NCBI GenBank assembly: GCA_021771715.1
Contig: JAETOO010000001.1
Location: forward strand, 496,001 to 560,000
Length of the DNA: 64,000 nt
Reading direction: 5' to 3'
DNA from: Oscillospiraceae bacterium
Lineage (GTDB): Bacteria; Bacillota; Clostridia; Lachnospirales; Lachnospiraceae
Shown: piece by piece, positions 1-64,000 of the stretch
Numbering within the stretch: position 1 is the first letter of the stretch
Layout: each line of letters starts with the position of its first letter
Position numbers and translations under genes: made by a program
Notes under the pieces: model-generated
Told to the model about the DNA's origin: nothing
Database searches by the model: none
The model's input: only the letters and a program-made list of their open reading frames with translations

Positions 1-787
1 CGCCCTCCTCTGCGAGCAGCTCCTCCAGGGCGACATTGATCCCCTGGCGGCGATCGTACCGCTCCCGGTCGGTCTCCACGCCGTACGGCACGGCCAGCAT
101 GGCAAATTTTGCCCCGTTCGCCTCGCAGAGCTCCTGAATCTTCCCAAGCCACGTCAGGCTGATCTCCGGGATCCCGGACGCCGCGGGCAGCTCGGGCTGT
201 TCCGGGACGGCAACCGTATAGTCAATGCGCGCGCCCTTGAGATACGGCTTCGTGTGAAAATCATAATCCTCCAGCGACTCCCAGCGCCCGTGATACTTGA
301 CGAAGGGCAGACAGTACGTCAGCTTTGTCTTCAATCCCTGATCCGCGAGCATCGTGTCGATCATCTCCAGCTTCGTCTTTCCAAAGCGCATCCCGTCGAA
401 CGCCTGCCGCAGCCGCGCCTCGGAATTGTACAGCCCGTTGTACCACAGATAGTAGCTCTCCAGCACGACGATCTTCGGCTTCTGCCGCGTAAATGCCTCC
501 TTTAAGAGGAAATACGAGGTCGCCGCCGTCTGCTCCGAGCTTCCCATATCATAGGAAGTGATTCCGTAATCCCGCCACAGCACGTTCGGCTGCACGCCGT
601 AGTAGAGGTGACTGCTGCCCAGGAACAGGACATCGAGCGTGTCCTCCTCGATCTCGTAAAAGGAATGCACCATATCCGACTCCGCCCCGCTCTTTCTGCG
701 CAGCACCTCGGAGATTTCGCCGAACAGCAGCACGCCGACCAGTAGAAACACAGCGATCGCCGCCAGCCATTTGATTGTCTTTTTCAT
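1..787 (-). CDS. SGNH/DltD-AlgJ-like membrane-anchored hydrolase, partial (runs off window start)
   Basis: Read by hand: MKKTIKWLAAIAVFLLVGVLLFGEISEVLRRKSGAESDMVHSFYEIEEDTLDVLFLGSSHLYYGVQPNVLW...; N-terminal TM and GSSH motif; adjacent to MBOAT gene. Not in ORF track because it is truncated. Confidence 0.75.
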   Translation of the reverse strand, partial: MKKTIKWLAAIAVFLLVGVLLFGEISEVLRRKSGAESDMVHSFYEIEEDTLDVLFLGSSHLYYGVQPNVLWRDYGITSYDMGSSEQTAATSYFLLKEAFTRQKPKIVVLESYYLWYNGLYNSEARLRQAFDGMRFGKTKLEMIDTMLADQGLKTKLTYCLPFVKYHGRWESLEDYDFHTKPYLKGARIDYTVAVPEQPELPAASGIPEISLTWLGKIQELCEANGAKFAMLAVPYGVETDRERYDRRQGINVALEELLAEEG

Positions 788-808
788 ATCACTGCCTCCT
801 GCCGCCTC

Positions 809-2305
809 TCAGAACTGAAAGTAGATAAACTGACTCGCATCGTAGCCCGGCCCGTATACTCCGAAAATCAGGATGCCGAATATCCCCGCAAAGTATACCA
901 GCCAGCGGAACCAGAGTCCCTGCCTGACAATCCACTCCGTCAGACGGAGCCCGCGGTATCGGCACAGATCGACGACGAACAGGATCAGCAGCGAGACGGC
1001 CAGAAGCTCCGCCGTATTCCTGGTCAGTCCCATCGCCGCCAGATTGTCTCCCCAGGTGAACCACCTGGTCCCGGCCAGCCCCAGAATCCGCAGCAGGATC
1101 TGAACGCCGTCCCTGCCGCCGGATGCCCGGAAGAAAATCCAGCTGATATCGATCAGCGCGAAGGTGAGCAGCGCCCGCAGCAGGCGGTGGCTGAAGGCCG
1201 ACTCATCCACCCCAAACACCCGATTGATCTCCCTGCGCAGCGGCCTAAGCCACTCGCCGATCACCTGATAGGCGCCGTTTAAAAAGCCCCAGAACACAAA
1301 ATGCCAGCTCGCGCCGTGCCAGAGGCCGCTCGTCACGAAGACGACCATCAGGTTGAACCACTTGCGCACTCTGCCCTTCCGGTTGCCGCCCAGCGGGATG
1401 TACAGATAATCGCGGAACCAGGTCGACAGCGAGATGTGCCATCTGCGCCAGAAGTCCGAGACCGACACTGCAAAGTACGGCGTGTTAAAATTTTCCATGA
1501 GCCGGAACCCCATGACCCGCGCGGCCCCGATCGCGATATTCGAGTAGCTCCCGAAATCGCAGTAGATCTGAAACGCGAACAGCACCGTCGCGACAAGCAG
1601 CTGAAACCCGGTCCGCTCCGCATACGTGTTGTAGATCCCGTCGACCGCCATCCCGAGGTACTCCGCGAGCACCACCTTCTGAAAGAATCCGTACAGCATC
1701 AGGAGCAGCCCGTCCCGCACGCGCGCAAAGTCAAAGCGGTGGCGCTCATTGATCTGGATCAGCAGGTTCTTCGAGCGCTCAATCGGCCCGGCGACCAGCT
1801 GCGGGAAAAACGACACAAACAGCGCATATTTCAGAAAATTCTTCTCCGCATAGATCTCCCCGCGATACACGTCGACGGTGTAGCTCAGCGCCTGGAACGT
1901 GTAAAAGGAGATCCCGACCGGCAAAATCACATCGAACGCGGGCGGCTGCGCCTCGATCTGGATCATATGCAGCACGCGGATTACTGTATCGGCGGCGAAC
2001 TGGAAATATTTGAAGAAAAACAGAATTGCCAGGTTGCTGACAAAAGACACCGCTACACACCACTTCCGCGCACGCAGCCGCCGTCGCTCCTCGCGAATCG
2101 CGTTTGCCCGCGCGAGCAGGAGCCCCGACGCGTACGTAATCGCCGTCGAGGTCAGCATCAGCAGCGCATACTGCGGATTCCAGCACATATAGAAAAAGTA
2201 GCTGCACGCCAGCAGGAACAGATACCGGAAGCGATGCGGTATCACGTAGTAGCCCAGGCACACAGCCGGAAAAAATAACAAAAATTCCAGAGAGTTAAAT
2301 AGCAT
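809..2305 (-). CDS. MBOAT family O-acyltransferase (AlgI-like)
   Basis: MLFNSLEFLLFFPAVCLGYYVIPHRFRYLFLLACSYFFY...; PQLVAGPIER, DFWRRWHISLSTWFRDYLYIPLGGNR and GLWHGASWHF motifs. Confidence 0.95.
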   Translation of the reverse strand: MLFNSLEFLLFFPAVCLGYYVIPHRFRYLFLLACSYFFYMCWNPQYALLMLTSTAITYASGLLLARANAIREERRRLRARKWCVAVSFVSNLAILFFFKYFQFAADTVIRVLHMIQIEAQPPAFDVILPVGISFYTFQALSYTVDVYRGEIYAEKNFLKYALFVSFFPQLVAGPIERSKNLLIQINERHRFDFARVRDGLLLMLYGFFQKVVLAEYLGMAVDGIYNTYAERTGFQLLVATVLFAFQIYCDFGSYSNIAIGAARVMGFRLMENFNTPYFAVSVSDFWRRWHISLSTWFRDYLYIPLGGNRKGRVRKWFNLMVVFVTSGLWHGASWHFVFWGFLNGAYQVIGEWLRPLRREINRVFGVDESAFSHRLLRALLTFALIDISWIFFRASGGRDGVQILLRILGLAGTRWFTWGDNLAAMGLTRNTAELLAVSLLILFVVDLCRYRGLRLTEWIVRQGLWFRWLVYFAGIFGILIFGVYGPGYDASQFIYFQF

Positions 2306-2342
2306 AATCGATTCTCCTCGCAACACTGTTTTTGACGTCGCT

Positions 2343-3221
2343 TCAGACGGCCCGCCTCATCCACAGAAACGCATCCGTTCGCTCCAGAGCAAATCCCAGC
2401 GAGACGGCAAATCTCTGTGCCCCTTCGTTCGACGGATGAACCCGCACCCATACCTCCGACGCTCCGAGACGGTCGGCGGCGTAATCCAGCGCGGCCAGAC
2501 ACATCTCCGAGCCATAGCCGCGTCTGCGATCGCGCGGGTTCAGCATGTAGGCCATCTCCAGGGCATTGCCCGGCCCGGGATACTCTGAGAAGCCGCAGCA
2601 CCCGATCAGAGTGCTCCGGTCTGCCAGAAAGACACTCCACAGTCCGTATCCGTACAGCCGATACTGCTGCCGTACATACGCCTGCAGCCGCTCCTGTGTA
2701 AAGCTGCTCTGCCCGTTGCCGCCGTTCTCATCCGACAGCACGTACTCCATGCCCGGCTCCCTGCTGAGACGGATCAGAGGTTCGAAATCCGCCGGCGCAA
2801 TTTCCCTCAGAAGCAACCGTTCTGTCCTCGCGATCACAACCGGAACTCCCCGGAACCGGAGTAAGTATTCCTCCAGCTCTTGCCGGTCGATCTCCGCCGG
2901 ACTTTGCAGCACCAGCTCCGTCCCGTCGAAGTAAGGCCCGTCCGCCGCACCTATCCCGACACACGCCACACCAAGCCCTGCAGCCTGCCGGGACAGCCGC
3001 ATGTCATCGGTGAGGATCACCGTATGCGGCGCCTCCGCCCCGGAAAACCAGCGGTCCATCCGTACCCCTGCCTCCCCCTCCGGTCTGACCGGTCGATAGA
3101 GACCCAGCTTGTTCTGGCAGAGCTCCCCGACAGAAATACCATCCGACCGCAGCGTATCTAAAAGCCCCGGCAGACCGCCTTCGTGCTCCGGCCGCAATTT
3201 ATACCAGACATGCCTCAGCAT
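2343..3221 (-). CDS. GNAT N-acetyltransferase with N-terminal HAD-like domain
   Basis: C-terminal GNAT (LNPRDRRRGYGSEMCLAALDYAADRLGASEVWVRVHPSNEGAQRFAVSLGF); N-terminal region resembles a degenerate HAD fold. Confidence 0.75.
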   Translation of the reverse strand: MLRHVWYKLRPEHEGGLPGLLDTLRSDGISVGELCQNKLGLYRPVRPEGEAGVRMDRWFSGAEAPHTVILTDDMRLSRQAAGLGVACVGIGAADGPYFDGTELVLQSPAEIDRQELEEYLLRFRGVPVVIARTERLLLREIAPADFEPLIRLSREPGMEYVLSDENGGNGQSSFTQERLQAYVRQQYRLYGYGLWSVFLADRSTLIGCCGFSEYPGPGNALEMAYMLNPRDRRRGYGSEMCLAALDYAADRLGASEVWVRVHPSNEGAQRFAVSLGFALERTDAFLWMRRAV

Positions 3222-3366
3222 CCGTCTCTCACCTGTCCTCTCCGCCCTTGCCACAGGCAAACACCTGGGGGCCGACTCACCCGCACTTTTTCCCGAATCC
3301 TTTCACAATGCGATTCCGCACCCGTTCCGAAGCACTCCGCATGCGGCCTCTGCGCGCATCCGCTCA

Positions 3367-4131
3367 TCAGAAATTCAGCACGCAGCTCATCTCATGCCAC
3401 TGCTCGCCGCCCCACGACGAGTCCGCAAGGCCCTCATCGCGGAACCCCATCTTTTTGTACATCTTGACCTTCGCATCCAGGCAGGTCAGCAAAATCAGCC
3501 GCCTCCCGTTTTCCTTCTCCCTGCGAAGATAACTGTACATCAGCTCCCGCGCCAGTCCCTGACGGCGATACTCCGGCAATACATCCAGCCCGAGCAGCAT
3601 AATATTCCTGCCATCCGGCTGGTGCAGACCGGCATCCGTGAAAAATTCATCCCGGAAGGAATACTCCTCCGTCGCCAGCCCGTTCAGAAAGCCCGCCAGC
3701 CTGCCTGTGCGCCGGTCCACCGCCACCAAGAACAGCTCCGGCGCTCTCTCGATGCGTTCCAGCATCATCTCCCGCTTGCACGCCTCGTTCGGCGGAAAAC
3801 AAATCTGCTCAATCTCCGCCGCCTGCTCTGCCTCGTCCGGGCGGATATTGCGGAACTCAAACTGCTCGTACAGCGCCTGGTCCTCCAGGCCGTACTGCTC
3901 AAGCAGCTGCCGCGCCTGCGCCTTGCCCGCCTCCGTCAGATAAGCGACCTTCCCCCTCCTCGGCTGCCGGATCAGCTCCTGATCCTCCAGACGGTTCATA
4001 GTATCAAAATCATACCCCTTCCAGGCCACCTCCATATATCTGGAAAATTCCTTCTCATCCTGGAATCTCGTCAGGTACATCAGCATCAGCGTCAATTCCT
4101 TCACCGCTGTTTCTCGCGTCTTTTTATCCAT
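3367..4131 (-). CDS. DUF6429-like domain fused to GNAT N-acetyltransferase
   Basis: N-term KELTLMLMYLTRFQ...AWKGYDFDTMNRLEDQELIRQPRRGKVAYLTEAGKAQARQLL; C-term GNAT VLPEYRRQGLARELMYSYLRREKENGRRLILLTCLDAKVKMYKKMGF. Confidence 0.7.
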   Translation of the reverse strand: MDKKTRETAVKELTLMLMYLTRFQDEKEFSRYMEVAWKGYDFDTMNRLEDQELIRQPRRGKVAYLTEAGKAQARQLLEQYGLEDQALYEQFEFRNIRPDEAEQAAEIEQICFPPNEACKREMMLERIERAPELFLVAVDRRTGRLAGFLNGLATEEYSFRDEFFTDAGLHQPDGRNIMLLGLDVLPEYRRQGLARELMYSYLRREKENGRRLILLTCLDAKVKMYKKMGFRDEGLADSSWGGEQWHEMSCVLNF

Positions 4132-4304
4132 AATACAGTCTCCTCCAAAAACCTTCCTGTAAAAATCTCTACCTATTATATCAAAGATTCGGACGATTGA
4201 AACTGCTTTTTGCGTTTTATTTGCATTTCGTCAGAGAACCGCCACTTGACATCCTCTTTTATAAAGAATAGAATAACGAAAATGTTGAAATGGAGGAAGC
4301 AGAT

Positions 4305-5243
4305 ATGAGAAGACTTGGCGAATCGGAGCGCGCGCGGATCCTGGAATATGTCGGGAAAGAACCGGAGATGAATCTGTTTTTCATCGGAGATATCGAGAAT
4401 TATGGCATTGATTCAGAGATTGTGACGATTTACGCGAACGAGACAGCGGACGGATGGGATTTTCTTCTGCTAAAATATTACGATTTCTATCTTCTGTACA
4501 GCCAAAATGAAACCTACGACGCGGCAGCCGCGGCTGAATTTCTGCAAAACCGCACGGTCGACACGATCAGCGCCAAGGCATCTCTCCTGCGGCAGCTCGC
4601 CCCGTTCTTTCCCGACCGGTTCTATCAGGAGACGCAGATGTGCAGGTGCGGCGCAGATGACCTGAAGGCCTTCGACCGCTGCTTTTCGCACGCAAAAACA
4701 CTTAACACCTCGGAAATGAGCTGTACTTCAAACGACCTCAATCCATCCGGGCATCTCTGCACCTCAGAAAAGCTCGGCGATGCTGGAGAACTCTGTCCTT
4801 CAAGTAACCTCCATAATCTTCGCAATGAACATCCTTTCTACGTCCGCGCTCTGAGTGTGGCAGACCTCGATGCTATGCTGCAGCTTCTTCTGCAGATCGA
4901 AGAGTTTTCCCACACCTATCAGCACCCGGACAAGGCACGGCAGCAGCTTGCGCAGGAACTGCAGGGCGGAGAACTCGCCGTCGGCGCTTTTGAGGGTGAC
5001 CGCCTGATCTCTGTCGCCAAGACCTCCGCCTCCAACAGCAAAAGTGCGATGCTCACAGGCGTCGCCACTCTGCCCGACCGGCGCGGCCAGGGCTGCGCTT
5101 CCGCTGTCGTGCACAGTCTGTGCCGCCAGTCCTTCCAGGCCGGACGCGAATTTTTATGCCTCTTCTACGACAACCCAAACGCAGGCCGGATCTACCGCCG
5201 GATCGGTTTCCGCGAAATCGGCGGCTATGGTATGCTGAAGTAA
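4305..5243 (+). CDS. GNAT N-acetyltransferase with internal repeat insertion
   Basis: ATG after GGAGG RBS; C-term TGVATLPDRRGQGCASAVVHSLCRQSFQAGREFLCLFYDNPNAGRIYRRIGFREIG. Confidence 0.8.
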   Translation: MRRLGESERARILEYVGKEPEMNLFFIGDIENYGIDSEIVTIYANETADGWDFLLLKYYDFYLLYSQNETYDAAAAAEFLQNRTVDTISAKASLLRQLAPFFPDRFYQETQMCRCGADDLKAFDRCFSHAKTLNTSEMSCTSNDLNPSGHLCTSEKLGDAGELCPSSNLHNLRNEHPFYVRALSVADLDAMLQLLLQIEEFSHTYQHPDKARQQLAQELQGGELAVGAFEGDRLISVAKTSASNSKSAMLTGVATLPDRRGQGCASAVVHSLCRQSFQAGREFLCLFYDNPNAGRIYRRIGFREIGGYGMLK

Positions 5244-5257
5244 CGCGCCGCAGCCTC

Positions 5258-6487
5258 TTACGCGGCCCCGCTGGCGCTGTCAGCCCGGCCGCAGGCGTAC
5301 TGAAATTCGCGGAGCTTGCGCTTCGCCTCGTCTCCAAGCTGCGTCGGTACCTCGATCTGTATCGTCACGTACTGATCACCGTGCACGGAAGGATTCTTCA
5401 TCGAGACGATTCCTTTTCCTTTCAGGCGCAGTTTTGTGCCGGACTGTGTACCTGCGTTGATCCTGCAGGCAACTTTCCCATAGAGGGTCGGGACGACCGC
5501 CTCGCCGCCAAACACTGCGGTGGTAAACGGAATCGTGGCCGTCGTATAGACATCCTGCCCTTTCCGCTCGAAGCCTGCCTTTGTGCCGACGGTCACGCGC
5601 AGCAGCAGATCTCCATCCGGCGCGCCGCCGATCCCAGGCATTCCTTTCCCGCGCAGGCGAATGCTCTTCCCCGTGTCGATCCCGGCCGGAATGTGCACCT
5701 GAAGCGTCCTCTGATGCCTTCCCGCCCCAGTCCTGCTCCTGCTACCCGCATTGGGCCCTGTTCCTGCTCCGGTTCCAAATCCAGTCCCAGAGGTGAAATC
5801 CGCCGCCGGATCCGACAGCGTAATTCTCTTATCGCACCCAAAGGCCGCCTCGTCAAAGCTGACCGAAATCTCCGCATGCAGATCCTGCCCCCGGTCATCC
5901 GCCCCAGCTCCATAAGCGCTAAAATCAAACGGATCTCCGTCTCCCCTAAAACCAGATGTCCCTCCAAAACCGCCAAAACCAGATGCACCACCGTTTCCGC
6001 TAAAACCGGTTGCGCCGCTTCGGAATCCAGCTCCAAAAACGTGTTTCAGAATATCATCCATATTTCCGCCTTCAAAATGGTACTCGCGATAACCACCGCC
6101 CGGTCCATCGCAGCTGTTATAAGATCCGCCCGCTCTCCCATTAGCACTATAGCTGTCGTCAGTACCACGCCACCCGCCATAGCCAGCGCCGTTCCAGCCG
6201 CCATTACCAGCGCCACCAGCACTCCCCCAACTGCCATAAGCACCGCCCGGCGCACTGCCGTCGAAGGCAGCGTATCCGAATTGATCGTACAGCTTCCGCT
6301 TTTCCTGATCGCTCAGGATTCCGTAGGCCTCCGTGATCTCCTTGAACCGCTGCTCGGCCTCCGCATTTCCCGCGTTAGAGTCGGGATGATACTTCTTCGC
6401 GAGTCTCCGGTAGGCTTTTTTGATTGCGGCGTCATCCGCGTCCCGGCTGACGCCAAGTATTTCATAGCAGTCTCTTTTTGCTGTCAT
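5258..6487 (-). CDS. DnaJ-like co-chaperone (type II/CbpA-like, no zinc finger)
   Basis: J domain [34 protein letters not shown] with HPD; Gly-rich linker; DnaJ C-terminal domain; no CXXCXGXG motifs. Confidence 0.9.
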
Positions 6488-6613
6488 ATTATTCACCTTC
6501 AAACCATAAAAGGATAACTTATTGTTCTATGTCTAATATAACAGCTATCATTATTTTGTCAAGTGGGTTTTAAACAAATCCACACATTTCCCTTATCTAT
6601 TTTCTCTATCCGT

Positions 6614-7492
6614 CTATTCTATAATCTCGATCGTCCACGCATTGGTGTAGGTCTTCCCGCCGTCCAAGGCCACGAGATCCGCCTGCTGAGCGAAATCCTC
6701 GACAATCCCGTTCCTCGATGGAAGAGAGCGCCACGGCTCAATGCAGACGTACGGCGCTTCCATCTGCGGTTTATGCCAGAATCCGATCACCGGGAAGTCC
6801 GGATATGAGACGCGCACCGCCCTGCGTCCTTTATCGGAGCGGATCGTGACACAGTGGTCGACATTTTTCAGCACGATCGCATCGTGGTCAAAGAGGTCGT
6901 GGTGCAGCGGAATCCGCACGCCGTCCTCGAGCGGATACGGCTGATCCTGCCCGTTCCGATAGCAGTCGTCCGTGAAGCCGACACGCCACGGATGGGAGGG
7001 CTGTGAAAATTCAATGCAGTAGTCCTCAAACGTCAGCCCATCCTCCAGCGGCACATTGAAGCCCGGGTGTCCGCCAAGGCCAAAGAACATCCGCTTTGTG
7101 CCCGGATTTTCCACATCGGTGCGAACCGTCAGCACATGGCCCTCCACCGCATACGTGATCCGGTAGACAAAATCGAACGGAAACTGCGCCAGCGTCTCCT
7201 CATTGCTGTCGTAGCGGAAGGTAATCCGATCTGCCTCCGCCTTTTCCACACGCAGATCCACCGCATTGATAAACCCGTGAATCTTCATCGAATACTCGTT
7301 TCCCTCAAATGTAAACTTCTTATCCGTCAGCCGCGCCACATACGGAAACAGATTCGGCGCCTGACCCGTCCAGATCGCCGGGTCTCCCTGCCACAGATAC
7401 TCCGTGCCATCTGCCGTCCGGATCGAGTGCAGCTCCGCACCGTGGTCGTTGATCACTACTGTTAAATGCTCATTCTTAATCGTGTAATACAT
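6614..7492 (-). CDS. aldose 1-epimerase family protein
   Basis: MYYTIKNEHLTVVINDHGAELHSIRTADGTEYLWQGDPAIW...GGHPGFNVPL. Confidence 0.9.
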   Translation of the reverse strand: MYYTIKNEHLTVVINDHGAELHSIRTADGTEYLWQGDPAIWTGQAPNLFPYVARLTDKKFTFEGNEYSMKIHGFINAVDLRVEKAEADRITFRYDSNEETLAQFPFDFVYRITYAVEGHVLTVRTDVENPGTKRMFFGLGGHPGFNVPLEDGLTFEDYCIEFSQPSHPWRVGFTDDCYRNGQDQPYPLEDGVRIPLHHDLFDHDAIVLKNVDHCVTIRSDKGRRAVRVSYPDFPVIGFWHKPQMEAPYVCIEPWRSLPSRNGIVEDFAQQADLVALDGGKTYTNAWTIEIIE

Positions 7493-7510
7493 GATGAACC
7501 CCTCCTTGCA

Positions 7511-7541
7511 AAAACAGGCCTCTGATTTCTCAGAAGCCTGT
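7511..7541 (-). terminator. rho-independent terminator of the ribosomal superoperon
   Basis: Minus strand ACAGGCTTCTGAgaaaTCAGAGGCCTGTTTTT downstream of rplQ. Confidence 0.85.
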
Positions 7542-7630
7542 CAATCTCATTGTATTATTACACTCACGCTATTTCCAGTGTCCTTTTCATTCCAAGAGCG
7601 TCGCCCCAGGCACCGCTCCTGCCGGACATT

Positions 7631-8167
7631 TTATACCAGCTCGAGCACAACCTCCATAGCGCCGTCGCCCTTGCGCTGGCCGATCTTTACGATTCTGGTG
7701 TAACCACCGTTGCGGTCTGCGTACTTCGGTGCGATCTCATCGAACAGCTTTGCCGGAAGATCCACGGACTTCGTGTTCTTCTTCTTGCCGGCTGCCTCCT
7801 GCGGAACCTCAGTCACCGGATACAGAACCTTCAGCATCTGACGGCGAGCGTGCAGTCTGCTCGGGCGATCCTTCTTGATCTCCTTCTGAACCTCATCGTA
7901 CACGGTTACCTTCTTGCCGTTTACGACTTCCTTCACTCTCTTGCCATCCTTGTCCTTGCGCGGAACCTTAGCGGTCACAGTCACGGTGTCGAAGTTGTCC
8001 TTCTCTCTGACTGCCATCGCGATGAGACCCTCCGCAATCTTGCGGACTTCCTTCGCCTTCTGTTCTGTGGTAACGATCTTGCCTCTGTAGATCAGAGCCG
8101 TCACCTGGTTTCTGAGCAGAGCCTTTCTCTGATCAGATGTTCTGCTGAGCTTTCTATAACCTGCCAT
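7631..8167 (-). CDS. rplQ: 50S ribosomal protein L17 with internal insertion
   Basis: [26 protein letters not shown]...[15 protein letters not shown]...[27 protein letters not shown]. Confidence 0.97.
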
Positions 8168-8287
8168 TTTAATTTCTCCTCCATTCCGGAACACATGTCC
8201 ACGCTCTTCGGGCTTACTGAACATGCGCTGTCTATGTCCTTCGTGTTATTTTCCAGCAGCCCGGATACCCGGAACCGCTGCCATCGC

Positions 8288-9253
8288 TTACTGCTGCTCG
8301 TCACTCGGATTCAGTGACAGCCCCAGCTCCTTGAGCTTGCTCAGTACCTCCTCGAGGGACTTCCGGCCGAGATTCCGCACCTTCATCATATCCTCGGAGG
8401 TTCTGTTGCACAGCTCTTCGACGGTATTGATCCCTGCGCGCTTCAGGCAGTTGAACGAGCGGACAGAGAGCTCGAGCTCGTCGATGTTCATCTCGAGTAC
8501 CTTCTCCTTCTCGTTGTCCTCCTTCTCGATCATGACCTCCGCGGACTTCGCGTTCTCGGACAGATCGATGAAGAGGCCCAGATGTGCGCTCAATACCTTT
8601 GCAGCAAGGCTGACCGCCTCGTCGGGAGCCAGCGTTGCATTTGTGAACACGTCCAGAGTCAGCTTATCGTAATCCGTAACCTGACCTACACGCGTATTCT
8701 CAATCGTAAGATTGACACGCTCCACCGGTGTGTAGATCGCATCGACTGCGATCACCCCGATCGGCATGTCGTCGGTCTTGCCCTTGTCTGCGCTGACATA
8801 GCCACGGCCTTTCGTGATCGTCAGCTCCATGTAGAGCTTGCTGTCCGCGCCACCGTTCAGATGAGCGATGACCTGATCCGGATTCATGATCTCGATATCC
8901 TGGTCGACCTGGATATCAGCGCCGGTCACGACTCCTTCACCCTCAAACTCAATATACGCAACTTTTGCTTCGTTCGTCTCACTGGTGTTCTTGATCGCCA
9001 GTGACTTGATATTCATAATAATTTCTGTAACGTCTTCTTTCACGCCAGGGATAGAGCTGAATTCATGCAGAACGCCCTCGATCTTGACCTGGCTGACAGC
9101 AGCACCCGGAAGAGAAGAAAGCATAATTCTTCTCAACGAATTCCCCAGAGTTGTGCCGTAGCCTCTCTCGAGCGGTTCAACTACAAATCTCCCAAATCTC
9201 TTATCTTCTGACATTTCTGCAATTTCAATTTTTGGTTTGTTGAAATCGAACAC
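8288..9253 (-). CDS. rpoA: DNA-directed RNA polymerase subunit alpha
   Basis: [53 protein letters not shown]... Confidence 0.99.
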
Positions 9254-9351
9254 TATTTAAGCCCTCCTTGCTTCCTCTCCAAAAAAGAATGTGCCGCAAA
9301 GCAGCTGCCAGAGGCCATCTCCGACACACGATCATTGAGGGTGACGTTCTA

Positions 9352-9945
9352 TTATTTAGAATACAGCTCGACGATAAGCACTTCGTTGACCGGAACATCA
9401 ATCATCTCACGCGTCGGAAGCTCCTTGACGGTTCCCTTCAGCGCCTCCTGGTCAGCCTCGATCCACTCCGGCACGAGTCTGCCGCCAGTTACCTCGATGA
9501 TATCCTTATATCTCTGAGAGCCCTTGCACTTCTCCTTGATCTCTACGGTATCCCCTGCCTTCACGATGTAGGACGGAATGTTTACCTGCTTGCCGTTTAC
9601 CAGAATGTGCTTGTGGTCAACGATCTGTCTTGCCTCCTTGCGGGTTCTTGCGAAGCCCATGCGGAACACAACGTTGTCCAGTCTGCACTCCAGAAGGGTC
9701 ATCAGGTTCGCACCGGTCTGGCCCTGCATTCTGTCTGCCTTCTCATAGTAGTTGCGGAACGGCTTCTCAAGTACGCCGTAGATGAATTTTGCTTTCTGCT
9801 TCTCGCGAAGCTGAAGGCCGTACTCGCTTACCTTGCGGTTCGCGCGCTTCAGCTCTCTGTTCGACTTTTTATCATATCCTAAATATACCGGATCAAGACC
9901 AAGTGATCTGCATCTCTTAAGGACCGGAACTCTATTTACTGCCAT
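9352..9945 (-). CDS. rpsD: 30S ribosomal protein S4
   Basis: [51 protein letters not shown]... Confidence 0.98.
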
Positions 9946-9963
9946 TTTAATTGACCTCCCTGA

Positions 9964-10365
9964 TTAGACTCTTCTGCGCTTCGGCGGACGGCATCCATTA
10001 TGCGGAACCGCTGTCACGTCGCGGATACTTACAACATCAAGACCGTTCGCGGAAAGCGCACGGATTGCTGCCTCGCGTCCTGACCCCGGACCCTTTACGA
10101 ATACGTCAACTGTCTTCAGACCATGTACTAATGCTGCCTTCGTTGCAGTCTCTGCTGCCATCTGTGCCGCATACGGAGTAGATTTCCTTGAACCTCTAAA
10201 TCCAAGACCACCGGCACTTGCCCATGATAATGCATTACCCTGTGCATCCGTCAAAGTAACGATCGTGTTATTGAAGGATGCCTGGATATGTGCCTGTCCG
10301 TGTTCAACGTTTTTCTTTACACGCTTTTTTGTCACTTTTTTTGTAACTTTCTTAGCTGCTGCCAT
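9964..10365 (-). CDS. rpsK: 30S ribosomal protein S11
   Basis: [49 protein letters not shown]... Confidence 0.99.
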
Positions 10366-10451
10366 ATCTCAACTAACCTACTTTCTTCCATTTTTATACG
10401 GTTGCGTAAGCATCATTTCAGGCCGTCTCCTGCGCCTGACTCCGAAAAAGC

Positions 10452-10820
10452 TTACTTCTTCTTGTTCGCTACTGTTCTCTTCGGACCCTTTCTGGTTCTT
10501 GCGTTCGTCTTTGTCTTCTGACCGCGAACCGGAAGGCCCTTTCTGTGACGGATACCTCTGTAGCATCCGATCTCCTGCAGTCTCTTGATGTTCAGAGCAG
10601 TCTCTCTTCTGAGATCACCCTCTACCATGTAATGCTCATCAATGATATCACGGATTCTTCCGACTTCCTCATCTGTCAGGTCTCTGACACGGGTGTCAGG
10701 ATTTACGTTCGCTGCAGCGAGAATCTTGTCCGCACTAGTTCTACCGATACCGTAGATATAGGTCAGACCGATCTCTACACGTTTTTCTCTTGGTAAGTCT
10801 ACACCAGCAATACGAGCCAT
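10452..10820 (-). CDS. rpsM: 30S ribosomal protein S13
   Basis: [34 protein letters not shown]... Confidence 0.98.
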
Positions 10821-10859
10821 GTAATTGTTCCTCCATTTTAAAGTGATTGATTCTAATTG

Positions 10860-10897
10860 GGGCAACATGCATTGCCCAGCCGCAGCGCACCTGCGGC
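10860..10897 (-). promoter_or_regulatory. two adjacent hairpins in the 5' leader of rpsM-rpsK-rpsD-rpoA-rplQ
   Basis: Minus: GCCGCAG-gtgcg-CTGCGGC then GGGCAA-tgcatg-TTGCCC, about 40 nt before the rpsM ATG. Confidence 0.45.
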
Positions 10898-11284
10898 CTT
10901 TCCATTCCATTAAGCCATGAGTGCCGTCCTCGTTCCACACTGCCGTGCGTCTCGCGGAATATCACACACTCTTGCAAGACATGCTCATCCTGCGCCAGCG
11001 GTTTTCGCACAGGATCGTGTACTGTCACATCCTGGTCTGGTATTAAAAGCAATATCGCAACGAAATAAAATCTCTGACTGTTTATATTAAGGGTAGTCAT
11101 CCGGCATCTGCCTGCTGCAGGCTGTCGAATGCTCCCGGAAAAAAGTCACACTTCTCATTTATTCCATCGTTATATTGATTTCTGACTGTGAACTGCTCTC
11201 CTCCTGGATCTGCTCTGCAAAATACAAAGCTCATCCTGCGCTCAGAGGAAATCCGCCACGGTCATTTCCGCCGTTTTGTGTTGC

Positions 11285-11398
11285 TTAGCCCTGTCTCTGT
11301 TTGTGCTTCGGGTTCTCGCAGATAATCCGGATGCTTCCCTTTCTCTTGATCACCTTACACTTTTCACAGATCGGCTTCACTGATGATCTAACCTTCAT
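11285..11398 (-). CDS. rpmJ: 50S ribosomal protein L36
   Basis: [37 protein letters not shown]. Confidence 0.98.
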
Positions 11399-11571
11399 GG
11401 TCAATCCTCCCTTCACCTTTGTTCTGTTTTTGAGCGCACGAATAGGCGCACTATTCCCGTGCTCACAAAAGTACATTTGCTATTATAATACGGGCGCAGG
11501 GAAAATGCAAGCGGAAATTTTCCTGATTTTTCATGCATTTTTCACGATATTTTGCAGGTTTTTGCGGGTTC

Positions 11572-11802
11572 CTATAGCACCTTCTGGAGCCGCTGTGTCA
11601 GAAGATCACGGTCGCCTTCTGATATCCGAAGTACCTCCATCGCGTGATCTGCAGACCAGCTCAGACTCTCCATCAGATTTCTGACGCTGTCAAACAGAGT
11701 ACTCACTCTCTGCTCCTTCAATGCCTCTTCCTTTTCTATAGCGGCCTGCTCCATAGCTTTCCTTGCCGCTCTCGCTGCGATCTCTTCTATTGCCTTACAC
11801 AT
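11572..11802 (-). CDS. small alpha-helical protein; resembles the C-terminal tail of Rpn/PD-(D/E)XK transposase-like proteins
   Basis: MCKAIEEIAARAARKAMEQAAIEKEEALKEQRVSTLFDSVRNLMESLSWSADHAMEVLRISEGDRDLLTQRLQKVL. Confidence 0.4.
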   Translation of the reverse strand: MCKAIEEIAARAARKAMEQAAIEKEEALKEQRVSTLFDSVRNLMESLSWSADHAMEVLRISEGDRDLLTQRLQKVL

Positions 11803-12107
11803 ATTAACTCCCTCCCTGTCTTGTTGTTCCCAAAATCAATCCCTGCAAGCGCTCTCCCCGTCCGTATCATACCATAGCCATCCGCATGTGGCAAGCAGCG
11901 CCAGAGGCCTCTTGGCAATAGCTGAAGGCAAAACAAGCCGTCCCATATGCAAAAGAGACATTTGCACAGAAAAGGTCTGAAAAAATAAGTCTCTAATCCG
12001 CTGTTCAGAAGGATATTGTCTTAAATGCAACACATATTCCGGAATCATCGTTGGATAATTCCTGAATAACACAGGAAAATATAAAATTTTTATAAAATAG
12101 TGTCAGC

Positions 12108-12160
12108 CAAAAAAATCCGCTGTACGATTTCTCTCACGAATCATGTACAGCGGATTTCGG
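12108..12160 (-). terminator. terminator downstream of infA
   Basis: Minus: AAATCCGCTGTACatGATTCgtgagaGAAATCGTACAGCGGATTTTTTT. Confidence 0.75.
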
Positions 12161-12200
12161 GTTCTTTACAACTGATAGCTTGTTTTTTTAATTGCCTGGC

Positions 12201-12419
12201 CTATTTATCTCTCCAGATGATTCTCCCCTTCGTCAGGTCATACGGGGACAGCTCGATTGTGACCTTGTCGCCTGGGAGGATGCGGATAAAGTTCATGCGG
12301 AGCTTGCCGCTGATGTGCGCAAGCACGACATGCTTATTCTCGAGCTCGACGCGGAACATCGCGTTCGGCAGCTTCTCCAGTACGGTTCCCTCTACTTCAA
12401 TGGCATCTGTTTTTGACAT
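12201..12419 (-). CDS. infA: translation initiation factor IF-1
   Basis: [72 protein letters not shown]. Confidence 0.98.
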
Positions 12420-12442
12420 GTTTACCTCCTGTCATTTTGATT

Positions 12443-12589
12443 GTTACAGTTCAGCCACGGACAGGAGCCGCGTAGCGGCGGATAGCTTGCACAGCAAGCG
12501 GGGCGCTGTGTGCCGGCGGCACACGGTTAGCGCTGACCGAAGCGAAGCGTAGACCTGTGGCATGCATGGCGTCCTGGCTGAACCGTAAC
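12443..12589. mobile_element. MITE-like palindromic intergenic element, copy 1
   Basis: Ends GTTACaGTTCAGCCAcGGAC and revcomp GTTACgGTTCAGCCAgGAC; internal hairpins; aligns in inverted orientation with 14416-14601. Confidence 0.65.
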
Positions 12590-12634
12590 TTCTGTTTCAA
12601 TCTACAGTCCGGCGGATTTTCGATTCCTCTTTAC

Positions 12635-12994
12635 TTAATTTCCAGCTCCGAGCAACGCATCGGCGTCAACATCACGCTGCTCATAGGCGCGGATCACCTT
12701 GCGCAGGTGCGCATCACAGCGGAGCTCCTGCATCGCGTCCAGAATGTCCGCGGGCAGGTGCGTGATGAGCTGGACGTGCATCCGCTTCTTTTTCTTTGGC
12801 TTCGCGAGTGTCCGCCGCCTGCCGTCCGCGAGGTACAGGTACGGGCCATTCTCCGCGAGAACCACGTACACGGTGTCTTTGTCGTGGCCTGCCCGGGACA
12901 CGGCAAGCATATGCGCGGAGAGAGCAGTGCTCTTCTTCAGCTCAATCAGGATCGGGTCCTCTGCGGCAGAGCATGTTCCGGAACGTTCCTTCAT
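12635..12994 (-). CDS. KOW domain-containing RNA-binding protein (L14e-like)
   Basis: HMLAVSRAGHDKDTVYVVLAENGPYLYLADGRRRTLAKPKKKKRMHVQLI; map-infA context. Confidence 0.8.
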   Translation of the reverse strand: MKERSGTCSAAEDPILIELKKSTALSAHMLAVSRAGHDKDTVYVVLAENGPYLYLADGRRRTLAKPKKKKRMHVQLITHLPADILDAMQELRCDAHLRKVIRAYEQRDVDADALLGAGN

Positions 12995-13003
12995 ATGGCC
13001 TCC

Positions 13004-13759
13004 CTACTCGGCAAGCGTCAGAATCTCCGGCTCGCCGTCTGTGATCAGGATCGTGTTCTCATAGTGGGCGGAAAGGCTGCCGTCCTCCGTCACGACGGTC
13101 CAGTCGTCGTCGAGCCACTCGACGTCCGCGCGGCCTGCGTTGATCATCGGCTCGACGGCGAGCGTCATGCCCTTCACGAGGCGGATGCCTCTTCCTCTCT
13201 GGCGGAAATTCGGGATCTGCGGGTCCTCGTGCAGCGCCTTGCCGATGCCGTGCCCCACAAGGTCACGGACGACTCCGTACCCGAAGGACTCCGCATAGTC
13301 TCCGATCGCAGCAGAAATCTCGTGCAGGTGATTGCCGGCCTTCGCATACTCAATTCCCTTAAAGAAACACTCGCGCGTCACGTCAATCAGCTTCTGCGCC
13401 TCCGGTGTGATCTGTCCGACCCCGTAGGTGCGGGCCGCATCGGAATGCATGCCTTTGTAGATCAGGCCGGCGTCGATGCTGACGATATCTCCCTCGTGCA
13501 GAATCCTGCTCTTCTTCGGGATGCCGTGAACGACCTCATCGTTCACCGAGATGCAGAACGAAGCCGGAAATCCGTTGTAGTTCAGGAAATTCGGCACGCA
13601 CCCGAAGCTGCGGATGACACGCTCCCCGAGCTTATCCAGCTCGTGGGTCGAAATGCCCGGGCGGATCGCCGCCGCAAGCTCCTTGTGCACGATGTTCAGC
13701 AGTCTGCCTGCCTCCCTCATCAGTTCAATTTCATGTGCTGTCTTGATTGTCACTGACAT
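13004..13759 (-). CDS. map: type I methionyl aminopeptidase
   Basis: MSVTIKTAHEIELMREAGRLLNIVHKELAAAIRPGISTHELD... Confidence 0.98.
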   Translation of the reverse strand: MSVTIKTAHEIELMREAGRLLNIVHKELAAAIRPGISTHELDKLGERVIRSFGCVPNFLNYNGFPASFCISVNDEVVHGIPKKSRILHEGDIVSIDAGLIYKGMHSDAARTYGVGQITPEAQKLIDVTRECFFKGIEYAKAGNHLHEISAAIGDYAESFGYGVVRDLVGHGIGKALHEDPQIPNFRQRGRGIRLVKGMTLAVEPMINAGRADVEWLDDDWTVVTEDGSLSAHYENTILITDGEPEILTLAE

Positions 13760-13761
13760 GT

Positions 13762-14406
13762 TTAAGCCCCCAGAATCTCTGTGATCGCCGCGAACACATC
13801 CTTCATATCCTGCGTGCCGTCCACGGTCTTCAATATGCCCTGCTTCTTATAATACTCGATCAGCGGCTGTGTCTGATCATGATAGACGTTCAGTCTCTTC
13901 TGCACCGTCTCCGGTCTGTCATCGTCGCGGAGCACCAGCTGCTCGCCGCACACCTCGCACGCCTCCCCCTTCTTGGAAGGATTGTACACGACGTGGTAGG
14001 TCGCCCCGCAGCCTGTGCAGGCTCTTCTGCCGGACATTCTTGACACAATGTTCTCATCCGGCACATCGACGTCGATCGCATAATCCATCTTCTCCCCAAG
14101 CTTCCCAAGCGCCGCATCAAGCGCCTCCGCCTGCGGAATCGTGCGCGGAAAACCGTCAAGAATATAGCCGTTCTTGCAGTCATCCTGCGCGAGGCGGTCA
14201 ATCACGAGGTCGACCGTCAGCTCATCCGGCACCAGCAGCCCCTGGTCCATGAAGGCCTTCGCCTTCTTGCCCAGCTCTGTGCCGTTCTTAATATTCGCCC
14301 GAAAGATATCCCCTGTAGAGATATGCGGGATCTCATACTTTGATGCAATCATTTTCGCCTGGGTCCCCTTCCCGGCCCCCGGCGCTCCAAGCATTATAAT
14401 TTTCAT
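13762..14406 (-). CDS. adk: adenylate kinase
   Basis: [50 protein letters not shown]...; zinc-type lid CTGC...CEVC. Confidence 0.98.
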
Positions 14407-14415
14407 CATTTCCTC

Positions 14416-14601
14416 CAGTTCAGTCAGTACGCCATGCAAGCCGCAGACGCGCTTGCTATGCAAGCTATCCGCCGCGCGGGTAGCGGCACGCGCACCTTAC
14501 GGTGCACTTGCCAGGTCGGAGTCGCCATTTAAAATCGCTTCGCGATGGGCGACTCCTCGCGGCTCCTGTCTGTGGTTTTTTTTGCATGGCTGAACTGTAA
14601 C
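14416..14601. mobile_element. MITE-like palindromic intergenic element, copy 2
   Basis: Shares GCTTGCTNTGCAAGCTATCCGCCGC and GCGGCTCCTGTCNGTGG...GCTGAACTGTAAC with revcomp of 12443-12589; lies between adk and secY. Confidence 0.65.
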
Positions 14602-14697
14602 AAATAAAATACTCCACTTCCCTCTCTCAAGTCCAGAATCCGGTCTGCATCAGTCCGGATTCTGTTCCCTGATCCCTCCGGGAAGCGGAGCAATAGC

Positions 14698-16014
14698 TTA
14701 ATCTGACAGGAATCCCTTGTAGTTGCGAACCAGCATCTGAGATTCAATCTGCTTTAATGTCTCAAGGATTACACCCACGATAATGATGATGGACGTTCCG
14801 CCGAACGATACCTGCGCGCCGAAGACTCCGTTGAAGAAGATCGGGATCAGCACGACGATGATCAGTCCTGCCACGCCGATAAACACGAGATAGTTCAGCA
14901 CACGCTCCAGATAATCCTGAGTCGGCTTGCCCGGCCGGATGCCCGGGATAAATCCGCCCTGCTTCTTCATGTTGTCCGCCACCTCAATCGGGTTGAAGGT
15001 GATCGACGTGTAGAAATAAGCAAAGAAGACATTCAGCACAATATACAGCAGCATGCCGATCGAGTAGATCGGATGGCTGAAGTTGAACCAGTTGTTCTGG
15101 CTCAGCATGCCGATGAGCGTCGCGCCGACGCCCGTGCCGAGATTCGCCCCCGTGAACGCCACGATCATCTGCGGGATCGACATCAGGGACGACGCAAAGA
15201 TAACCGGGATCACGCCTGCGGTGTTCACCTTCAGCGGGATGAACGTGGACTGGCCGCCCACCATCTTCCGCCCCTGCATCTTTTTCGCGTACTGTACCGG
15301 GATCTTCCGGATCGCATCGTTCAGGACGATGACGAGCACAATCGTGACCAGGATGACTGCGAGAATGATCAGGGCCGCAAGCGCGCCGTGCGCCAGCGTC
15401 TTGCCCTTTACAAACATCTCAAACAGACCCGTGATATCCGACGGGATGCTGGAGAGGATGTTCACCATCAGGACGATGGAGATACCGTTCCCCACGCCGT
15501 TCTGTGTGATCCGCTCGCCGATCCACATCAGCATCGTAGAACCTGCAGTCAGCGCAACGACGACGGCAAAGCCCTTCAGGAAATTCATGTTCGGAATGAG
15601 TCCGGAATTTCCGAAGCCGATCGTCATCGCGGTACTCTCGATGAGAGCGAGCGCCACGGTCACATAACGCGTGATCGCAGCAATTTTCTTTCTGCCATCT
15701 TCTCCATCCTTATGCATCTCCTCCAGCGCCGGGATGGCGATGGTCATAAGCTGCATAATGATGGAGGAAGTAATATATGGCGTAATGCTTAGCGCGAAAA
15801 TTGACATTTTCTCGAAGGAGCCACCGGTAAATGCAGAAAAGAAATTAAACGCATCGTTGGACTGCTGTGCGAACCACTGAGAAAAGTAGCTCCTGTTCAC
15901 CCCCGGCACCGGAAGCTGGCAGCCCAGACGAATCACAACCATCATGCAGAATGTGTAGAATAACTTCTTCCGAATATCCTTAATTCTGAATGCATTTTTC
16001 AGTGTCTCGAGCAT
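14698..16014 (-). CDS. secY: preprotein translocase subunit SecY
   Basis: MLETLKNAFRIKDIRKKLFYTFCMMVVIRLGCQLPVPGVN... Confidence 0.99.
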   Translation of the reverse strand: MLETLKNAFRIKDIRKKLFYTFCMMVVIRLGCQLPVPGVNRSYFSQWFAQQSNDAFNFFSAFTGGSFEKMSIFALSITPYITSSIIMQLMTIAIPALEEMHKDGEDGRKKIAAITRYVTVALALIESTAMTIGFGNSGLIPNMNFLKGFAVVVALTAGSTMLMWIGERITQNGVGNGISIVLMVNILSSIPSDITGLFEMFVKGKTLAHGALAALIILAVILVTIVLVIVLNDAIRKIPVQYAKKMQGRKMVGGQSTFIPLKVNTAGVIPVIFASSLMSIPQMIVAFTGANLGTGVGATLIGMLSQNNWFNFSHPIYSIGMLLYIVLNVFFAYFYTSITFNPIEVADNMKKQGGFIPGIRPGKPTQDYLERVLNYLVFIGVAGLIIVVLIPIFFNGVFGAQVSFGGTSIIIIVGVILETLKQIESQMLVRNYKGFLSD

Positions 16015-16015
16015 G

Positions 16016-16456
16016 TTAGATCACCTCTGCTTTTCCGCCGAGCTCCTCAATTTTTGTCTTCGCACTCTCGCTGTAAGCGTTCACCTTAACGTTCAGCTTC
16101 TTTGTGAGCGTCCCGTTGCCAAGGATCTTAACGCCGTCCTTCGCGTCCTTGATCACGCCCTTCTCGAGCAGCGCGTCCACCGTCACCTCTGCGCCGTCCT
16201 CGAATACCTCGAGTGCGCTAAGGTTGATCGCCTCAATGTCCAGAGAATTTCTGTTCTTGAAGCCTCTCTTCGGAAGACGTCTGTACAGCGGCATCTGGCC
16301 ACCCTCGAAGCCGATTCTCGGCGCTCCGGAACGAGCCTTCTGGCCCTTGTGTCCCTTGCCGGCCGTCTTGCCGTTTCCTGATCCGTGTCCGCGTCCTCTT
16401 CTGAAATTATCACTGTGTACACTGCCAGCTGCTGGCTTTAAGTTTGATAAATCCAT
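16016..16456 (-). CDS. rplO: 50S ribosomal protein L15
   Basis: [68 protein letters not shown]. Confidence 0.99.
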
Positions 16457-16484
16457 GATGACACCTCCTTATCTGAAATAATTC

Positions 16485-16667
16485 TTACGCTTCCTCAACC
16501 TTTACCATGTAGGATACCTGAGCGATCATACCCTTGACCGCATCGTTGTTCGGAAGCTCTACCGTCTTGTGCATCTTGGAAAGACCAAGTGCCTTCACCG
16601 TCGCACGGTGCTTCGGAACCGCACCGATCGGGGATTTTACTAATGTAACCTTCAGCTTGTCTGCCAT
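16485..16667 (-). CDS. rpmD: 50S ribosomal protein L30
   Basis: [41 protein letters not shown]. Confidence 0.98.
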
Positions 16668-16683
16668 TTTTCAATCCTCCTCG

Positions 16684-17193
16684 CTAACCCAGAATCTCTT
16701 CTACGGACTTGCCGCGGAGTCTTGCTACTTCCTCCGGAGACTTCATCTGCTTCAGTGCTTCCAGCGTAGCCAGAACAACGTTCTGCTTGTTGTTGGAGCC
16801 CAGTGACTTTGTACGGATATTCTTGATGCCTGCGATCTCCAGGACGTTACGCGCCGGGCCGCCTGCGATGATACCGGTACCTTCCGGAGCTCTCTTCAGC
16901 AGCACGGACGCGCCGCCGAACTTGCCGATGAAGTCGTGCGGTACGCTTGCATTCTCATCCATCGATATATATACGAGCTTCTTCATGGCATCCTCTTTTC
17001 CCTTGCGGATTGCTTCCGGAATCTCCGTTGCCTTTCCAAGTCCTGCACCGATATGGCCGTTTCCGTCACCTACAACTACCAGAGCCGTAAAACGCATGGT
17101 ACGTCCGCCCTTAACAGTCTTGGATACACGCTTAATTGACACTACCTTGTCAGTCAGCTCGAACTGGCTCGGGTCAATGATCTCATGTCTCAT
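16684..17193 (-). CDS. rpsE: 30S ribosomal protein S5
   Basis: [55 protein letters not shown]. Confidence 0.99.
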
Positions 17194-17208
17194 GTGTTTT
17201 TCCTCCTC

Positions 17209-17577
17209 TTAAAATTCCAGTCCGGCTTCTCTTGCTGCATCAGCAAGTGCTTTGACCTTACCCTGATAGATGAAACCGCCGCGGTCGAAGACCACTTCCT
17301 TGATGCCCTTTTCCAGTGCACGCTCTGCGATTACCTTTCCAAGGTATGCTGCCGCCTCGACATTGTTGGTCTTCTCAAGCTCTGCCTTCACTTCCTTCTG
17401 AAGTGTGCTCGCAGACACCAGAGTATGTCCAATGGAGTCGTCGATGACCTGAGCATACATATGGTTATTGCTTCTGAATACGGCAAGACGCGGTCTCTCG
17501 GCTGTGCCGGCGAAGCGGTTGCGCATTCTGTAATGCTTTTTCTCGCGAATTTTTGCTCTTGATTCCTTGCTAACCAT
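17209..17577 (-). CDS. rplR: 50S ribosomal protein L18
   Basis: [35 protein letters not shown]. Confidence 0.98.
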
Positions 17578-17595
17578 TCTTCACACTCTCCTTAC

Positions 17596-18135
17596 TTATT
17601 TTTTACCGGTCTTACCAACTTTACGTCTGATTACTTCGTCAGCATACTTGATACCCTTGCCCTTGTACGGCTCCGGTCTCCTCTTGTCTCTGATCTCCGC
17701 TGCGTACTGGCCAACCTTCTCCTTGCTGATACCGGATACGATGATCTTATTGCCATCTACCTTCGTCTCGATGCCCTCCGGGTCCTCCATCTCTACCGGA
17801 TGGGAGTAGCCCAGGTTCAGGGTCAGCTTCTTGCCGGACTTTGCAGCTCTGTAACCGACACCGTTTACTTCCAGCGTCTTTGTATAACCCTCGCTGACAC
17901 CGATCGTCATGTTGTGGATCAGTGTTCTCGTAAGGCCGTGGAGAGATTTCATTCTCTTCAGATCATTCGGTCTCGAAACGATCACATGACCGTCCTCGAT
18001 CTTGATATCCATTTCCTTTGCAAGCTCTCTGACGAGCGTGCCCTTCGGTCCTTTCACGGTAACCTTGTTACCCTCAGCAACCTCGACAGTGACACCTGCC
18101 GGGATCGCAACCGGCATTCTACCTATACGTGACAT
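17596..18135 (-). CDS. rplF: 50S ribosomal protein L6
   Basis: [42 protein letters not shown]. Confidence 0.99.
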
Positions 18136-18223
18136 GCCTGTTTCCTCCTCACTTAGATTTTCGGAGAGGCGCCTGCGGCCTCTCTGTTTTCAGCAATTCT
18201 ATCGAAACTACTCTGCCTTCCGA

Positions 18224-18625
18224 CTACCAGACGAACGCGAGCACCTCGCCGCCTACCTGGAGCTTTCTGGCCTGTTTATCTGTGATGACACCCTGGTTCG
18301 TGGACAGGATTGCTACGCCCAGTCCGCCGAGAACCTTCGGGAGATTATCCTTGCCTGCGTACACACGAAGACCCGGCTTCGAGATTCTCTTGATGCCGGA
18401 GATAATCTTTTCGTTCTTGTCTGCACCGTACTTCAGTGTGATGTGGATCGTCTTCACCGGACCATCCTCCACCAGATCATACTTTGTGATATATCCCTCG
18501 TCTACCAGGATATTTGCAATCGCAATTTTCATCTTCGATGCCGGAACATCGACTGTGTCGTGTTTTGCAGTGTTCGCGTTACGGATTCTTGTAAGCATAT
18601 CTGCAATCGGATCGCTCATTGTCAT
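18224..18625 (-). CDS. rpsH: 30S ribosomal protein S8
   Basis: [46 protein letters not shown]. Confidence 0.98.
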
Positions 18626-18676
18626 GTAAGTTTCCTCCTTCATATTTTTTGTTAGACTTTACATGATATTTATCAA

Positions 18677-18862
18677 TTACCAGCTTGCTTTCTTTACGCC
18701 CGGAATCTGGCCCTTGTATGCCAGCTCGCGGAAGCAGACGCGGCAGATGCCGTACTTTCTCAGGACAGAATGCGGACGTCCGCAGATTCTGCAGCGGGTA
18801 TACGCTCTCGTCGAGAACTTCGGTTTGCGCTGCTGTTTGAGCTTCATTGCTGTCTTAGCCAT
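18677..18862 (-). CDS. rpsZ: 30S ribosomal protein S14 type Z (zinc-binding)
   Basis: [48 protein letters not shown]. Confidence 0.98.
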
Positions 18863-18892
18863 GAATTTTCCCTCCTATTTGAAAATGCCGGA

Positions 18893-19432
<540 letters not shown>

Positions 19433-19453
19433 CTGTACGACCTCCTCTCTCTA

Positions 19454-19753
19454 TTAGTCAATTACTTCTCCCGTAGCCTTCGCCACGCGGACCTTCTTGT
19501 CGCCATCCATGCGGAAGCCGACTCTGGTTTCCTTGCCCTTGAAGAGAAGCATAACATTGGATGCATCGATGTAAGCTTCCTTTGTCACGATGCCGCCCTG
19601 CTGGTTCGCAGCCGACGGTTTCGTGTGCTTTGTCACCATGCCGATACCCTCAACGAGAACCTTGCCGTCCTTCACTGCGAGTACCTTGCCATCTTTTCCT
19701 TTATCCTTACCTGCGATCACCTTTACCGTATCGCCAGTCTTGATCTTATTCAT
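19454..19753 (-). CDS. rplX: 50S ribosomal protein L24
   Basis: [47 protein letters not shown]. Confidence 0.98.
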
Positions 19754-19766
19754 CTTCAGGTCCTCC

Positions 19767-20135
19767 TTATAATACTTCCGGAGCCAGAGATACGATCTTC
19801 ATGAACTTCTTATCACGGAGCTCTCTTGCTACCGGCCCAAAAATACGAGTTCCTCTCGGGTTCAGATCATCCTTGATGATGACTGCAGCGTTCTCATCGA
19901 ACCTGATATATGAACCGTCTTTACGGCGAACACCCTTCACTGTACGTACTACGACAGCCTTTACCACATCGCCCTTTTTAACAACACCACCTGGCGTTGC
20001 ATCCTTGACCGAAGCAACGATGATATCGCCAATACCTGCATATCTCCTGGTGGAACCGCCCATAACACGGATGCAAAGAAGCTCCTTCGCACCGGTATTA
20101 TCAGCAACTTTCAGTCTGGTTTCCTGCTGTACCAT
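19767..20135 (-). CDS. rplN: 50S ribosomal protein L14
   Basis: [50 protein letters not shown]. Confidence 0.99.
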
Positions 20136-20238
20136 GCCGATATTCCTCCTTTATTTCTATCAGCCTCTACTCTTTAGATTTCAAAATGCCATGCATTTCT
20201 CTCCGCCGAGTCCGAATAAACAGCGCGCTCTGGCTGTC

Positions 20239-20493
20239 TTATTTCACCTTCTCAACGACCTCAACCAGTCTCCATCTCTTGTCCTTAGACAGCGGTCTGG
20301 TCTCCATTACCTTCACTGTATCTCCGATGTTGCACTCGTTGTTCTCATCATGAGCCTTCAGCTTGTAAGTCTTCTTTACGATCTTATTGTAAAGCGGATG
20401 TCTTACGTGGTCCTCTACCGCAACAACGATTGTTTTGTCCATTTTATTGCTGACAACCTTACCCGTACGGGTTTTTCTAAGATTTCTATCCAC
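20239..20493 (-). CDS. rpsQ: 30S ribosomal protein S17 (GTG start)
   Basis: (V)[44 protein letters not shown] preceded by AAAGGAG. Confidence 0.97.
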
Positions 20494-20587
20494 GGAAATG
20501 TTCTCCTTTCTCCAATCTGAGTCTTGACCGGATGTCCTCACCGGAGCCCGATCTCAACGCATCCGTGTGTTTCCAGTTTACACGGAA

Positions 20588-20800
20588 TTATGCATTCGCC
20601 TTCTCTGTGATAACGGTCTGAATTCTCGCGATGTTCTTGCGAACCTCTTTGATCCGGCTGGTGTTATCGAGCTGGTTCGTTGCGTTCTGGAATCTCAGAT
20701 TGAAAAGTTCCTTCTTAGCAGCTACTAATTCTTCATTTAATTCTGCAGCTGATTTTGCCTTTAAATCTTCTACATACTTATTAATTTTCACTGTTATCAC
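20588..20800 (-). CDS. rpmC: 50S ribosomal protein L29
   Basis: [51 protein letters not shown]. Confidence 0.98.
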
Positions 20801-21212
20801 CGCCTTCTAAGTCTGCACGAGAAACGATTTTACATTTGCAGGGTAACTTGTGCATAGCGAGACGCAATGCTTCGCGGGCTACCTCCTCCGGCACGCCTGC
20901 CAGCTCAAACAATACGCGGCCCGGCTTTACTACGGACACCCAGTACTCAACGGTTCCCTTACCGGAACCCATTCGAGTCTCAGCCGGCTTTGCTGTGATC
21001 GGCTTATCCGGGAAAATCTTGATCCAAACCTTACCACCACGCTTGATGTAACGGGTCATAGCAACACGGGCTGCCTCGATCTGGTTTGCCTTGATCCAGC
21101 ACGGCTCAGTAGCCACAAGACCGAAATCACCATAGGAGATTTTATTTCCTCTCAACGCTTTTCCTGCCATAGAACCGCGGAACTGCTTACGACGTTTTAC
21201 TCTTTTTGGCAT
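20781..21212 (-). CDS. rplP: 50S ribosomal protein L16
   Basis: [40 protein letters not shown]. Confidence 0.99.
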
Positions 21213-21217
21213 TAACA

Positions 21218-21868
21218 TTATTTATCGCTCCCTTCTTTTTTAGATGGAAGTATTTCGCCTTTGTAGATCCATACCTTTACGCCAAGCTTGCCGTAGGTCG
21301 TATCTGCTTCAGCAAAACCATAGTCAATATCTGCTCTCAGTGTCTGAAGCGGGATGGTGCCCTCGCTGTAGAACTCGGAACGCGCGATATCTGCTCCGCC
21401 AAGACGTCCGGAAACAGCTGCCTTGATGCCCAGAGCGCCCGACTTCATCGTTCTGCTCATCGTGGACTTCATCGCACGGCGGTAGGATACACGGTTCTCC
21501 AGCTGTGCTGCGATGTTCTCTGCGACGAGCTGCGCGTCCTTATCCGGTCTCTTGACCTCCTTGATGTCCACGATCAGCTTCTTGGAAACCATCTTCTGGA
21601 GCTCTGCCTTGAGCTTCTCGATCTCTGCGCCGCCCTTGCCGATCACAACGCCCGGCTTCGCGGTGTAGATGATGATCTTTACTCTATCAGAAGCGCGCTC
21701 GATTTCAATCTTGGAAACGCCTGCGCTGAATAATTTCTTCTTCAGGAATGTTCTGATCTTGTGATCCTCGATCAGGCAGTCTGCGAAATCTGCTTCTGCA
21801 TACCATTTTGAATCCCAGTCCTTGATAACGCCGACTCTAAGACCATGCGGATTAACCTTCTGTCCCAT
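21218..21868 (-). CDS. rpsC: 30S ribosomal protein S3
   Basis: [25 protein letters not shown]...KH-domain [13 protein letters not shown]. Confidence 0.99.
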
Positions 21869-21879
21869 GATTGTCCTCC

Positions 21880-22266
21880 TTATTTCTCATTAAGCACGAT
21901 AGTGATATGGCTCATTCTCTTCTCGATCCTGTAAGCTCTTCCCTGTGCTCTCGGTCTGATTCTCTTCATTGTCGGTCCCTTGTTTGCGTAGCACTCCTCT
22001 ACGTAAAGGTTCTCGGCACTCATTCCGTTATTGTTCTCTGCATTTGCGATCGCTGACTTCAGCAGCTTAGCAATCAGCTCAGAAGCATATCTCGGATTGT
22101 AAGTAACGATACCGAGCGCTGTCTGTACATCTTTACCTCTGATGGCATCCAATACGAAGCATGCTTTCTGAACGGAAACGCGAGCGTATGACAGCTTTGC
22201 TGACGGTCTCGTATCCTTCTGAGCATTTCTTTCTCTCTTAATCTGGGATCTATGTCCTTTAGCCAT
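21880..22266 (-). CDS. rplV: 50S ribosomal protein L22
   Basis: [57 protein letters not shown]. Confidence 0.98.
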
Positions 22267-22318
22267 TGGATGTTGCCTCCTTTCAAAATCTATGCGCCTT
22301 CAGGCTTCTCAATCTGTC

Positions 22319-22336
22319 CCGGAAGCTCTCTTCCGG
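22319..22336 (-). other. hairpin in the unusually long rpsS-rplV spacer
   Basis: Minus: CCGGAAG-AGAG-CTTCCGG. Confidence 0.5.
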
Positions 22337-22406
22337 ACCCCTCATGCGCCCCGCGCCGGCCGCTGCCGGGCGGGCGTGTGAAGGTCTGCTGTATGATGTC
22401 TCTTAT

Positions 22407-22691
22407 TTATTTGCGAACGCCGGACTTCTTCTCGTCCTTGCCGTGTCCGCGGTACGTTCTGGTCGCTACGAACTCGCCGAGCTTGTGGCCAACCATATCC
22501 TCTGTGATATATACCGGAACGTGCTTTCTTCCGTCATGAACTGCGATCGTGTGTCCGACAAACTGCGGGAAGATCGTAGAACGACGGGACCAGGTCTTGA
22601 TAACCTGCTTGCTTCCTGCCGCGTTCATCGCGTCTACCTTCTTCAGCAGACTCTCGTCAGCGAACGGTCCTTTTTTCAGTGAACGAGCCAT
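22407..22691 (-). CDS. rpsS: 30S ribosomal protein S19
   Basis: [62 protein letters not shown]. Confidence 0.99.
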
Positions 22692-22719
22692 TTGGTTACC
22701 TCCTTATTTTTCTCCAATC

Positions 22720-23562
22720 CTAGTTGATACCTTTTCCGTTTCTTCTTCTCACAATCAGCTTGTCAGAAGCCTTCTTGTGCTTTCTGGTCTTCAGGCCAAG
22801 AGCCGGCTTGCCCCACGGTGTGCACGGGCCCGGACGTCCGATACCAGCCTTGCCTTCTCCACCGCCGTGCGGATGGTCGTTCGGGTTCATGACGGAACCG
22901 CGGACGGTCGGGCGGATACCCATGTGGCGCTTTCTTCCTGCCTTACCGATGTTCACGAGGTTGTGCTCGCCGTTGCCCACGACACCTACGGTCGCGCGGC
23001 AGTTCATGGAGACCATTCTCATCTCGCCGGACGGAAGACGGAGCGTTACATACTTGCCTTCCTTCGCCATCACCTGTGCGCCGTTGCCTGCGGAGCGAAC
23101 CATCTGTCCGCCGTGGCCCGGGTACAGCTCGATGTTGTGAACCATAGTACCAACCGGGATCTCGGAGAGCGGCAGGCAGTTTCCTACGTGTACCTCAGCC
23201 TGCGGTCCGTTCATGATCTTCATGCCGTCCTTGAGGCCCTGCGGTGCCAGGATGTAAGCCTTCTCGCCGTCTGCGTAGCAGATCAGAGCGATGTTCGCCG
23301 TTCTGTTCGGATCGTACTCGATGCCGATTACCGTTGCCGGGATGTTGTCCTTGTTTCTCTTGAAATCAATGATTCTGTACTTCTGTCTGGAGCCGCCGCC
23401 CTGGTGTCTCACTGTGATCTTACCCTGGTTGTTGCGGCCTGCATTTTTCTTCTTCGATACCAGAAGGGATTTCTCCGGATAGTTCTTGGTGATCTCGGAG
23501 TTGTCCAGTGTCGTCATATGTCTTCTGGAAGGTGTATATGGGTTATAGGTCTTAATTCCCAT
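22720..23562 (-). CDS. rplB: 50S ribosomal protein L2
   Basis: [34 protein letters not shown]...[28 protein letters not shown]. Confidence 0.99.
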
Positions 23563-23686
23563 GATGTTCTCCTTTCATGCCATGAGGCCTCACTTGTGCC
23601 TGCGTCGGCCGGGCCTTCGCGAAGTGCGGCTTCATGCGATGTTATTGTCCTGCTTCTCAGCAGATAAAGTCAGGTGAGGCCGCTTC

Positions 23687-23986
23687 TTACAGCCCCTCGA
23701 AGATCTCGATGTCCTTGCTGTCCTCGGTGAGGGCAACGATGGCCTTCTTCGTCTTTGCCGTCTTGCCGACTACCATGCCGCGGCGTCTGTTCTTTCCGTC
23801 AAGGTTCATCGTGTTGACACTCTTCACCTTGGTGCCTGCGAACATCTTCTCGACCGCTTCCTTGATCTGGCTCTTCGTCGCATCCGTATGAACCAGGAAT
23901 GTGTACTTCTTGTCAGCCATAGCGTTCATGCTCTTCTCGGTAACTACCGGCTTGAGAATGACGTCATAATACTTGATATCTGCCAT
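23687..23986 (-). CDS. rplW: 50S ribosomal protein L23
   Basis: [44 protein letters not shown]. Confidence 0.98.
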
Positions 23987-24606
23987 TATGCATACACCTC
24001 CTCGATGGTCTCTACAGCAGCCTTTGTCACTACCACTGTGTCATACTTCAGAATATCGAATACGTTGATCGTGCTCGTGAGAGCAGTTCTTACATTCGCA
24101 ATATTTCTCGCGGAGAGAAGTACGTTCTGGTCGTTCTCGTTCAGGACAATCAGCGCCTTCTTCAGATTCAGGGCGTTCAGGACATTCTGCATGTTCTTCG
24201 TCTTGATCTCGCCGAACTTCAGCTCGTCAAGCACAACCAGCTTGCTCTCCTGTACTCTGGAGGTCAGTGCTGATCTCAGAGCCGCTCTCTTCTCTTTCTT
24301 GTTCATCTTTACCGTGTAGTCTCTCGGTACCGGAGCAAATACAACTCCGCCGCCGGTCCACTGCGGTGCTCTCGTCGAACCCTGTCTTGCGTGGCCGGTG
24401 CCCTTCTGTCTCCACGGCTTTCTGCCGCCGCCGGAAACCTCAGAGCGGGTCTTTGCCTTCTGCGTGCCCTGACGCTTATTTGCAAGCTGGCTCACGGTCG
24501 CGAGATGTACGAGGTGCTCGTTGATCTCCACGCCAAACACTGCATCGTTCAGCTCCATTGTGCCAACTTCTTTGCCTTCCATATTGTAAACAACTACGTT
24601 TGCCAT
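23986..24606 (-). CDS. rplD: 50S ribosomal protein L4
   Basis: [77 protein letters not shown]. Confidence 0.99.
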
Positions 24607-24638
24607 GTGTGTGTCTTCCTCCTTTCCTGTCTTCAGGA

Positions 24639-25274
24639 TTATTTACCGGATTTCACTGTCGACTTGACCGTTACCAGTGCTTTCTTCGGTCCCGGAACAG
24701 CGCCCTTTACCAAAATAAGGTTGTTCTCTGCGTCTACGCGAACCACCTCAAGATTCTGAACGGTGATCTGCTTTGCGCCCATGTGTCCTGCCATTCTCTT
24801 TCCCTTGAATACCTTGCTCGGGTCGGAGCATGCGCCGTTGGAACCTGCGTGACGATGGTACTTGGAACCGTGAGCCATCGGTCCTCTGGACTGGCCGTGT
24901 CTCTTGATCGCGCCCTGGAAGCCTTTACCCTTGGAAATAGCGGTAGCGTCTACCTTGTCGCCGGCTGCGAACATGTCAGCCTTGATCTCCTGCTTGACCT
25001 CGTAGGTCTCTGCGTCGTCGAGCTTCAGCTCTCTGACGTATCTCTTGTAGGAGACGCCTGCCTTGTCGAACGCACCCTTCTGCGGCTTCGCTACGAGCTT
25101 CTCGCGCTTGTCGACAAAACCAACCTGTACTGCACTGTAACCGTCGTTCTCGACTGTCTTGACCTGCGTGACTACGCACGGGCCAGCCTGAAGAACAGTT
25201 ACCGGAGTGAGCACTCCGTCATCGTTGAAGATCTGAGTCATTCCGACTTTTGTTGCTAAAATCGCTTTCTTCAT
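24639..25274 (-). CDS. rplC: 50S ribosomal protein L3
   Basis: [40 protein letters not shown]. Confidence 0.99.
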
Positions 25275-25409
25275 TCTTTTCCCTCCTGTTTTTCTACAGC
25301 GGATCGCCTCGCGGTGATCATCCTAGTTGACAGGAACTGATATAAGTGGAACATCATCTGTTGCTTCTATATCAACCTGATAGGATTTGCTCTGAGTTTT
25401 ACTGATTTC

Positions 25410-25727
25410 TTACTTCTGCTTCATCTTGATGTCGATGTAGACACCAGCCGGCATTTCCAGTCTGGACAGCGCATCTACTGTCTTCTGGGTCGGCGCAATG
25501 ATATCAATCAGTCTCTTGTGGGTTCTCTGCTCGAACTGCTCTCTGGAGTCCTTGTACTTGTGTACTGCTCTCAGAATCGTAACAACCTCTTTCTTGGTCG
25601 GGAGCGGAACCGGTCCACTCACCTGAGATCCGTTCTTTTTCACAGTTTCGATGATCTTCTTAGCAGAAACATCCACTAACTGATGATCGTACGCCTTCAA
25701 TGTAATTCTCATTACCTGACTTGCCAT
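25410..25727 (-). CDS. rpsJ: 30S ribosomal protein S10
   Basis: [47 protein letters not shown]. Confidence 0.99.
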
Positions 25728-25764
25728 AAAAAAAGTCGCCTCCTTTTCGCACTCTCTTTCAGTA

Positions 25765-25864
25765 CGACAAGCGGTGACTGTACACTCTTCCGTGCGTGTC
25801 GCATTTTGCTCACACGGCGCTCCATTCTCGATGGATCTCTTACAATTTGTACAGTGACTTGTCG
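25765..25864 (-). promoter_or_regulatory. structured leader upstream of rpsJ (putative S10-operon autoregulatory leader)
   Basis: Long-range pairing CGACAAGtcACTGTAC with GTACAGTcaccGCTTGTCG enclosing TCCAT-cgaga-ATGGA and CGTGT..GCA-aaa-TGC..ACACG hairpins. Confidence 0.6.
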
Positions 25865-25956
25865 CCAGTTTTATAACTTGACATTCGCTCCACGGAAAAC
25901 CTGCGGATGCTCCGCAGCAACCTCGCGCTTCATTGCTATCATGTCACAACGTTGAT

Positions 25957-25985
25957 ATTATATAGGAAAGCAGGGGTGGACGCAA
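25957..25985 (-). promoter_or_regulatory. sigma-A-type promoter for the S10 superoperon
   Basis: Minus: TTGCGT - 17 nt - TATAAT. Confidence 0.75.
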
Positions 25986-26028
25986 GAGGATATTCCGGAA
26001 AAAATTGTATTTTTTTCAGTACAATCAT

Positions 26029-26976
26029 TCATACCATGTATTTGCAAGACTCCCCCCGCAATACCTTTATGAGATTCTCTACGGAGAGCATAGCCATCTT
26101 CTCCACCGCTTCCTTTGTATGTGCGCCGGTATGTGGTGTCATTACTACATTGGGATGTCTAAAAAGAGGACTATTCACCGGTGGCTCTTCCTCAAACGCA
26201 TCCATACCGATTCCGGACAGTCTCCCCTCGTCCAGGGCGTCCACAGCGGCAGCCTCATCTATGAGTCCTCCGCGCGCCGTATTGACCAGAATCGCTCCCA
26301 TCTTCATTTTGCGCAGTGAATCCTGATTTATTATATGGTATGTTTCAGGCGTCCTCGGAATATGGAGGCTGATCACATCGCTGGATTGTATCAGCTCGTC
26401 AAAACTGCCTGCCCTGATATTATGCGCTTCACAATATGACAGATCGACATACGGATCATACGCCATCACACGCATCCCGAATCCCCGGCCAAACTCGGCC
26501 GTCAATCGCCCAACTGCGCCCAGCCCTACAATCCCCAAAGTTTTTCCGTACAGCTCGCACCCGGTTGACCGGAGCCACGCGCCCTTCTGCGTCTCCTCAT
26601 TTAAGCTTGGAATTTTCCGCGCCAGGGCAAGAATCAATCCAAAGGCAAGCTCAGCTACCGCCCTGGAATTTGCCCCCGGTGTGTTCGTTACCACAATGCC
26701 GCAGCGCCGTGCCGCATCCAAATCAACCCTGTCATATCCTACGCCATAGCGCGAAACGACCTTCAGCCTCTCTGCCCTCTGCAGCGCCTCAGCCGTTACC
26801 TGGTCCAGCCCTGCAAGATACCCGTCACAGTCTTGCAGCAATGGAATCAGTTCTTCGGACGTCAGCGGACGGCCATACGGATTAAACACCAACTCGTCCG
26901 CAAAATTTCTCAATACCCTCATTGCCTCCAATGTACTGTCTGCACCCAAGGATGTGGGCGTCACTAAAATTTTCAT
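26029..26976 (-). CDS. phosphoglycerate dehydrogenase-like D-2-hydroxyacid dehydrogenase
   Basis: MKILVTPTSLGADSTLEAMRVL...GKTLGIVGLGAVGRLTAEFGRGFGMRVMAYDPYV...SDVISLHIPRTPET. Confidence 0.88.
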   Translation of the reverse strand: MKILVTPTSLGADSTLEAMRVLRNFADELVFNPYGRPLTSEELIPLLQDCDGYLAGLDQVTAEALQRAERLKVVSRYGVGYDRVDLDAARRCGIVVTNTPGANSRAVAELAFGLILALARKIPSLNEETQKGAWLRSTGCELYGKTLGIVGLGAVGRLTAEFGRGFGMRVMAYDPYVDLSYCEAHNIRAGSFDELIQSSDVISLHIPRTPETYHIINQDSLRKMKMGAILVNTARGGLIDEAAAVDALDEGRLSGIGMDAFEEEPPVNSPLFRHPNVVMTPHTGAHTKEAVEKMAMLSVENLIKVLRGESCKYMV

Positions 26977-27008
26977 CTTCACTTCTCCTTCCTTTTCCTT
27001 CCCGAAGA

Positions 27009-27965
27009 TCACGCGGTCAGGTAAGCTCTGCTATTTGTGGTCAGCAGCTCTTTGATCTGCTCAACGCCAATTCCTTCTCTCCCAGCCATATAAGGGAGAA
27101 ATTTCTTTAATAAGTAATCAAGTCCGATTCCTTTTGGATCGTAAGCTTTCATTCTCGCTGCCGTGGTGTCCAGCGACAGAAGAAGCCGGCCTTCCAGCCC
27201 TGCTTTGCGGATCTGCGAGATCAGCCATTCTTCTCTCTCGTCATCGTGATACTGAAAGCGTCCGATGGTGTCATATTCCAGAAACGCTCCTCTCTTCGCC
27301 GCCTCCAGGTGAACTGTCAGCTCCGGCTGGGTCCGATCCATATGGCAAATCGCGATCCGGTTCATTTCCAGCCCCATTCCGGCTGCCAGCTTCAAAAACT
27401 CTAAGACAGGACTTTCCTTCTCGGTATGTACCAATAAGCTTCTTTCACAGTGGATCGCTGCCATAATGGCGGCCGTATAGCGCCCTCTCCCCTGCGCGAG
27501 ACAATCTGCGCCCTCCAATGCCACCTTTACCACACCTGCCCGTACCGCAATCTGTTTTCCCGAAAACTGCCGGTCACAGTCTGCATACATTCCCTCGGTC
27601 AGTTCCTCCTCAAATATCCGCTGCAGAAAACCTGCACTCTCCCGAAATACCCAATGGTCTCTCGGATAAAATACTCTTCTGTGGAATCCCGTCGAAGCCA
27701 AAATAGCGATCCCGCTTCCGCCGCTTACTTCCACCAGCTCCCTCTCCATACGGCAGCAGCCGACAGGCTGTGCGTCAATCAGCGCCCCTCCCCCGGCCTG
27801 CCGATACCGTTTCACCTCCTCAAGAGACTTCTCCACATCGTCCATACAAAGGGCGTGATTTTGCTGCCAGCCCTCTCCCTTTGCCAGCATCAAATGTTCG
27901 TGGCACTGACAAAACCCCAGTTTTTCACCGTCCAGGACTCCTCTCACAGATATAACTTTTCTCAT
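27009..27965 (-). CDS. phosphotriesterase family (amidohydrolase-like) protein
   Basis: FCQCHEHLMLAKG...GGGALIDAQPVGCCRM...VKVALEGADCLAQGRGRYTAAIMAAIHCERSLLVHTEKE...ICHMDRTQPEL. Confidence 0.75.
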   Translation of the reverse strand: MRKVISVRGVLDGEKLGFCQCHEHLMLAKGEGWQQNHALCMDDVEKSLEEVKRYRQAGGGALIDAQPVGCCRMERELVEVSGGSGIAILASTGFHRRVFYPRDHWVFRESAGFLQRIFEEELTEGMYADCDRQFSGKQIAVRAGVVKVALEGADCLAQGRGRYTAAIMAAIHCERSLLVHTEKESPVLEFLKLAAGMGLEMNRIAICHMDRTQPELTVHLEAAKRGAFLEYDTIGRFQYHDDEREEWLISQIRKAGLEGRLLLSLDTTAARMKAYDPKGIGLDYLLKKFLPYMAGREGIGVEQIKELLTTNSRAYLTA

Positions 27966-27972
27966 ACCACCC

Positions 27973-28905
27973 TCATCTGGCCAGCGCACTGAGTGTTCCA
28001 ATCATTTTCTCGTCAATGGCGACGTGAAACACTTCCGCGATCACCTGTGTCCAGCCATAGATAAAATAATTCCAGCCCAGTTCTACATGAAGCTTTTTTT
28101 CTTCTCTTTGCCTTTCCGCCTGCTGGGCAAACACCAGATTACCGCGGTAATTAATCTCCCAGACAAGGCTGTCCGCCGGAAATTCTGCTGCATCCGTCAA
28201 CGGTGAACCCGGACTATCCTTTCCGAGTCCGGTTGCATTGACCACCAGGGAATGAGGCTTCAGACCTGCCAGCACCCGGTCATTTTCTTCTGGCTTTGCG
28301 TTATAGCAGAAATGGAACTGAACCTTTGACTCCAACCCCTCTGTCAATCTTTTCGCCGCCTGTAAACGCGGCATACTCCTATTGGTGATATAAATATTCC
28401 GCGGCTGGTTCCCGCCTTTGCACACCTGCGCAAAATAGATCGACATTGCCAGCGTACTTCCGCCTGCTCCCATCAACATCACATCTCCGCCAAAATCACC
28501 CCAGTAATTCTCCGGCACAAAGCGCTGCAGCGCCAGTCCGCTCGAGATGGGATCCTTTGCGTGAGCACAAAGCCTCCCCTCTGTTTTCGAAATAGAAGAA
28601 ACCTCCCCCAGCTGCCTGGCATATGGGTCAATATATTCAAACAAATCCTCACAGGCAGCAAAAAGGTCAATCTTGTGCGTCGTCACCAATGCCCCCACAG
28701 AAAGCGGATCCTCTTTTATAAAAGAAACCGCCCGGCGATAATCCTCCGCCGGAGCGTGCGGCCTGAAATCAATCCCTTTGATCACCGCATCCCGCAGCCC
28801 CAGCTCCTCTGCCCACCGGGGAAAGACCTTCATAATCGAAGATTTCCCCGTCGTGACTCCGATAAAGTAAATCGTAGGCTTCGTCGCCTTCTCATAACCA
28901 AACAT
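27973..28905 (-). CDS. shikimate dehydrogenase-like protein
   Basis: IYFIGVTTGKSSIMKVFPRWAEELGL...VGALVTTHKIDLF...GGDVMLMGAGGSTLAMSIYFAQ...SLVVNATGLGKDSPGSPL. Confidence 0.75.
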   Translation of the reverse strand: MFGYEKATKPTIYFIGVTTGKSSIMKVFPRWAEELGLRDAVIKGIDFRPHAPAEDYRRAVSFIKEDPLSVGALVTTHKIDLFAACEDLFEYIDPYARQLGEVSSISKTEGRLCAHAKDPISSGLALQRFVPENYWGDFGGDVMLMGAGGSTLAMSIYFAQVCKGGNQPRNIYITNRSMPRLQAAKRLTEGLESKVQFHFCYNAKPEENDRVLAGLKPHSLVVNATGLGKDSPGSPLTDAAEFPADSLVWEINYRGNLVFAQQAERQREEKKLHVELGWNYFIYGWTQVIAEVFHVAIDEKMIGTLSALAR

Positions 28906-28971
28906 AGTTTCCCTCCTTCTTATCACCCGTTCCTTTTCTATCTCATGCTTTCCTTGATTATTATGGTGTTA

Positions 28972-28983
28972 TGTTACTACATT
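28972..28983. promoter_or_regulatory. candidate GntR-family operator TGTTACTACATT
   Basis: Shared 12-mer TGTWACTACATT with 29927-29938; follows TTGACA-N17-TATCTT promoter (minus). Confidence 0.45.
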
Positions 28984-29053
28984 ACTATGTCTATAAGATA
29001 CATGATTATTTCAACATTGTCAACAATTTTCATTCGACACTTTTTCATCGCAT

Positions 29054-29110
29054 AAAAATATCCAGGATCATCGCTCTTCCTATGTCCATGAGCACGATCC
29101 CGGATATTTT
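29054..29110 (-). terminator. terminator downstream of gntR-type regulator
   Basis: Minus: AAAATATCCGGGATCGTGCTC...GAAGAGCGATGATCCTGGATATTTTT. Confidence 0.7.
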
Positions 29111-29150
29111 AAACAAATTCCCGATTCGTTTTATAATCGTTATGTACGCT

Positions 29151-29900
29151 CTATTCCGCAAAAATAGTGATCTCAAAGCGATTCCTGTCTCCTCGATACC
29201 GCGCCAGTGAATACTCCAGCGCAACACCGGCAGTGGAATAGCCAATGGAGACAAAATACTGGATCGGTTTTCCCACTGAAATTCCAATCAGCCGCTCATC
29301 CTCCGCATTCGCCTCCACGGCCTCAATCGTCCTGGAAATGCGATAAATCTTAGTTCCGTCATTTTTGGCCAGTATCTCGTACAGCGCTTCCTTTTCCAGA
29401 TCATGTTTCATGACAAAGGAGCACCTCTTAGCCGGAAGATACGTCTGAATCGTAACCAATGGCTCATCGTTGCCAAACCGCCTCCGGTACAGATATATGA
29501 CGTCCTCCCCCTCTGCGATCTGCAGCGCTTTCGCCACCTGCGCATCCGCTTTCACTGTCTCCAGCTTCAGCAATTCTGTTCTGGGCTCCATTCCAAGTCG
29601 ACGCATCTGATCCTGAAAAGATTCCAGCTTTTTCAAAAAATCCTGATTAATCTTAGGATGTGTTACAAAGGTTCCTTTACTCTTTATCCGATACAGCCAT
29701 CCCTCCTGCACGAGTTCCGTCACTGCCTGTCTGACCGTAGTGCGACTAATCTGAAACATATCACTGATTTCATTTTCCGTGGGAATCATATCCTCATCCT
29801 TATAGTTCCCATTTTTTATCTCCGATAGGATAAGCTCTTTCAGTTGAAAATAAAGAGGGATCGGTACCGCCTTGTTTAATGTTTTTCCATCAAATAACAT
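29151..29900 (-). CDS. GntR family transcriptional regulator (HutC/UTRA type)
   Basis: PIPLYFQLKELILSEIKNGNYKDEDMIPTENEISDMFQISRTTVRQAVTELVQEGWLYRIKSKGTFV; UTRA-like C-term. Confidence 0.92.
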   Translation of the reverse strand: MLFDGKTLNKAVPIPLYFQLKELILSEIKNGNYKDEDMIPTENEISDMFQISRTTVRQAVTELVQEGWLYRIKSKGTFVTHPKINQDFLKKLESFQDQMRRLGMEPRTELLKLETVKADAQVAKALQIAEGEDVIYLYRRRFGNDEPLVTIQTYLPAKRCSFVMKHDLEKEALYEILAKNDGTKIYRISRTIEAVEANAEDERLIGISVGKPIQYFVSIGYSTAGVALEYSLARYRGDRNRFEITIFAE

Positions 29901-29926
29901 ATCTATCCTTCTCTCACAATGTTTTT

Positions 29927-29938
29927 TGTAACTACATT
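29927..29938. promoter_or_regulatory. candidate GntR-family operator TGTAACTACATT
   Basis: Next to TGCTACAAT extended -10 upstream of the regulator gene; matches 28972-28983. Confidence 0.45.
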
Positions 29939-29995
29939 GTAGCATAAAATATTTTTTCTGAAAACCAAATTTTACCATATAACAGCAGTATCTTC

Positions 29996-30817
29996 TCAGC
30001 CCTTCACTGCTCCTATCGTCATTCCTCTCACAATAGACTTCTGGAACAGAATTACAATGATCAGCATAGGTATGATGTACAGAGAACCGGCTGCTGTCAT
30101 CAAATCCCACCTCACGCCTTTCTCCTGCGTCAGCATTGTCATTCCGACCGTGATGACCTTAGCGCTCTCACTGGTAGAGCTGATAAACGCAAACATAAAT
30201 TCATTCCATGCATTCATAAAGGTCAAAATAACCGTTGTCGCAATGGAAGGGGTCGAGATTGGCAGAATAATTCGCAAAAATGTGTGCATACGCGAAGAGC
30301 CGTCAATGGAAGCCGCCTCTATCAGCTCACCCGGCATGCCGCTGAAGCACGCTTCCATGATCCACATACTCATGGGGAGATTAAACGTAGTATTTGCTAT
30401 CACCAGCGCAGTCTTTGTATTCATAAGCTCTAACCTTGAAATATAAATATAGAGCGGTATGAGCAGCGTAATAAACGGAAACATCCGCAAAAACGTACAT
30501 GCACTGAAAACTCTGCCGCTGCCCGGAAAGCTGTAATTTGCAAAACCGTACGCTGCCGGTATCGCAATTAGGCAAACCAGAAGCGTCGTGATTCCCGCAA
30601 CAATCACAGAGTTCATAAAATATGTGCCAAAAGAAAATGTCGTCAGCAGCTCCTGATAGGAATCCATCACCCATTTGCTCGGCAGAGCCGGAACATAGAT
30701 CTCACCTCTCGGCTTAAAGGATGTTATCACCAGCCAGATAACCGGAAACAGCAAATACACTGCAAAGATAACCAGAACAACATAAAAAATGCCTGCGATC
30801 ATATTTCTTTTTTTCAT
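29996..30817 (-). CDS. carbohydrate ABC transporter permease (MalG-like)
   Basis: FPVIWLVITSFKPRGEIY...EAASIDGSSRMHTFLRIILPISTPSIATTVILTFMNAWNEF. Confidence 0.93.
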   Translation of the reverse strand: MKKRNMIAGIFYVVLVIFAVYLLFPVIWLVITSFKPRGEIYVPALPSKWVMDSYQELLTTFSFGTYFMNSVIVAGITTLLVCLIAIPAAYGFANYSFPGSGRVFSACTFLRMFPFITLLIPLYIYISRLELMNTKTALVIANTTFNLPMSMWIMEACFSGMPGELIEAASIDGSSRMHTFLRIILPISTPSIATTVILTFMNAWNEFMFAFISSTSESAKVITVGMTMLTQEKGVRWDLMTAAGSLYIIPMLIIVILFQKSIVRGMTIGAVKG

Positions 30818-30818
30818 A

Positions 30819-31751
30819 TCAATTTCCCCCTACTCGTCTTCGGCGCCTGCCACTATCCTCTTTATCGGCAGACACTCTTTGGATAATAAGAGAAACGGCA
30901 ATCATAATGATCAGCATAATGTAAGACAATGCCGCCGCATACCCTACATTATACTTATTCCAATTCATCCTATAGATCAATACAGACAGCGATTCTGTCG
31001 CCTTTCCAGGTCCGCCCTTTGTCAAAACATAAATCGAATCGTAGATGCGGAACACATCCATAAAGCGAATCAGCAACGCAACCAACACGGTAGGTTTGAT
31101 AATTGGGATCTGGATCCTCCAGAAGATCTGAAAACGGTTCGCTCCGTCGATTCTGCCGGATTCGACAACATCCTCTGATACCGACGCAAGTCCGGTATAC
31201 AGCAGCAGAAAAATGAACGGAATCGTAAGCCAGGAATCTACGTATATAATGCTGACAATCGCCATCTTCTCATTTGTCAGCCAGGGAATGTTGGAGGAGA
31301 TGATACCGGTATTTTTCAAGATTGCGTTCATGAGGCCAAAATCATCGTTCAGCATAAATCGAAACAAGAGGCCCGCCACCGTCGGTGAAACCATCATCGG
31401 GATCAGATAAATTGTCTTGAATATCCCCTGTCCTCTTTTTACATTGGTAATCAATGCAGCTATTACAAATGCGAAAAAGAACTCCACTGCCAGAGAGCCC
31501 ACCGTGATAATCACGGTAACCTTGAGCGAATTATAAAAATTCGGATCCCGAAACGCTGCAAGATAATTCTTGAAGCCCACAAAATCTATCCCCTTATTTC
31601 CAACCAGCCTGTAATTTGTAAAACTTGCCCCGAACGAATAGATGATTGGAAATACGAACAGACATGCCAGAAAAATCATTGCCGGCAACGCCATGAGGAA
31701 CCCAAACTGCCTGTCCTTCCGCTCTTTTTTGCTTACATAGTTTTTACTCAA
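30819..31751 (-). CDS. carbohydrate ABC transporter permease (MalF/UgpA-like)
   Basis: ESGRIDGANRFQIFWRIQIPIIKPTVLVALLIRFMDVFRIYDSIYVLTKGGPGKATESLSVLIY. Confidence 0.93.
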   Translation of the reverse strand: MSKNYVSKKERKDRQFGFLMALPAMIFLACLFVFPIIYSFGASFTNYRLVGNKGIDFVGFKNYLAAFRDPNFYNSLKVTVIITVGSLAVEFFFAFVIAALITNVKRGQGIFKTIYLIPMMVSPTVAGLLFRFMLNDDFGLMNAILKNTGIISSNIPWLTNEKMAIVSIIYVDSWLTIPFIFLLLYTGLASVSEDVVESGRIDGANRFQIFWRIQIPIIKPTVLVALLIRFMDVFRIYDSIYVLTKGGPGKATESLSVLIYRMNWNKYNVGYAAALSYIMLIIMIAVSLIIQRVSADKEDSGRRRRRVGGN

Positions 31752-31842
31752 TCCTTGCCACCGCCTTCTCTACCAAAAATGGGTGCAGCCCATGACTGCA
31801 CCCATCCATGAACATTTTATACAGTAACCGCCAACAGCTCTC

Positions 31843-33210
31843 TTAATTCCCCTGCATAAAATCATTGTCTGCGAAGATCTGCTCCAGCTCAGCCTTGAGC
31901 TGATCCATAGCCTCCTGACAGCTCAGCTGTCCGGTGAACGCCATATTGATATACTGTCCGGACGTTGTCTGTGCATCCACTGCCGCTGCATCCGTCATTG
32001 CGATATCTGTCTCAAGGCCATCTTCAGCCGAAACCATATAAGCATTGTTTACAGCTACCTGCAAGTCGTTCCCTGCTGCTGCGCACTCTTCACTCAAGCG
32101 CTCCACCACCGATTTTCTCGCAGAAGGAGATCCCTGATAGGAAACAAACCTGTAGTTCGCCTCCGCGCTTGAAAGAGCCTGCGCAACCTTGATCGCCTCT
32201 TCCTTGTGCGGCGCATCGGTAAATACATGTGCAGCCCAGCCGCCCAGGCAGGTTACTCCTTTTCCGCTGTCTCCAACCGGAAGCGGATACACGGCAATAT
32301 GTCCGTCTATCGCTGACCCTGCAGCCTTTGTCGGCAGATACGGCCACGTAATATACATTCCGATATTTCCTGTCATCCACTGAGCGTCCACCTCATCATA
32401 GTCATACCCTGCAAAACCACTCGGGATCGATCCTTCGTTATACATATCCACTACATACTGAAGCGTTTCCACGAATGCGGGCTGATCACACACTACCTCG
32501 CAGGTATTATTTTCATAATCCTTCTCCACGTACGCGCCGCCATTCGAGTACGCCAACGTAGCCATCTCCCATACCGTACCGTTCGTCGCAGAGCCCTTAA
32601 ACATCGTGCCCCACTGGACAACCTCATCCTTGTTGAAGCCTTCCTCATCTCCGCGCACTCCGTTCGAATCAATCGTCAAATGGAGCGCCTTTTCGCGGTA
32701 TTCCTCCAGCGTCGTCGGGACATCCGCCTCCGTATAACCTGCAGCCTCCCACATTTCCGTGTTAATATACAGCATCATTGCATCTCCGGTAATCGGATAG
32801 CCATAGATCGTATCGCCAATCATGTGCTGATTTTTGTTACCTGCAAAAATGTCATCCATGTCCTCCAGCGGTTCCAGCGGCTCCAGCATTCCGAGGGAAC
32901 CAAACATCTTGCTGCCAAAGCCCGGGACAATACAGATGTCAAAGGATTTCGCTCCCGTAGTCATCTCCAGCATCAGTTTCTGATTCAGCTCATTCTCGGC
33001 ATATCCCACCCAGTTGATCTCACCGTCGTACACGCCCGAGAGATCCAGCTTGGAAAAGTCCATCCCGGAGTTATATACAACCGTAACTGCATCCTCACTC
33101 GCAGCTTCTCCCTCTGCCAGAACCGGATTTGCCATGCCAAGCACCATCATCCCGGTCAAAACCGATGCCACCAAACACTTTGTCCTCCTGCCTCTTAATA
33201 CGTTTTTCAT
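31843..33210 (-). CDS. extracellular sugar-binding protein (SBP) with Sec signal peptide, no lipobox
   Basis: MKNVLRGRRTKCLVASVLTGMMVLGMANPVLAEGEAASEDAVTVVYNSG...; SBP-like fold, MMLYINTEMWEAAGYTEADVPTTLEEY. Confidence 0.88.
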   Translation of the reverse strand: MKNVLRGRRTKCLVASVLTGMMVLGMANPVLAEGEAASEDAVTVVYNSGMDFSKLDLSGVYDGEINWVGYAENELNQKLMLEMTTGAKSFDICIVPGFGSKMFGSLGMLEPLEPLEDMDDIFAGNKNQHMIGDTIYGYPITGDAMMLYINTEMWEAAGYTEADVPTTLEEYREKALHLTIDSNGVRGDEEGFNKDEVVQWGTMFKGSATNGTVWEMATLAYSNGGAYVEKDYENNTCEVVCDQPAFVETLQYVVDMYNEGSIPSGFAGYDYDEVDAQWMTGNIGMYITWPYLPTKAAGSAIDGHIAVYPLPVGDSGKGVTCLGGWAAHVFTDAPHKEEAIKVAQALSSAEANYRFVSYQGSPSARKSVVERLSEECAAAGNDLQVAVNNAYMVSAEDGLETDIAMTDAAAVDAQTTSGQYINMAFTGQLSCQEAMDQLKAELEQIFADNDFMQGN

Positions 33211-33244
33211 TCCGAATCCTCCTTTTGTAAATTTTCTGTCTTAT

Positions 33245-34009
33245 TTAAATTCCAGGCATTACGTTCCCACCGCATACCGGAAGATAAACCCCGTTAATAT
33301 TTTCCGCCAAATCCGATGCGAGAAATGCCACCGCAGCAGCAATATCCGTGTCATACCCCCTCTGCCCTCTCGGGCAATTCTTCTCATATTCCGGCTGGCG
33401 CTCTGTGTGCGCTTTCCGATCACGCTCACTGATTGTCCATCCCGGAGCCACCTGGTTCACCGTGATCCCATGTCCTCCGATCTCTCTCGTTAGGACGCGA
33501 TAGATGCCGTCCATTCCTCTTTTTGCCGCCGCATACGCCGACTGTGTCGGAAAACACTGCATTGCACACTCCGTATTGATACCGATCATGCGCCCCCAAC
33601 CCTGCTCCATCATATCCGGGACAAACGCCTTTGCCAGATATATGGATTGGAGCACACATACCCGAAACTCCCGCTCGTACGCCTCCGTCTCCTCCTGTAA
33701 AATCCTTTTCCACTCGAGAGACACCCAGGCGCATGCCACCACAATCGACGGCAACCCCATAGAAGCCTTCAGTTGATCTCGCATCGCATAGACATCGCTC
33801 TCTTTTGTCACATCCCCAATCAGGACCTCTGACTTCACCCCCTTCTTTCTGATAACCTCAGCCAGCCTCTCTGCCTTCTCCCTGTTGGAAAAAGCATGAA
33901 CTGCGACATCAGCTCCACATTCAGCCAGTGTGACAGCAATCACGCTGCCTAAATCTCCGCTGGCCCCTGTAACAAGCGCTCTCTTACCGCTTAAATCCAG
34001 ACTCAGCAT
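33245..34009 (-). CDS. SDR family oxidoreductase
   Basis: SGKRALVTGASGDLGSVIAVTLAECGADVAVH...YAAAKRGMDGIYRVLTREIGGHGITVNQVAPGW. Confidence 0.93.
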   Translation of the reverse strand: MLSLDLSGKRALVTGASGDLGSVIAVTLAECGADVAVHAFSNREKAERLAEVIRKKGVKSEVLIGDVTKESDVYAMRDQLKASMGLPSIVVACAWVSLEWKRILQEETEAYEREFRVCVLQSIYLAKAFVPDMMEQGWGRMIGINTECAMQCFPTQSAYAAAKRGMDGIYRVLTREIGGHGITVNQVAPGWTISERDRKAHTERQPEYEKNCPRGQRGYDTDIAAAVAFLASDLAENINGVYLPVCGGNVMPGI

Positions 34010-34027
34010 CTTACTACCCCCTGTATA

Positions 34028-34393
34028 TCAAGTCTGATCCATTCCTGCAGGCTGCGTTCCTCCTTCACCCGCCCACCAGAGTGCCGCCCATTTTAAAGGA
34101 GCATCCTTTTCATTAATCATGGCATGGCATACTCCCGGCATAATGTTAACCACATCTCCCTGCTTTACCGGAATTTCCTGATCCCCCAGGACCACTTTTC
34201 CCTCCCCCTCTACCATCAGATACACCTCATACGTATCATGTGAGTGGGCCTCCATCGCCCCGGGACCGTCCAGATATCCCCATGCGTGAGAAAACGGCTC
34301 CCTCATATCTCCCTGCACTACAGGTCCGGCCAGAATCGTACCATTGTGCCCTTTCTCTGCAGTCTCCTTCTCAAAACGATAAACACATTTCAT
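34028..34393 (-). CDS. cupin domain protein
   Basis: EAHSHDTYEVYLMVEGEGKVVLGDQEIPVKQGDVVNIMPGVCHAMINEKDAPLKWAALWW. Confidence 0.85.
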   Translation of the reverse strand: MKCVYRFEKETAEKGHNGTILAGPVVQGDMREPFSHAWGYLDGPGAMEAHSHDTYEVYLMVEGEGKVVLGDQEIPVKQGDVVNIMPGVCHAMINEKDAPLKWAALWWAGEGGTQPAGMDQT

Positions 34394-34420
34394 TTCTCTG
34401 CCTTCCTTTCCGGCCATCTC

Positions 34421-36475
34421 TTACGGCAGCAGCTCCAGCTTCTTTGCGCTTCCCTCCTGGCAGATTGTCCCGTCCTTTGACACGACAAGCTTGGTCATAT
34501 GCTCCGGATTGTCATAATCCTTCTCATTTCCGTCATCCTCATACAATTCATAAACTGCTTCATTCCTTACATAGCCCAGCAGTCTCAGATCGTTATAGTC
34601 GACATCCTCCAGACACGCTCCGCCCTTCGACATCGGGATCACGTGATCCGGACGGATAAAGAAGATCACCTCTTCGAGCTCTGCCGGAATGTAGTGATAG
34701 CCCTTCTCCACAACCTCTGTATCATAATCCGTCAGACTTCTCATTCGAACCAAAAGCATCTGCTCCGGCAAATATACTCCCCGCCCAGACGCATTTTGTT
34801 CGTGTACAGGAGCGAGCATCAAGCCATCACCAAGCATCAGCTGATCTTCCACCTCTCTCGCCATCGGATCATCCGGGTAGTCAAACGCCAGCGGCCGGAA
34901 CATCATATCATTGTGAATAACCGCCTTCATATATTCGCTGTACAGGTATGGCATAAACCCATAGCGGATCTCCACCATATTCCGCATCGTTTCTTTGCTC
35001 TTAAAGCGATACAGTTCCTGGTTTGGCGAATCAATACATGCATGATTCCAGAACAGCGGTGTAAAGATTCCAAATTCCATCCAGCGGATCATCAAATCCT
35101 CTGTCGTCTCGCACTGGAATCCGCCAATATTAGCTCCCGAGTAAAGAATTCCGCACATATTCAGAGAAGGCATCATCTTAATATTCAGCAGCAGATGAGA
35201 CCACCAGGAATTATTATCGCCCTGCCAGATCCCTCCGTACCGGTGCATACCTATGTAGGAGGAACGGGAAATCAGCAAAAGCCGTTTGTCCGGATACATT
35301 TTCTCAAATGCCGTACTGGCTCCGCGGGTCATATTGTATCCGAACAGGTTATGCACCTCATCATGGCAAATCCAGGTCCCTTCCCCGTTGAAATTATGGT
35401 AGATCTTTGTGAAATCTTCCGGATTCTGTGAGAGATTGGCTACGGTCGCATTTAACTTATCAACCTCAGTCTGGACCAATTCCCTGTTACGGATATCATA
35501 AACCGTGTCAATTACCTTCTTAAAATTCTCAGGGGTGAAAAAGATGGACGGCTCGTTCATATCGTTCCAGAAGCCCTCAATCCCCTGGTCGATCAGGAAC
35601 CGGTACTTCGTTCCAAACCATTCCCTGGCCGCCGGATTCATCACATCCGGGAAATGTACGTGTCCCGGCCATACTGCCCCAGTAAAGAGGCTGCCATCCG
35701 CTTTGCGGCAAAAATAATCGTTCGCCACCCCTTCTTCATAGGTCTCATCTCCCGGCTCGATCTTCACTCCGGCATCAATGATCGGCACCAGATGGATCTG
35801 TTCCTCCCGCATTTCCTTTACAAAATCCGCAAAATCCGGGAAGGTCTCGTCGTTCAGTGAAAAATCCTTGTAGTGATCCATGTAGTCAATATCCAGATAA
35901 ATGTTATCGATCGGAATGCCTGCATCCCTATGACCTTTCACGACTCCGCGGATCTCCTCCTCGCTCATGTAACTCCATCTGCTCTCACTGTAGCCAAACG
36001 CCCATCTCGGAGGAACATAGCTCCGCCCCACCAGCTCGCGGAACTGCCTTACGATATCCCTTATCCCTTCTCCCTCGATCACATAGACATCCAGATCCCA
36101 GTTCCTTGGCGTCACCCGCATCTCGTCCTTATCCGTAAAACCAATATCAAACTCCATCGTCGTCGGATAGTCAAAAAATACTCCGAACGTCTCTCTCCCA
36201 TCGACTACGATAAAATTGTGTGATGCATAAAGAGAATGCACATCCTCTCTGTGTGCAGGCTGGTCCACATTGCTGCTCCGGTACAGCCAGCCACGCTTAT
36301 TGATGCCGCGCACCTGCTGCCCCAGTCCGTAAACAGCCGTATGCCTGTCCAGTTTATAGACAAATGATCTCTCATCTACAGCGTTCAGATACGGAATCGG
36401 CCCCGTTTCGCATACCTTTTTTTCTACTACCGCATCGGTCTCCAGCGGTGATCCAAATGTATATTTTCTGATCAT
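34421..36475 (-). CDS. glycoside hydrolase family 31 (alpha-glucosidase/xylosidase-like)
   Basis: IPIDNIYLDIDYMDHYKDFSLNDETFPD...GIEGFWNDMNEPSIFF catalytic region; GGIWQGDNNSWWSHL. Confidence 0.95.
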   Translation of the reverse strand: MIRKYTFGSPLETDAVVEKKVCETGPIPYLNAVDERSFVYKLDRHTAVYGLGQQVRGINKRGWLYRSSNVDQPAHREDVHSLYASHNFIVVDGRETFGVFFDYPTTMEFDIGFTDKDEMRVTPRNWDLDVYVIEGEGIRDIVRQFRELVGRSYVPPRWAFGYSESRWSYMSEEEIRGVVKGHRDAGIPIDNIYLDIDYMDHYKDFSLNDETFPDFADFVKEMREEQIHLVPIIDAGVKIEPGDETYEEGVANDYFCRKADGSLFTGAVWPGHVHFPDVMNPAAREWFGTKYRFLIDQGIEGFWNDMNEPSIFFTPENFKKVIDTVYDIRNRELVQTEVDKLNATVANLSQNPEDFTKIYHNFNGEGTWICHDEVHNLFGYNMTRGASTAFEKMYPDKRLLLISRSSYIGMHRYGGIWQGDNNSWWSHLLLNIKMMPSLNMCGILYSGANIGGFQCETTEDLMIRWMEFGIFTPLFWNHACIDSPNQELYRFKSKETMRNMVEIRYGFMPYLYSEYMKAVIHNDMMFRPLAFDYPDDPMAREVEDQLMLGDGLMLAPVHEQNASGRGVYLPEQMLLVRMRSLTDYDTEVVEKGYHYIPAELEEVIFFIRPDHVIPMSKGGACLEDVDYNDLRLLGYVRNEAVYELYEDDGNEKDYDNPEHMTKLVVSKDGTICQEGSAKKLELLP

Positions 36476-36621
36476 AGTTTTCCCCCTTTAGCATCATGAC
36501 CGTAACAATGTTATATTGTATTGTTATGACATTTGTATGTATCAATGTTTTTGATGAACCCATTATAACAAACGATTGTATAAAATGCAACAACTTTTGT
36601 AAAAAAATGCGTAGAAAATCC

Positions 36622-37590
36622 TCATCTGCCATAACCTAAATCAGAGACGAGCTTTGCTGCTCCATACATTCCTGCATCATTTCCCAACTGCGCCAAAACA
36701 AACGGCGTATCCTTGCATTCTACATAAGCATATTTGACAAAGCTGCGCCGAATTCCTTCCAGCAGGGCTTCCCCTGCCTTCGACACGCCTCCCCCGATCA
36801 CGAACAGCTCCGGATCTACAATACAGGAGATCGCCGCCAGAGATTTCCCAAGGCATCGGAAAAAGTCGTACAAAATCTCCTCTGCGAGAGAATCTCCCTG
36901 CTTGTATGCTTCAAATATCGTTTTGGCCGTTACTGTTTTTTCAGATAAAATCGTAGCCCTCCTGCAGCCAACCACTTTTCTTTTCGCCATGCGCACCAGG
37001 CCGTTGGCGGAGGCATACTGTTCCAGACATCCGTAATTTCCACAATTACAGGCTGTCGCTTCCTCCTCCTCCGCATTCATATGCCCAATCTGACCACAAG
37101 CGCCATGTTTTCCCACCAAAAGCTGCCCGTTTGCGATAATCCCTCCTCCAACTCCTGTCCCTATCGTGATCATAACCATATTTTTTGTATTTTTCCCGCT
37201 TCCCAGCCAGTTTTCTCCGAGTGCGGCCAGATTCGAATCGTTTCCCACGTATACGGGAAAATCCAGTTTCTCTTCCAGTTCTCCCTTTACATCCTTGTGT
37301 CCCCAATGGAGGTTCACCGCGCCAAGCACCTCTCCATCCGACAGCACGCTTCCCGGAATCCCGATCCCCAGGCCGATGACCTGTTCCCGCTCTATCCCCC
37401 TTTGATTCATCTTCCCAAGAACCGCTCTCGCGATATCCGAAACAATTTCCAAGCCGCCATTTTCTGTGCGCGTAGGGATCTCCCATTTTTCCATCAGACC
37501 GAGTGTCTCTGAAAATAATCCGCACTTAATTGTCGTTCCCCCAAGATCAATCCCAAATACATACCTCTGCACCCTGCATCCCCCTTCCAT
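36622..37590 (-). CDS. ROK family sugar kinase/regulator (glucokinase-like)
   Basis: YVFGIDLGGTTIKCGLFSETLGLMEKWEIPT...GTGVGGGIIANGQLLVGKHGACGQIGHM...CNCGNYGCLEQYAS. Confidence 0.95.
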   Translation of the reverse strand: MEGGCRVQRYVFGIDLGGTTIKCGLFSETLGLMEKWEIPTRTENGGLEIVSDIARAVLGKMNQRGIEREQVIGLGIGIPGSVLSDGEVLGAVNLHWGHKDVKGELEEKLDFPVYVGNDSNLAALGENWLGSGKNTKNMVMITIGTGVGGGIIANGQLLVGKHGACGQIGHMNAEEEEATACNCGNYGCLEQYASANGLVRMAKRKVVGCRRATILSEKTVTAKTIFEAYKQGDSLAEEILYDFFRCLGKSLAAISCIVDPELFVIGGGVSKAGEALLEGIRRSFVKYAYVECKDTPFVLAQLGNDAGMYGAAKLVSDLGYGR

Positions 37591-37724
37591 TTCTCTTGTC
37601 CTGCCACTTTCATCCGCAATTCATTTTATCGTTTTGTTGTAATGTTGGTATGTATTGTAGCATAATACATTCTCATTTGCAATATTGTTTGGGGCATTTC
37701 CCCTTACCGGAAAAAATTTCCGTT

Positions 37725-38141
37725 CTACAACCTCTGCATCCGCGAAAAAGTATTCTTCGCCTGCTCCCCGAACGCTTCAAACAGCGGCAGATACACCTGC
37801 AGAATCACATCTCCCTTCTCCGCGGCCAGGCTCCCGTCGTAATCATGCGACAGGTTGTTTCTGTCTTTCAGCATAGTCATCCAGCGGTCATCCGCGATCA
37901 ACCCCACACCTGCCGCCGCGCGAAGTGTCTCACGCGGCGATCCCGTTGCAAAATCGCCAACGCCGTGATAGTGCACAAGCAGATCCTTCATCACCTTCCA
38001 CGAGATATCGAACGTCAGACAAAACTTCTGAACCGTGCCGCTCAGCACAAACTCGTCGGACAGATCACGCTCCCTTGCCCGTTTAAGGCTCTCCACAGAT
38101 TTCGCAAAACTCTCATAGCGCTCCATATATTTTTCTGCCAT
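37725..38141 (-). CDS. HEPN-type nucleotidyltransferase substrate-binding protein (HI0074 family; TA toxin-like)
   Basis: GTVQKFCLTFDISWKVMKDLL...DDRWMTMLKDRNNLSHDYD (RX4H motif). Confidence 0.85.
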   Translation of the reverse strand: MAEKYMERYESFAKSVESLKRARERDLSDEFVLSGTVQKFCLTFDISWKVMKDLLVHYHGVGDFATGSPRETLRAAAGVGLIADDRWMTMLKDRNNLSHDYDGSLAAEKGDVILQVYLPLFEAFGEQAKNTFSRMQRL

Positions 38142-38400
38142 ACCGGTCCATCGCCTCCTTCAGTTGCTCACTTTTACAGCTGTCATAATCGAATATATCT
38201 ATTTTTTTCAAGGTCTCCAAAGCGTCCAGCTCCTCCTGCAGGACATCCATGTCCGGTACTCCCTTTACCACAATGTCTATATCGCTGGTCGGTGTCACCG
38301 TGCCGGTCGCATACGAACCGAACAGGTACAATTCTCTGACCTGGTGGTGTCTGCAAATTCGTTCAATTTCATGTAAAAGCTCCTGCATATCCATACGCAT
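38113..38400 (-). CDS. MNT-type minimal nucleotidyltransferase (TA antitoxin-like)
   Basis: LYLFGSYATGTVTPTSDIDIVVKG (GSx10DxD); overlaps HEPN gene by 29 nt; ORF open to 38481. Confidence 0.85.
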   Translation of the reverse strand: MRMDMQELLHEIERICRHHQVRELYLFGSYATGTVTPTSDIDIVVKGVPDMDVLQEELDALETLKKIDIFDYDSCKSEQLKEAMDRYGRKIYGAL

Positions 38401-38710
38401 TCCCGCCCCTTTCCCTATCTCCGTTTTCTTCAAACGGATAGGAACTCTGCTGTCCTTCTCTGCACTAACTATTGGAGACATACTTAGATTATACCCTTTT
38501 CACAGTGAGCATACAAGAAAATGCAGCGAAAAACTTTGCCCCGCACCTATCGTCATTTTCTTCTTGATTCCGCCTGCGCGATCGCTTATACTGACTGATA
38601 GTATTATAACAAATCACATGTGCTCTGTCTGCTCTTTTGCGGCGCGGCTGCGGCGGCGCCTCTTTATAAGAACGACAGGCCCATTATATAAGGAAGGAAC
38701 TGGTTCAACT

Positions 38711-39574
38711 ATGTGGATTGCTGATAAGTGGAAGGACTATGAGGTGCTCGATACGTCGGGCGGAGAGAAGCTGGAGCGCTGGGGCGATTACCTGCTTGTG
38801 CGGCCGGATCCGCAGGTGATCTGGAACACCCCGCGCAATCAGTACGGGTGGAAGCATCCGAACGGGCATTATCACAGGAGCGCGAAGGGCGGCGGAGAAT
38901 GGGAGTTCTTCGATCTGCCGCAGCAGTGGAGCATTCAGTACCGGGAACTGACCTTCCATCTGAAGCCGTTCAGCTTCAAGCACACGGGGCTCTTCCCTGA
39001 GCAGGCGACGAACTGGGACTGGTTTTCGGAGAAAATCCGCAGCGCGGGACGCCCGGTAAAGGTGCTGAATCTCTTTGCCTACACGGGCGGCGCGACGCTC
39101 GCGGCGGCCAAGGCCGGGGCTGCGGTGACTCACGTGGACGCCTCGAAGGGCATGGTCGGCTGGGCGAAGGAGAACGCGGCGGCCTCCGGGCTCGCGGACG
39201 CTCCCATCCGCTGGCTCGTCGACGACTGCACCAAGTTTGTCGAGCGCGAGATCCGGCGCGGCAATCACTACGACGGGATCATCATGGACCCGCCCTCCTA
39301 CGGGCGCGGCCCAAAGGGCGAGATCTGGAAGATCGAGGAGTCGATTCATCCGTTTATCCATCTCGCGTCGCAGCTCCTCAGCGAGCAGCCGCTCTTCTTC
39401 CTCGTCAACTCCTACACGACGGGGCTCGCACCGGCCGTGCTCACGTACCTGATCGCAACGGAGCTCAAAAAATACGGCGGCCACGTCGAGTCACAGGAGA
39501 TCGGCCTCCCCGTCACACAGAGCGGCCTCGTGCTGCCCTGCGGCGCGTCGGGGCGCTGGTCGGCGAACACCTGA
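38711..39574 (+). CDS. class I SAM-dependent methyltransferase (RlmI-like)
   Basis: VKVLNLFAYTGGATLAAAKAGAAVTHVDASKGMVGWAKENAAASGL...YDGIIMDPPSYGRGPKGEIWKIE. Confidence 0.9.
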   Translation: MWIADKWKDYEVLDTSGGEKLERWGDYLLVRPDPQVIWNTPRNQYGWKHPNGHYHRSAKGGGEWEFFDLPQQWSIQYRELTFHLKPFSFKHTGLFPEQATNWDWFSEKIRSAGRPVKVLNLFAYTGGATLAAAKAGAAVTHVDASKGMVGWAKENAAASGLADAPIRWLVDDCTKFVEREIRRGNHYDGIIMDPPSYGRGPKGEIWKIEESIHPFIHLASQLLSEQPLFFLVNSYTTGLAPAVLTYLIATELKKYGGHVESQEIGLPVTQSGLVLPCGASGRWSANT

Positions 39575-39784
39575 CCCTGTATCTGACTGCAGTTCCGGCT
39601 CGCAGCAGCTGCTGACATTTGTAGATAGATAAAACGACTCATTTTCATGACATTGCTGCCCGGAAACAGTCTTTCGCGCAGGCTGCTTCCGGGCAGATTG
39701 TCTCAGTTCTAATTTATGTTCCTATTTTTAATGTCTCGGCGGTATCCGCCGTCCCACGCACTCGGCTCTCTGCCTCTCATACTT

Positions 39785-42496
39785 TTATCTCACGATGACC
39801 TTCACCGTCTTCTTCTTGTTTCCGGCCTTCACTGTGATCTTCGCGGTTCCTTTCTTCTTCGCCGTGATCACGCCCTTCGCACTCACAGTTGCCACTTTTT
39901 TCTTTGAAGAGGTGTACTTGATCTTATCGGTCGCAGTCAGCGGAGTCACTACAGCCTGAAGTGTCAGCTTCTGTCCCTTAGACAGATAAACCGTTGAGGC
40001 CGACACCTTCAGCTTCGACACCGCAACCTTCTTTTTCTGCACCTTGATCAGACACCTGGCAGACGCACCACTCTTCATGGTGACAGTCACATATGCCTTC
40101 CCGGCCTTTTTCGCGGTAAGCTTGCCGGTTCTTGCATCTACGCGGACGATCTTCTGGTTCGAGGAACTCCAAAACGCAATCTCATCCATGCTATCCTTCG
40201 CGGACACCTGCAGGGCCTTGGTCGACCGCTTTACCTGAAGCGGAAGTGTCGACGCGTTCAGCGAGACCTCCACCTTCTGCTCTGAAAGCACCGCGTTGCA
40301 GGAAGTGCACACTGCCCGCTTCATTCCGCCTGTCAGCGCCCAGGAGATAGAGTGTCCCGTCCTCGGAATCACCCGCTCTTCTGCCGTGCCGCACACGCTG
40401 CAGGATCTTCGCATCTTCCCCTCACTCACGCAGCTCGGAGCCAATACCTGCACCCAGTTTTCTGAAAATGTATGCGACACTGCACACGGATTTGCGCTGC
40501 CGCTGGTTCCTGTACCTGTGCTACCACTGTTATTAGTCCCTGAACCTGTGCTGCTGCCTGCATTTCCCGTGCCTGTGCTACTGCCGCTATTGCCCGCATT
40601 TGTACTGCCGCCTGTATTACCTGTTCCTGTACTGGTACCACTTCCGCCGGTTCCTGCGTCCGTACCGCCGCTTTCGTTACCTGCATCGGTACCACTTCCG
40701 CCGGTTCCTGCGTCCGTATCGCCGCTTTCATTTCCTGTGTCGGTACCACTTCCGCCGGTTTCTGTATCTGTACCGCCGTTTTCATCACCCGTGTTGGCGC
40801 CACTTCCGCTGGTTCCTGCATCCGTACCACCACTTTCATTTCCTGTGTCGGTACCACTTCCGCCGGTTCCTGCATCCGTACCACCACTTTCATTTCCTGT
40901 GTCGGTACCGCTTCCGCCGGTTCCTGCGTCTGTACCGCCGCTTTCATTTCCTGTGTCGGTATCACTTCCGCCGGTTCCTGCATCCGTACCACCACTTTCA
41001 TTGCCTGCATCCGTGCCTCCGCTCACCGGAATCGACTTGACCGCGAAACATTTGCCCGCGCTGTCGTACTCCACGGTACACAGGTTCTCCGCTCTCAGCT
41101 TCTGGTCCAGAGACCACGCCGCCATCGGGTAGATGATGTGGTACACGTTCGGATATGAATTACGCTCAGCCGCTATCGTGAACGTCGTCTCACCCGCGGC
41201 CAGCTTCTCCCGGATCGACGCCTCAACCGGGTCTGTCCAGCGGGAAATCTCACCGGAACGAATAAAGTAATTTCTCTCGTAACTGGTGCACGGACGACTC
41301 TCAACCGGCTTGTGGTCGGAATGAGCCTTTTTGATCATCTCATCCGTCACACCAAAATACAGGTGCCGCATATAGTTCAGATTTTCCGGATAACTGCCTC
41401 CATTCCAGGTCGCGTCGATCTGCGTCCACTCTCCGTCCAGGCGCACACAGCTCCAGACATGCCCGTTTCCCTCTGCGCGCTCACTCGGAATCCCGACCTT
41501 GCCAAGCAGCAGGGCAAGCGCGCGGTAATAGCTCTCGCAGGTGCCCTTTCCGCGGATGAGAACTCCCTCCGCATCCATGTACGTATAACTGTCATCATAT
41601 ACTGCATGATTGATGATCCAGTCGTGGAAATACAGCGCCTTCTCATAATCCGTCTTGCATCCGGCGGCCAGACAGTCCTTCACAATCCCATCTGCAACCT
41701 CATCCACTGTCAGCGCAGACTTATCCGAGATCGTAAAATCAAAGCGTGCACTTACCGTATTTATCGGCATGGTGCCAAAATCCATCACAAAACCTTTAAT
41801 ATAGTAGTCACCACTCGCAGTAAAGGTAAAGGAAAACTGATTATCCTGCGTATATTTGAATCTCGTCGGATCCACAACCGACGTATAGCCTCCGGTAGCC
41901 TCGTCCTTCCGCATGACCGTATTCACCAGATACATATACCTCGGCTTATCCTTGCCGTCAAACTGTACGATATCTCCCATCGCCCCGGAACCGTTCACCG
42001 GCGTCATCGTAAACGTGACAGGCACATTACACCGCAGCTCACTCTCCGGCTGATTCAGTTCCACTCGAAGGCCGAACGCATTCGCCTCCGCATAGAGGTC
42101 TCTCGTCTCCGGCTGTATTTCCCCTGCGCCTTCCACTACTTCTGTACCGGCTACTGCCGCTCCGCCTTCTACGGCTTCTCCGCCTTCTACCGTCTCTTCA
42201 CCTTCCACGGCTTCTACGGCCTCTTCCCCCTGCGGCGCTTCTCCGCTTTCTGCTATCTCTTCACCGCCTATTTCTTCCATTCCCTCGACCCGGACGGCTC
42301 CAAAATCCGTTTCCACCGAAAGATCCGACTGTATCCCGTCTGCGGCGGTCTCCGTTTCCCCTTCCTCAATCACCATCTCCGACAGCTCTTCAGCCGTAAC
42401 CATCTCCGCCTCCGGCAGTTCTACGGCCATTGCCGGAACCGCCGCGTGCAGGGTAAGGCAAACTGTCATAAAAATCGCACACCCTGTTCTGCGCAT
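39785..42496 (-). CDS. secreted surface protein: transglutaminase-like domain, 18-aa GGTDAGTGGSGTDTGNES repeats, Big/Ig-like C-terminal domains
   Basis: Signal peptide MRRTGCAIFMTVCLTLHAAVPAMAV; IRGKGTCESYYRALALLLGKVGIPSERAEGNGHVWSCVRLDGEWTQIDATW; C-terminal VYLSKGQKLTLQAVVTPLTATDKIKYTSSKKKVATVSAKGVITAKKKGTAKITV. Confidence 0.9.
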   Translation of the reverse strand: MRRTGCAIFMTVCLTLHAAVPAMAVELPEAEMVTAEELSEMVIEEGETETAADGIQSDLSVETDFGAVRVEGMEEIGGEEIAESGEAPQGEEAVEAVEGEETVEGGEAVEGGAAVAGTEVVEGAGEIQPETRDLYAEANAFGLRVELNQPESELRCNVPVTFTMTPVNGSGAMGDIVQFDGKDKPRYMYLVNTVMRKDEATGGYTSVVDPTRFKYTQDNQFSFTFTASGDYYIKGFVMDFGTMPINTVSARFDFTISDKSALTVDEVADGIVKDCLAAGCKTDYEKALYFHDWIINHAVYDDSYTYMDAEGVLIRGKGTCESYYRALALLLGKVGIPSERAEGNGHVWSCVRLDGEWTQIDATWNGGSYPENLNYMRHLYFGVTDEMIKKAHSDHKPVESRPCTSYERNYFIRSGEISRWTDPVEASIREKLAAGETTFTIAAERNSYPNVYHIIYPMAAWSLDQKLRAENLCTVEYDSAGKCFAVKSIPVSGGTDAGNESGGTDAGTGGSDTDTGNESGGTDAGTGGSGTDTGNESGGTDAGTGGSGTDTGNESGGTDAGTSGSGANTGDENGGTDTETGGSGTDTGNESGDTDAGTGGSGTDAGNESGGTDAGTGGSGTSTGTGNTGGSTNAGNSGSSTGTGNAGSSTGSGTNNSGSTGTGTSGSANPCAVSHTFSENWVQVLAPSCVSEGKMRRSCSVCGTAEERVIPRTGHSISWALTGGMKRAVCTSCNAVLSEQKVEVSLNASTLPLQVKRSTKALQVSAKDSMDEIAFWSSSNQKIVRVDARTGKLTAKKAGKAYVTVTMKSGASARCLIKVQKKKVAVSKLKVSASTVYLSKGQKLTLQAVVTPLTATDKIKYTSSKKKVATVSAKGVITAKKKGTAKITVKAGNKKKTVKVIVR
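40630..41020 (-). repeat. 54-bp (18-aa) coding tandem repeats within the surface protein
   Basis: About six full units of GGTDAGTGGSGTDTGNES plus partial units. Confidence 0.9.
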
Positions 42497-42729
42497 TTCT
42501 CATCTCCTCCTAGTCTTATTTTTCTCCATTTTAACTAATTTCCGCGTCACACGCAATCCCTTTTTCGCGGCTTTTCTTTATTTTTAAAACCCTCTCTGAT
42601 CTTTGCTTCGTCTGGTCCTGCCACAGCCGGCGGAACTCGCAGCCTTCTCATCGGAACTGTCACTTGATTTTGCTCCCACATTTGTATATGATAAGCACAT
42701 ACACTTCTTACCACAAGGAGACAATACCC

Positions 42730-43830
42730 ATGAAAATTACATTGGAACATCTCACAAAGACTTTTCCCGGACGCGGGCGGAAAGCGCAGGAGGTCGAGAC
42801 CGCCGTGTCCGACTTTACCTTCGAGATCCCGGACGGGAAGCTGATCGGGCTGCTCGGCCCGTCCGGCTGCGGAAAGAGCACGACGCTGAACATGATCTGC
42901 GGACTTCTGAAGCCCACCGGCGGCAGGATCCGCTTCGGGGAGACTGACGTCACCGATCTGCCGCCGGAGCGCCGCGGCGTCGGCATGGTCTTTCAGAATT
43001 ACGCGTTGTACCCGCACCTGACCGTGCGCCAGAATATCCTGTTCCCCCTGCAGAATCTGAAGGGAAAGGACAAGCTGTCAAAGGGAGAGATGGCGCACCG
43101 CGCCGACGAAGCCGCACGGCTCGTGCAGATCGAGGAGCTGATGGACCGCAAGCCCGCAGAGCTCTCCGGAGGGCAGCAGCAGCGCGTCGCGATCGCGCGT
43201 GCACTCGTCAAGATGCCGCACGTACTCCTGCTCGACGAGCCGCTCTCCAACCTCGACGCGCGGCTCCGATTGCAGACCCGCGAGGAGATCCGCAAGATCC
43301 AGCGCGCGACCGGCATCACGACGATCTTCGTCACGCACGACCAGGAGGAGGCCATGAGTATCTCCGACCTCATCGTCGTGATGAAAAAAGGCGTCGTCCA
43401 GCAGATCGGCGCTCCGCAGTATGTCTACGACAACCCGGTCAACCTCTTTGTCGCCAGATTTCTCGGCACCCCGCCGATCAACGTCTTCGCCGGAGCCATC
43501 CGCGGCGGCGTGCTCTGCCTCGGGGACGATCGCGTGCTCCCGGTCGGCAACCTGCCGGATCAGGAGGTCTGGGCTGCGATCCGGCCGGAGGGCTTTGTGC
43601 TCGACGAGCACGGGCCGCTTCGCTGCCGCCTGAGCGGGATCGAGGTCATGGGCCGCGACATCAGCGTCGTCTCCACGCATGAATCGTTTACCGGCACGGC
43701 GATCCGGTCGATCATCAACGCAGACAGCCAGGTCGACCCGGCCTCCGCACTCGTGCGCTTTTCCGTCAAACCGCAGAAGCTGCTCCTATTCAATAAGGAA
43801 ACGGAAGAGCGGATTCCTGTACGCGGTTGA
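42730..43830 (+). CDS. ABC transporter ATP-binding protein (MalK/UgpC family)
   Basis: GLLGPSGCGKSTTLNMICG, LSGGQQQRVAIARALVKMPHVLLLDEPLSNLDARLR. Confidence 0.96.
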   Translation: MKITLEHLTKTFPGRGRKAQEVETAVSDFTFEIPDGKLIGLLGPSGCGKSTTLNMICGLLKPTGGRIRFGETDVTDLPPERRGVGMVFQNYALYPHLTVRQNILFPLQNLKGKDKLSKGEMAHRADEAARLVQIEELMDRKPAELSGGQQQRVAIARALVKMPHVLLLDEPLSNLDARLRLQTREEIRKIQRATGITTIFVTHDQEEAMSISDLIVVMKKGVVQQIGAPQYVYDNPVNLFVARFLGTPPINVFAGAIRGGVLCLGDDRVLPVGNLPDQEVWAAIRPEGFVLDEHGPLRCRLSGIEVMGRDISVVSTHESFTGTAIRSIINADSQVDPASALVRFSVKPQKLLLFNKETEERIPVRG

Positions 43831-43847
43831 ACGATTTGGAGGTATCT

Positions 43848-44738
43848 ATGGAAAAAAGAAGTATGAAGGGCTGGCTCTATCTCCTGCCCGCAATTCTCTT
43901 CCTCGGATTTTTTATGGTGTACCCGCTGATCGACGTGTTCATCTACTCCTTTGAGGAAGGCTACAATTCCGCGTCGCAGACGTACTACGGCGTCGGGCCC
44001 TACAACTATTCCTATGTCCTGCACGACCCCTATTTCCTGCAGGCATTGAAAAACACCTTCCTGCTCGTGGTCATCACTGTTCCGGTCTCGACGGGCCTCG
44101 CTCTGCTGATCTCCGTCGGCCTGAGCTCCATCCGCCCGCTTCGGAAACTGTACCAGACGGTCTTTTTCCTTCCGTACGTGACGAACACGCTGGCCGTCGG
44201 CCTCGTCTTCATGATCCTGTTCAAGAAGACCGCGTACACGGACGGGCTGGTCAACCTCGTGATCCACTGGTTCGGGGGCAGCACAATCGACTTCATCGAC
44301 GGACCGTACTGGGCAAAACTGTTTGTCCTTTGCTTTTACACGATCTGGGTGGTCATGCCGTTCAAGATTCTGATCCTGACAAGCGCGCTCGCCTCCGTGA
44401 ATCAGAACTACTACAACGCAGCCCGGGTCGACGGCACCTCGCGCCTGCGCATTTTTGTGCGGATCACGCTGCCGATGATCTCACCGATGCTCTTTTACCT
44501 GATCATCACCGGCTTTATCGGCGCGTTTAAGGCATACAGCGACGCGGTCGCCCTCTTCGGCACGAACCTGAACGCCGCCGAGATGAACACGATCGTCGGC
44601 TACATCTACGACATGCTCTACGGCGACAGCGGCGGCTACCCGTCCTACGCCTCGGCGGCGGCGATTCTTCTGTTCGTCATCGTCCTGACAATCACCTGCA
44701 TCAACCTGCTCGTCAGCAAGAAGCATGTGCACTACTGA
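43848..44738 (+). CDS. sugar ABC transporter permease (MalF-like)
   Basis: GGAGG RBS; YNAARVDGTSRLRIFVRITLPMISPMLFYLIITGFIGAFKAYSDAVALF. Confidence 0.93.
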   Translation: MEKRSMKGWLYLLPAILFLGFFMVYPLIDVFIYSFEEGYNSASQTYYGVGPYNYSYVLHDPYFLQALKNTFLLVVITVPVSTGLALLISVGLSSIRPLRKLYQTVFFLPYVTNTLAVGLVFMILFKKTAYTDGLVNLVIHWFGGSTIDFIDGPYWAKLFVLCFYTIWVVMPFKILILTSALASVNQNYYNAARVDGTSRLRIFVRITLPMISPMLFYLIITGFIGAFKAYSDAVALFGTNLNAAEMNTIVGYIYDMLYGDSGGYPSYASAAAILLFVIVLTITCINLLVSKKHVHY

Positions 44739-44868
44739 CGCACGCTCTGCCAAGCTGCATCTGATCAATCTACACGCTTTGCAGCCTGACGAGCCAAGAC
44801 AAGCCTCTGTCACGGCAGGAACAAGACATTTCGCCTGACCTGTTGTCTCAAAAAGGAGAACAATACTA

Positions 44869-45738
44869 ATGGAACAAGACTATTCTCAAATCCGGAAATC
44901 AGCCCTGTGGCATGACCGCCTGCGCAGCGCCGTGACCTACCTGCTGCTGACGGTCTGGGCCTTCCTCGTGCTGTTTCCGTTTTACTGGATGATACTGACC
45001 TCCCTCAAAAGCTACGGCTCCTACAACGCAGAGCACACGCCCGCGTTTTTCACCCTGACGCCGACGCTGCAGAACTACCGGGACGCGTTCACCGCAGTGC
45101 CGCTCGCCCGGTATCTGATGAACACCGTCGTCTTCACCGTGGTCACGACCGCGCTGATGCTCGTCGTCATCACGCTCTCCGCGTTCGCGTTTGCCCGGCT
45201 CGAGTTTGGCGGCAAGCGGCTTGTGTTCACGCTGTTCCTCTCCCTGATGATGATCCCGAACGAGCTGGTCATCATCACGAACTTCGTGACCATCACGAAC
45301 CTCGACCTGCGCAACACGTTTCCGGGCCTGATCCTGCCGTCGGTGACCTCGGTCTTCTACATCTATCTGCTCAAGGAGAACTTCGAGCAGGTGCCTGACG
45401 AGCTGTACCGCGCCGCGAAGGTGGACGGCACCTCGGACCTCAAGTATCTCTGCCGCGTCCTGATCCCGATCTGCCGCCCGACGCTGATCACCGTCACGAT
45501 CCTCAAGGTCATCGAGTGCTGGAACTCCTACGTCTGGCCGCGGCTGATCACGGACGATCCCGGCTACTATCTCGTGTCGAACGGCATCCAGGAGATCCGG
45601 GAAAACGGCTTCGGGCGGGAAAATATTCCCGCGATGATGGCGGCTGTCGTCGTCATCTCCGTTCCCCTGATCGCGCTGTTTCTCCTGTTCCGCGGCAAAG
45701 TCATGGAGGGCGTATCGAGAGGAGGGACCAAGGGATGA
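44869..45738 (+). CDS. sugar ABC transporter permease (MalG-like)
   Basis: PFYWMILTSLKSYGSY...YRAAKVDGTSDLKYLCRVLIPICRPTLITVTILKVIECWNSYVWP. Confidence 0.93.
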   Translation: MEQDYSQIRKSALWHDRLRSAVTYLLLTVWAFLVLFPFYWMILTSLKSYGSYNAEHTPAFFTLTPTLQNYRDAFTAVPLARYLMNTVVFTVVTTALMLVVITLSAFAFARLEFGGKRLVFTLFLSLMMIPNELVIITNFVTITNLDLRNTFPGLILPSVTSVFYIYLLKENFEQVPDELYRAAKVDGTSDLKYLCRVLIPICRPTLITVTILKVIECWNSYVWPRLITDDPGYYLVSNGIQEIRENGFGRENIPAMMAAVVVISVPLIALFLLFRGKVMEGVSRGGTKG

Positions 45739-47438
45739 GACAGTTATGCAACCTCGGCAAAGGCCGGCGCGAAGCATCCACGGGCCCAAAGCCGGTTTCC
45801 GGCGGGCAGACGCTTCGCAGAAAAATGTCCCGCGGACTCTGCCTGCTCGCCGCGATGCTCACCGCCCTGTCGCTTGCGGGCTGCCACGGCTCGTCCGACC
45901 GGAGCGCCTTCGCAATCCCGGAGTCCTTTGACACCTCGAAGGATTACGAGATCACCTTCTGGGCGAAAAATGACACAAATAAGACGCAGGCAAACATCTA
46001 CAAAAAGGCAATCGAGGAGTTTCAGGTGCTGTACCCGAACATCACGGTCAACCTGCGCCTTTACACCGACTACGGCAAAATCTACAACGACGTCATCACG
46101 AATATCGCAACGGACACGACCCCGAACGTGTGCATCACCTACCCGGATCACATCGCGACCTACCTGACCGGGGCCCAGACCGTAGCGCCGCTCGACGATC
46201 TCTTTACCGATGAAAAGTACGGCCTCGGGGGCAGCGAGCTCGCCTTCGACTCCCCGGCGCCGGAGGAGCTGATCGACCGTTTTCTCGGGGAATGCTCGTT
46301 CGCCGGACATTACTATGCCGTCCCGTTCATGCGCTCCACCGAGGCCTGCTACGTCAACCGGACGTTCGTAGAAAAGCTCGGCTACACGCTGCCCGAGACG
46401 CTGACCTGGGATTTCGTCTGGGAGGTCTCCGAGGCCGCGACGGCCAAAAATGCGGACGGAACCTTCGCCGTAAACGGCCAGGAGGTCATGATTCCGTTTA
46501 TCTACAAGTCGACCGACAACATGATGATCCAGTCGCTGCGCCAGAAGGGCGCCGGATACTCCACCGACGGCGGAGAGATTGACCTCTTCAACGAGACCAC
46601 CACAGATCTGCTCTACGAGATCGCCGGACATGCGAAGAGCGGGGCTTTCTCTACCTTCAAGATCTCCAGCTATCCGGCGAACTTTCTGAACGCCGGGCAG
46701 TGCATTTTTGCGATTGACTCCACCGCAGGCGCGACCTGGATGGGGACAGACGCGCCGCTCTCCGACATCAGCGAGGAAGCGCTCGTCGATTTTGACACCG
46801 AGGTCATGATGATTCCGCAGTATGACACGGAGCACCCGCAGATGATTTCCCAGGGCCCCTCCATCTGCGTCTTCAACAAGGCCGATCCGCAGGAGGTGCT
46901 CGCCTCGTGGCTTTTCACCCAGTATCTACTGACCGACGAGGTCCAGATCGCCTACGCGAAGACCGAGGGCTATGTCCCCGTCACCGCCAGAGCGCAGGCC
47001 TCCGACGCCTACACGGACTACCTCTCCCGCTGCGGCGAGGACAACAGCACCTACTACGATGTGAAAATCAAGGCCTCCCGGCTGCTGCTCGACCATGTGG
47101 ACAGCACCTTTGTGACGCCGGTATTCAACGGCTCCGCCTCTCTGCGCGATGCCGCCGGCCAGCTGATCGAGACCGTCACCAAATCCGTCCGCCGGAAAAA
47201 GACGGTCGACGACGCGTTTATCGAGCAACTCTACAGCGACACTACCAGCCTCTGCCACCTCGACCAGATCACCTCCGACACATCCGGGAAGGCCGAGCTC
47301 GGCCCGCTGCCTGCCGCCTCCAGGGTGCTGCTCGCGGCGCTTGCGGCCACCTGGGCGGTGATCCTTGTGTATCTGCTGCGGCAAGCCGTCAGGCAGAAAA
47401 AGGCAGGCCGCTCCGGGAATCGTGACGGCGGCCATTGA
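45735..47438 (+). CDS. sugar ABC transporter substrate-binding lipoprotein with C-terminal TM helix
   Basis: Lipobox LSLAGC; EITFWAKNDTNKTQANIYKKAIEEFQVLYPNITVNLR; C-term RVLLAALAATWAVILVYLLRQAVRQKK; ATGA overlap with upstream permease. Confidence 0.88.
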   Translation: MRQLCNLGKGRREASTGPKPVSGGQTLRRKMSRGLCLLAAMLTALSLAGCHGSSDRSAFAIPESFDTSKDYEITFWAKNDTNKTQANIYKKAIEEFQVLYPNITVNLRLYTDYGKIYNDVITNIATDTTPNVCITYPDHIATYLTGAQTVAPLDDLFTDEKYGLGGSELAFDSPAPEELIDRFLGECSFAGHYYAVPFMRSTEACYVNRTFVEKLGYTLPETLTWDFVWEVSEAATAKNADGTFAVNGQEVMIPFIYKSTDNMMIQSLRQKGAGYSTDGGEIDLFNETTTDLLYEIAGHAKSGAFSTFKISSYPANFLNAGQCIFAIDSTAGATWMGTDAPLSDISEEALVDFDTEVMMIPQYDTEHPQMISQGPSICVFNKADPQEVLASWLFTQYLLTDEVQIAYAKTEGYVPVTARAQASDAYTDYLSRCGEDNSTYYDVKIKASRLLLDHVDSTFVTPVFNGSASLRDAAGQLIETVTKSVRRKKTVDDAFIEQLYSDTTSLCHLDQITSDTSGKAELGPLPAASRVLLAALAATWAVILVYLLRQAVRQKKAGRSGNRDGGH

Positions 47439-47462
47439 AAAATGGAAATTTGATCCTTCCCA

Positions 47463-47490
47463 TTGATTTCTGAGGGATTTAGAGTATAAT
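47463..47490 (+). promoter_or_regulatory. sigma-A-like promoter for 47592..48392
   Basis: TTGATT - 16 nt - TATAAT. Confidence 0.6.
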
Positions 47491-47591
47491 GGTACTGATC
47501 CGTCGAACGGATACATTTTTCAGGAAAAAGGTTCTGGATCTCCGCATCCGCCCTGCAGGACGGTGCGGCTGTCCGAAGAAAGGAGTTCTTT

Positions 47592-48392
47592 ATGAAAAAG
47601 AAACTTGCATTACTGATGGCACTTTCCCTTACGCTTTCCCTCTCCTGCAGCGCATTTGCTGAGGAGTCCACAGAGGCGGCTTCCGAGGCTGCTACAGAGG
47701 CTGTGACCGAGGCTGCTGAGACCGAAGTTGAGCCGGATGTAAAATCCGAGGGCGTCATGACCTATGACGAGTACATTGCAGCTAAGCTCGACACTGAGGT
47801 CGTGGTCGAGACCTACGTACAGGCAAAGCAGTCCTGGTGGGAGGATCAGGCTACCGTCTACACCCAGGACAAGGACGGCGCTTACTTCCTCTACAACATG
47901 GCTTGCTCCGAGGAGGATTATGAGAAGCTCGTCCCGGGCACCAAGATCAAGGTAACAGGCTACAAGTCTGAGTGGTCCGGCGAGGTTGAGATCACGGACG
48001 CTACCTTTGAGATCGAGGAGGGCGAGTACATCGCTCCGATCCTGGATGTCACAGAGCTGCTCGGCACCGACGAGCTGATCCAGCACCAGAACGAGTTCGT
48101 CGCTTTCAAGGGCATGACCGTGGAGCCGAGCACCGATGCCGACGGCAACGAGGCAGCATTCCTCTACAACTACGACGGCTCCGGCGAGGACGGCAGCGAC
48201 CTGTACTTCAACGTATCCCTGAACGGTGAGACCTACACCTTCCTGGTAGAGTCCTATCTGTGCGACAACACCACCGATGTGTACAAGGCAGTGACCGAGC
48301 TGCAGGTCGGCGATGTGATCGACATGGAGGGCTTCCTGTACTGGTACGAGGGCGCAAACCCGCACATCACTGCAGTGACGGCTGCAGAATAA
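47592..48392 (+). CDS. secreted protein, possible OB-fold domain, Glu/Ala-rich N-terminus
   Basis: Signal peptide MKKKLALLMALSLTLSLSCSAFA; KLVPGTKIKVTGYKSEWSGEVEITDATFEIEEGEY. Confidence 0.75.
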   Translation: MKKKLALLMALSLTLSLSCSAFAEESTEAASEAATEAVTEAAETEVEPDVKSEGVMTYDEYIAAKLDTEVVVETYVQAKQSWWEDQATVYTQDKDGAYFLYNMACSEEDYEKLVPGTKIKVTGYKSEWSGEVEITDATFEIEEGEYIAPILDVTELLGTDELIQHQNEFVAFKGMTVEPSTDADGNEAAFLYNYDGSGEDGSDLYFNVSLNGETYTFLVESYLCDNTTDVYKAVTELQVGDVIDMEGFLYWYEGANPHITAVTAAE

Positions 48393-49359
48393 TGAAAAAC
48401 ATCCGGCCTGCTGCCTCTATCGAAAAGGCAGCAGGCCGGATTTCTTTTACAGGTACATCGCGTTCGGTTCTCTCTTTCGATTCTTCCTCATAGTATTCTG
48501 TTATCGGATTCATTCGATCGTTAATCCTCTTATTTCTATCTTCAACACATCCAAAACTCCAGGCAAACACCGTTGCGACAAGAAGCATCAGGATCATGAC
48601 ATCAGAAACAATCAACGGTTTTATTTTTTTCTCTTTATTAACCAGCGAATTAATATAATAAAATAACCCAAATACAATATTAAGCAGTACCAGGCCAATC
48701 ACCAGAGAGACCGCAATCGTACGATAAACGCTTACCTTCGCTATGTTATTCAGCACTGATGTTGAAAAGGCAATCCCCCCTGTAAAAGCGAGAACAACAG
48801 CGGCAAATATGCCAAGAATTGCGATATACTCCTTTTGCGAATTCTCCAGCTTTTCTTCAACTTCCGCCATATTCTTTTTCGTAGCGTTATAATTATCTTT
48901 CAATTCGCTCTGAACCGAACGAATCTCCGCCTGAAGATTTTCCAGAGAAGACTCGCCCGAAATTTTTCTGTCCGCCGCATCTGAATATGATATTCTCGCA
49001 ATATCAAGATTTACATGATCGTATAATTTTCTGATCGAATCACTAATGTCAATGATCCTGGTACCATCCAGTGATTTATTCCTAGGTTGGTAGCCTTTTC
49101 GAATCACATCTAAATTTTGTCCGAGAATGTTGATATCACCCCGATCGGGATTTTGCTGAATTTGCGTTAATACCGAAAAAATATCAGAATAAAAATGCCT
49201 GAACTGTTTTTCAGGCTGGTCCGAATCATAAAGCGCCTCAAGACGTTTATACATCTTTATGCGGTCGGGAACCTCCTGAAGAAGTTCCTGAGAATCCGCC
49301 AATGAAAATAAAATATCACAAAATTCTTTTCTTTGCTGTATTTCCGTCGGTGATATCAC
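48367..49359 (-). CDS. coiled-coil protein with ~3 TM helices; putative effector/toxin partner of Panacea gene
   Basis: GTG start 3 nt after upstream stop; coiled coil NLQAEIRSVQSELKDNYNATKKNMAEVEEKLENSQKEY; TMs ILGIFAAVVLAFTGGIAFSTSVL, IAVSLVIGLVLLNIVFGLFYYI, VSDVMILMLLVATVFAWSFG. Confidence 0.7.
   Translation of the reverse strand: MISPTEIQQRKEFCDILFSLADSQELLQEVPDRIKMYKRLEALYDSDQPEKQFRHFYSDIFSVLTQIQQNPDRGDINILGQNLDVIRKGYQPRNKSLDGTRIIDISDSIRKLYDHVNLDIARISYSDAADRKISGESSLENLQAEIRSVQSELKDNYNATKKNMAEVEEKLENSQKEYIAILGIFAAVVLAFTGGIAFSTSVLNNIAKVSVYRTIAVSLVIGLVLLNIVFGLFYYINSLVNKEKKIKPLIVSDVMILMLLVATVFAWSFGCVEDRNKRINDRMNPITEYYEEESKERTERDVPVKEIRPAAFSIEAAGRMFFIILQPSLQ
48401..48449. terminator. bidirectional terminator, 16-bp perfect stem, inside the minus-strand CDS
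   Basis: atccggcctgctgcct-ctatcgaaa-aggcagcaggccggat then ttctttt; AAAAAC on the other side. Confidence 0.85.
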
Positions 49360-49362
49360 TCG

Positions 49363-49785
49363 CTATCCCACCATCCTTATCAGGTCCCAAGAGATAACCT
49401 TACCATTTTCTGAGCGATTATGATATGTCTGATACCATGCTCCATTTTCCTTATGAGTCTCAGCTACCATGACCCACGGATCCAACACCCGTTTGCTCTC
49501 AACAATTGAGTCCACAACCTTTCTGTCATCATATGCAATATCAGCCTCTCCGTAAGATGATGTGATAGGCATAGCTCCATAGCCGCAATAATGGTAATAA
49601 ACATTAGGAACCACCGGTCCAAACGGCCATGCCTCAATATCATCTGAAAAAGCAGCATCTCCTCGATTCAAAAAGTCTTTCTGAATATAATACAAGATTT
49701 TTTGAAGCTGCAAATTACTGATGGGATGCCTGTCTCTAATGCATTTTGAGACAATGTATCTTGATAAATCTATTGCCCTATACAT
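49363..49785 (-). CDS. Panacea-domain (DUF4065/SocA-like) protein, putative antitoxin
   Basis: ATG with GGAGG RBS; MYRAIDLSRYIVSKCIRDRHPISNLQLQKILYYIQKDFLNRGDAAFSDDIEAWPFGPVVPNVYYHYCGYG. Confidence 0.88.
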   Translation of the reverse strand: MYRAIDLSRYIVSKCIRDRHPISNLQLQKILYYIQKDFLNRGDAAFSDDIEAWPFGPVVPNVYYHYCGYGAMPITSSYGEADIAYDDRKVVDSIVESKRVLDPWVMVAETHKENGAWYQTYHNRSENGKVISWDLIRMVG

Positions 49786-50208
49786 ATCCGGTGCCTCCCT
49801 CCATTCGATGAAACAATCCCGGAACTTCACGCCCGAATTTCCATTCTTTTTTGCACCCATACTTCAATCTGTCTCTGCCGGAAAAATACGCTAAATTTAT
49901 TGTTAAACACAGTATACTACCCTGCCCTCGAAAATGCTATTAAAAAAGTGTTAAATCACTCGAACTACCGTTCTCACCTCATTGCCGCATTTTTGCGCCT
50001 TTTTCAGATTTCGGGCCCCTTTATCACACTACAATATGTAATCTGCAGCGCAAAAATGGAGCCGATGCTCCGCAAGATGATCCATTCATCCGCGTCTGCA
50101 TCAGCTCCGCTTTTCCTATCCGGGCCCGACTATCGGCCGGGCTGCTTTGATCCTGCGGCGTCAGCCGCCAGATCTGTAAACAACAGACCAGATAACGCTC
50201 TGCTCTCC

Positions 50209-52092
50209 TCAGTTGAACTCGTGTCCCGGCACACCATTGTTGACCATGACCTTCCCGGCCAGTTCATCCACGCCGGACACCTCGATATCCGTGACATCCG
50301 GGTAGGCGTTGTGGTAGTTCGGGAAACTGAAGTACACGTCGCCGTTTGCCCCCTCGTACACTGCTCCGGTGCCGTCCTCCGTCATCGTCGCCGTTCCTGT
50401 GAGCACCGTCTGCAACACAGCGTACGTCATGCGGTCAAGCTGAACAATGCTGAAATTAAACGAGTCCTCAGTGACCCCCGTGATTTCGAGTACGTAATAA
50501 TTCGGCAGCTCCTCCGGCATGAGGCACTCGAAGCAGGCAGACTCATAATAGCCTCCCTCATACACGCGCGCAGAAGAACCTGCCCCGTCGCTGTCATTCG
50601 CCGAGTCTCCTGTGCTGCTCTGACCCGCGCCCGACGAACTCGCCGCGCTGCCTGCGCCTGCGCCCGACGCGCCTGACGCACTGCCCGTTCCTGCGCCCGA
50701 TGAGGCCTGCCCCGCACCCGGCACACTGCTCTGGTCCGATGAAGTCTGACCCGCGTCCGACACGCTGCTCTGGCCCGATGAAGTCTGGCCTGCGCCCGAC
50801 GCCGTCAGATACTGCTCGCTGACGTATCCCTTGATTCCGTTGTAGCGCACCGGCACCCAGCCGTCTGACGTGCTGCCGGTCACCTCGACGCTGCAGCCTT
50901 GCGGGACAATCCCCATCACGACGCCGGAGGTAGACGCCTTGCTGCGGATATTCACCGTGTCGGTCGCCACCATTTTCCTGCCCGCACCCAGGGAGCCGAA
51001 CAACGACGAGCCGGATCCGGACGCAGACGCGCCTGACGCCGCGCTTCCCGTACTGCCAGAGAACGTGCCGGATGCGCTCGGCAGCGCGCTCATGCACCGG
51101 AGCAGCAGCGCCACATTCGCATTCTCACACGCATTCAGCGAGGCCGGATCAAACTTCGCCGGCTCCACTGTCCCGCTGTACCACGACTTCGCATCAAAAT
51201 ACTTCTGGATCTCCTTCGTGGCGAACTTGCGGCCATGCCGCGCGTAGATCTCATTGATCGCCATCTGCATATCCGCCGCGCTCATGCCCTCGAGATCGCT
51301 CTCCTCGAGGTACTCCTCCGAGCTGTCCGCCAGAATATACTCCGAATCTCCCGGAGTCTCCGTTCCATCCTCGTCCCCGCCGAGGAACTCCTCCATGTCG
51401 ACAAAGCCGCCGCCCGGATTCGTGACCTCGGCATTCTCTACGATCCAGTCGATGTCCTCGCTCATCGCGAGCCACTCCTCGGAGGCCTCCTCAGAGCTCC
51501 CGTAGCGCACATCTCCCTGAAACAGGCTCAAATAATAGATGTAGTCGTCGCTGCTCCCGAGGACCGTCGTCCACATCGGCAGATCCATAAAGCTGTAGTC
51601 CTCGCAGCGGTTCACCGCGAACAGCTCCCCGATGTACGGCAGACGCCGCTCCGCCGGATACTCATTGCGGATCGCGACAGACGAAAAATAGACGCCGTCG
51701 TCATCGGTCGGGATGACCTCGTACTTTCCCTCCCATTTCGCCGGGACCGTCAGAGACAGCTCCTCAAACTCGTAGATCTGATTGTCCTGCTCATCCGACA
51801 CCAGCTCATACTCCCAGAGCTCCTGTGCTCCTTTCGCCATTCCTGTCAGAGCTGCCCCCGAAACTACCGCAGCCCCCGCGAACATCAGCGCTCCCGTTTT
51901 CCATAACTTTCCGTTCATACTGTGATACAATTCCTTTCCCGCGGCAAAACAGTTCCTGCTGTTTTTGTCCGCGTCTCTCTTTTTTCTATTCATTCCTGCT
52001 GGCCGCAAGCCAGGCAGCCGCGCTCGAAAGAATTCTAGCTCCCGCGCATAGCGTTCCTCCTCTCCACGATTTTTGAGCTCCTTTTTCTCCAA
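50209..52092 (-). CDS. membrane-anchored protein with YARHG and SH3 domains and Ser/Gly/Ala-rich linker
   Basis: MSAADMQMAINEIYARHGRKFATKEIQKYFDAKSWYSGTV; MVATDTVNIRSKASTSGVVMGIVPQGCSVEVTGSTSDGWVPVRYNGIKGYVSEQYL. Confidence 0.85.
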   Translation of the reverse strand: MEKKELKNRGEEERYARELEFFRARLPGLRPAGMNRKKRDADKNSRNCFAAGKELYHSMNGKLWKTGALMFAGAAVVSGAALTGMAKGAQELWEYELVSDEQDNQIYEFEELSLTVPAKWEGKYEVIPTDDDGVYFSSVAIRNEYPAERRLPYIGELFAVNRCEDYSFMDLPMWTTVLGSSDDYIYYLSLFQGDVRYGSSEEASEEWLAMSEDIDWIVENAEVTNPGGGFVDMEEFLGGDEDGTETPGDSEYILADSSEEYLEESDLEGMSAADMQMAINEIYARHGRKFATKEIQKYFDAKSWYSGTVEPAKFDPASLNACENANVALLLRCMSALPSASGTFSGSTGSAASGASASGSGSSLFGSLGAGRKMVATDTVNIRSKASTSGVVMGIVPQGCSVEVTGSTSDGWVPVRYNGIKGYVSEQYLTASGAGQTSSGQSSVSDAGQTSSDQSSVPGAGQASSGAGTGSASGASGAGAGSAASSSGAGQSSTGDSANDSDGAGSSARVYEGGYYESACFECLMPEELPNYYVLEITGVTEDSFNFSIVQLDRMTYAVLQTVLTGTATMTEDGTGAVYEGANGDVYFSFPNYHNAYPDVTDIEVSGVDELAGKVMVNNGVPGHEFN

Positions 52093-52310
52093 TTATACTC
52101 CGCAGGCACAAAGAAACGGTTAAGGGAAACCTCTTTTTCCCTTGATTTTTCAATCATATATCCTGAACTGAAATGTACAGAACCTGCGGAGCATGTCAGA
52201 GCCCCGTCCGTATCGTATCACGTTTTATGCGTTTATTTCGAAACTGTCCTTTATCTGCTTTTATCTGTCAATCATTTTTCCGGCAGCAGACAATACAGCG
52301 CTTTGGCAGC

Positions 52311-52356
52311 AAAAAAAACGACCACATCTCAGATATCTTAGAAATGTAGTCGTCTG
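52311..52356 (-). terminator. terminator of the LytTR/GHKL operon
   Basis: Minus: ACGACTACATTTCtaagatatctGAGATGTGGTCGTTTTTTTT. Confidence 0.8.
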
Positions 52357-52369
52357 ATTTCATCTGTTA

Positions 52370-52444
52370 TCAATCACCTGCTGTTTTCCTCATAGTCAGC
52401 CATGTTCCAAAGCGAATGCTGAGTATATGCAATACCAGTGCCAT
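52370..52444 (-). CDS. 24-aa small ORF MALVLHILSIRFGTWLTMRKTAGD, partial duplicate of the kinase N-terminus
   Basis: ATG with AAGGAGG RBS 7 nt upstream; about 80% nucleotide identity by eye over ~60 nt to the kinase start region. Confidence 0.5.
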   Translation of the reverse strand: MALVLHILSIRFGTWLTMRKTAGD

Positions 52445-52563
52445 ATCCACGCCTCCTTCAGCAAAAGCCAAATCCCCCACGGCAGCCGCCAAATATCATG
52501 CAGGCATGGCTACCTGGCTCATTGTCCGCGAGAATAAAGCTCCTCAACCTCCCATTTTTTCAC

Positions 52564-54087
52564 TCATTTGGCAGACGTTTCCTTAAAAGCCATTTCCGGA
52601 TTTTCCCCATCCGTGCAGCCAACCATGATCCACACCCGGAATTTCGACGCGTCGTACGAGAAATCGATCTCCCCGCCATACTTCTGCACGATGTGGCGGA
52701 TGCTCTCAATTCCCCAACCGTGATTTTCCTTCTCCGCCTTTGACGTCAGGAACCGGCCCTTCTTCTGAGACGGCGCGCTCGCGCTCGTGTTCTCCATGAT
52801 AAGCAGAAACATCGCGTTCGCGCTCTTCATCTGCAGCTCAATGCTCCGCTGCCCCATCGGGCATCTCTGCGCCGCCTCCATCGCGTTGTCAAACAGATTT
52901 CCCAGCAGCACCACCAGATCCGCATCCGAAAACGGTACGCTGTCCACCTCCGCCGACAGCCGGAACGCGATCGCCAACTCCTCCATCCTCCGGCTTTTCA
53001 TATTGATGATAAAGTCCAGCGTCGGAAGTCCCGTCCACGCGCGCCTCGCATTCGCCTGCAGCTTCTCCCGGTACTCCCTCAGAAATGCAGACGCCCGCTC
53101 GATGTCCCGGTGCGCCAGGCACTCCTCGATATACTGCATCCGGTGCTTTTCATCGTGGATCAGACAGCGGTTCTGCTCGTAGGCACGCCTCAGCTCCACG
53201 TACTGCTGCTCCACCGCGTCATTCCGCACATCCAGGAGCCTTTTCTCCGCCTCGACCGACCTCTTGAACATTCCCACCACCAGCATCAGAAGCGCCACGA
53301 CCACGATGATCGTTATGATCAATACCTGAACAATATCTCCGCTGTCAAATCCATCCTTTCCCAGATCCGTAAAAAAATCCAGCAGATAACACTCTGTCAG
53401 CGCAAGCAAGAGTATGAATCTTTTATGCTCACATAACGCTTTTTTTAGTATTGGGCACAACTTGAAATAGCAGACCAATGCCCCTATTGCTGCATAGATC
53501 ACGAAGCCAAATACTACAGCATCTACAGTTTGTAATCTGCCGGATACATTTACCTCCAGAATCGTTCTACTTTCGACTCCACCTATGTAGACCATGTATG
53601 TTCCTTTTATAATCTCAACAGTCGCTTCATACAACAATGTCCAAAGATAACCTTGAAACCAGCTGCATTGGAAATATCTAAAAAGGAAAAAAGGCATGAA
53701 AATATTCCCCAGCATTATCGCTGGAACAGAAATATAGCTAGTCCACGCATTCCACATCAAAAGACCTGCACTCAGCCCAAATTCCAGGTACAGTATTACG
53801 CTATTTAAAACAGCCGCATATTTATTTCCCTTTTTGTTGTTTTCTACCCCATACCGATAAAATAATATGCCGCTGATCCAGGCGAAAAAAAAGACCCCTT
53901 TCACTGCCGTTGACATATTCTTCACAAAAATCTGCAAAATGATAAGCAAAAATAATATTCCTAAAATTACTTCACACAGTATCTCCTTCCAACACCAGTT
54001 TTCCTTTTTCGGAAACATTTTCGAAAAAATCCAGACATTCAGCCCTGTCCCAAAGCAAATGCTCAGCGTATGCAATGCCAGTACCAT
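52564..54087 (-). CDS. GHKL-domain (AgrC-like) sensor histidine kinase
   Basis: Multi-TM N-term; CLIHDEKHRMQYIEECL; LVVLLGNLFDNAMEAAQRC; ENHGWGIESIRHIVQKYGGEIDFSYD. Confidence 0.92.
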   Translation of the reverse strand: MVLALHTLSICFGTGLNVWIFSKMFPKKENWCWKEILCEVILGILFLLIILQIFVKNMSTAVKGVFFFAWISGILFYRYGVENNKKGNKYAAVLNSVILYLEFGLSAGLLMWNAWTSYISVPAIMLGNIFMPFFLFRYFQCSWFQGYLWTLLYEATVEIIKGTYMVYIGGVESRTILEVNVSGRLQTVDAVVFGFVIYAAIGALVCYFKLCPILKKALCEHKRFILLLALTECYLLDFFTDLGKDGFDSGDIVQVLIITIIVVVALLMLVVGMFKRSVEAEKRLLDVRNDAVEQQYVELRRAYEQNRCLIHDEKHRMQYIEECLAHRDIERASAFLREYREKLQANARRAWTGLPTLDFIINMKSRRMEELAIAFRLSAEVDSVPFSDADLVVLLGNLFDNAMEAAQRCPMGQRSIELQMKSANAMFLLIMENTSASAPSQKKGRFLTSKAEKENHGWGIESIRHIVQKYGGEIDFSYDASKFRVWIMVGCTDGENPEMAFKETSAK

Positions 54088-54088
54088 G

Positions 54089-54796
54089 CTAACGCCTCCA
54101 GTATTCCACAATTTCCTGCTTTACCTGCCCGAGACGCGGAGCTCCCACCGGCAGCTTTGTGCCGTCCCGCATCAGGATCAGGTGATCCTTCAGGTTCATA
54201 ATGTGCCGGATATTGGCCACATATCCCTTATTAATGACGATAAACTCCGGGGAATCCAGCTCATGCATTACATCTGCCATAGATTTTCGAACGCGGCTCT
54301 CCCCGTGCCGATGTACGAGCACGGTATATCTGCCGTCCTTTTTCAGATAAAAAAGATCTTCATAATTTATTTTTTCTACATCTGCCTTCTTCTCGATAAT
54401 GTAGTATTTCTTCTCCTGCTCCAAAATCTGCGGCAGAAGCGCGTCGTACGCCTCCGTCAGCTTCTCCTGCAGGATTTCCTTTGGAATATAGCGGTAGGTG
54501 TTCACCTCATACGCCTCCACCGCGTAGTCGACAAAATTTGTGACAAAAATAATCACCGGATCCGGATAATATTTCCGGATCTCCCGCGCCACTTCAAGTC
54601 CTGAGAGCTGCGGCATCTCCACATCCAGTATATACATATCATACTTCTGGGCCGCGATATCGCCAAGCAGCCACCTGGCATCCTGATACGCCTCGACCCG
54701 GCATTCCAACCCTTTTCGCTGAAAATAGTCCTCCGTGATCCGCCTCTCCTTCTCCAGATCCATTCTCTCATCGTCCAAAATGTAAATCGTAAACAT
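54089..54796 (-). CDS. LytTR-family (AgrA-like) response regulator
   Basis: YILDDERMDLEKERRITEDYF...YDMYILDVEMPQLSGLEVAREI; LytTR: YYIIEKKADVEKINYEDLFYLKKDGRYTVLVHRHGE. Confidence 0.95.
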   Translation of the reverse strand: MFTIYILDDERMDLEKERRITEDYFQRKGLECRVEAYQDARWLLGDIAAQKYDMYILDVEMPQLSGLEVAREIRKYYPDPVIIFVTNFVDYAVEAYEVNTYRYIPKEILQEKLTEAYDALLPQILEQEKKYYIIEKKADVEKINYEDLFYLKKDGRYTVLVHRHGESRVRKSMADVMHELDSPEFIVINKGYVANIRHIMNLKDHLILMRDGTKLPVGAPRLGQVKQEIVEYWRR

Positions 54797-54900
54797 CCGA
54801 CTACTCCTCCCGGCTCCTATTCACATTTTTCCTTCGTGGAAGAACTACAAAATTATAGCATTTCATTCTGCAATAGGGAAGACTGTCTCCATAAAAAGCG

Positions 54901-54932
54901 CAAAAAATAACGCCCTGCCTTTTGACAGAGCG
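54901..54932 (-). terminator. terminator after tandem hairpin repeats
   Basis: Minus: CGCTCTG-tcaaaagg-CAGGGCG-TTATTTTTT. Confidence 0.75.
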
Positions 54933-54948
54933 CTACAAACATTTTAAT

Positions 54949-55039
54949 CCCGAACATTTATAAGCCGCATATCGGGGAGCGAACAATATTTGTGATCCTG
55001 AACATTTATAAGCCGCATAACAGGAAGCGAACAATATTT
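54949..55039 (-). ncRNA. two tandem 43-nt hairpin-forming repeats (48-nt period), candidate structured RNA
   Basis: Minus: AAATATTGTTCGCTtCCTGttATGCGGCTTATAAATGTTCAGG and AAATATTGTTCGCTcCCCGatATGCGGCTTATAAATGTTCGGG; the T:A in copy 1 becomes C:G in copy 2. Confidence 0.55.
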
Positions 55040-55069
55040 TACAGAGGGAATCATTTCCCTTCTACTATT

Positions 55070-55098
55070 ACTATATGCAGCCAGCTGATTTATGTCAA
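55070..55098 (-). promoter_or_regulatory. sigma-A-type promoter for the tandem-repeat RNA
   Basis: Minus: TTGACA - 17 nt - TATAGT. Confidence 0.7.
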
Positions 55099-55169
55099 TA
55101 ACCTTGTTGATACATCATCCATCCCTGCTCTTCACGCCCTGCGGCTGTGAACAGGAGCAAGGAGCCCCC

Positions 55170-55319
55170 TCAAAACTGCGAATACACAAACTTCGGCGCG
55201 CTCGAGAGGTTTGCGCTCATAAAATAGAGGAACAGGATCATCATCAGCGCGTAGAAGCCGAGTGTCTGCAGCGCGAACTGCAGCCGGGGCCGCTCGTCAA
55301 GCTTCTTTATAAAATTCAT
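55170..55319 (-). CDS. dltX: DltX-like small membrane protein (49 aa), not in ORF track
   Basis: MNFIKKLDERPRLQFALQTLGFYALMMILFLYFMSANLSSAPKFVYSQF; overlaps dltD stop; C-terminal FVYSQF resembles the DltX motif. Confidence 0.75.
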   Translation of the reverse strand: MNFIKKLDERPRLQFALQTLGFYALMMILFLYFMSANLSSAPKFVYSQF

Positions 55320-56574
55320 AAATGCTTTCATTTACCATCACCCAGCCCTTCTTGCCCAGGTGCACGCGGTCCTCGAAGAAGTACTTTGTGTACTCCTGAT
55401 CGGAAAAATCCGCGATCCGCGCGCCGTACTCTCCGGCGACGCCGCGTACCTTCTCGTAATACTTCTGCCGCGCCTCCTTCGGAAACCCGGTAAAGTCATA
55501 GTAGTAGCCGTTCACGGGGACGATCACGAGCATCGGCTCAATGTCGAGCTCCCGGCACACCTGCAGGAAGCACGCGAGGTCGTCAAACTCCGGCCCCGTC
55601 TGGTAACCCTTGACCGCATCGCTGTTCATATCCTTCTTCGCGGGAAGATGCGGCTCGAGCCGCTTGTAGTAATCGTCATTCATGTAGAACGGATTCTGAT
55701 TGTACACCTCGCCCTGCTCCTCGGCCAGCGCGAGCAGCGCATTCCAGTCTGGGGCTGCAGGGTAATTCTGCGCTGCGGTTTCTCCACTCTGCATCGTGTT
55801 CCCGCTGCTCTGCGCTGTGTCTTCGCCACTCTGCGCCGCATCTTCGCCATCCCGCGCTGCAGTCTCCCCGGCCACCCGCCTCTCCTGCGCTGTGCGCAGC
55901 TCCTTCGACCGGCCAAGCAGCATCGTCTCGAACAGCTCTTTTTCGTGCAGAAACGTCGACCAGCCCTGCAGGCGCACGGACTCGAGCCAGCCGCCGGTCT
56001 TCTTCCAGAGCACCTCGTCGTACCGCCGCACCCGCTTCTGCGTCTTCTCGTCCACGCCGAGCAGTTTCTGCGTGCGGTCGGAGATGTACTGCTTTGTCTC
56101 GTCGCTCAACGCTCCATTCGCCATCGCCGCCGCGTAGTGTGTCTCCGAGAAGCGCGACGCGTACGCCTGGTCGACGACCCCCGTCTTGCGGAACCACTGC
56201 GGCGACAGGATCAGCACCGCCTTGCGGATCTCCATGTCCTCCTCAATCGAAGCCAGCGTGACCGCGTGGCTCAGGGACTGATAGTAGCCCGCCCCGATCA
56301 GCATCGGCTCAAAGTCGCTGCCCGCAAAGACCTGCGCGGGGTGGTACGGCGTGTCCGTCCCGTGCTGAAATTCCGAGGAGCCGAAGACCGGAAAGCCTTG
56401 TTCACTCAGGTTCTCCGTCAGCGCGACGCGCAGCTTCCCCTTCTCCTCGCTCGGAAACGTCCCGAACGACGCCCTGTCCTCTATGACAGCCTTGTCCCGG
56501 ATGTACAGATGACAGCCGCCGACCGTCAGCAGAAACAGCACGAGCGCCGTCAAAAATGCCTTTACTCGTCTCAC
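55297..56574 (-). CDS. dltD: D-alanyl-lipoteichoic acid biosynthesis protein DltD with internal repeat insertion
   Basis: PVFGSSEFQHGTDTPYHPAQVF...LIGAGYYQSLSHAVTLASI...AVLILSPQWFRKTG. Confidence 0.93.
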   Translation of the reverse strand: MRRVKAFLTALVLFLLTVGGCHLYIRDKAVIEDRASFGTFPSEEKGKLRVALTENLSEQGFPVFGSSEFQHGTDTPYHPAQVFAGSDFEPMLIGAGYYQSLSHAVTLASIEEDMEIRKAVLILSPQWFRKTGVVDQAYASRFSETHYAAAMANGALSDETKQYISDRTQKLLGVDEKTQKRVRRYDEVLWKKTGGWLESVRLQGWSTFLHEKELFETMLLGRSKELRTAQERRVAGETAARDGEDAAQSGEDTAQSSGNTMQSGETAAQNYPAAPDWNALLALAEEQGEVYNQNPFYMNDDYYKRLEPHLPAKKDMNSDAVKGYQTGPEFDDLACFLQVCRELDIEPMLVIVPVNGYYYDFTGFPKEARQKYYEKVRGVAGEYGARIADFSDQEYTKYFFEDRVHLGKKGWVMVNESIYEFYKEA

Positions 56575-56576
56575 GG

Positions 56577-56807
56577 CTATCTCCTTGCTTCCACCAGCGC
56601 GAGAATCTTCTCTGGCGTGTTGATATCCGGGCGCTCCACCTCAGACGGGGAAATCACGATCCCGCACTGATCCTCCAGCTCCACCAGGAACTCCGCAAAG
56701 CCCAGCGAGTCCAGCAGTCCCGACTCAAACAGCTCCGTCTCCGGATCCTCCTTCACCACGTCATCCTCACAGATCTCTGCGAGCAAATCCAATACTTCCT
56801 CTCTCAT
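56577..56807 (-). CDS. dltC: D-alanine carrier protein
   Basis: 76 aa; TELFESGLLDSLGFAEFLVELEDQCGIVISPSEVERPDINTPEKILALVEAR. Confidence 0.95.
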   Translation of the reverse strand: MREEVLDLLAEICEDDVVKEDPETELFESGLLDSLGFAEFLVELEDQCGIVISPSEVERPDINTPEKILALVEARR

Positions 56808-56846
56808 ACGTATGACTCCTTTCTATTCATCGCTTTCACTGCCGCC

Positions 56847-58004
56847 TCACCCAGCGATCAGCTCCATCAGCTTCCCGGAAAACAGGAAGAAACCGAACAT
56901 CACGAGCTGCATGGTCACCGCCCAGGATGCGATCTGATACCACCGCTGGTTCTTATTTTTCTTGTAAAATTTTGATTTCTTCTGATACGTCTCCGTCAGC
57001 GCCAGCAGAAGCCCGTGGTACAGGCCGTATAAAATGTACGACGGCGTGATGCCGTGCCACAGCCCCATGATCCCCATGTCCACAAAAAATCCGGCGCATG
57101 CGCGCTGCAGTCTGCTCGAGAACCATTTTTTCTTCGAGCTGTACATCACAAACCGCGTAAACACGAAATCGCGGAACCAGTGGGACAGCGTGATATGCCA
57201 GCGGTCCCAGAACTCCCGGATATCTCTGCTGATAAACGGGAGGTTAAAATTGTCCGGCGTCTCGATTCCAAGCACGTAGGAGCTTCCGACCGCCATCCGC
57301 GAGTAGCCCGCAAAATCGAAAAACAGGTACATCCCATATGCATATGCGTATCCGACCCAGTGATACCAGGCCGTGCCGGTCTCGAGATACCCCATCGCCT
57401 TGTACGCAAAGGCCGCAAGGACAAACTTGTAGACCGCGCCCAGCAGCAGCTTCCAGATTCCCTTTCCGCACAGCTCCAGGTACTCCTCCCGCGGCAGCCG
57501 CCGGTTCAGATCGGCCAGGAACCGCCTGCTGCGGTCGATCGGCCCGGAGCTGAAGCTCGGAAAGAACACCAGGAACGCGGCCATCTCCGCCACGGACACT
57601 TCCTTGATTACCCCGTCATAGATCTCGATGATCATCTGCACCACGCGGAACGTCAGATAGGAGATCCCGACAAACCCGAACAGATTCAGCTCGAACAGCG
57701 GCGACACCTTGCACAGCACGAGCGGCAGCAGCGACAATAGCACGAAGACGTGGTAGATCCGCTCTTTTCTGCCGTTCTTCGCGCGTATCGCCAGATAACC
57801 CTTCACCAGCCCGACAGACCAGACACAGAAAAACAGAAAATACGCAAATCCCGTCGGGCTGCCGGCAAATACCAGCCCGACATACAGGAGCGATACCGCA
57901 AACCCGTACCATTTCAGAGACAGCTCCAGTGTCCCCAGCACTGCCGCAACCACCAGCGCCACAGTCAGCAAAAGAAAAAACGCAAGTCCCTCATAGTAAC
58001 TCAT
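56847..58004 (-). CDS. dltB: D-alanyl transfer MBOAT protein DltB
   Basis: FFPSFSSGPIDRSRRFLADLNRRL...DIREFWDRWHITLSHWFRDFVFTRFVM...MGLWHGITPSYILYGLYHG. Confidence 0.95.
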   Translation of the reverse strand: MSYYEGLAFFLLLTVALVVAAVLGTLELSLKWYGFAVSLLYVGLVFAGSPTGFAYFLFFCVWSVGLVKGYLAIRAKNGRKERIYHVFVLLSLLPLVLCKVSPLFELNLFGFVGISYLTFRVVQMIIEIYDGVIKEVSVAEMAAFLVFFPSFSSGPIDRSRRFLADLNRRLPREEYLELCGKGIWKLLLGAVYKFVLAAFAYKAMGYLETGTAWYHWVGYAYAYGMYLFFDFAGYSRMAVGSSYVLGIETPDNFNLPFISRDIREFWDRWHITLSHWFRDFVFTRFVMYSSKKKWFSSRLQRACAGFFVDMGIMGLWHGITPSYILYGLYHGLLLALTETYQKKSKFYKKNKNQRWYQIASWAVTMQLVMFGFFLFSGKLMELIAG

Positions 58005-59788
58005 CTGCCGTTTCCTCCGCCCCGGCCCAGCTCAGCGGCCAGGCGCTTCCGGTCTGCCTTTCCATTGTTCGTCATCGGCATCTGCGCGAGGAAGACGAAC
58101 TTCTTCGGAACCATATAGTCCGGCACGAACGCGAGCAACCCCTTCTTCAGCTCGGCGGCCTCCGCCCTCTGTTCAGCAGGCAGCTCCGACTCCACCACGT
58201 AGGCGGTCAGGCTCTTCACCTTGCCGTCCCTCTCATTCGGCAGCACCACCACATGCTCGACGCCCGGCAGCCTGCGGATATTGTTCTCGATATCCTCCAG
58301 CTCGATCCGGTAGCCGTGCAGCTTCACCTGCAGGTCGATCCGCCCGCAGTAGAACAGCATGCCGTTTTCCAGGTAGCCCTTGTCGCCCGTGTGGTAGCCG
58401 CGCAGCCCGTTCCGCACGCTCATGCTCTCATCCGCTGCGCCATGCACGCCGCACTCCGGAGCCAGTTCACAAGACTCCTCGTAATCTCCGCATCCCGCAT
58501 CCGCGGCAGAAGCACCTCCAACCGTGAAAAATTTCCGCGCTGTCAGCTCCGGCTGCCCGTAGTATCCCGTGCTCACCGTGTCGCCGAGGATGATGATCTC
58601 GCCCTTTTCCCCGTCGGGCAACACATGTCCGCTCTCGTCCCAGATCTCGATGACGGTCCCCGGCTTTGCCGCTCCGACCGGAAGCGGCTCCACAGATCCG
58701 GCCAGCTCCGGCGTGACCAGCACACCGGTCACCGCCACGGTCGACTCCGTCGGACCGTATGTATTGACAATCTTTGCCTTCGGGAAGCGCTCCTGCAGCC
58801 GCTGCACCGTGCGGTTCCCCAGCGTCTCCCCGCAGAACAGAAATACCTCCAGCTGCGGCATCCGCTCCGCCGAGAAGGATTTCTCCGACAGGCAGACCTC
58901 GGCGAAGGACGGTGTCGACACCCAGACGGCCGCACCGGACGTCTCGAGCGCCTGCATCAGAAGGCGGTAATCCGACTGCACCGCTTTTTCCAGGCAGTAC
59001 AGCGTCCCTCCGCTCGCAAGGCACGTATACAGATCCATGACAGAGAGATCGAATGAAAACGGCGCCTGATTCAAAAAGACCTGCCCGCGCTTTTCCCCGG
59101 CGCTGCTGCCAAGCCCGACGGACCAGTCCAGATAATGGTTCAGACAGTCCGCAGAAATCTGCACACCCTTCGGCGTGCCGGTGCTCCCGGACGTAAAGAT
59201 AATATAGAAGGTTTCCTCCCCGCTCACCCAGCGGGAGGACTCATCCTCTGCGGATCGCCCGGCGCATTCTCTCACGCCAGAGCTTTGCGCTGCATCTTCC
59301 GGCACAGCGAAGCTTTGCGCTGCATTTCCCCGCGCATCCGGATCCTGCGCTGCATTTTCCCATGCATCAGGGTTCTGCGCTCCGGCAATTACACAAAGCT
59401 GTGCGAGCTCTGTTATCTGCTTCTGCCCGGCGGCTGCCTCCAGTGGCTCCGTCGTCAGCACCACCTCCGACGGCAGCGCCTGCAGAATCATCTCCACCCG
59501 CGCCGTGGGGACGGAGCAGTCGATCGGGCAGTACGCGCGGCCCGACCGCACACAGCCCAGAAAACAGACGAGCATCCACGGGTTCTTATGCCCGTACACG
59601 GCCACCGGGTCCTTCCTTCCCCGGCAGGTCTCGTCCAGCCATGCGGCCAGCCGCCCGGAATACTCCCACAGCTCGCCGTACGTTATCACGCGGTCCCCGC
59701 ATCGAATCGCCTCCCGCGCCGGGTGCTGCTGTGCATGTGCCCTTATCTCATGTAAAATATTCAACAGATCACCTCTACCTCTTTGCAC
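58001..59788 (-). CDS. dltA: D-alanine--poly(phosphoribitol) ligase DltA with internal repeat insertion (start uncertain)
   Basis: FYIIFTSGSTGTPKGVQIS; KIVNTYGPTESTVAVT; NGKADRKRLAAELG; operon with dltBCD. Confidence 0.93.
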   Translation of the reverse strand: MQRGRGDLLNILHEIRAHAQQHPAREAIRCGDRVITYGELWEYSGRLAAWLDETCRGRKDPVAVYGHKNPWMLVCFLGCVRSGRAYCPIDCSVPTARVEMILQALPSEVVLTTEPLEAAAGQKQITELAQLCVIAGAQNPDAWENAAQDPDARGNAAQSFAVPEDAAQSSGVRECAGRSAEDESSRWVSGEETFYIIFTSGSTGTPKGVQISADCLNHYLDWSVGLGSSAGEKRGQVFLNQAPFSFDLSVMDLYTCLASGGTLYCLEKAVQSDYRLLMQALETSGAAVWVSTPSFAEVCLSEKSFSAERMPQLEVFLFCGETLGNRTVQRLQERFPKAKIVNTYGPTESTVAVTGVLVTPELAGSVEPLPVGAAKPGTVIEIWDESGHVLPDGEKGEIIILGDTVSTGYYGQPELTARKFFTVGGASAADAGCGDYEESCELAPECGVHGAADESMSVRNGLRGYHTGDKGYLENGMLFYCGRIDLQVKLHGYRIELEDIENNIRRLPGVEHVVVLPNERDGKVKSLTAYVVESELPAEQRAEAAELKKGLLAFVPDYMVPKKFVFLAQMPMTNNGKADRKRLAAELGRGGGNGR

Positions 59789-59817
59789 GCACGCCGTGCT
59801 GGGCGCGGTGCTTTTTC

Positions 59818-59896
59818 TGTCGGTGAATCCTGTGCGCTGTACTGTCTTTTGCGATGCAGAACAGATGAATGAATTACAGCAATGGATTCACCGACA
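59818..59896 (-). promoter_or_regulatory. structured 5' leader of dlt operon (13-bp perfect outer stem)
   Basis: TGTCGGTGAATCC/GGATTCACCGACA flanking inner GCTGTA/TACAGC pairing. Confidence 0.6.
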
Positions 59897-59906
59897 CACT
59901 TTTGTA

Positions 59907-59935
59907 ACCATACCATATTCAATATAAGAATACAA
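59907..59935 (-). promoter_or_regulatory. promoter of the dlt operon
   Basis: Minus: TTGTAT - 17 nt - TATGGT. Confidence 0.6.
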
Positions 59936-59977
59936 CTTTCTTTTGGAAATCTTAATAAAAGTTAATATTCGCAAAAA

Positions 59978-60012
59978 TGCAGGCCGGGCAGTTATCATCC
60001 GCCCGGCCTGTT
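59978..60012 (-). terminator. terminator downstream of ftsH
   Basis: AGGCCGGGC...GCCCGGCCT hairpin followed by ATTTTTG on the minus strand. Confidence 0.75.
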
Positions 60013-60056
60013 ATTTGTCCGTCCGTCTTGCGCCGTCTGCGCTGCTTCGATTTCAG

Positions 60057-62354
60057 CTACTCCGCAGACTGATCTGACACCTCTTCTGCTGTCACCTGCT
60101 CTGTGGGCTGACGCTGACCTGTCGCCGCTTCGGGCTGCTCTGCGATCTCATCCACCGCTGCTTCCGACTGCTCCGCGATCTCGTCTGCCACTGCTTCCGG
60201 CTGCTCCCTGATCTCATCTGCCACCACTTCCGGCTGCTCCGTGATCTCGTCTGCCACTGCTTCCGGCTGGTCTGCTGACTCTCTCGCCGTCTCCGGCTCC
60301 TCCTGCGCATTCTCTGCTATCGGGCCGGACAGTTCGATGACGGATGACTCCTGCGCTGTCCCGGAAGCTGTCTCAATCGCATTTCCGGCTGACGTTTCGG
60401 CCGGCGCTTCCGCTGCCGTCTCATCCGCCGGGCGCTCATTTACACGGCCGGTCGGGGCCTTGGGCTCCTCGCGGATTCCCTCGACCTCGTGGAAGATCTT
60501 CATGAACTCCTTGCCCGTGATCGTCTCCTTCTCGATCAGGAACTCTGCGATCTGATCCAAGGTCTTCCTGTGCTCGGTGAGCAGGCGCTTCGCCTCCTCG
60601 TACGACGCTTTCAGGATCTCCATGACCTCCGTGTCGACATCCGCTGCCGTCGCCTCGGAGCAGTTCATCACCGGGCGGTTGTCCAGGTACTGGTTCGCCT
60701 GCACCTCGAGGCCCATCAGGCCGAAGCGCTTCGACATTCCGTACTGCGTCACCATCGCGCGGGCAATCCGCGTCGCCTTCTCGATATCATTCGCAGCACC
60801 AGTCGTCACCGTGTCAAACACGATCTCCTCCGCCGCACGTCCGCCGACGAACTCGACCAGCATCGCGCGGATCTCCTTCTCCGTGTTGAGGTACTTCTCC
60901 TCCTCCGGCACGTTCATGACATAGCCGAGCGCGCCCATCGTCCGCGGGATGATCGTAATCTTCTGCACCGGCTCCGAGTCCTTCTGGAGTGCGCTGACCA
61001 GCGCGTGGCCGACCTCATGGTACGACACGATCCGGCGCTCCTCCTGGCTCAGGATGCGGTCCTTCTTCTCCTTGCCCATCAGCACGATCTCGACCGCCTC
61101 AAACAGATCCTTCTGGGAGACTGCCTTGCGCCCCTTCTTGACCGCGAGGATCGCGGCCTCGTTGATCATATTCGCCAGATCCGATCCCACCGCGCCGGAC
61201 GTCGCCAGGGCGATCGCGTCCAGATCCACCGTCTCATCCATATTGACATCCTTCGAGTGCACCTTCAGGACATCCACGCGCCCCTTGAGGTCCGGGCGGT
61301 CTACGATAATCCGCCGGTCAAAACGCCCCGGACGCAGCAGCGCCTGGTCCAGCACCTCCGGACGGTTCGTCGCGGCCAGCACCAGCAGTCCCTTCGACGT
61401 GTCAAAACCGTCCATCTCCGCGAGCAGCTGATTCAGCGTCTGCTCACGCTCGTCATTTCCTCCGCCGTAGCGGCTGTCACGGCTCTTTCCGATGGCGTCG
61501 ATCTCATCTATAAAGATAATGCACGGCGCATTTTTCTTTGCCTCCTCGAACAGGTCTCTCACACGCGACGCGCCGACACCGACAAACATCTCGACGAAGT
61601 CCGAGCCGGAGATCGAGAAGAACGGGCACTTTGCCTCGCCCGCGACCGCCTTTGCCAGCAATGTCTTACCGGTACCCGGAGGGCCTACGAGCAGCGCGCC
61701 CTTCGGCAGCTTCGCTCCGATCGTCGTGTACTTGCCCGGATTCTCCAGGAAATCCACAACCTCCTGCAGCGATTCCTTTGCCTCATCCTGCCCGGCGACA
61801 TCCTTGAAGGTCACGCCTGTCTCCTTCTGGACATACACCTTCGCCTTGCTCTTGCCGACGCCCATAATACCGCCGCCTCCGCCGCCCATCTTGCGCATCA
61901 GCAATCCGAAGACCACCCACAAAAGCACCAGCGGCAGCACAAAGGTCAGCAGCACGTTCAGCAGCAGATCGCCCATCACGCTTCCGACCTCGCGGTTGTA
62001 CGTCACTCCGGCCCGCTCCAGCCTCTGCACGAGCAGCGGGTCATCCATATTTCCGGTATAGTATGTCACGGCGCGCTGTCCGATCGCGGCCCGCAGCTCA
62101 TCGCCCTTCAGCTCAATCTCGATCGTAGAGCCGCTCACCTTCACACTCTTGACATACCCTGCATCCAGCCATTCCAGGAACTTGTCGTACGAGATCTCCT
62201 CCGAACCCTTACTGCCCATCATGCTGTTGAACAGCGCCATGACCACCAGTACAAGCACTGTAATTCCGAGAAAAGCCATCAGGGCGGATCGATTTTTATT
62301 CGGCCCCTGCCCGTTTCCGTTCGGACGATTCTCTCTTTGCTGATTATTATCCAT
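60057..62354 (-). CDS. ftsH: ATP-dependent zinc metalloprotease FtsH with repeat-bearing C-terminal extension
   Basis: [55 protein letters not shown]-term ([10 protein letters not shown]) repeats. Confidence 0.97.
60100..60275 (-). repeat. 33-bp (11-aa) coding tandem repeats in the FtsH C-terminus
   Basis: [49 protein letters not shown]. Confidence 0.9.
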
Positions 62355-62537
62355 AGCTTCCTCCTCATTTGCGCCGTATCCAAGAGCCCGTCCGGAATCC
62401 GCCAGGACAGCAGTCCGCTCCTCTTTCAGGGCGCAGAAACCCACCCTCGATACAGCTTATTTCATTATAAGGATACGGAAAACATAAATCAATACCGAAA
62501 AACAAAATGTTTCTAAAATTTCTGTGAAAATCAGGTG

Positions 62538-62566
62538 TTGATTTTTTTTCAAAAGAATGATATGGT
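62538..62566 (+). promoter_or_regulatory. promoter upstream of ZTP riboswitch
   Basis: TTGATT - 17 nt - TATGGT. Confidence 0.55.
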
Positions 62567-62575
62567 GGTGATGTC

Positions 62576-62678
62576 CATATGACTGACGGAAGTGGGATAA
62601 CCACAGGGAGTATGGGCCGAAGAAGAGCCGACCGTCTGGGCACCAATGTGTGACCGTGGTATGGGCTCTGTTTTTTTC
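62576..62678 (+). promoter_or_regulatory. ZTP (pfl) riboswitch with expression-platform terminator
   Basis: gactgacggaagtgggataaccacagggagtatgggccgaagaagagccgaccgtctgggca matches pfl core; AGAGCC/GGCTCT stem then TTTTTTT; upstream of purine genes. Confidence 0.9.
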
Positions 62679-62727
62679 ACACAGAGGCCACGGAAACTCA
62701 ATCTTTATGAAAAGGAGACAGATCCCT

Positions 62728-63441
62728 ATGCAAATGATTTCTCTGGAAAAAGAACTGAAGGAAAACAGCTACCCGGGAAGAGGTATCGTGATCGGCCGTT
62801 CCGCGGACGGCACAAAGGCTGTGACCGCCTATTTTATCATGGGCAGAAGTGTGAACAGCCGCAACCGGATCTTCGTCGAGGACGGTGAGGGCATCCGCAC
62901 GCAGGCTTTTGACCCGGCAAAGCTGACTGATCCGAGTCTCGTCATCTACGCTCCGGTCCGCGTGCTCGGAAACAAGACGATCGTGACAAACGGAGATCAG
63001 ACCGACACGATTTATGAGGGAATGGATCACCAGCTGACCTTTGAGCAGTCTCTGCGCAGCCGTGAGTTTGAGCCGGACGCTCCGAACTACACACCGCGCA
63101 TCTCCGGCATCCTGCACGTGGAGAAGGGAACCTACAGCTATGCAATGTCGATCTTAAAGAGCAACAACGGCAATCCGGCGGCCTGCAACCGCTATACCTT
63201 CGCATACAACAACTGTGTGGCAGGCGAGGGGCATTTCATCCACACCTACCAGTGCGACGGCAATCCGCTGCCGAGCTTTGAGGGCGAGCCGAAGCTGGTC
63301 GCGATCCCGGACGAGATCGACGCCTTCACCGAGCTGCTCTGGAACAGCCTGAACGAGGACAACAAGGTCTCCCTGTTCGTCCGCTTTATCGACATCGCGA
63401 CGGGAAAATATGAGAGCCGCATTGTAAATAAAAATCACTGA
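62728..63441 (+). CDS. IMP cyclohydrolase (PurO-like, standalone)
   Basis: LKENSYPGRGIVIGRSADGTKAVTAYFIMGRSVNSRNRIFVEDGEGIRTQAFDPAKLTDPSLVIYAPVRV; RBS aaggag. Confidence 0.9.
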   Translation: MQMISLEKELKENSYPGRGIVIGRSADGTKAVTAYFIMGRSVNSRNRIFVEDGEGIRTQAFDPAKLTDPSLVIYAPVRVLGNKTIVTNGDQTDTIYEGMDHQLTFEQSLRSREFEPDAPNYTPRISGILHVEKGTYSYAMSILKSNNGNPAACNRYTFAYNNCVAGEGHFIHTYQCDGNPLPSFEGEPKLVAIPDEIDAFTELLWNSLNEDNKVSLFVRFIDIATGKYESRIVNKNH

Positions 63442-63542
63442 TCTGACGGACAGATCTCTGCCGCGGATCACGTCGACCCGGCAGAAGAAATAGCGGCATG
63501 AACACCCGACCAAGAACATCTGAGAATGAGAGGTATCTGACT

Positions 63543-64000
63543 ATGAATGAATTACAGTTAAAATATGGCTGCAACCCGAACCAGAAGCCGTCCCGCATTT
63601 TTATGGCGGACGGAAGTGAGCTCCCGATCGAGGTGCTCTGCGGCCGCCCGGGCTATATCAATTTCCTCGATGCGTTTAACGGCTGGCAGCTCGTAAAGGA
63701 GCTCAAGGAGGCGACCGGCCTCCCGGCTGCGACTTCTTTCAAGCACGTCTCCCCTGCGGGCGCGGCCGTCGGCCTTCCGCTCGACGAGACGCTGGCAAAA
63801 ATCTACTGGGTCGACGATCAGGGCGAGCTCTCCCCGCTGGCATGCGCTTATGCGCGGGCAAGAGGCGCGGACCGGATGTCCTCCTTCGGCGATTTTATCG
63901 CGCTCTCCGACGTCTGCGACCGCGACACCGCTCTGCTGATCAAGCGCGAGGTGTCCGACGGCGTGATCGCGCCGGGCTACACCGACGAGGCGCTCGAGAT
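63543..64000 (+). CDS. AICAR formyltransferase (PurH-type), partial at window end
   Basis: [77 protein letters not shown]. Confidence 0.93.

What the first reader, a model, noticed from the sequence alone, without database searches (positions are those of the whole stretch)
54901..55098. Candidate novel structured RNA: promoter, two tandem covarying hairpin repeats, terminator
On the minus strand a near-ideal promoter (TTGACA-N17-TATAGT) is followed by a short GGGAA/TTCCC hairpin. Two 43-nt repeats with a 48-nt period come next, then an intrinsic terminator. The outer stem differs between copies in a compensatory way: CCTG...CAGG versus CCCG...CGGG. The ~20-nt loop (ATGCGGCTTATAAATGTT) is nearly invariant. 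A conserved loop with a covarying stem, duplicated in tandem before a terminator, fits a tandem aptamer/attenuator or a ~150-nt sRNA. It lies between dltX and the LytTR/GHKL two-component operon, and the regulator gene may have its own TGnTATAAT promoter. No known Rfam class was recognised.
Basis: partly seen in the sequence, partly recalled or inferred. Interest (0 to 1): 0.8.

Follow-up and report, generated by a model that had tools for sequence, protein, structure and literature searches.

The report
Orphan CptI-type toxin-antidote RNA
This stretch is the RNA antidote of a known kind of bacterial toxin-antidote pair (type III, CptIN family) whose toxin gene is missing here, so it is not a new class of RNA, but it shows that such antidotes often outlive their toxins and might protect the cell from related toxins arriving on phages or other mobile DNA.

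Summary
In detail: on the minus strand there is an 11/12 sigma-70-type promoter, a leader hairpin, two 48-nt repeats (81% identical) with a compensatory stem change, and a 13-bp intrinsic terminator. The "novel class" reading does not hold. The same array occurs in at least 25 Clostridia stretches, and in the intact ones it directly precedes a ~160-190-aa gene that is a CptN toxin (NCBIfam NF047359, E 2e-56; PDB 4RMO, E 2.5e-20). [quoted passage not shown] The repeats are better read as H-type pseudoknots than as long-loop hairpins; both stems covary, and the loop carries the AU shown to be essential in the solved CptI. Rfam has no model for it. What is unusual is that it is an orphan: no CptN lies next to it and no intact one was found in the genome, and a second CptI elsewhere in the genome also has a broken toxin. 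In a census of 396 family genomes, 19 of 31 assessable strong CptI loci lack an intact toxin. Most likely it is a still-transcribable remnant of a CptIN locus; active protection against incoming CptN is possible and testable.

The parts
55070..55098 (-). sigma-70-type promoter TTGACA-N17-TATAGT
   Evidence: 11/12 match; a TTGACA...TATAAT-like promoter at the same place in most sister loci
55045..55060 (-). 5' leader hairpin AGGGAA-ATGA-TTCCCT
   Evidence: equivalent stem with a 4-nt, often GNRA-like loop in sister loci; 98.3% of cells paired, all 5 pairs with double changes, covariation score 0.79 vs 0.25 shuffled
54992..55039 (-). CptI-type repeat 1 (48 nt), H-type pseudoknot: S1 55030-55027 with 55016-55013; S2 55024-55021 with 55000-54997; L2 ATAAATG 55009-55003
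   Evidence: 2 differences over 43 nt from units next to a full-length CptN; one S2 pair broken (T x T)
54945..54991 (-). CptI-type repeat 2, same fold: S1 54982-54979 with 54968-54965; S2 54976-54972 with 54953-54949; L2 ATAAATG 54961-54955
   Evidence: model R1 80.9 bits; 1 difference over 43 nt from units next to full-length CptN in L019/L021/L022/L023
54935..54944 (-). partial third repeat (AAATGTTTG), as in sister loci before the terminator
54903..54936 (-). intrinsic terminator, 13-bp stem plus T run; separates antitoxin from toxin gene in intact loci
54797..54902 (-). place where the CptN toxin gene would start; no toxin sequence within 1.45 kb downstream
   Evidence: tblastn 'absent'; no match over the NF047359 cut-off in the genome
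54089..54796 (-). LytTR response regulator that now follows (neighbour, not part of the system); putative TGCTATAAT at 54860-54852
   Evidence: Pfam Response_reg and LytTR

Best explanation
The element is the antitoxin RNA gene (CptI-type) of a CptIN-family type III toxin-antitoxin system that has lost its toxin gene. A promoter drives a ~165-nt transcript with a 5' leader hairpin and two tandem 48-nt repeats, ended by an intrinsic terminator. In intact relatives each repeat would fold into an H-type pseudoknot that CptN cuts out and is then inhibited by, as in the solved CptI/CptN ring. Here CptN is absent, so the RNA should stay unprocessed and have no partner. It most likely persists as a still-transcribable remnant, because losing the toxin first is survivable whereas losing the antitoxin first is not. 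It would be expected to neutralise CptN of the same subtype if such a toxin entered the cell. Shown by sequence: identity, structure conservation, absence of toxin. Inferred: transcription, folding, antitoxicity, order of loss.
For: 25 stretches with the exact 19-mer share promoter/leader/repeats/terminator, and intact ones continue into a ~160-190-aa ORF. That ORF is NF047359 CptIN toxin, E 2e-56 and 6e-55, 190 and 185 bits against a cut-off of 90, and matches CptN in PDB 4RMO, E 2.5e-20. Pseudoknot S1+S2: 90.4% of cells paired, 15 double-change cells vs 4.3 shuffled, covariation 0.206 vs 0.118 (0/500), slid controls 22-51% paired. Published CptI_Er landmarks (45 nt, two repeats, L1 G13, L2 A27-G35, essential A29 and U30) map onto arrays upstream of 67-78% identical CptN genes and of the truncated own-genome copy; the window L2 ATAAATG corresponds to A29-G35. 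No toxin downstream and none over cut-off in the 97.7%-complete genome. The own-genome second CptI has CptN truncated after ~24 aa and fused to an IstB (IS21) remnant. Census: 12 intact, 9 broken, 10 absent of 31 assessable strong CptI loci.
Against: Antitoxicity and transcription are not shown. The defining toxin is absent here. CptI antitoxins are selective (non-cognate pairs with toxins 35-44% identical do not cross-inhibit), so a target toxin must be close. Repeat 1 has one broken S2 pair. Period is 48 nt, not the 45 nt of the crystallised CptI. The assembly has 54 contigs, so a toxin in a gap cannot be wholly excluded.
Confidence: 0.9

Rival explanations
1. The orphan CptI is kept by selection as an RNA anti-addiction or anti-phage module: it soaks up CptN from incoming mobile elements so the host can lose them or survive them.
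For: Promoter, leader hairpin, both pseudoknots and terminator are nearly intact. The orphan keeps two repeats whereas 8 single-repeat loci have 0-1 full-length toxins (Fisher p 0.033, or 0.003 with the internally deleted L016 counted as broken). CptIN of the same RNA subtype occurs on IMG/VR contigs, one beside virion-like genes; CptN relatives occur on plasmids. Phage pseudo-ToxI repeats neutralising ToxN are a precedent (PMC3475682).
Against: Recent toxin loss explains the intactness equally well. The position is not conserved in the related species seen. Several other orphans are decayed (L088, L089, L090). Own-genome CptI copy 2 has an evident IS-linked break.
Confidence: 0.27
2. Promoter capture: with the toxin gene gone, leaky readthrough past the CptI terminator now helps transcribe the LytTR/GHKL operon that occupies the toxin's place.
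For: Same strand, the next gene starts ~110 nt after the terminator; type III operons are transcribed from one promoter through a terminator into the toxin gene (PMC5086642).
Against: Strong 13-bp terminator; a putative TGnTATAAT lies in front of the regulator; no conserved association.
Confidence: 0.1
3. Tandem riboswitch/aptamer or attenuator controlling the LytTR/GHKL operon.
For: Structured tandem RNA upstream of a regulatory operon.
Against: In homologous intact loci the next gene is CptN; the repeats match the CptI protein-binding pseudoknot; regulator relatives in 60 genomes are not reported with the element.
Confidence: 0.03
4. The 48-nt repeats are protein-coding (36-aa ORF with 16-aa repeats) or are LytTR DNA-binding sites.
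For: Period is a multiple of 3 and an ATG ORF spans both copies.
Against: Frame is interrupted by TAG in most sister loci and the period is 47 nt in L017, L020 and L038; substitutions follow base pairs; sister arrays are followed by CptN, not by a LytTR gene.
Confidence: 0.01

Closest known systems
CptIN type III toxin-antitoxin system (Eubacterium rectale CptIN_Er, PDB 4RMO, PMC4627078)
   Same: Two tandem repeats ahead of an intrinsic terminator, H-type pseudoknot with short L1 and A-rich L2 (AUAAAUG), sister loci encode CptN (NF047359)
   Different: Repeat is 48 nt, not 45; S1 is 4 bp and S2 register is shifted by one; an extra covarying leader hairpin; CptN gene missing in this genome
ToxIN / AbiQ and TenpIN type III systems
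   Same: Promoter - tandem RNA repeats - terminator - toxin layout; pseudoknotted antitoxin RNA
   Different: ToxI-type repeats are 34-36 nt (PMC5086642); the sister toxins match the CptN family and PDB CptN, not ToxN
Phage pseudo-ToxI repeats (PMC3475682)
   Same: Antitoxin-like RNA repeats without their own toxin
   Different: Phage-borne and shown to neutralise ToxN; here chromosomal, CptI-type and untested
Chromosomal anti-addiction modules (reviewed in PMC12548467)
   Same: Chromosomal toxin-antitoxin relic that could block a mobile element's toxin
   Different: Those discussed are chromosomal toxin-antitoxin systems; an RNA-only orphan was not found described in the papers searched

Membership tests
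CptI antitoxin RNA (CptIN family) | Tandem ~45-nt repeats (about 2 plus a partial copy) | tested here: met
   2 x 48 nt plus AAATGTTTG; sister loci 47-48 nt, Er-type 45 nt
CptI antitoxin RNA (CptIN family) | H-type pseudoknot S1/S2 with short L1 and A-rich L2 including A29 and U30 | tested here: met
   Covariation of both stems; L2 ATAAATG in both repeats; by sequence only, no structure solved
CptI antitoxin RNA (CptIN family) | Intrinsic terminator after the repeats | tested here: met
CptI antitoxin RNA (CptIN family) | Homologous arrays lie directly upstream of CptN | tested here: met
CptI antitoxin RNA (CptIN family) | Inhibits CptN; processed by CptN | not testable with these tools
   needs co-expression
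Complete CptIN type III toxin-antitoxin system | CptN toxin gene downstream | tested here: not met
   absent within 1.45 kb; nothing over cut-off in the genome
Any Rfam family | Covariance-model match at gathering score | tested here: not met
   none at this place; none on 11 related CptI-bearing loci except an unrelated skipping-rope RNA in L097
Cis-regulatory riboswitch of the LytTR operon | Conserved association with the regulated gene | tested here: not met
   sister loci carry CptN, not LytTR

The most novel reading that the evidence does not exclude
Toxin-free CptI arrays form a class of chromosomal RNA anti-addiction elements in Lachnospiraceae-like Clostridia, kept because they neutralise CptN carried by phages and other mobile elements; toxin-based surveys have missed them.
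Probability: 0.22. Interest if true: 0.7.

Novelty: new member of a known kind. Interest (0 to 1): 0.42.

Why it matters
The survey described in PMC5086642 starts from the toxin protein, so an antitoxin RNA left without its toxin is invisible to that approach, and Rfam has no model. A covariance model of the repeat found such orphans to be common. They could be read as footprints of past toxin-antitoxin invasion, or as ready-made RNA immunity against toxin-carrying mobile elements; a simple kill/rescue assay can decide.

Tried and rejected
Rfam at gathering and lax thresholds: no relevant match. Plain MFE folding: weak (z -1.6), because the pseudoknot is invisible to it. Coding ORF through the repeats: rejected. 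LytTR/attenuator reading: rejected because sister arrays precede CptN. Synteny in relatives: dltX is followed by other genes and the LytTR operon is not there, so no empty site could be defined. Phage and plasmid nucleotide searches and two exact patterns in IMG/VR: no match; CptN itself was found on two IMG/VR contigs. PADLOC and Pfam have no CptN hit. The 2012 type III survey paper is not held.

Full report
Observation. On the minus strand the window holds TTGACA-N17-TATAGT (55098-55070), a leader hairpin (55060-55045), two 48-nt repeats that are 81% identical, a partial third repeat and an intrinsic terminator (54936-54907). The promoter and terminator alone are near chance expectation in such a scan, and ordinary folding is unremarkable; the evidence that it is a real unit is comparative.

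Homologues. An exact 19-base core scan of genome contigs gave 25 stretches from Clostridia, mostly Lachnospiraceae. Most show the same order of promoter, leader hairpin, one or two repeats and terminator. In the intact ones a ~160-190-aa reading frame follows. It is the CptIN-family toxin of NCBIfam (NF047359, 190 and 185 bits against a cut-off of 90) and aligns with the crystallised CptN of PDB 4RMO (E 2.5e-20). The element is therefore a CptI-type antitoxin RNA.

Structure. On 33 repeat units a pseudoknot (S1 of 4 pairs, S2 of 6 columns) has 90.4% of cells paired, 15 double-change cells against 4.3 in shuffles, and a covariation score of 0.206 against 0.118 (0 of 500); sliding the partners drops pairing to 22-51%. 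The sixth S2 column (25 with 42) is mostly unpaired and is weak. The published CptI_Er is a 45-nt H-type pseudoknot from two repeats, with L1 = G13, L2 = A27-G35, and A29 and U30 essential. Counting along the 45-nt units upstream of CptN genes 67-78% identical to 4RMO reproduces G13, the loop A27-G35 and the 3' GA; the window loop ATAAATG corresponds to A29-G35. The mapping onto the crystal numbering is mine, since the E. rectale RNA sequence itself was not retrieved. The leader hairpin covaries even more strongly (98.3% paired, all five pairs with double changes); only the 12 sequences with a four-base loop were used, so that figure is on a chosen subset.

Orphan status. No CptN sequence lies within 1.45 kb downstream and no match in the 97.7%-complete genome passes the CptN cut-off. 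The best genomic match is the first ~24 residues of a CptN fused to an IstB-like (IS21 helper) fragment, behind a second, Er-type CptI array on contig C41. So both CptI arrays found in this genome lack a working toxin.

How common. In 396 family genomes the repeat model R1 found CptI in 42 and the toxin profile matched 73, of which 57 were over cut-off. Combining coordinates by hand with the locus sequences, the 32 loci at E <= 1.1e-6 divide into 12 with an uninterrupted toxin (G404, G065, G331, G362, G330, G464:C7, G270, G317, G183, G305, G208, G445), 9 with a broken toxin or remnant (G261, G197, G316, G464:C20, G378, G405, G130, G446, G453), 10 with none (G000, G476, G194, G239, G198, G231, G257, G118, G489, G025) and one at a contig end (G312). 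Five of the ten share the same downstream gene pair and may not be independent losses; the model was also trained partly on orphan loci. Weaker hits down to E 0.001 are mostly intact loci, so the orphan share among all hits is lower.

Decay or use. Among 27 loci of the window subtype, single-repeat loci have 1 of 8 full-length toxins and two-repeat loci 12 of 19 (Fisher p 0.033). The single case, L016, has an internal deletion in the toxin; counting it as broken gives p 0.003. Some single repeats look like collapses between repeat 1 and repeat 2 (CCTG..CGGG). The window keeps both repeats with one broken S2 pair in repeat 1; repeat 2 differs by 1 of 43 nt from units beside full-length toxins. 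This fits a recent toxin loss or continued use; the data do not separate the two.

Mobility. CptN with CptI arrays occurs on two IMG/VR contigs: L128 lies next to virion-protein-like genes and its repeat is close to the window's (78.1 vs 80.9 bits); L129 lies near ORFs that look like recombinase and transposase (not searched against families). Distant CptN relatives occur on five plasmids. This makes protection against incoming CptN plausible. It is not shown, and published CptI antitoxins are highly selective.

Conclusion. Identity as a CptI-type antitoxin RNA is firm (about 0.95). Orphan status in this assembly is firm (about 0.9). Remnant versus selected protective RNA is open, with remnant favoured. 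It should not be filed as a CptIN system, because the toxin is missing, nor as a novel RNA class.

Noticed in passing
G000:C41:201595-201900 (L034): Second CptI array in the same genome (two 45-nt E. rectale-type repeats); its CptN is truncated after ~24 aa and fused to an IstB/IS21 remnant.
   Followed up: yes
L079, L080, L083, L088, L090: Orphan CptI arrays, without the usual terminator, directly upstream of the same 61-aa plus larger (~143 aa or more) ORF pair (MATSSITHNF.. / MSDKYFTVNI..), which looks like another toxin-antitoxin-like pair; no Pfam or NCBIfam match.
   Followed up: partly
L128 (IMGVR_UViG_3300010167_000024), 2860-3531: Intact CptIN on a putative phage contig beside virion-like genes, with a repeat nearly identical to the window's.
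   Followed up: partly
L009, L016, L028, L031: Single CptI repeats that look like repeat-1/repeat-2 hybrids (CCTG..CGGG), suggesting collapse by recombination, mostly with a broken toxin.
   Followed up: partly
L014 (minus strand): Start of CptN fused in frame to a uroporphyrinogen methyltransferase-like gene after an apparent deletion (name from reading the sequence, not searched).
   Followed up: no
L044: Another same-genus (G017) CptI repeat apparently without a CptN after it.
   Followed up: no
window 25859-25941 (-), 10852-10902 (-), 62569-62648 (+): Known RNAs: S10-Clostridia leader, S4-Clostridia leader, ZMP/ZTP riboswitch.
   Followed up: no
L097 865-947 (-): skipping-rope RNA (RF02924) in the same 3-kb locus as a CptIN system.
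   Followed up: no
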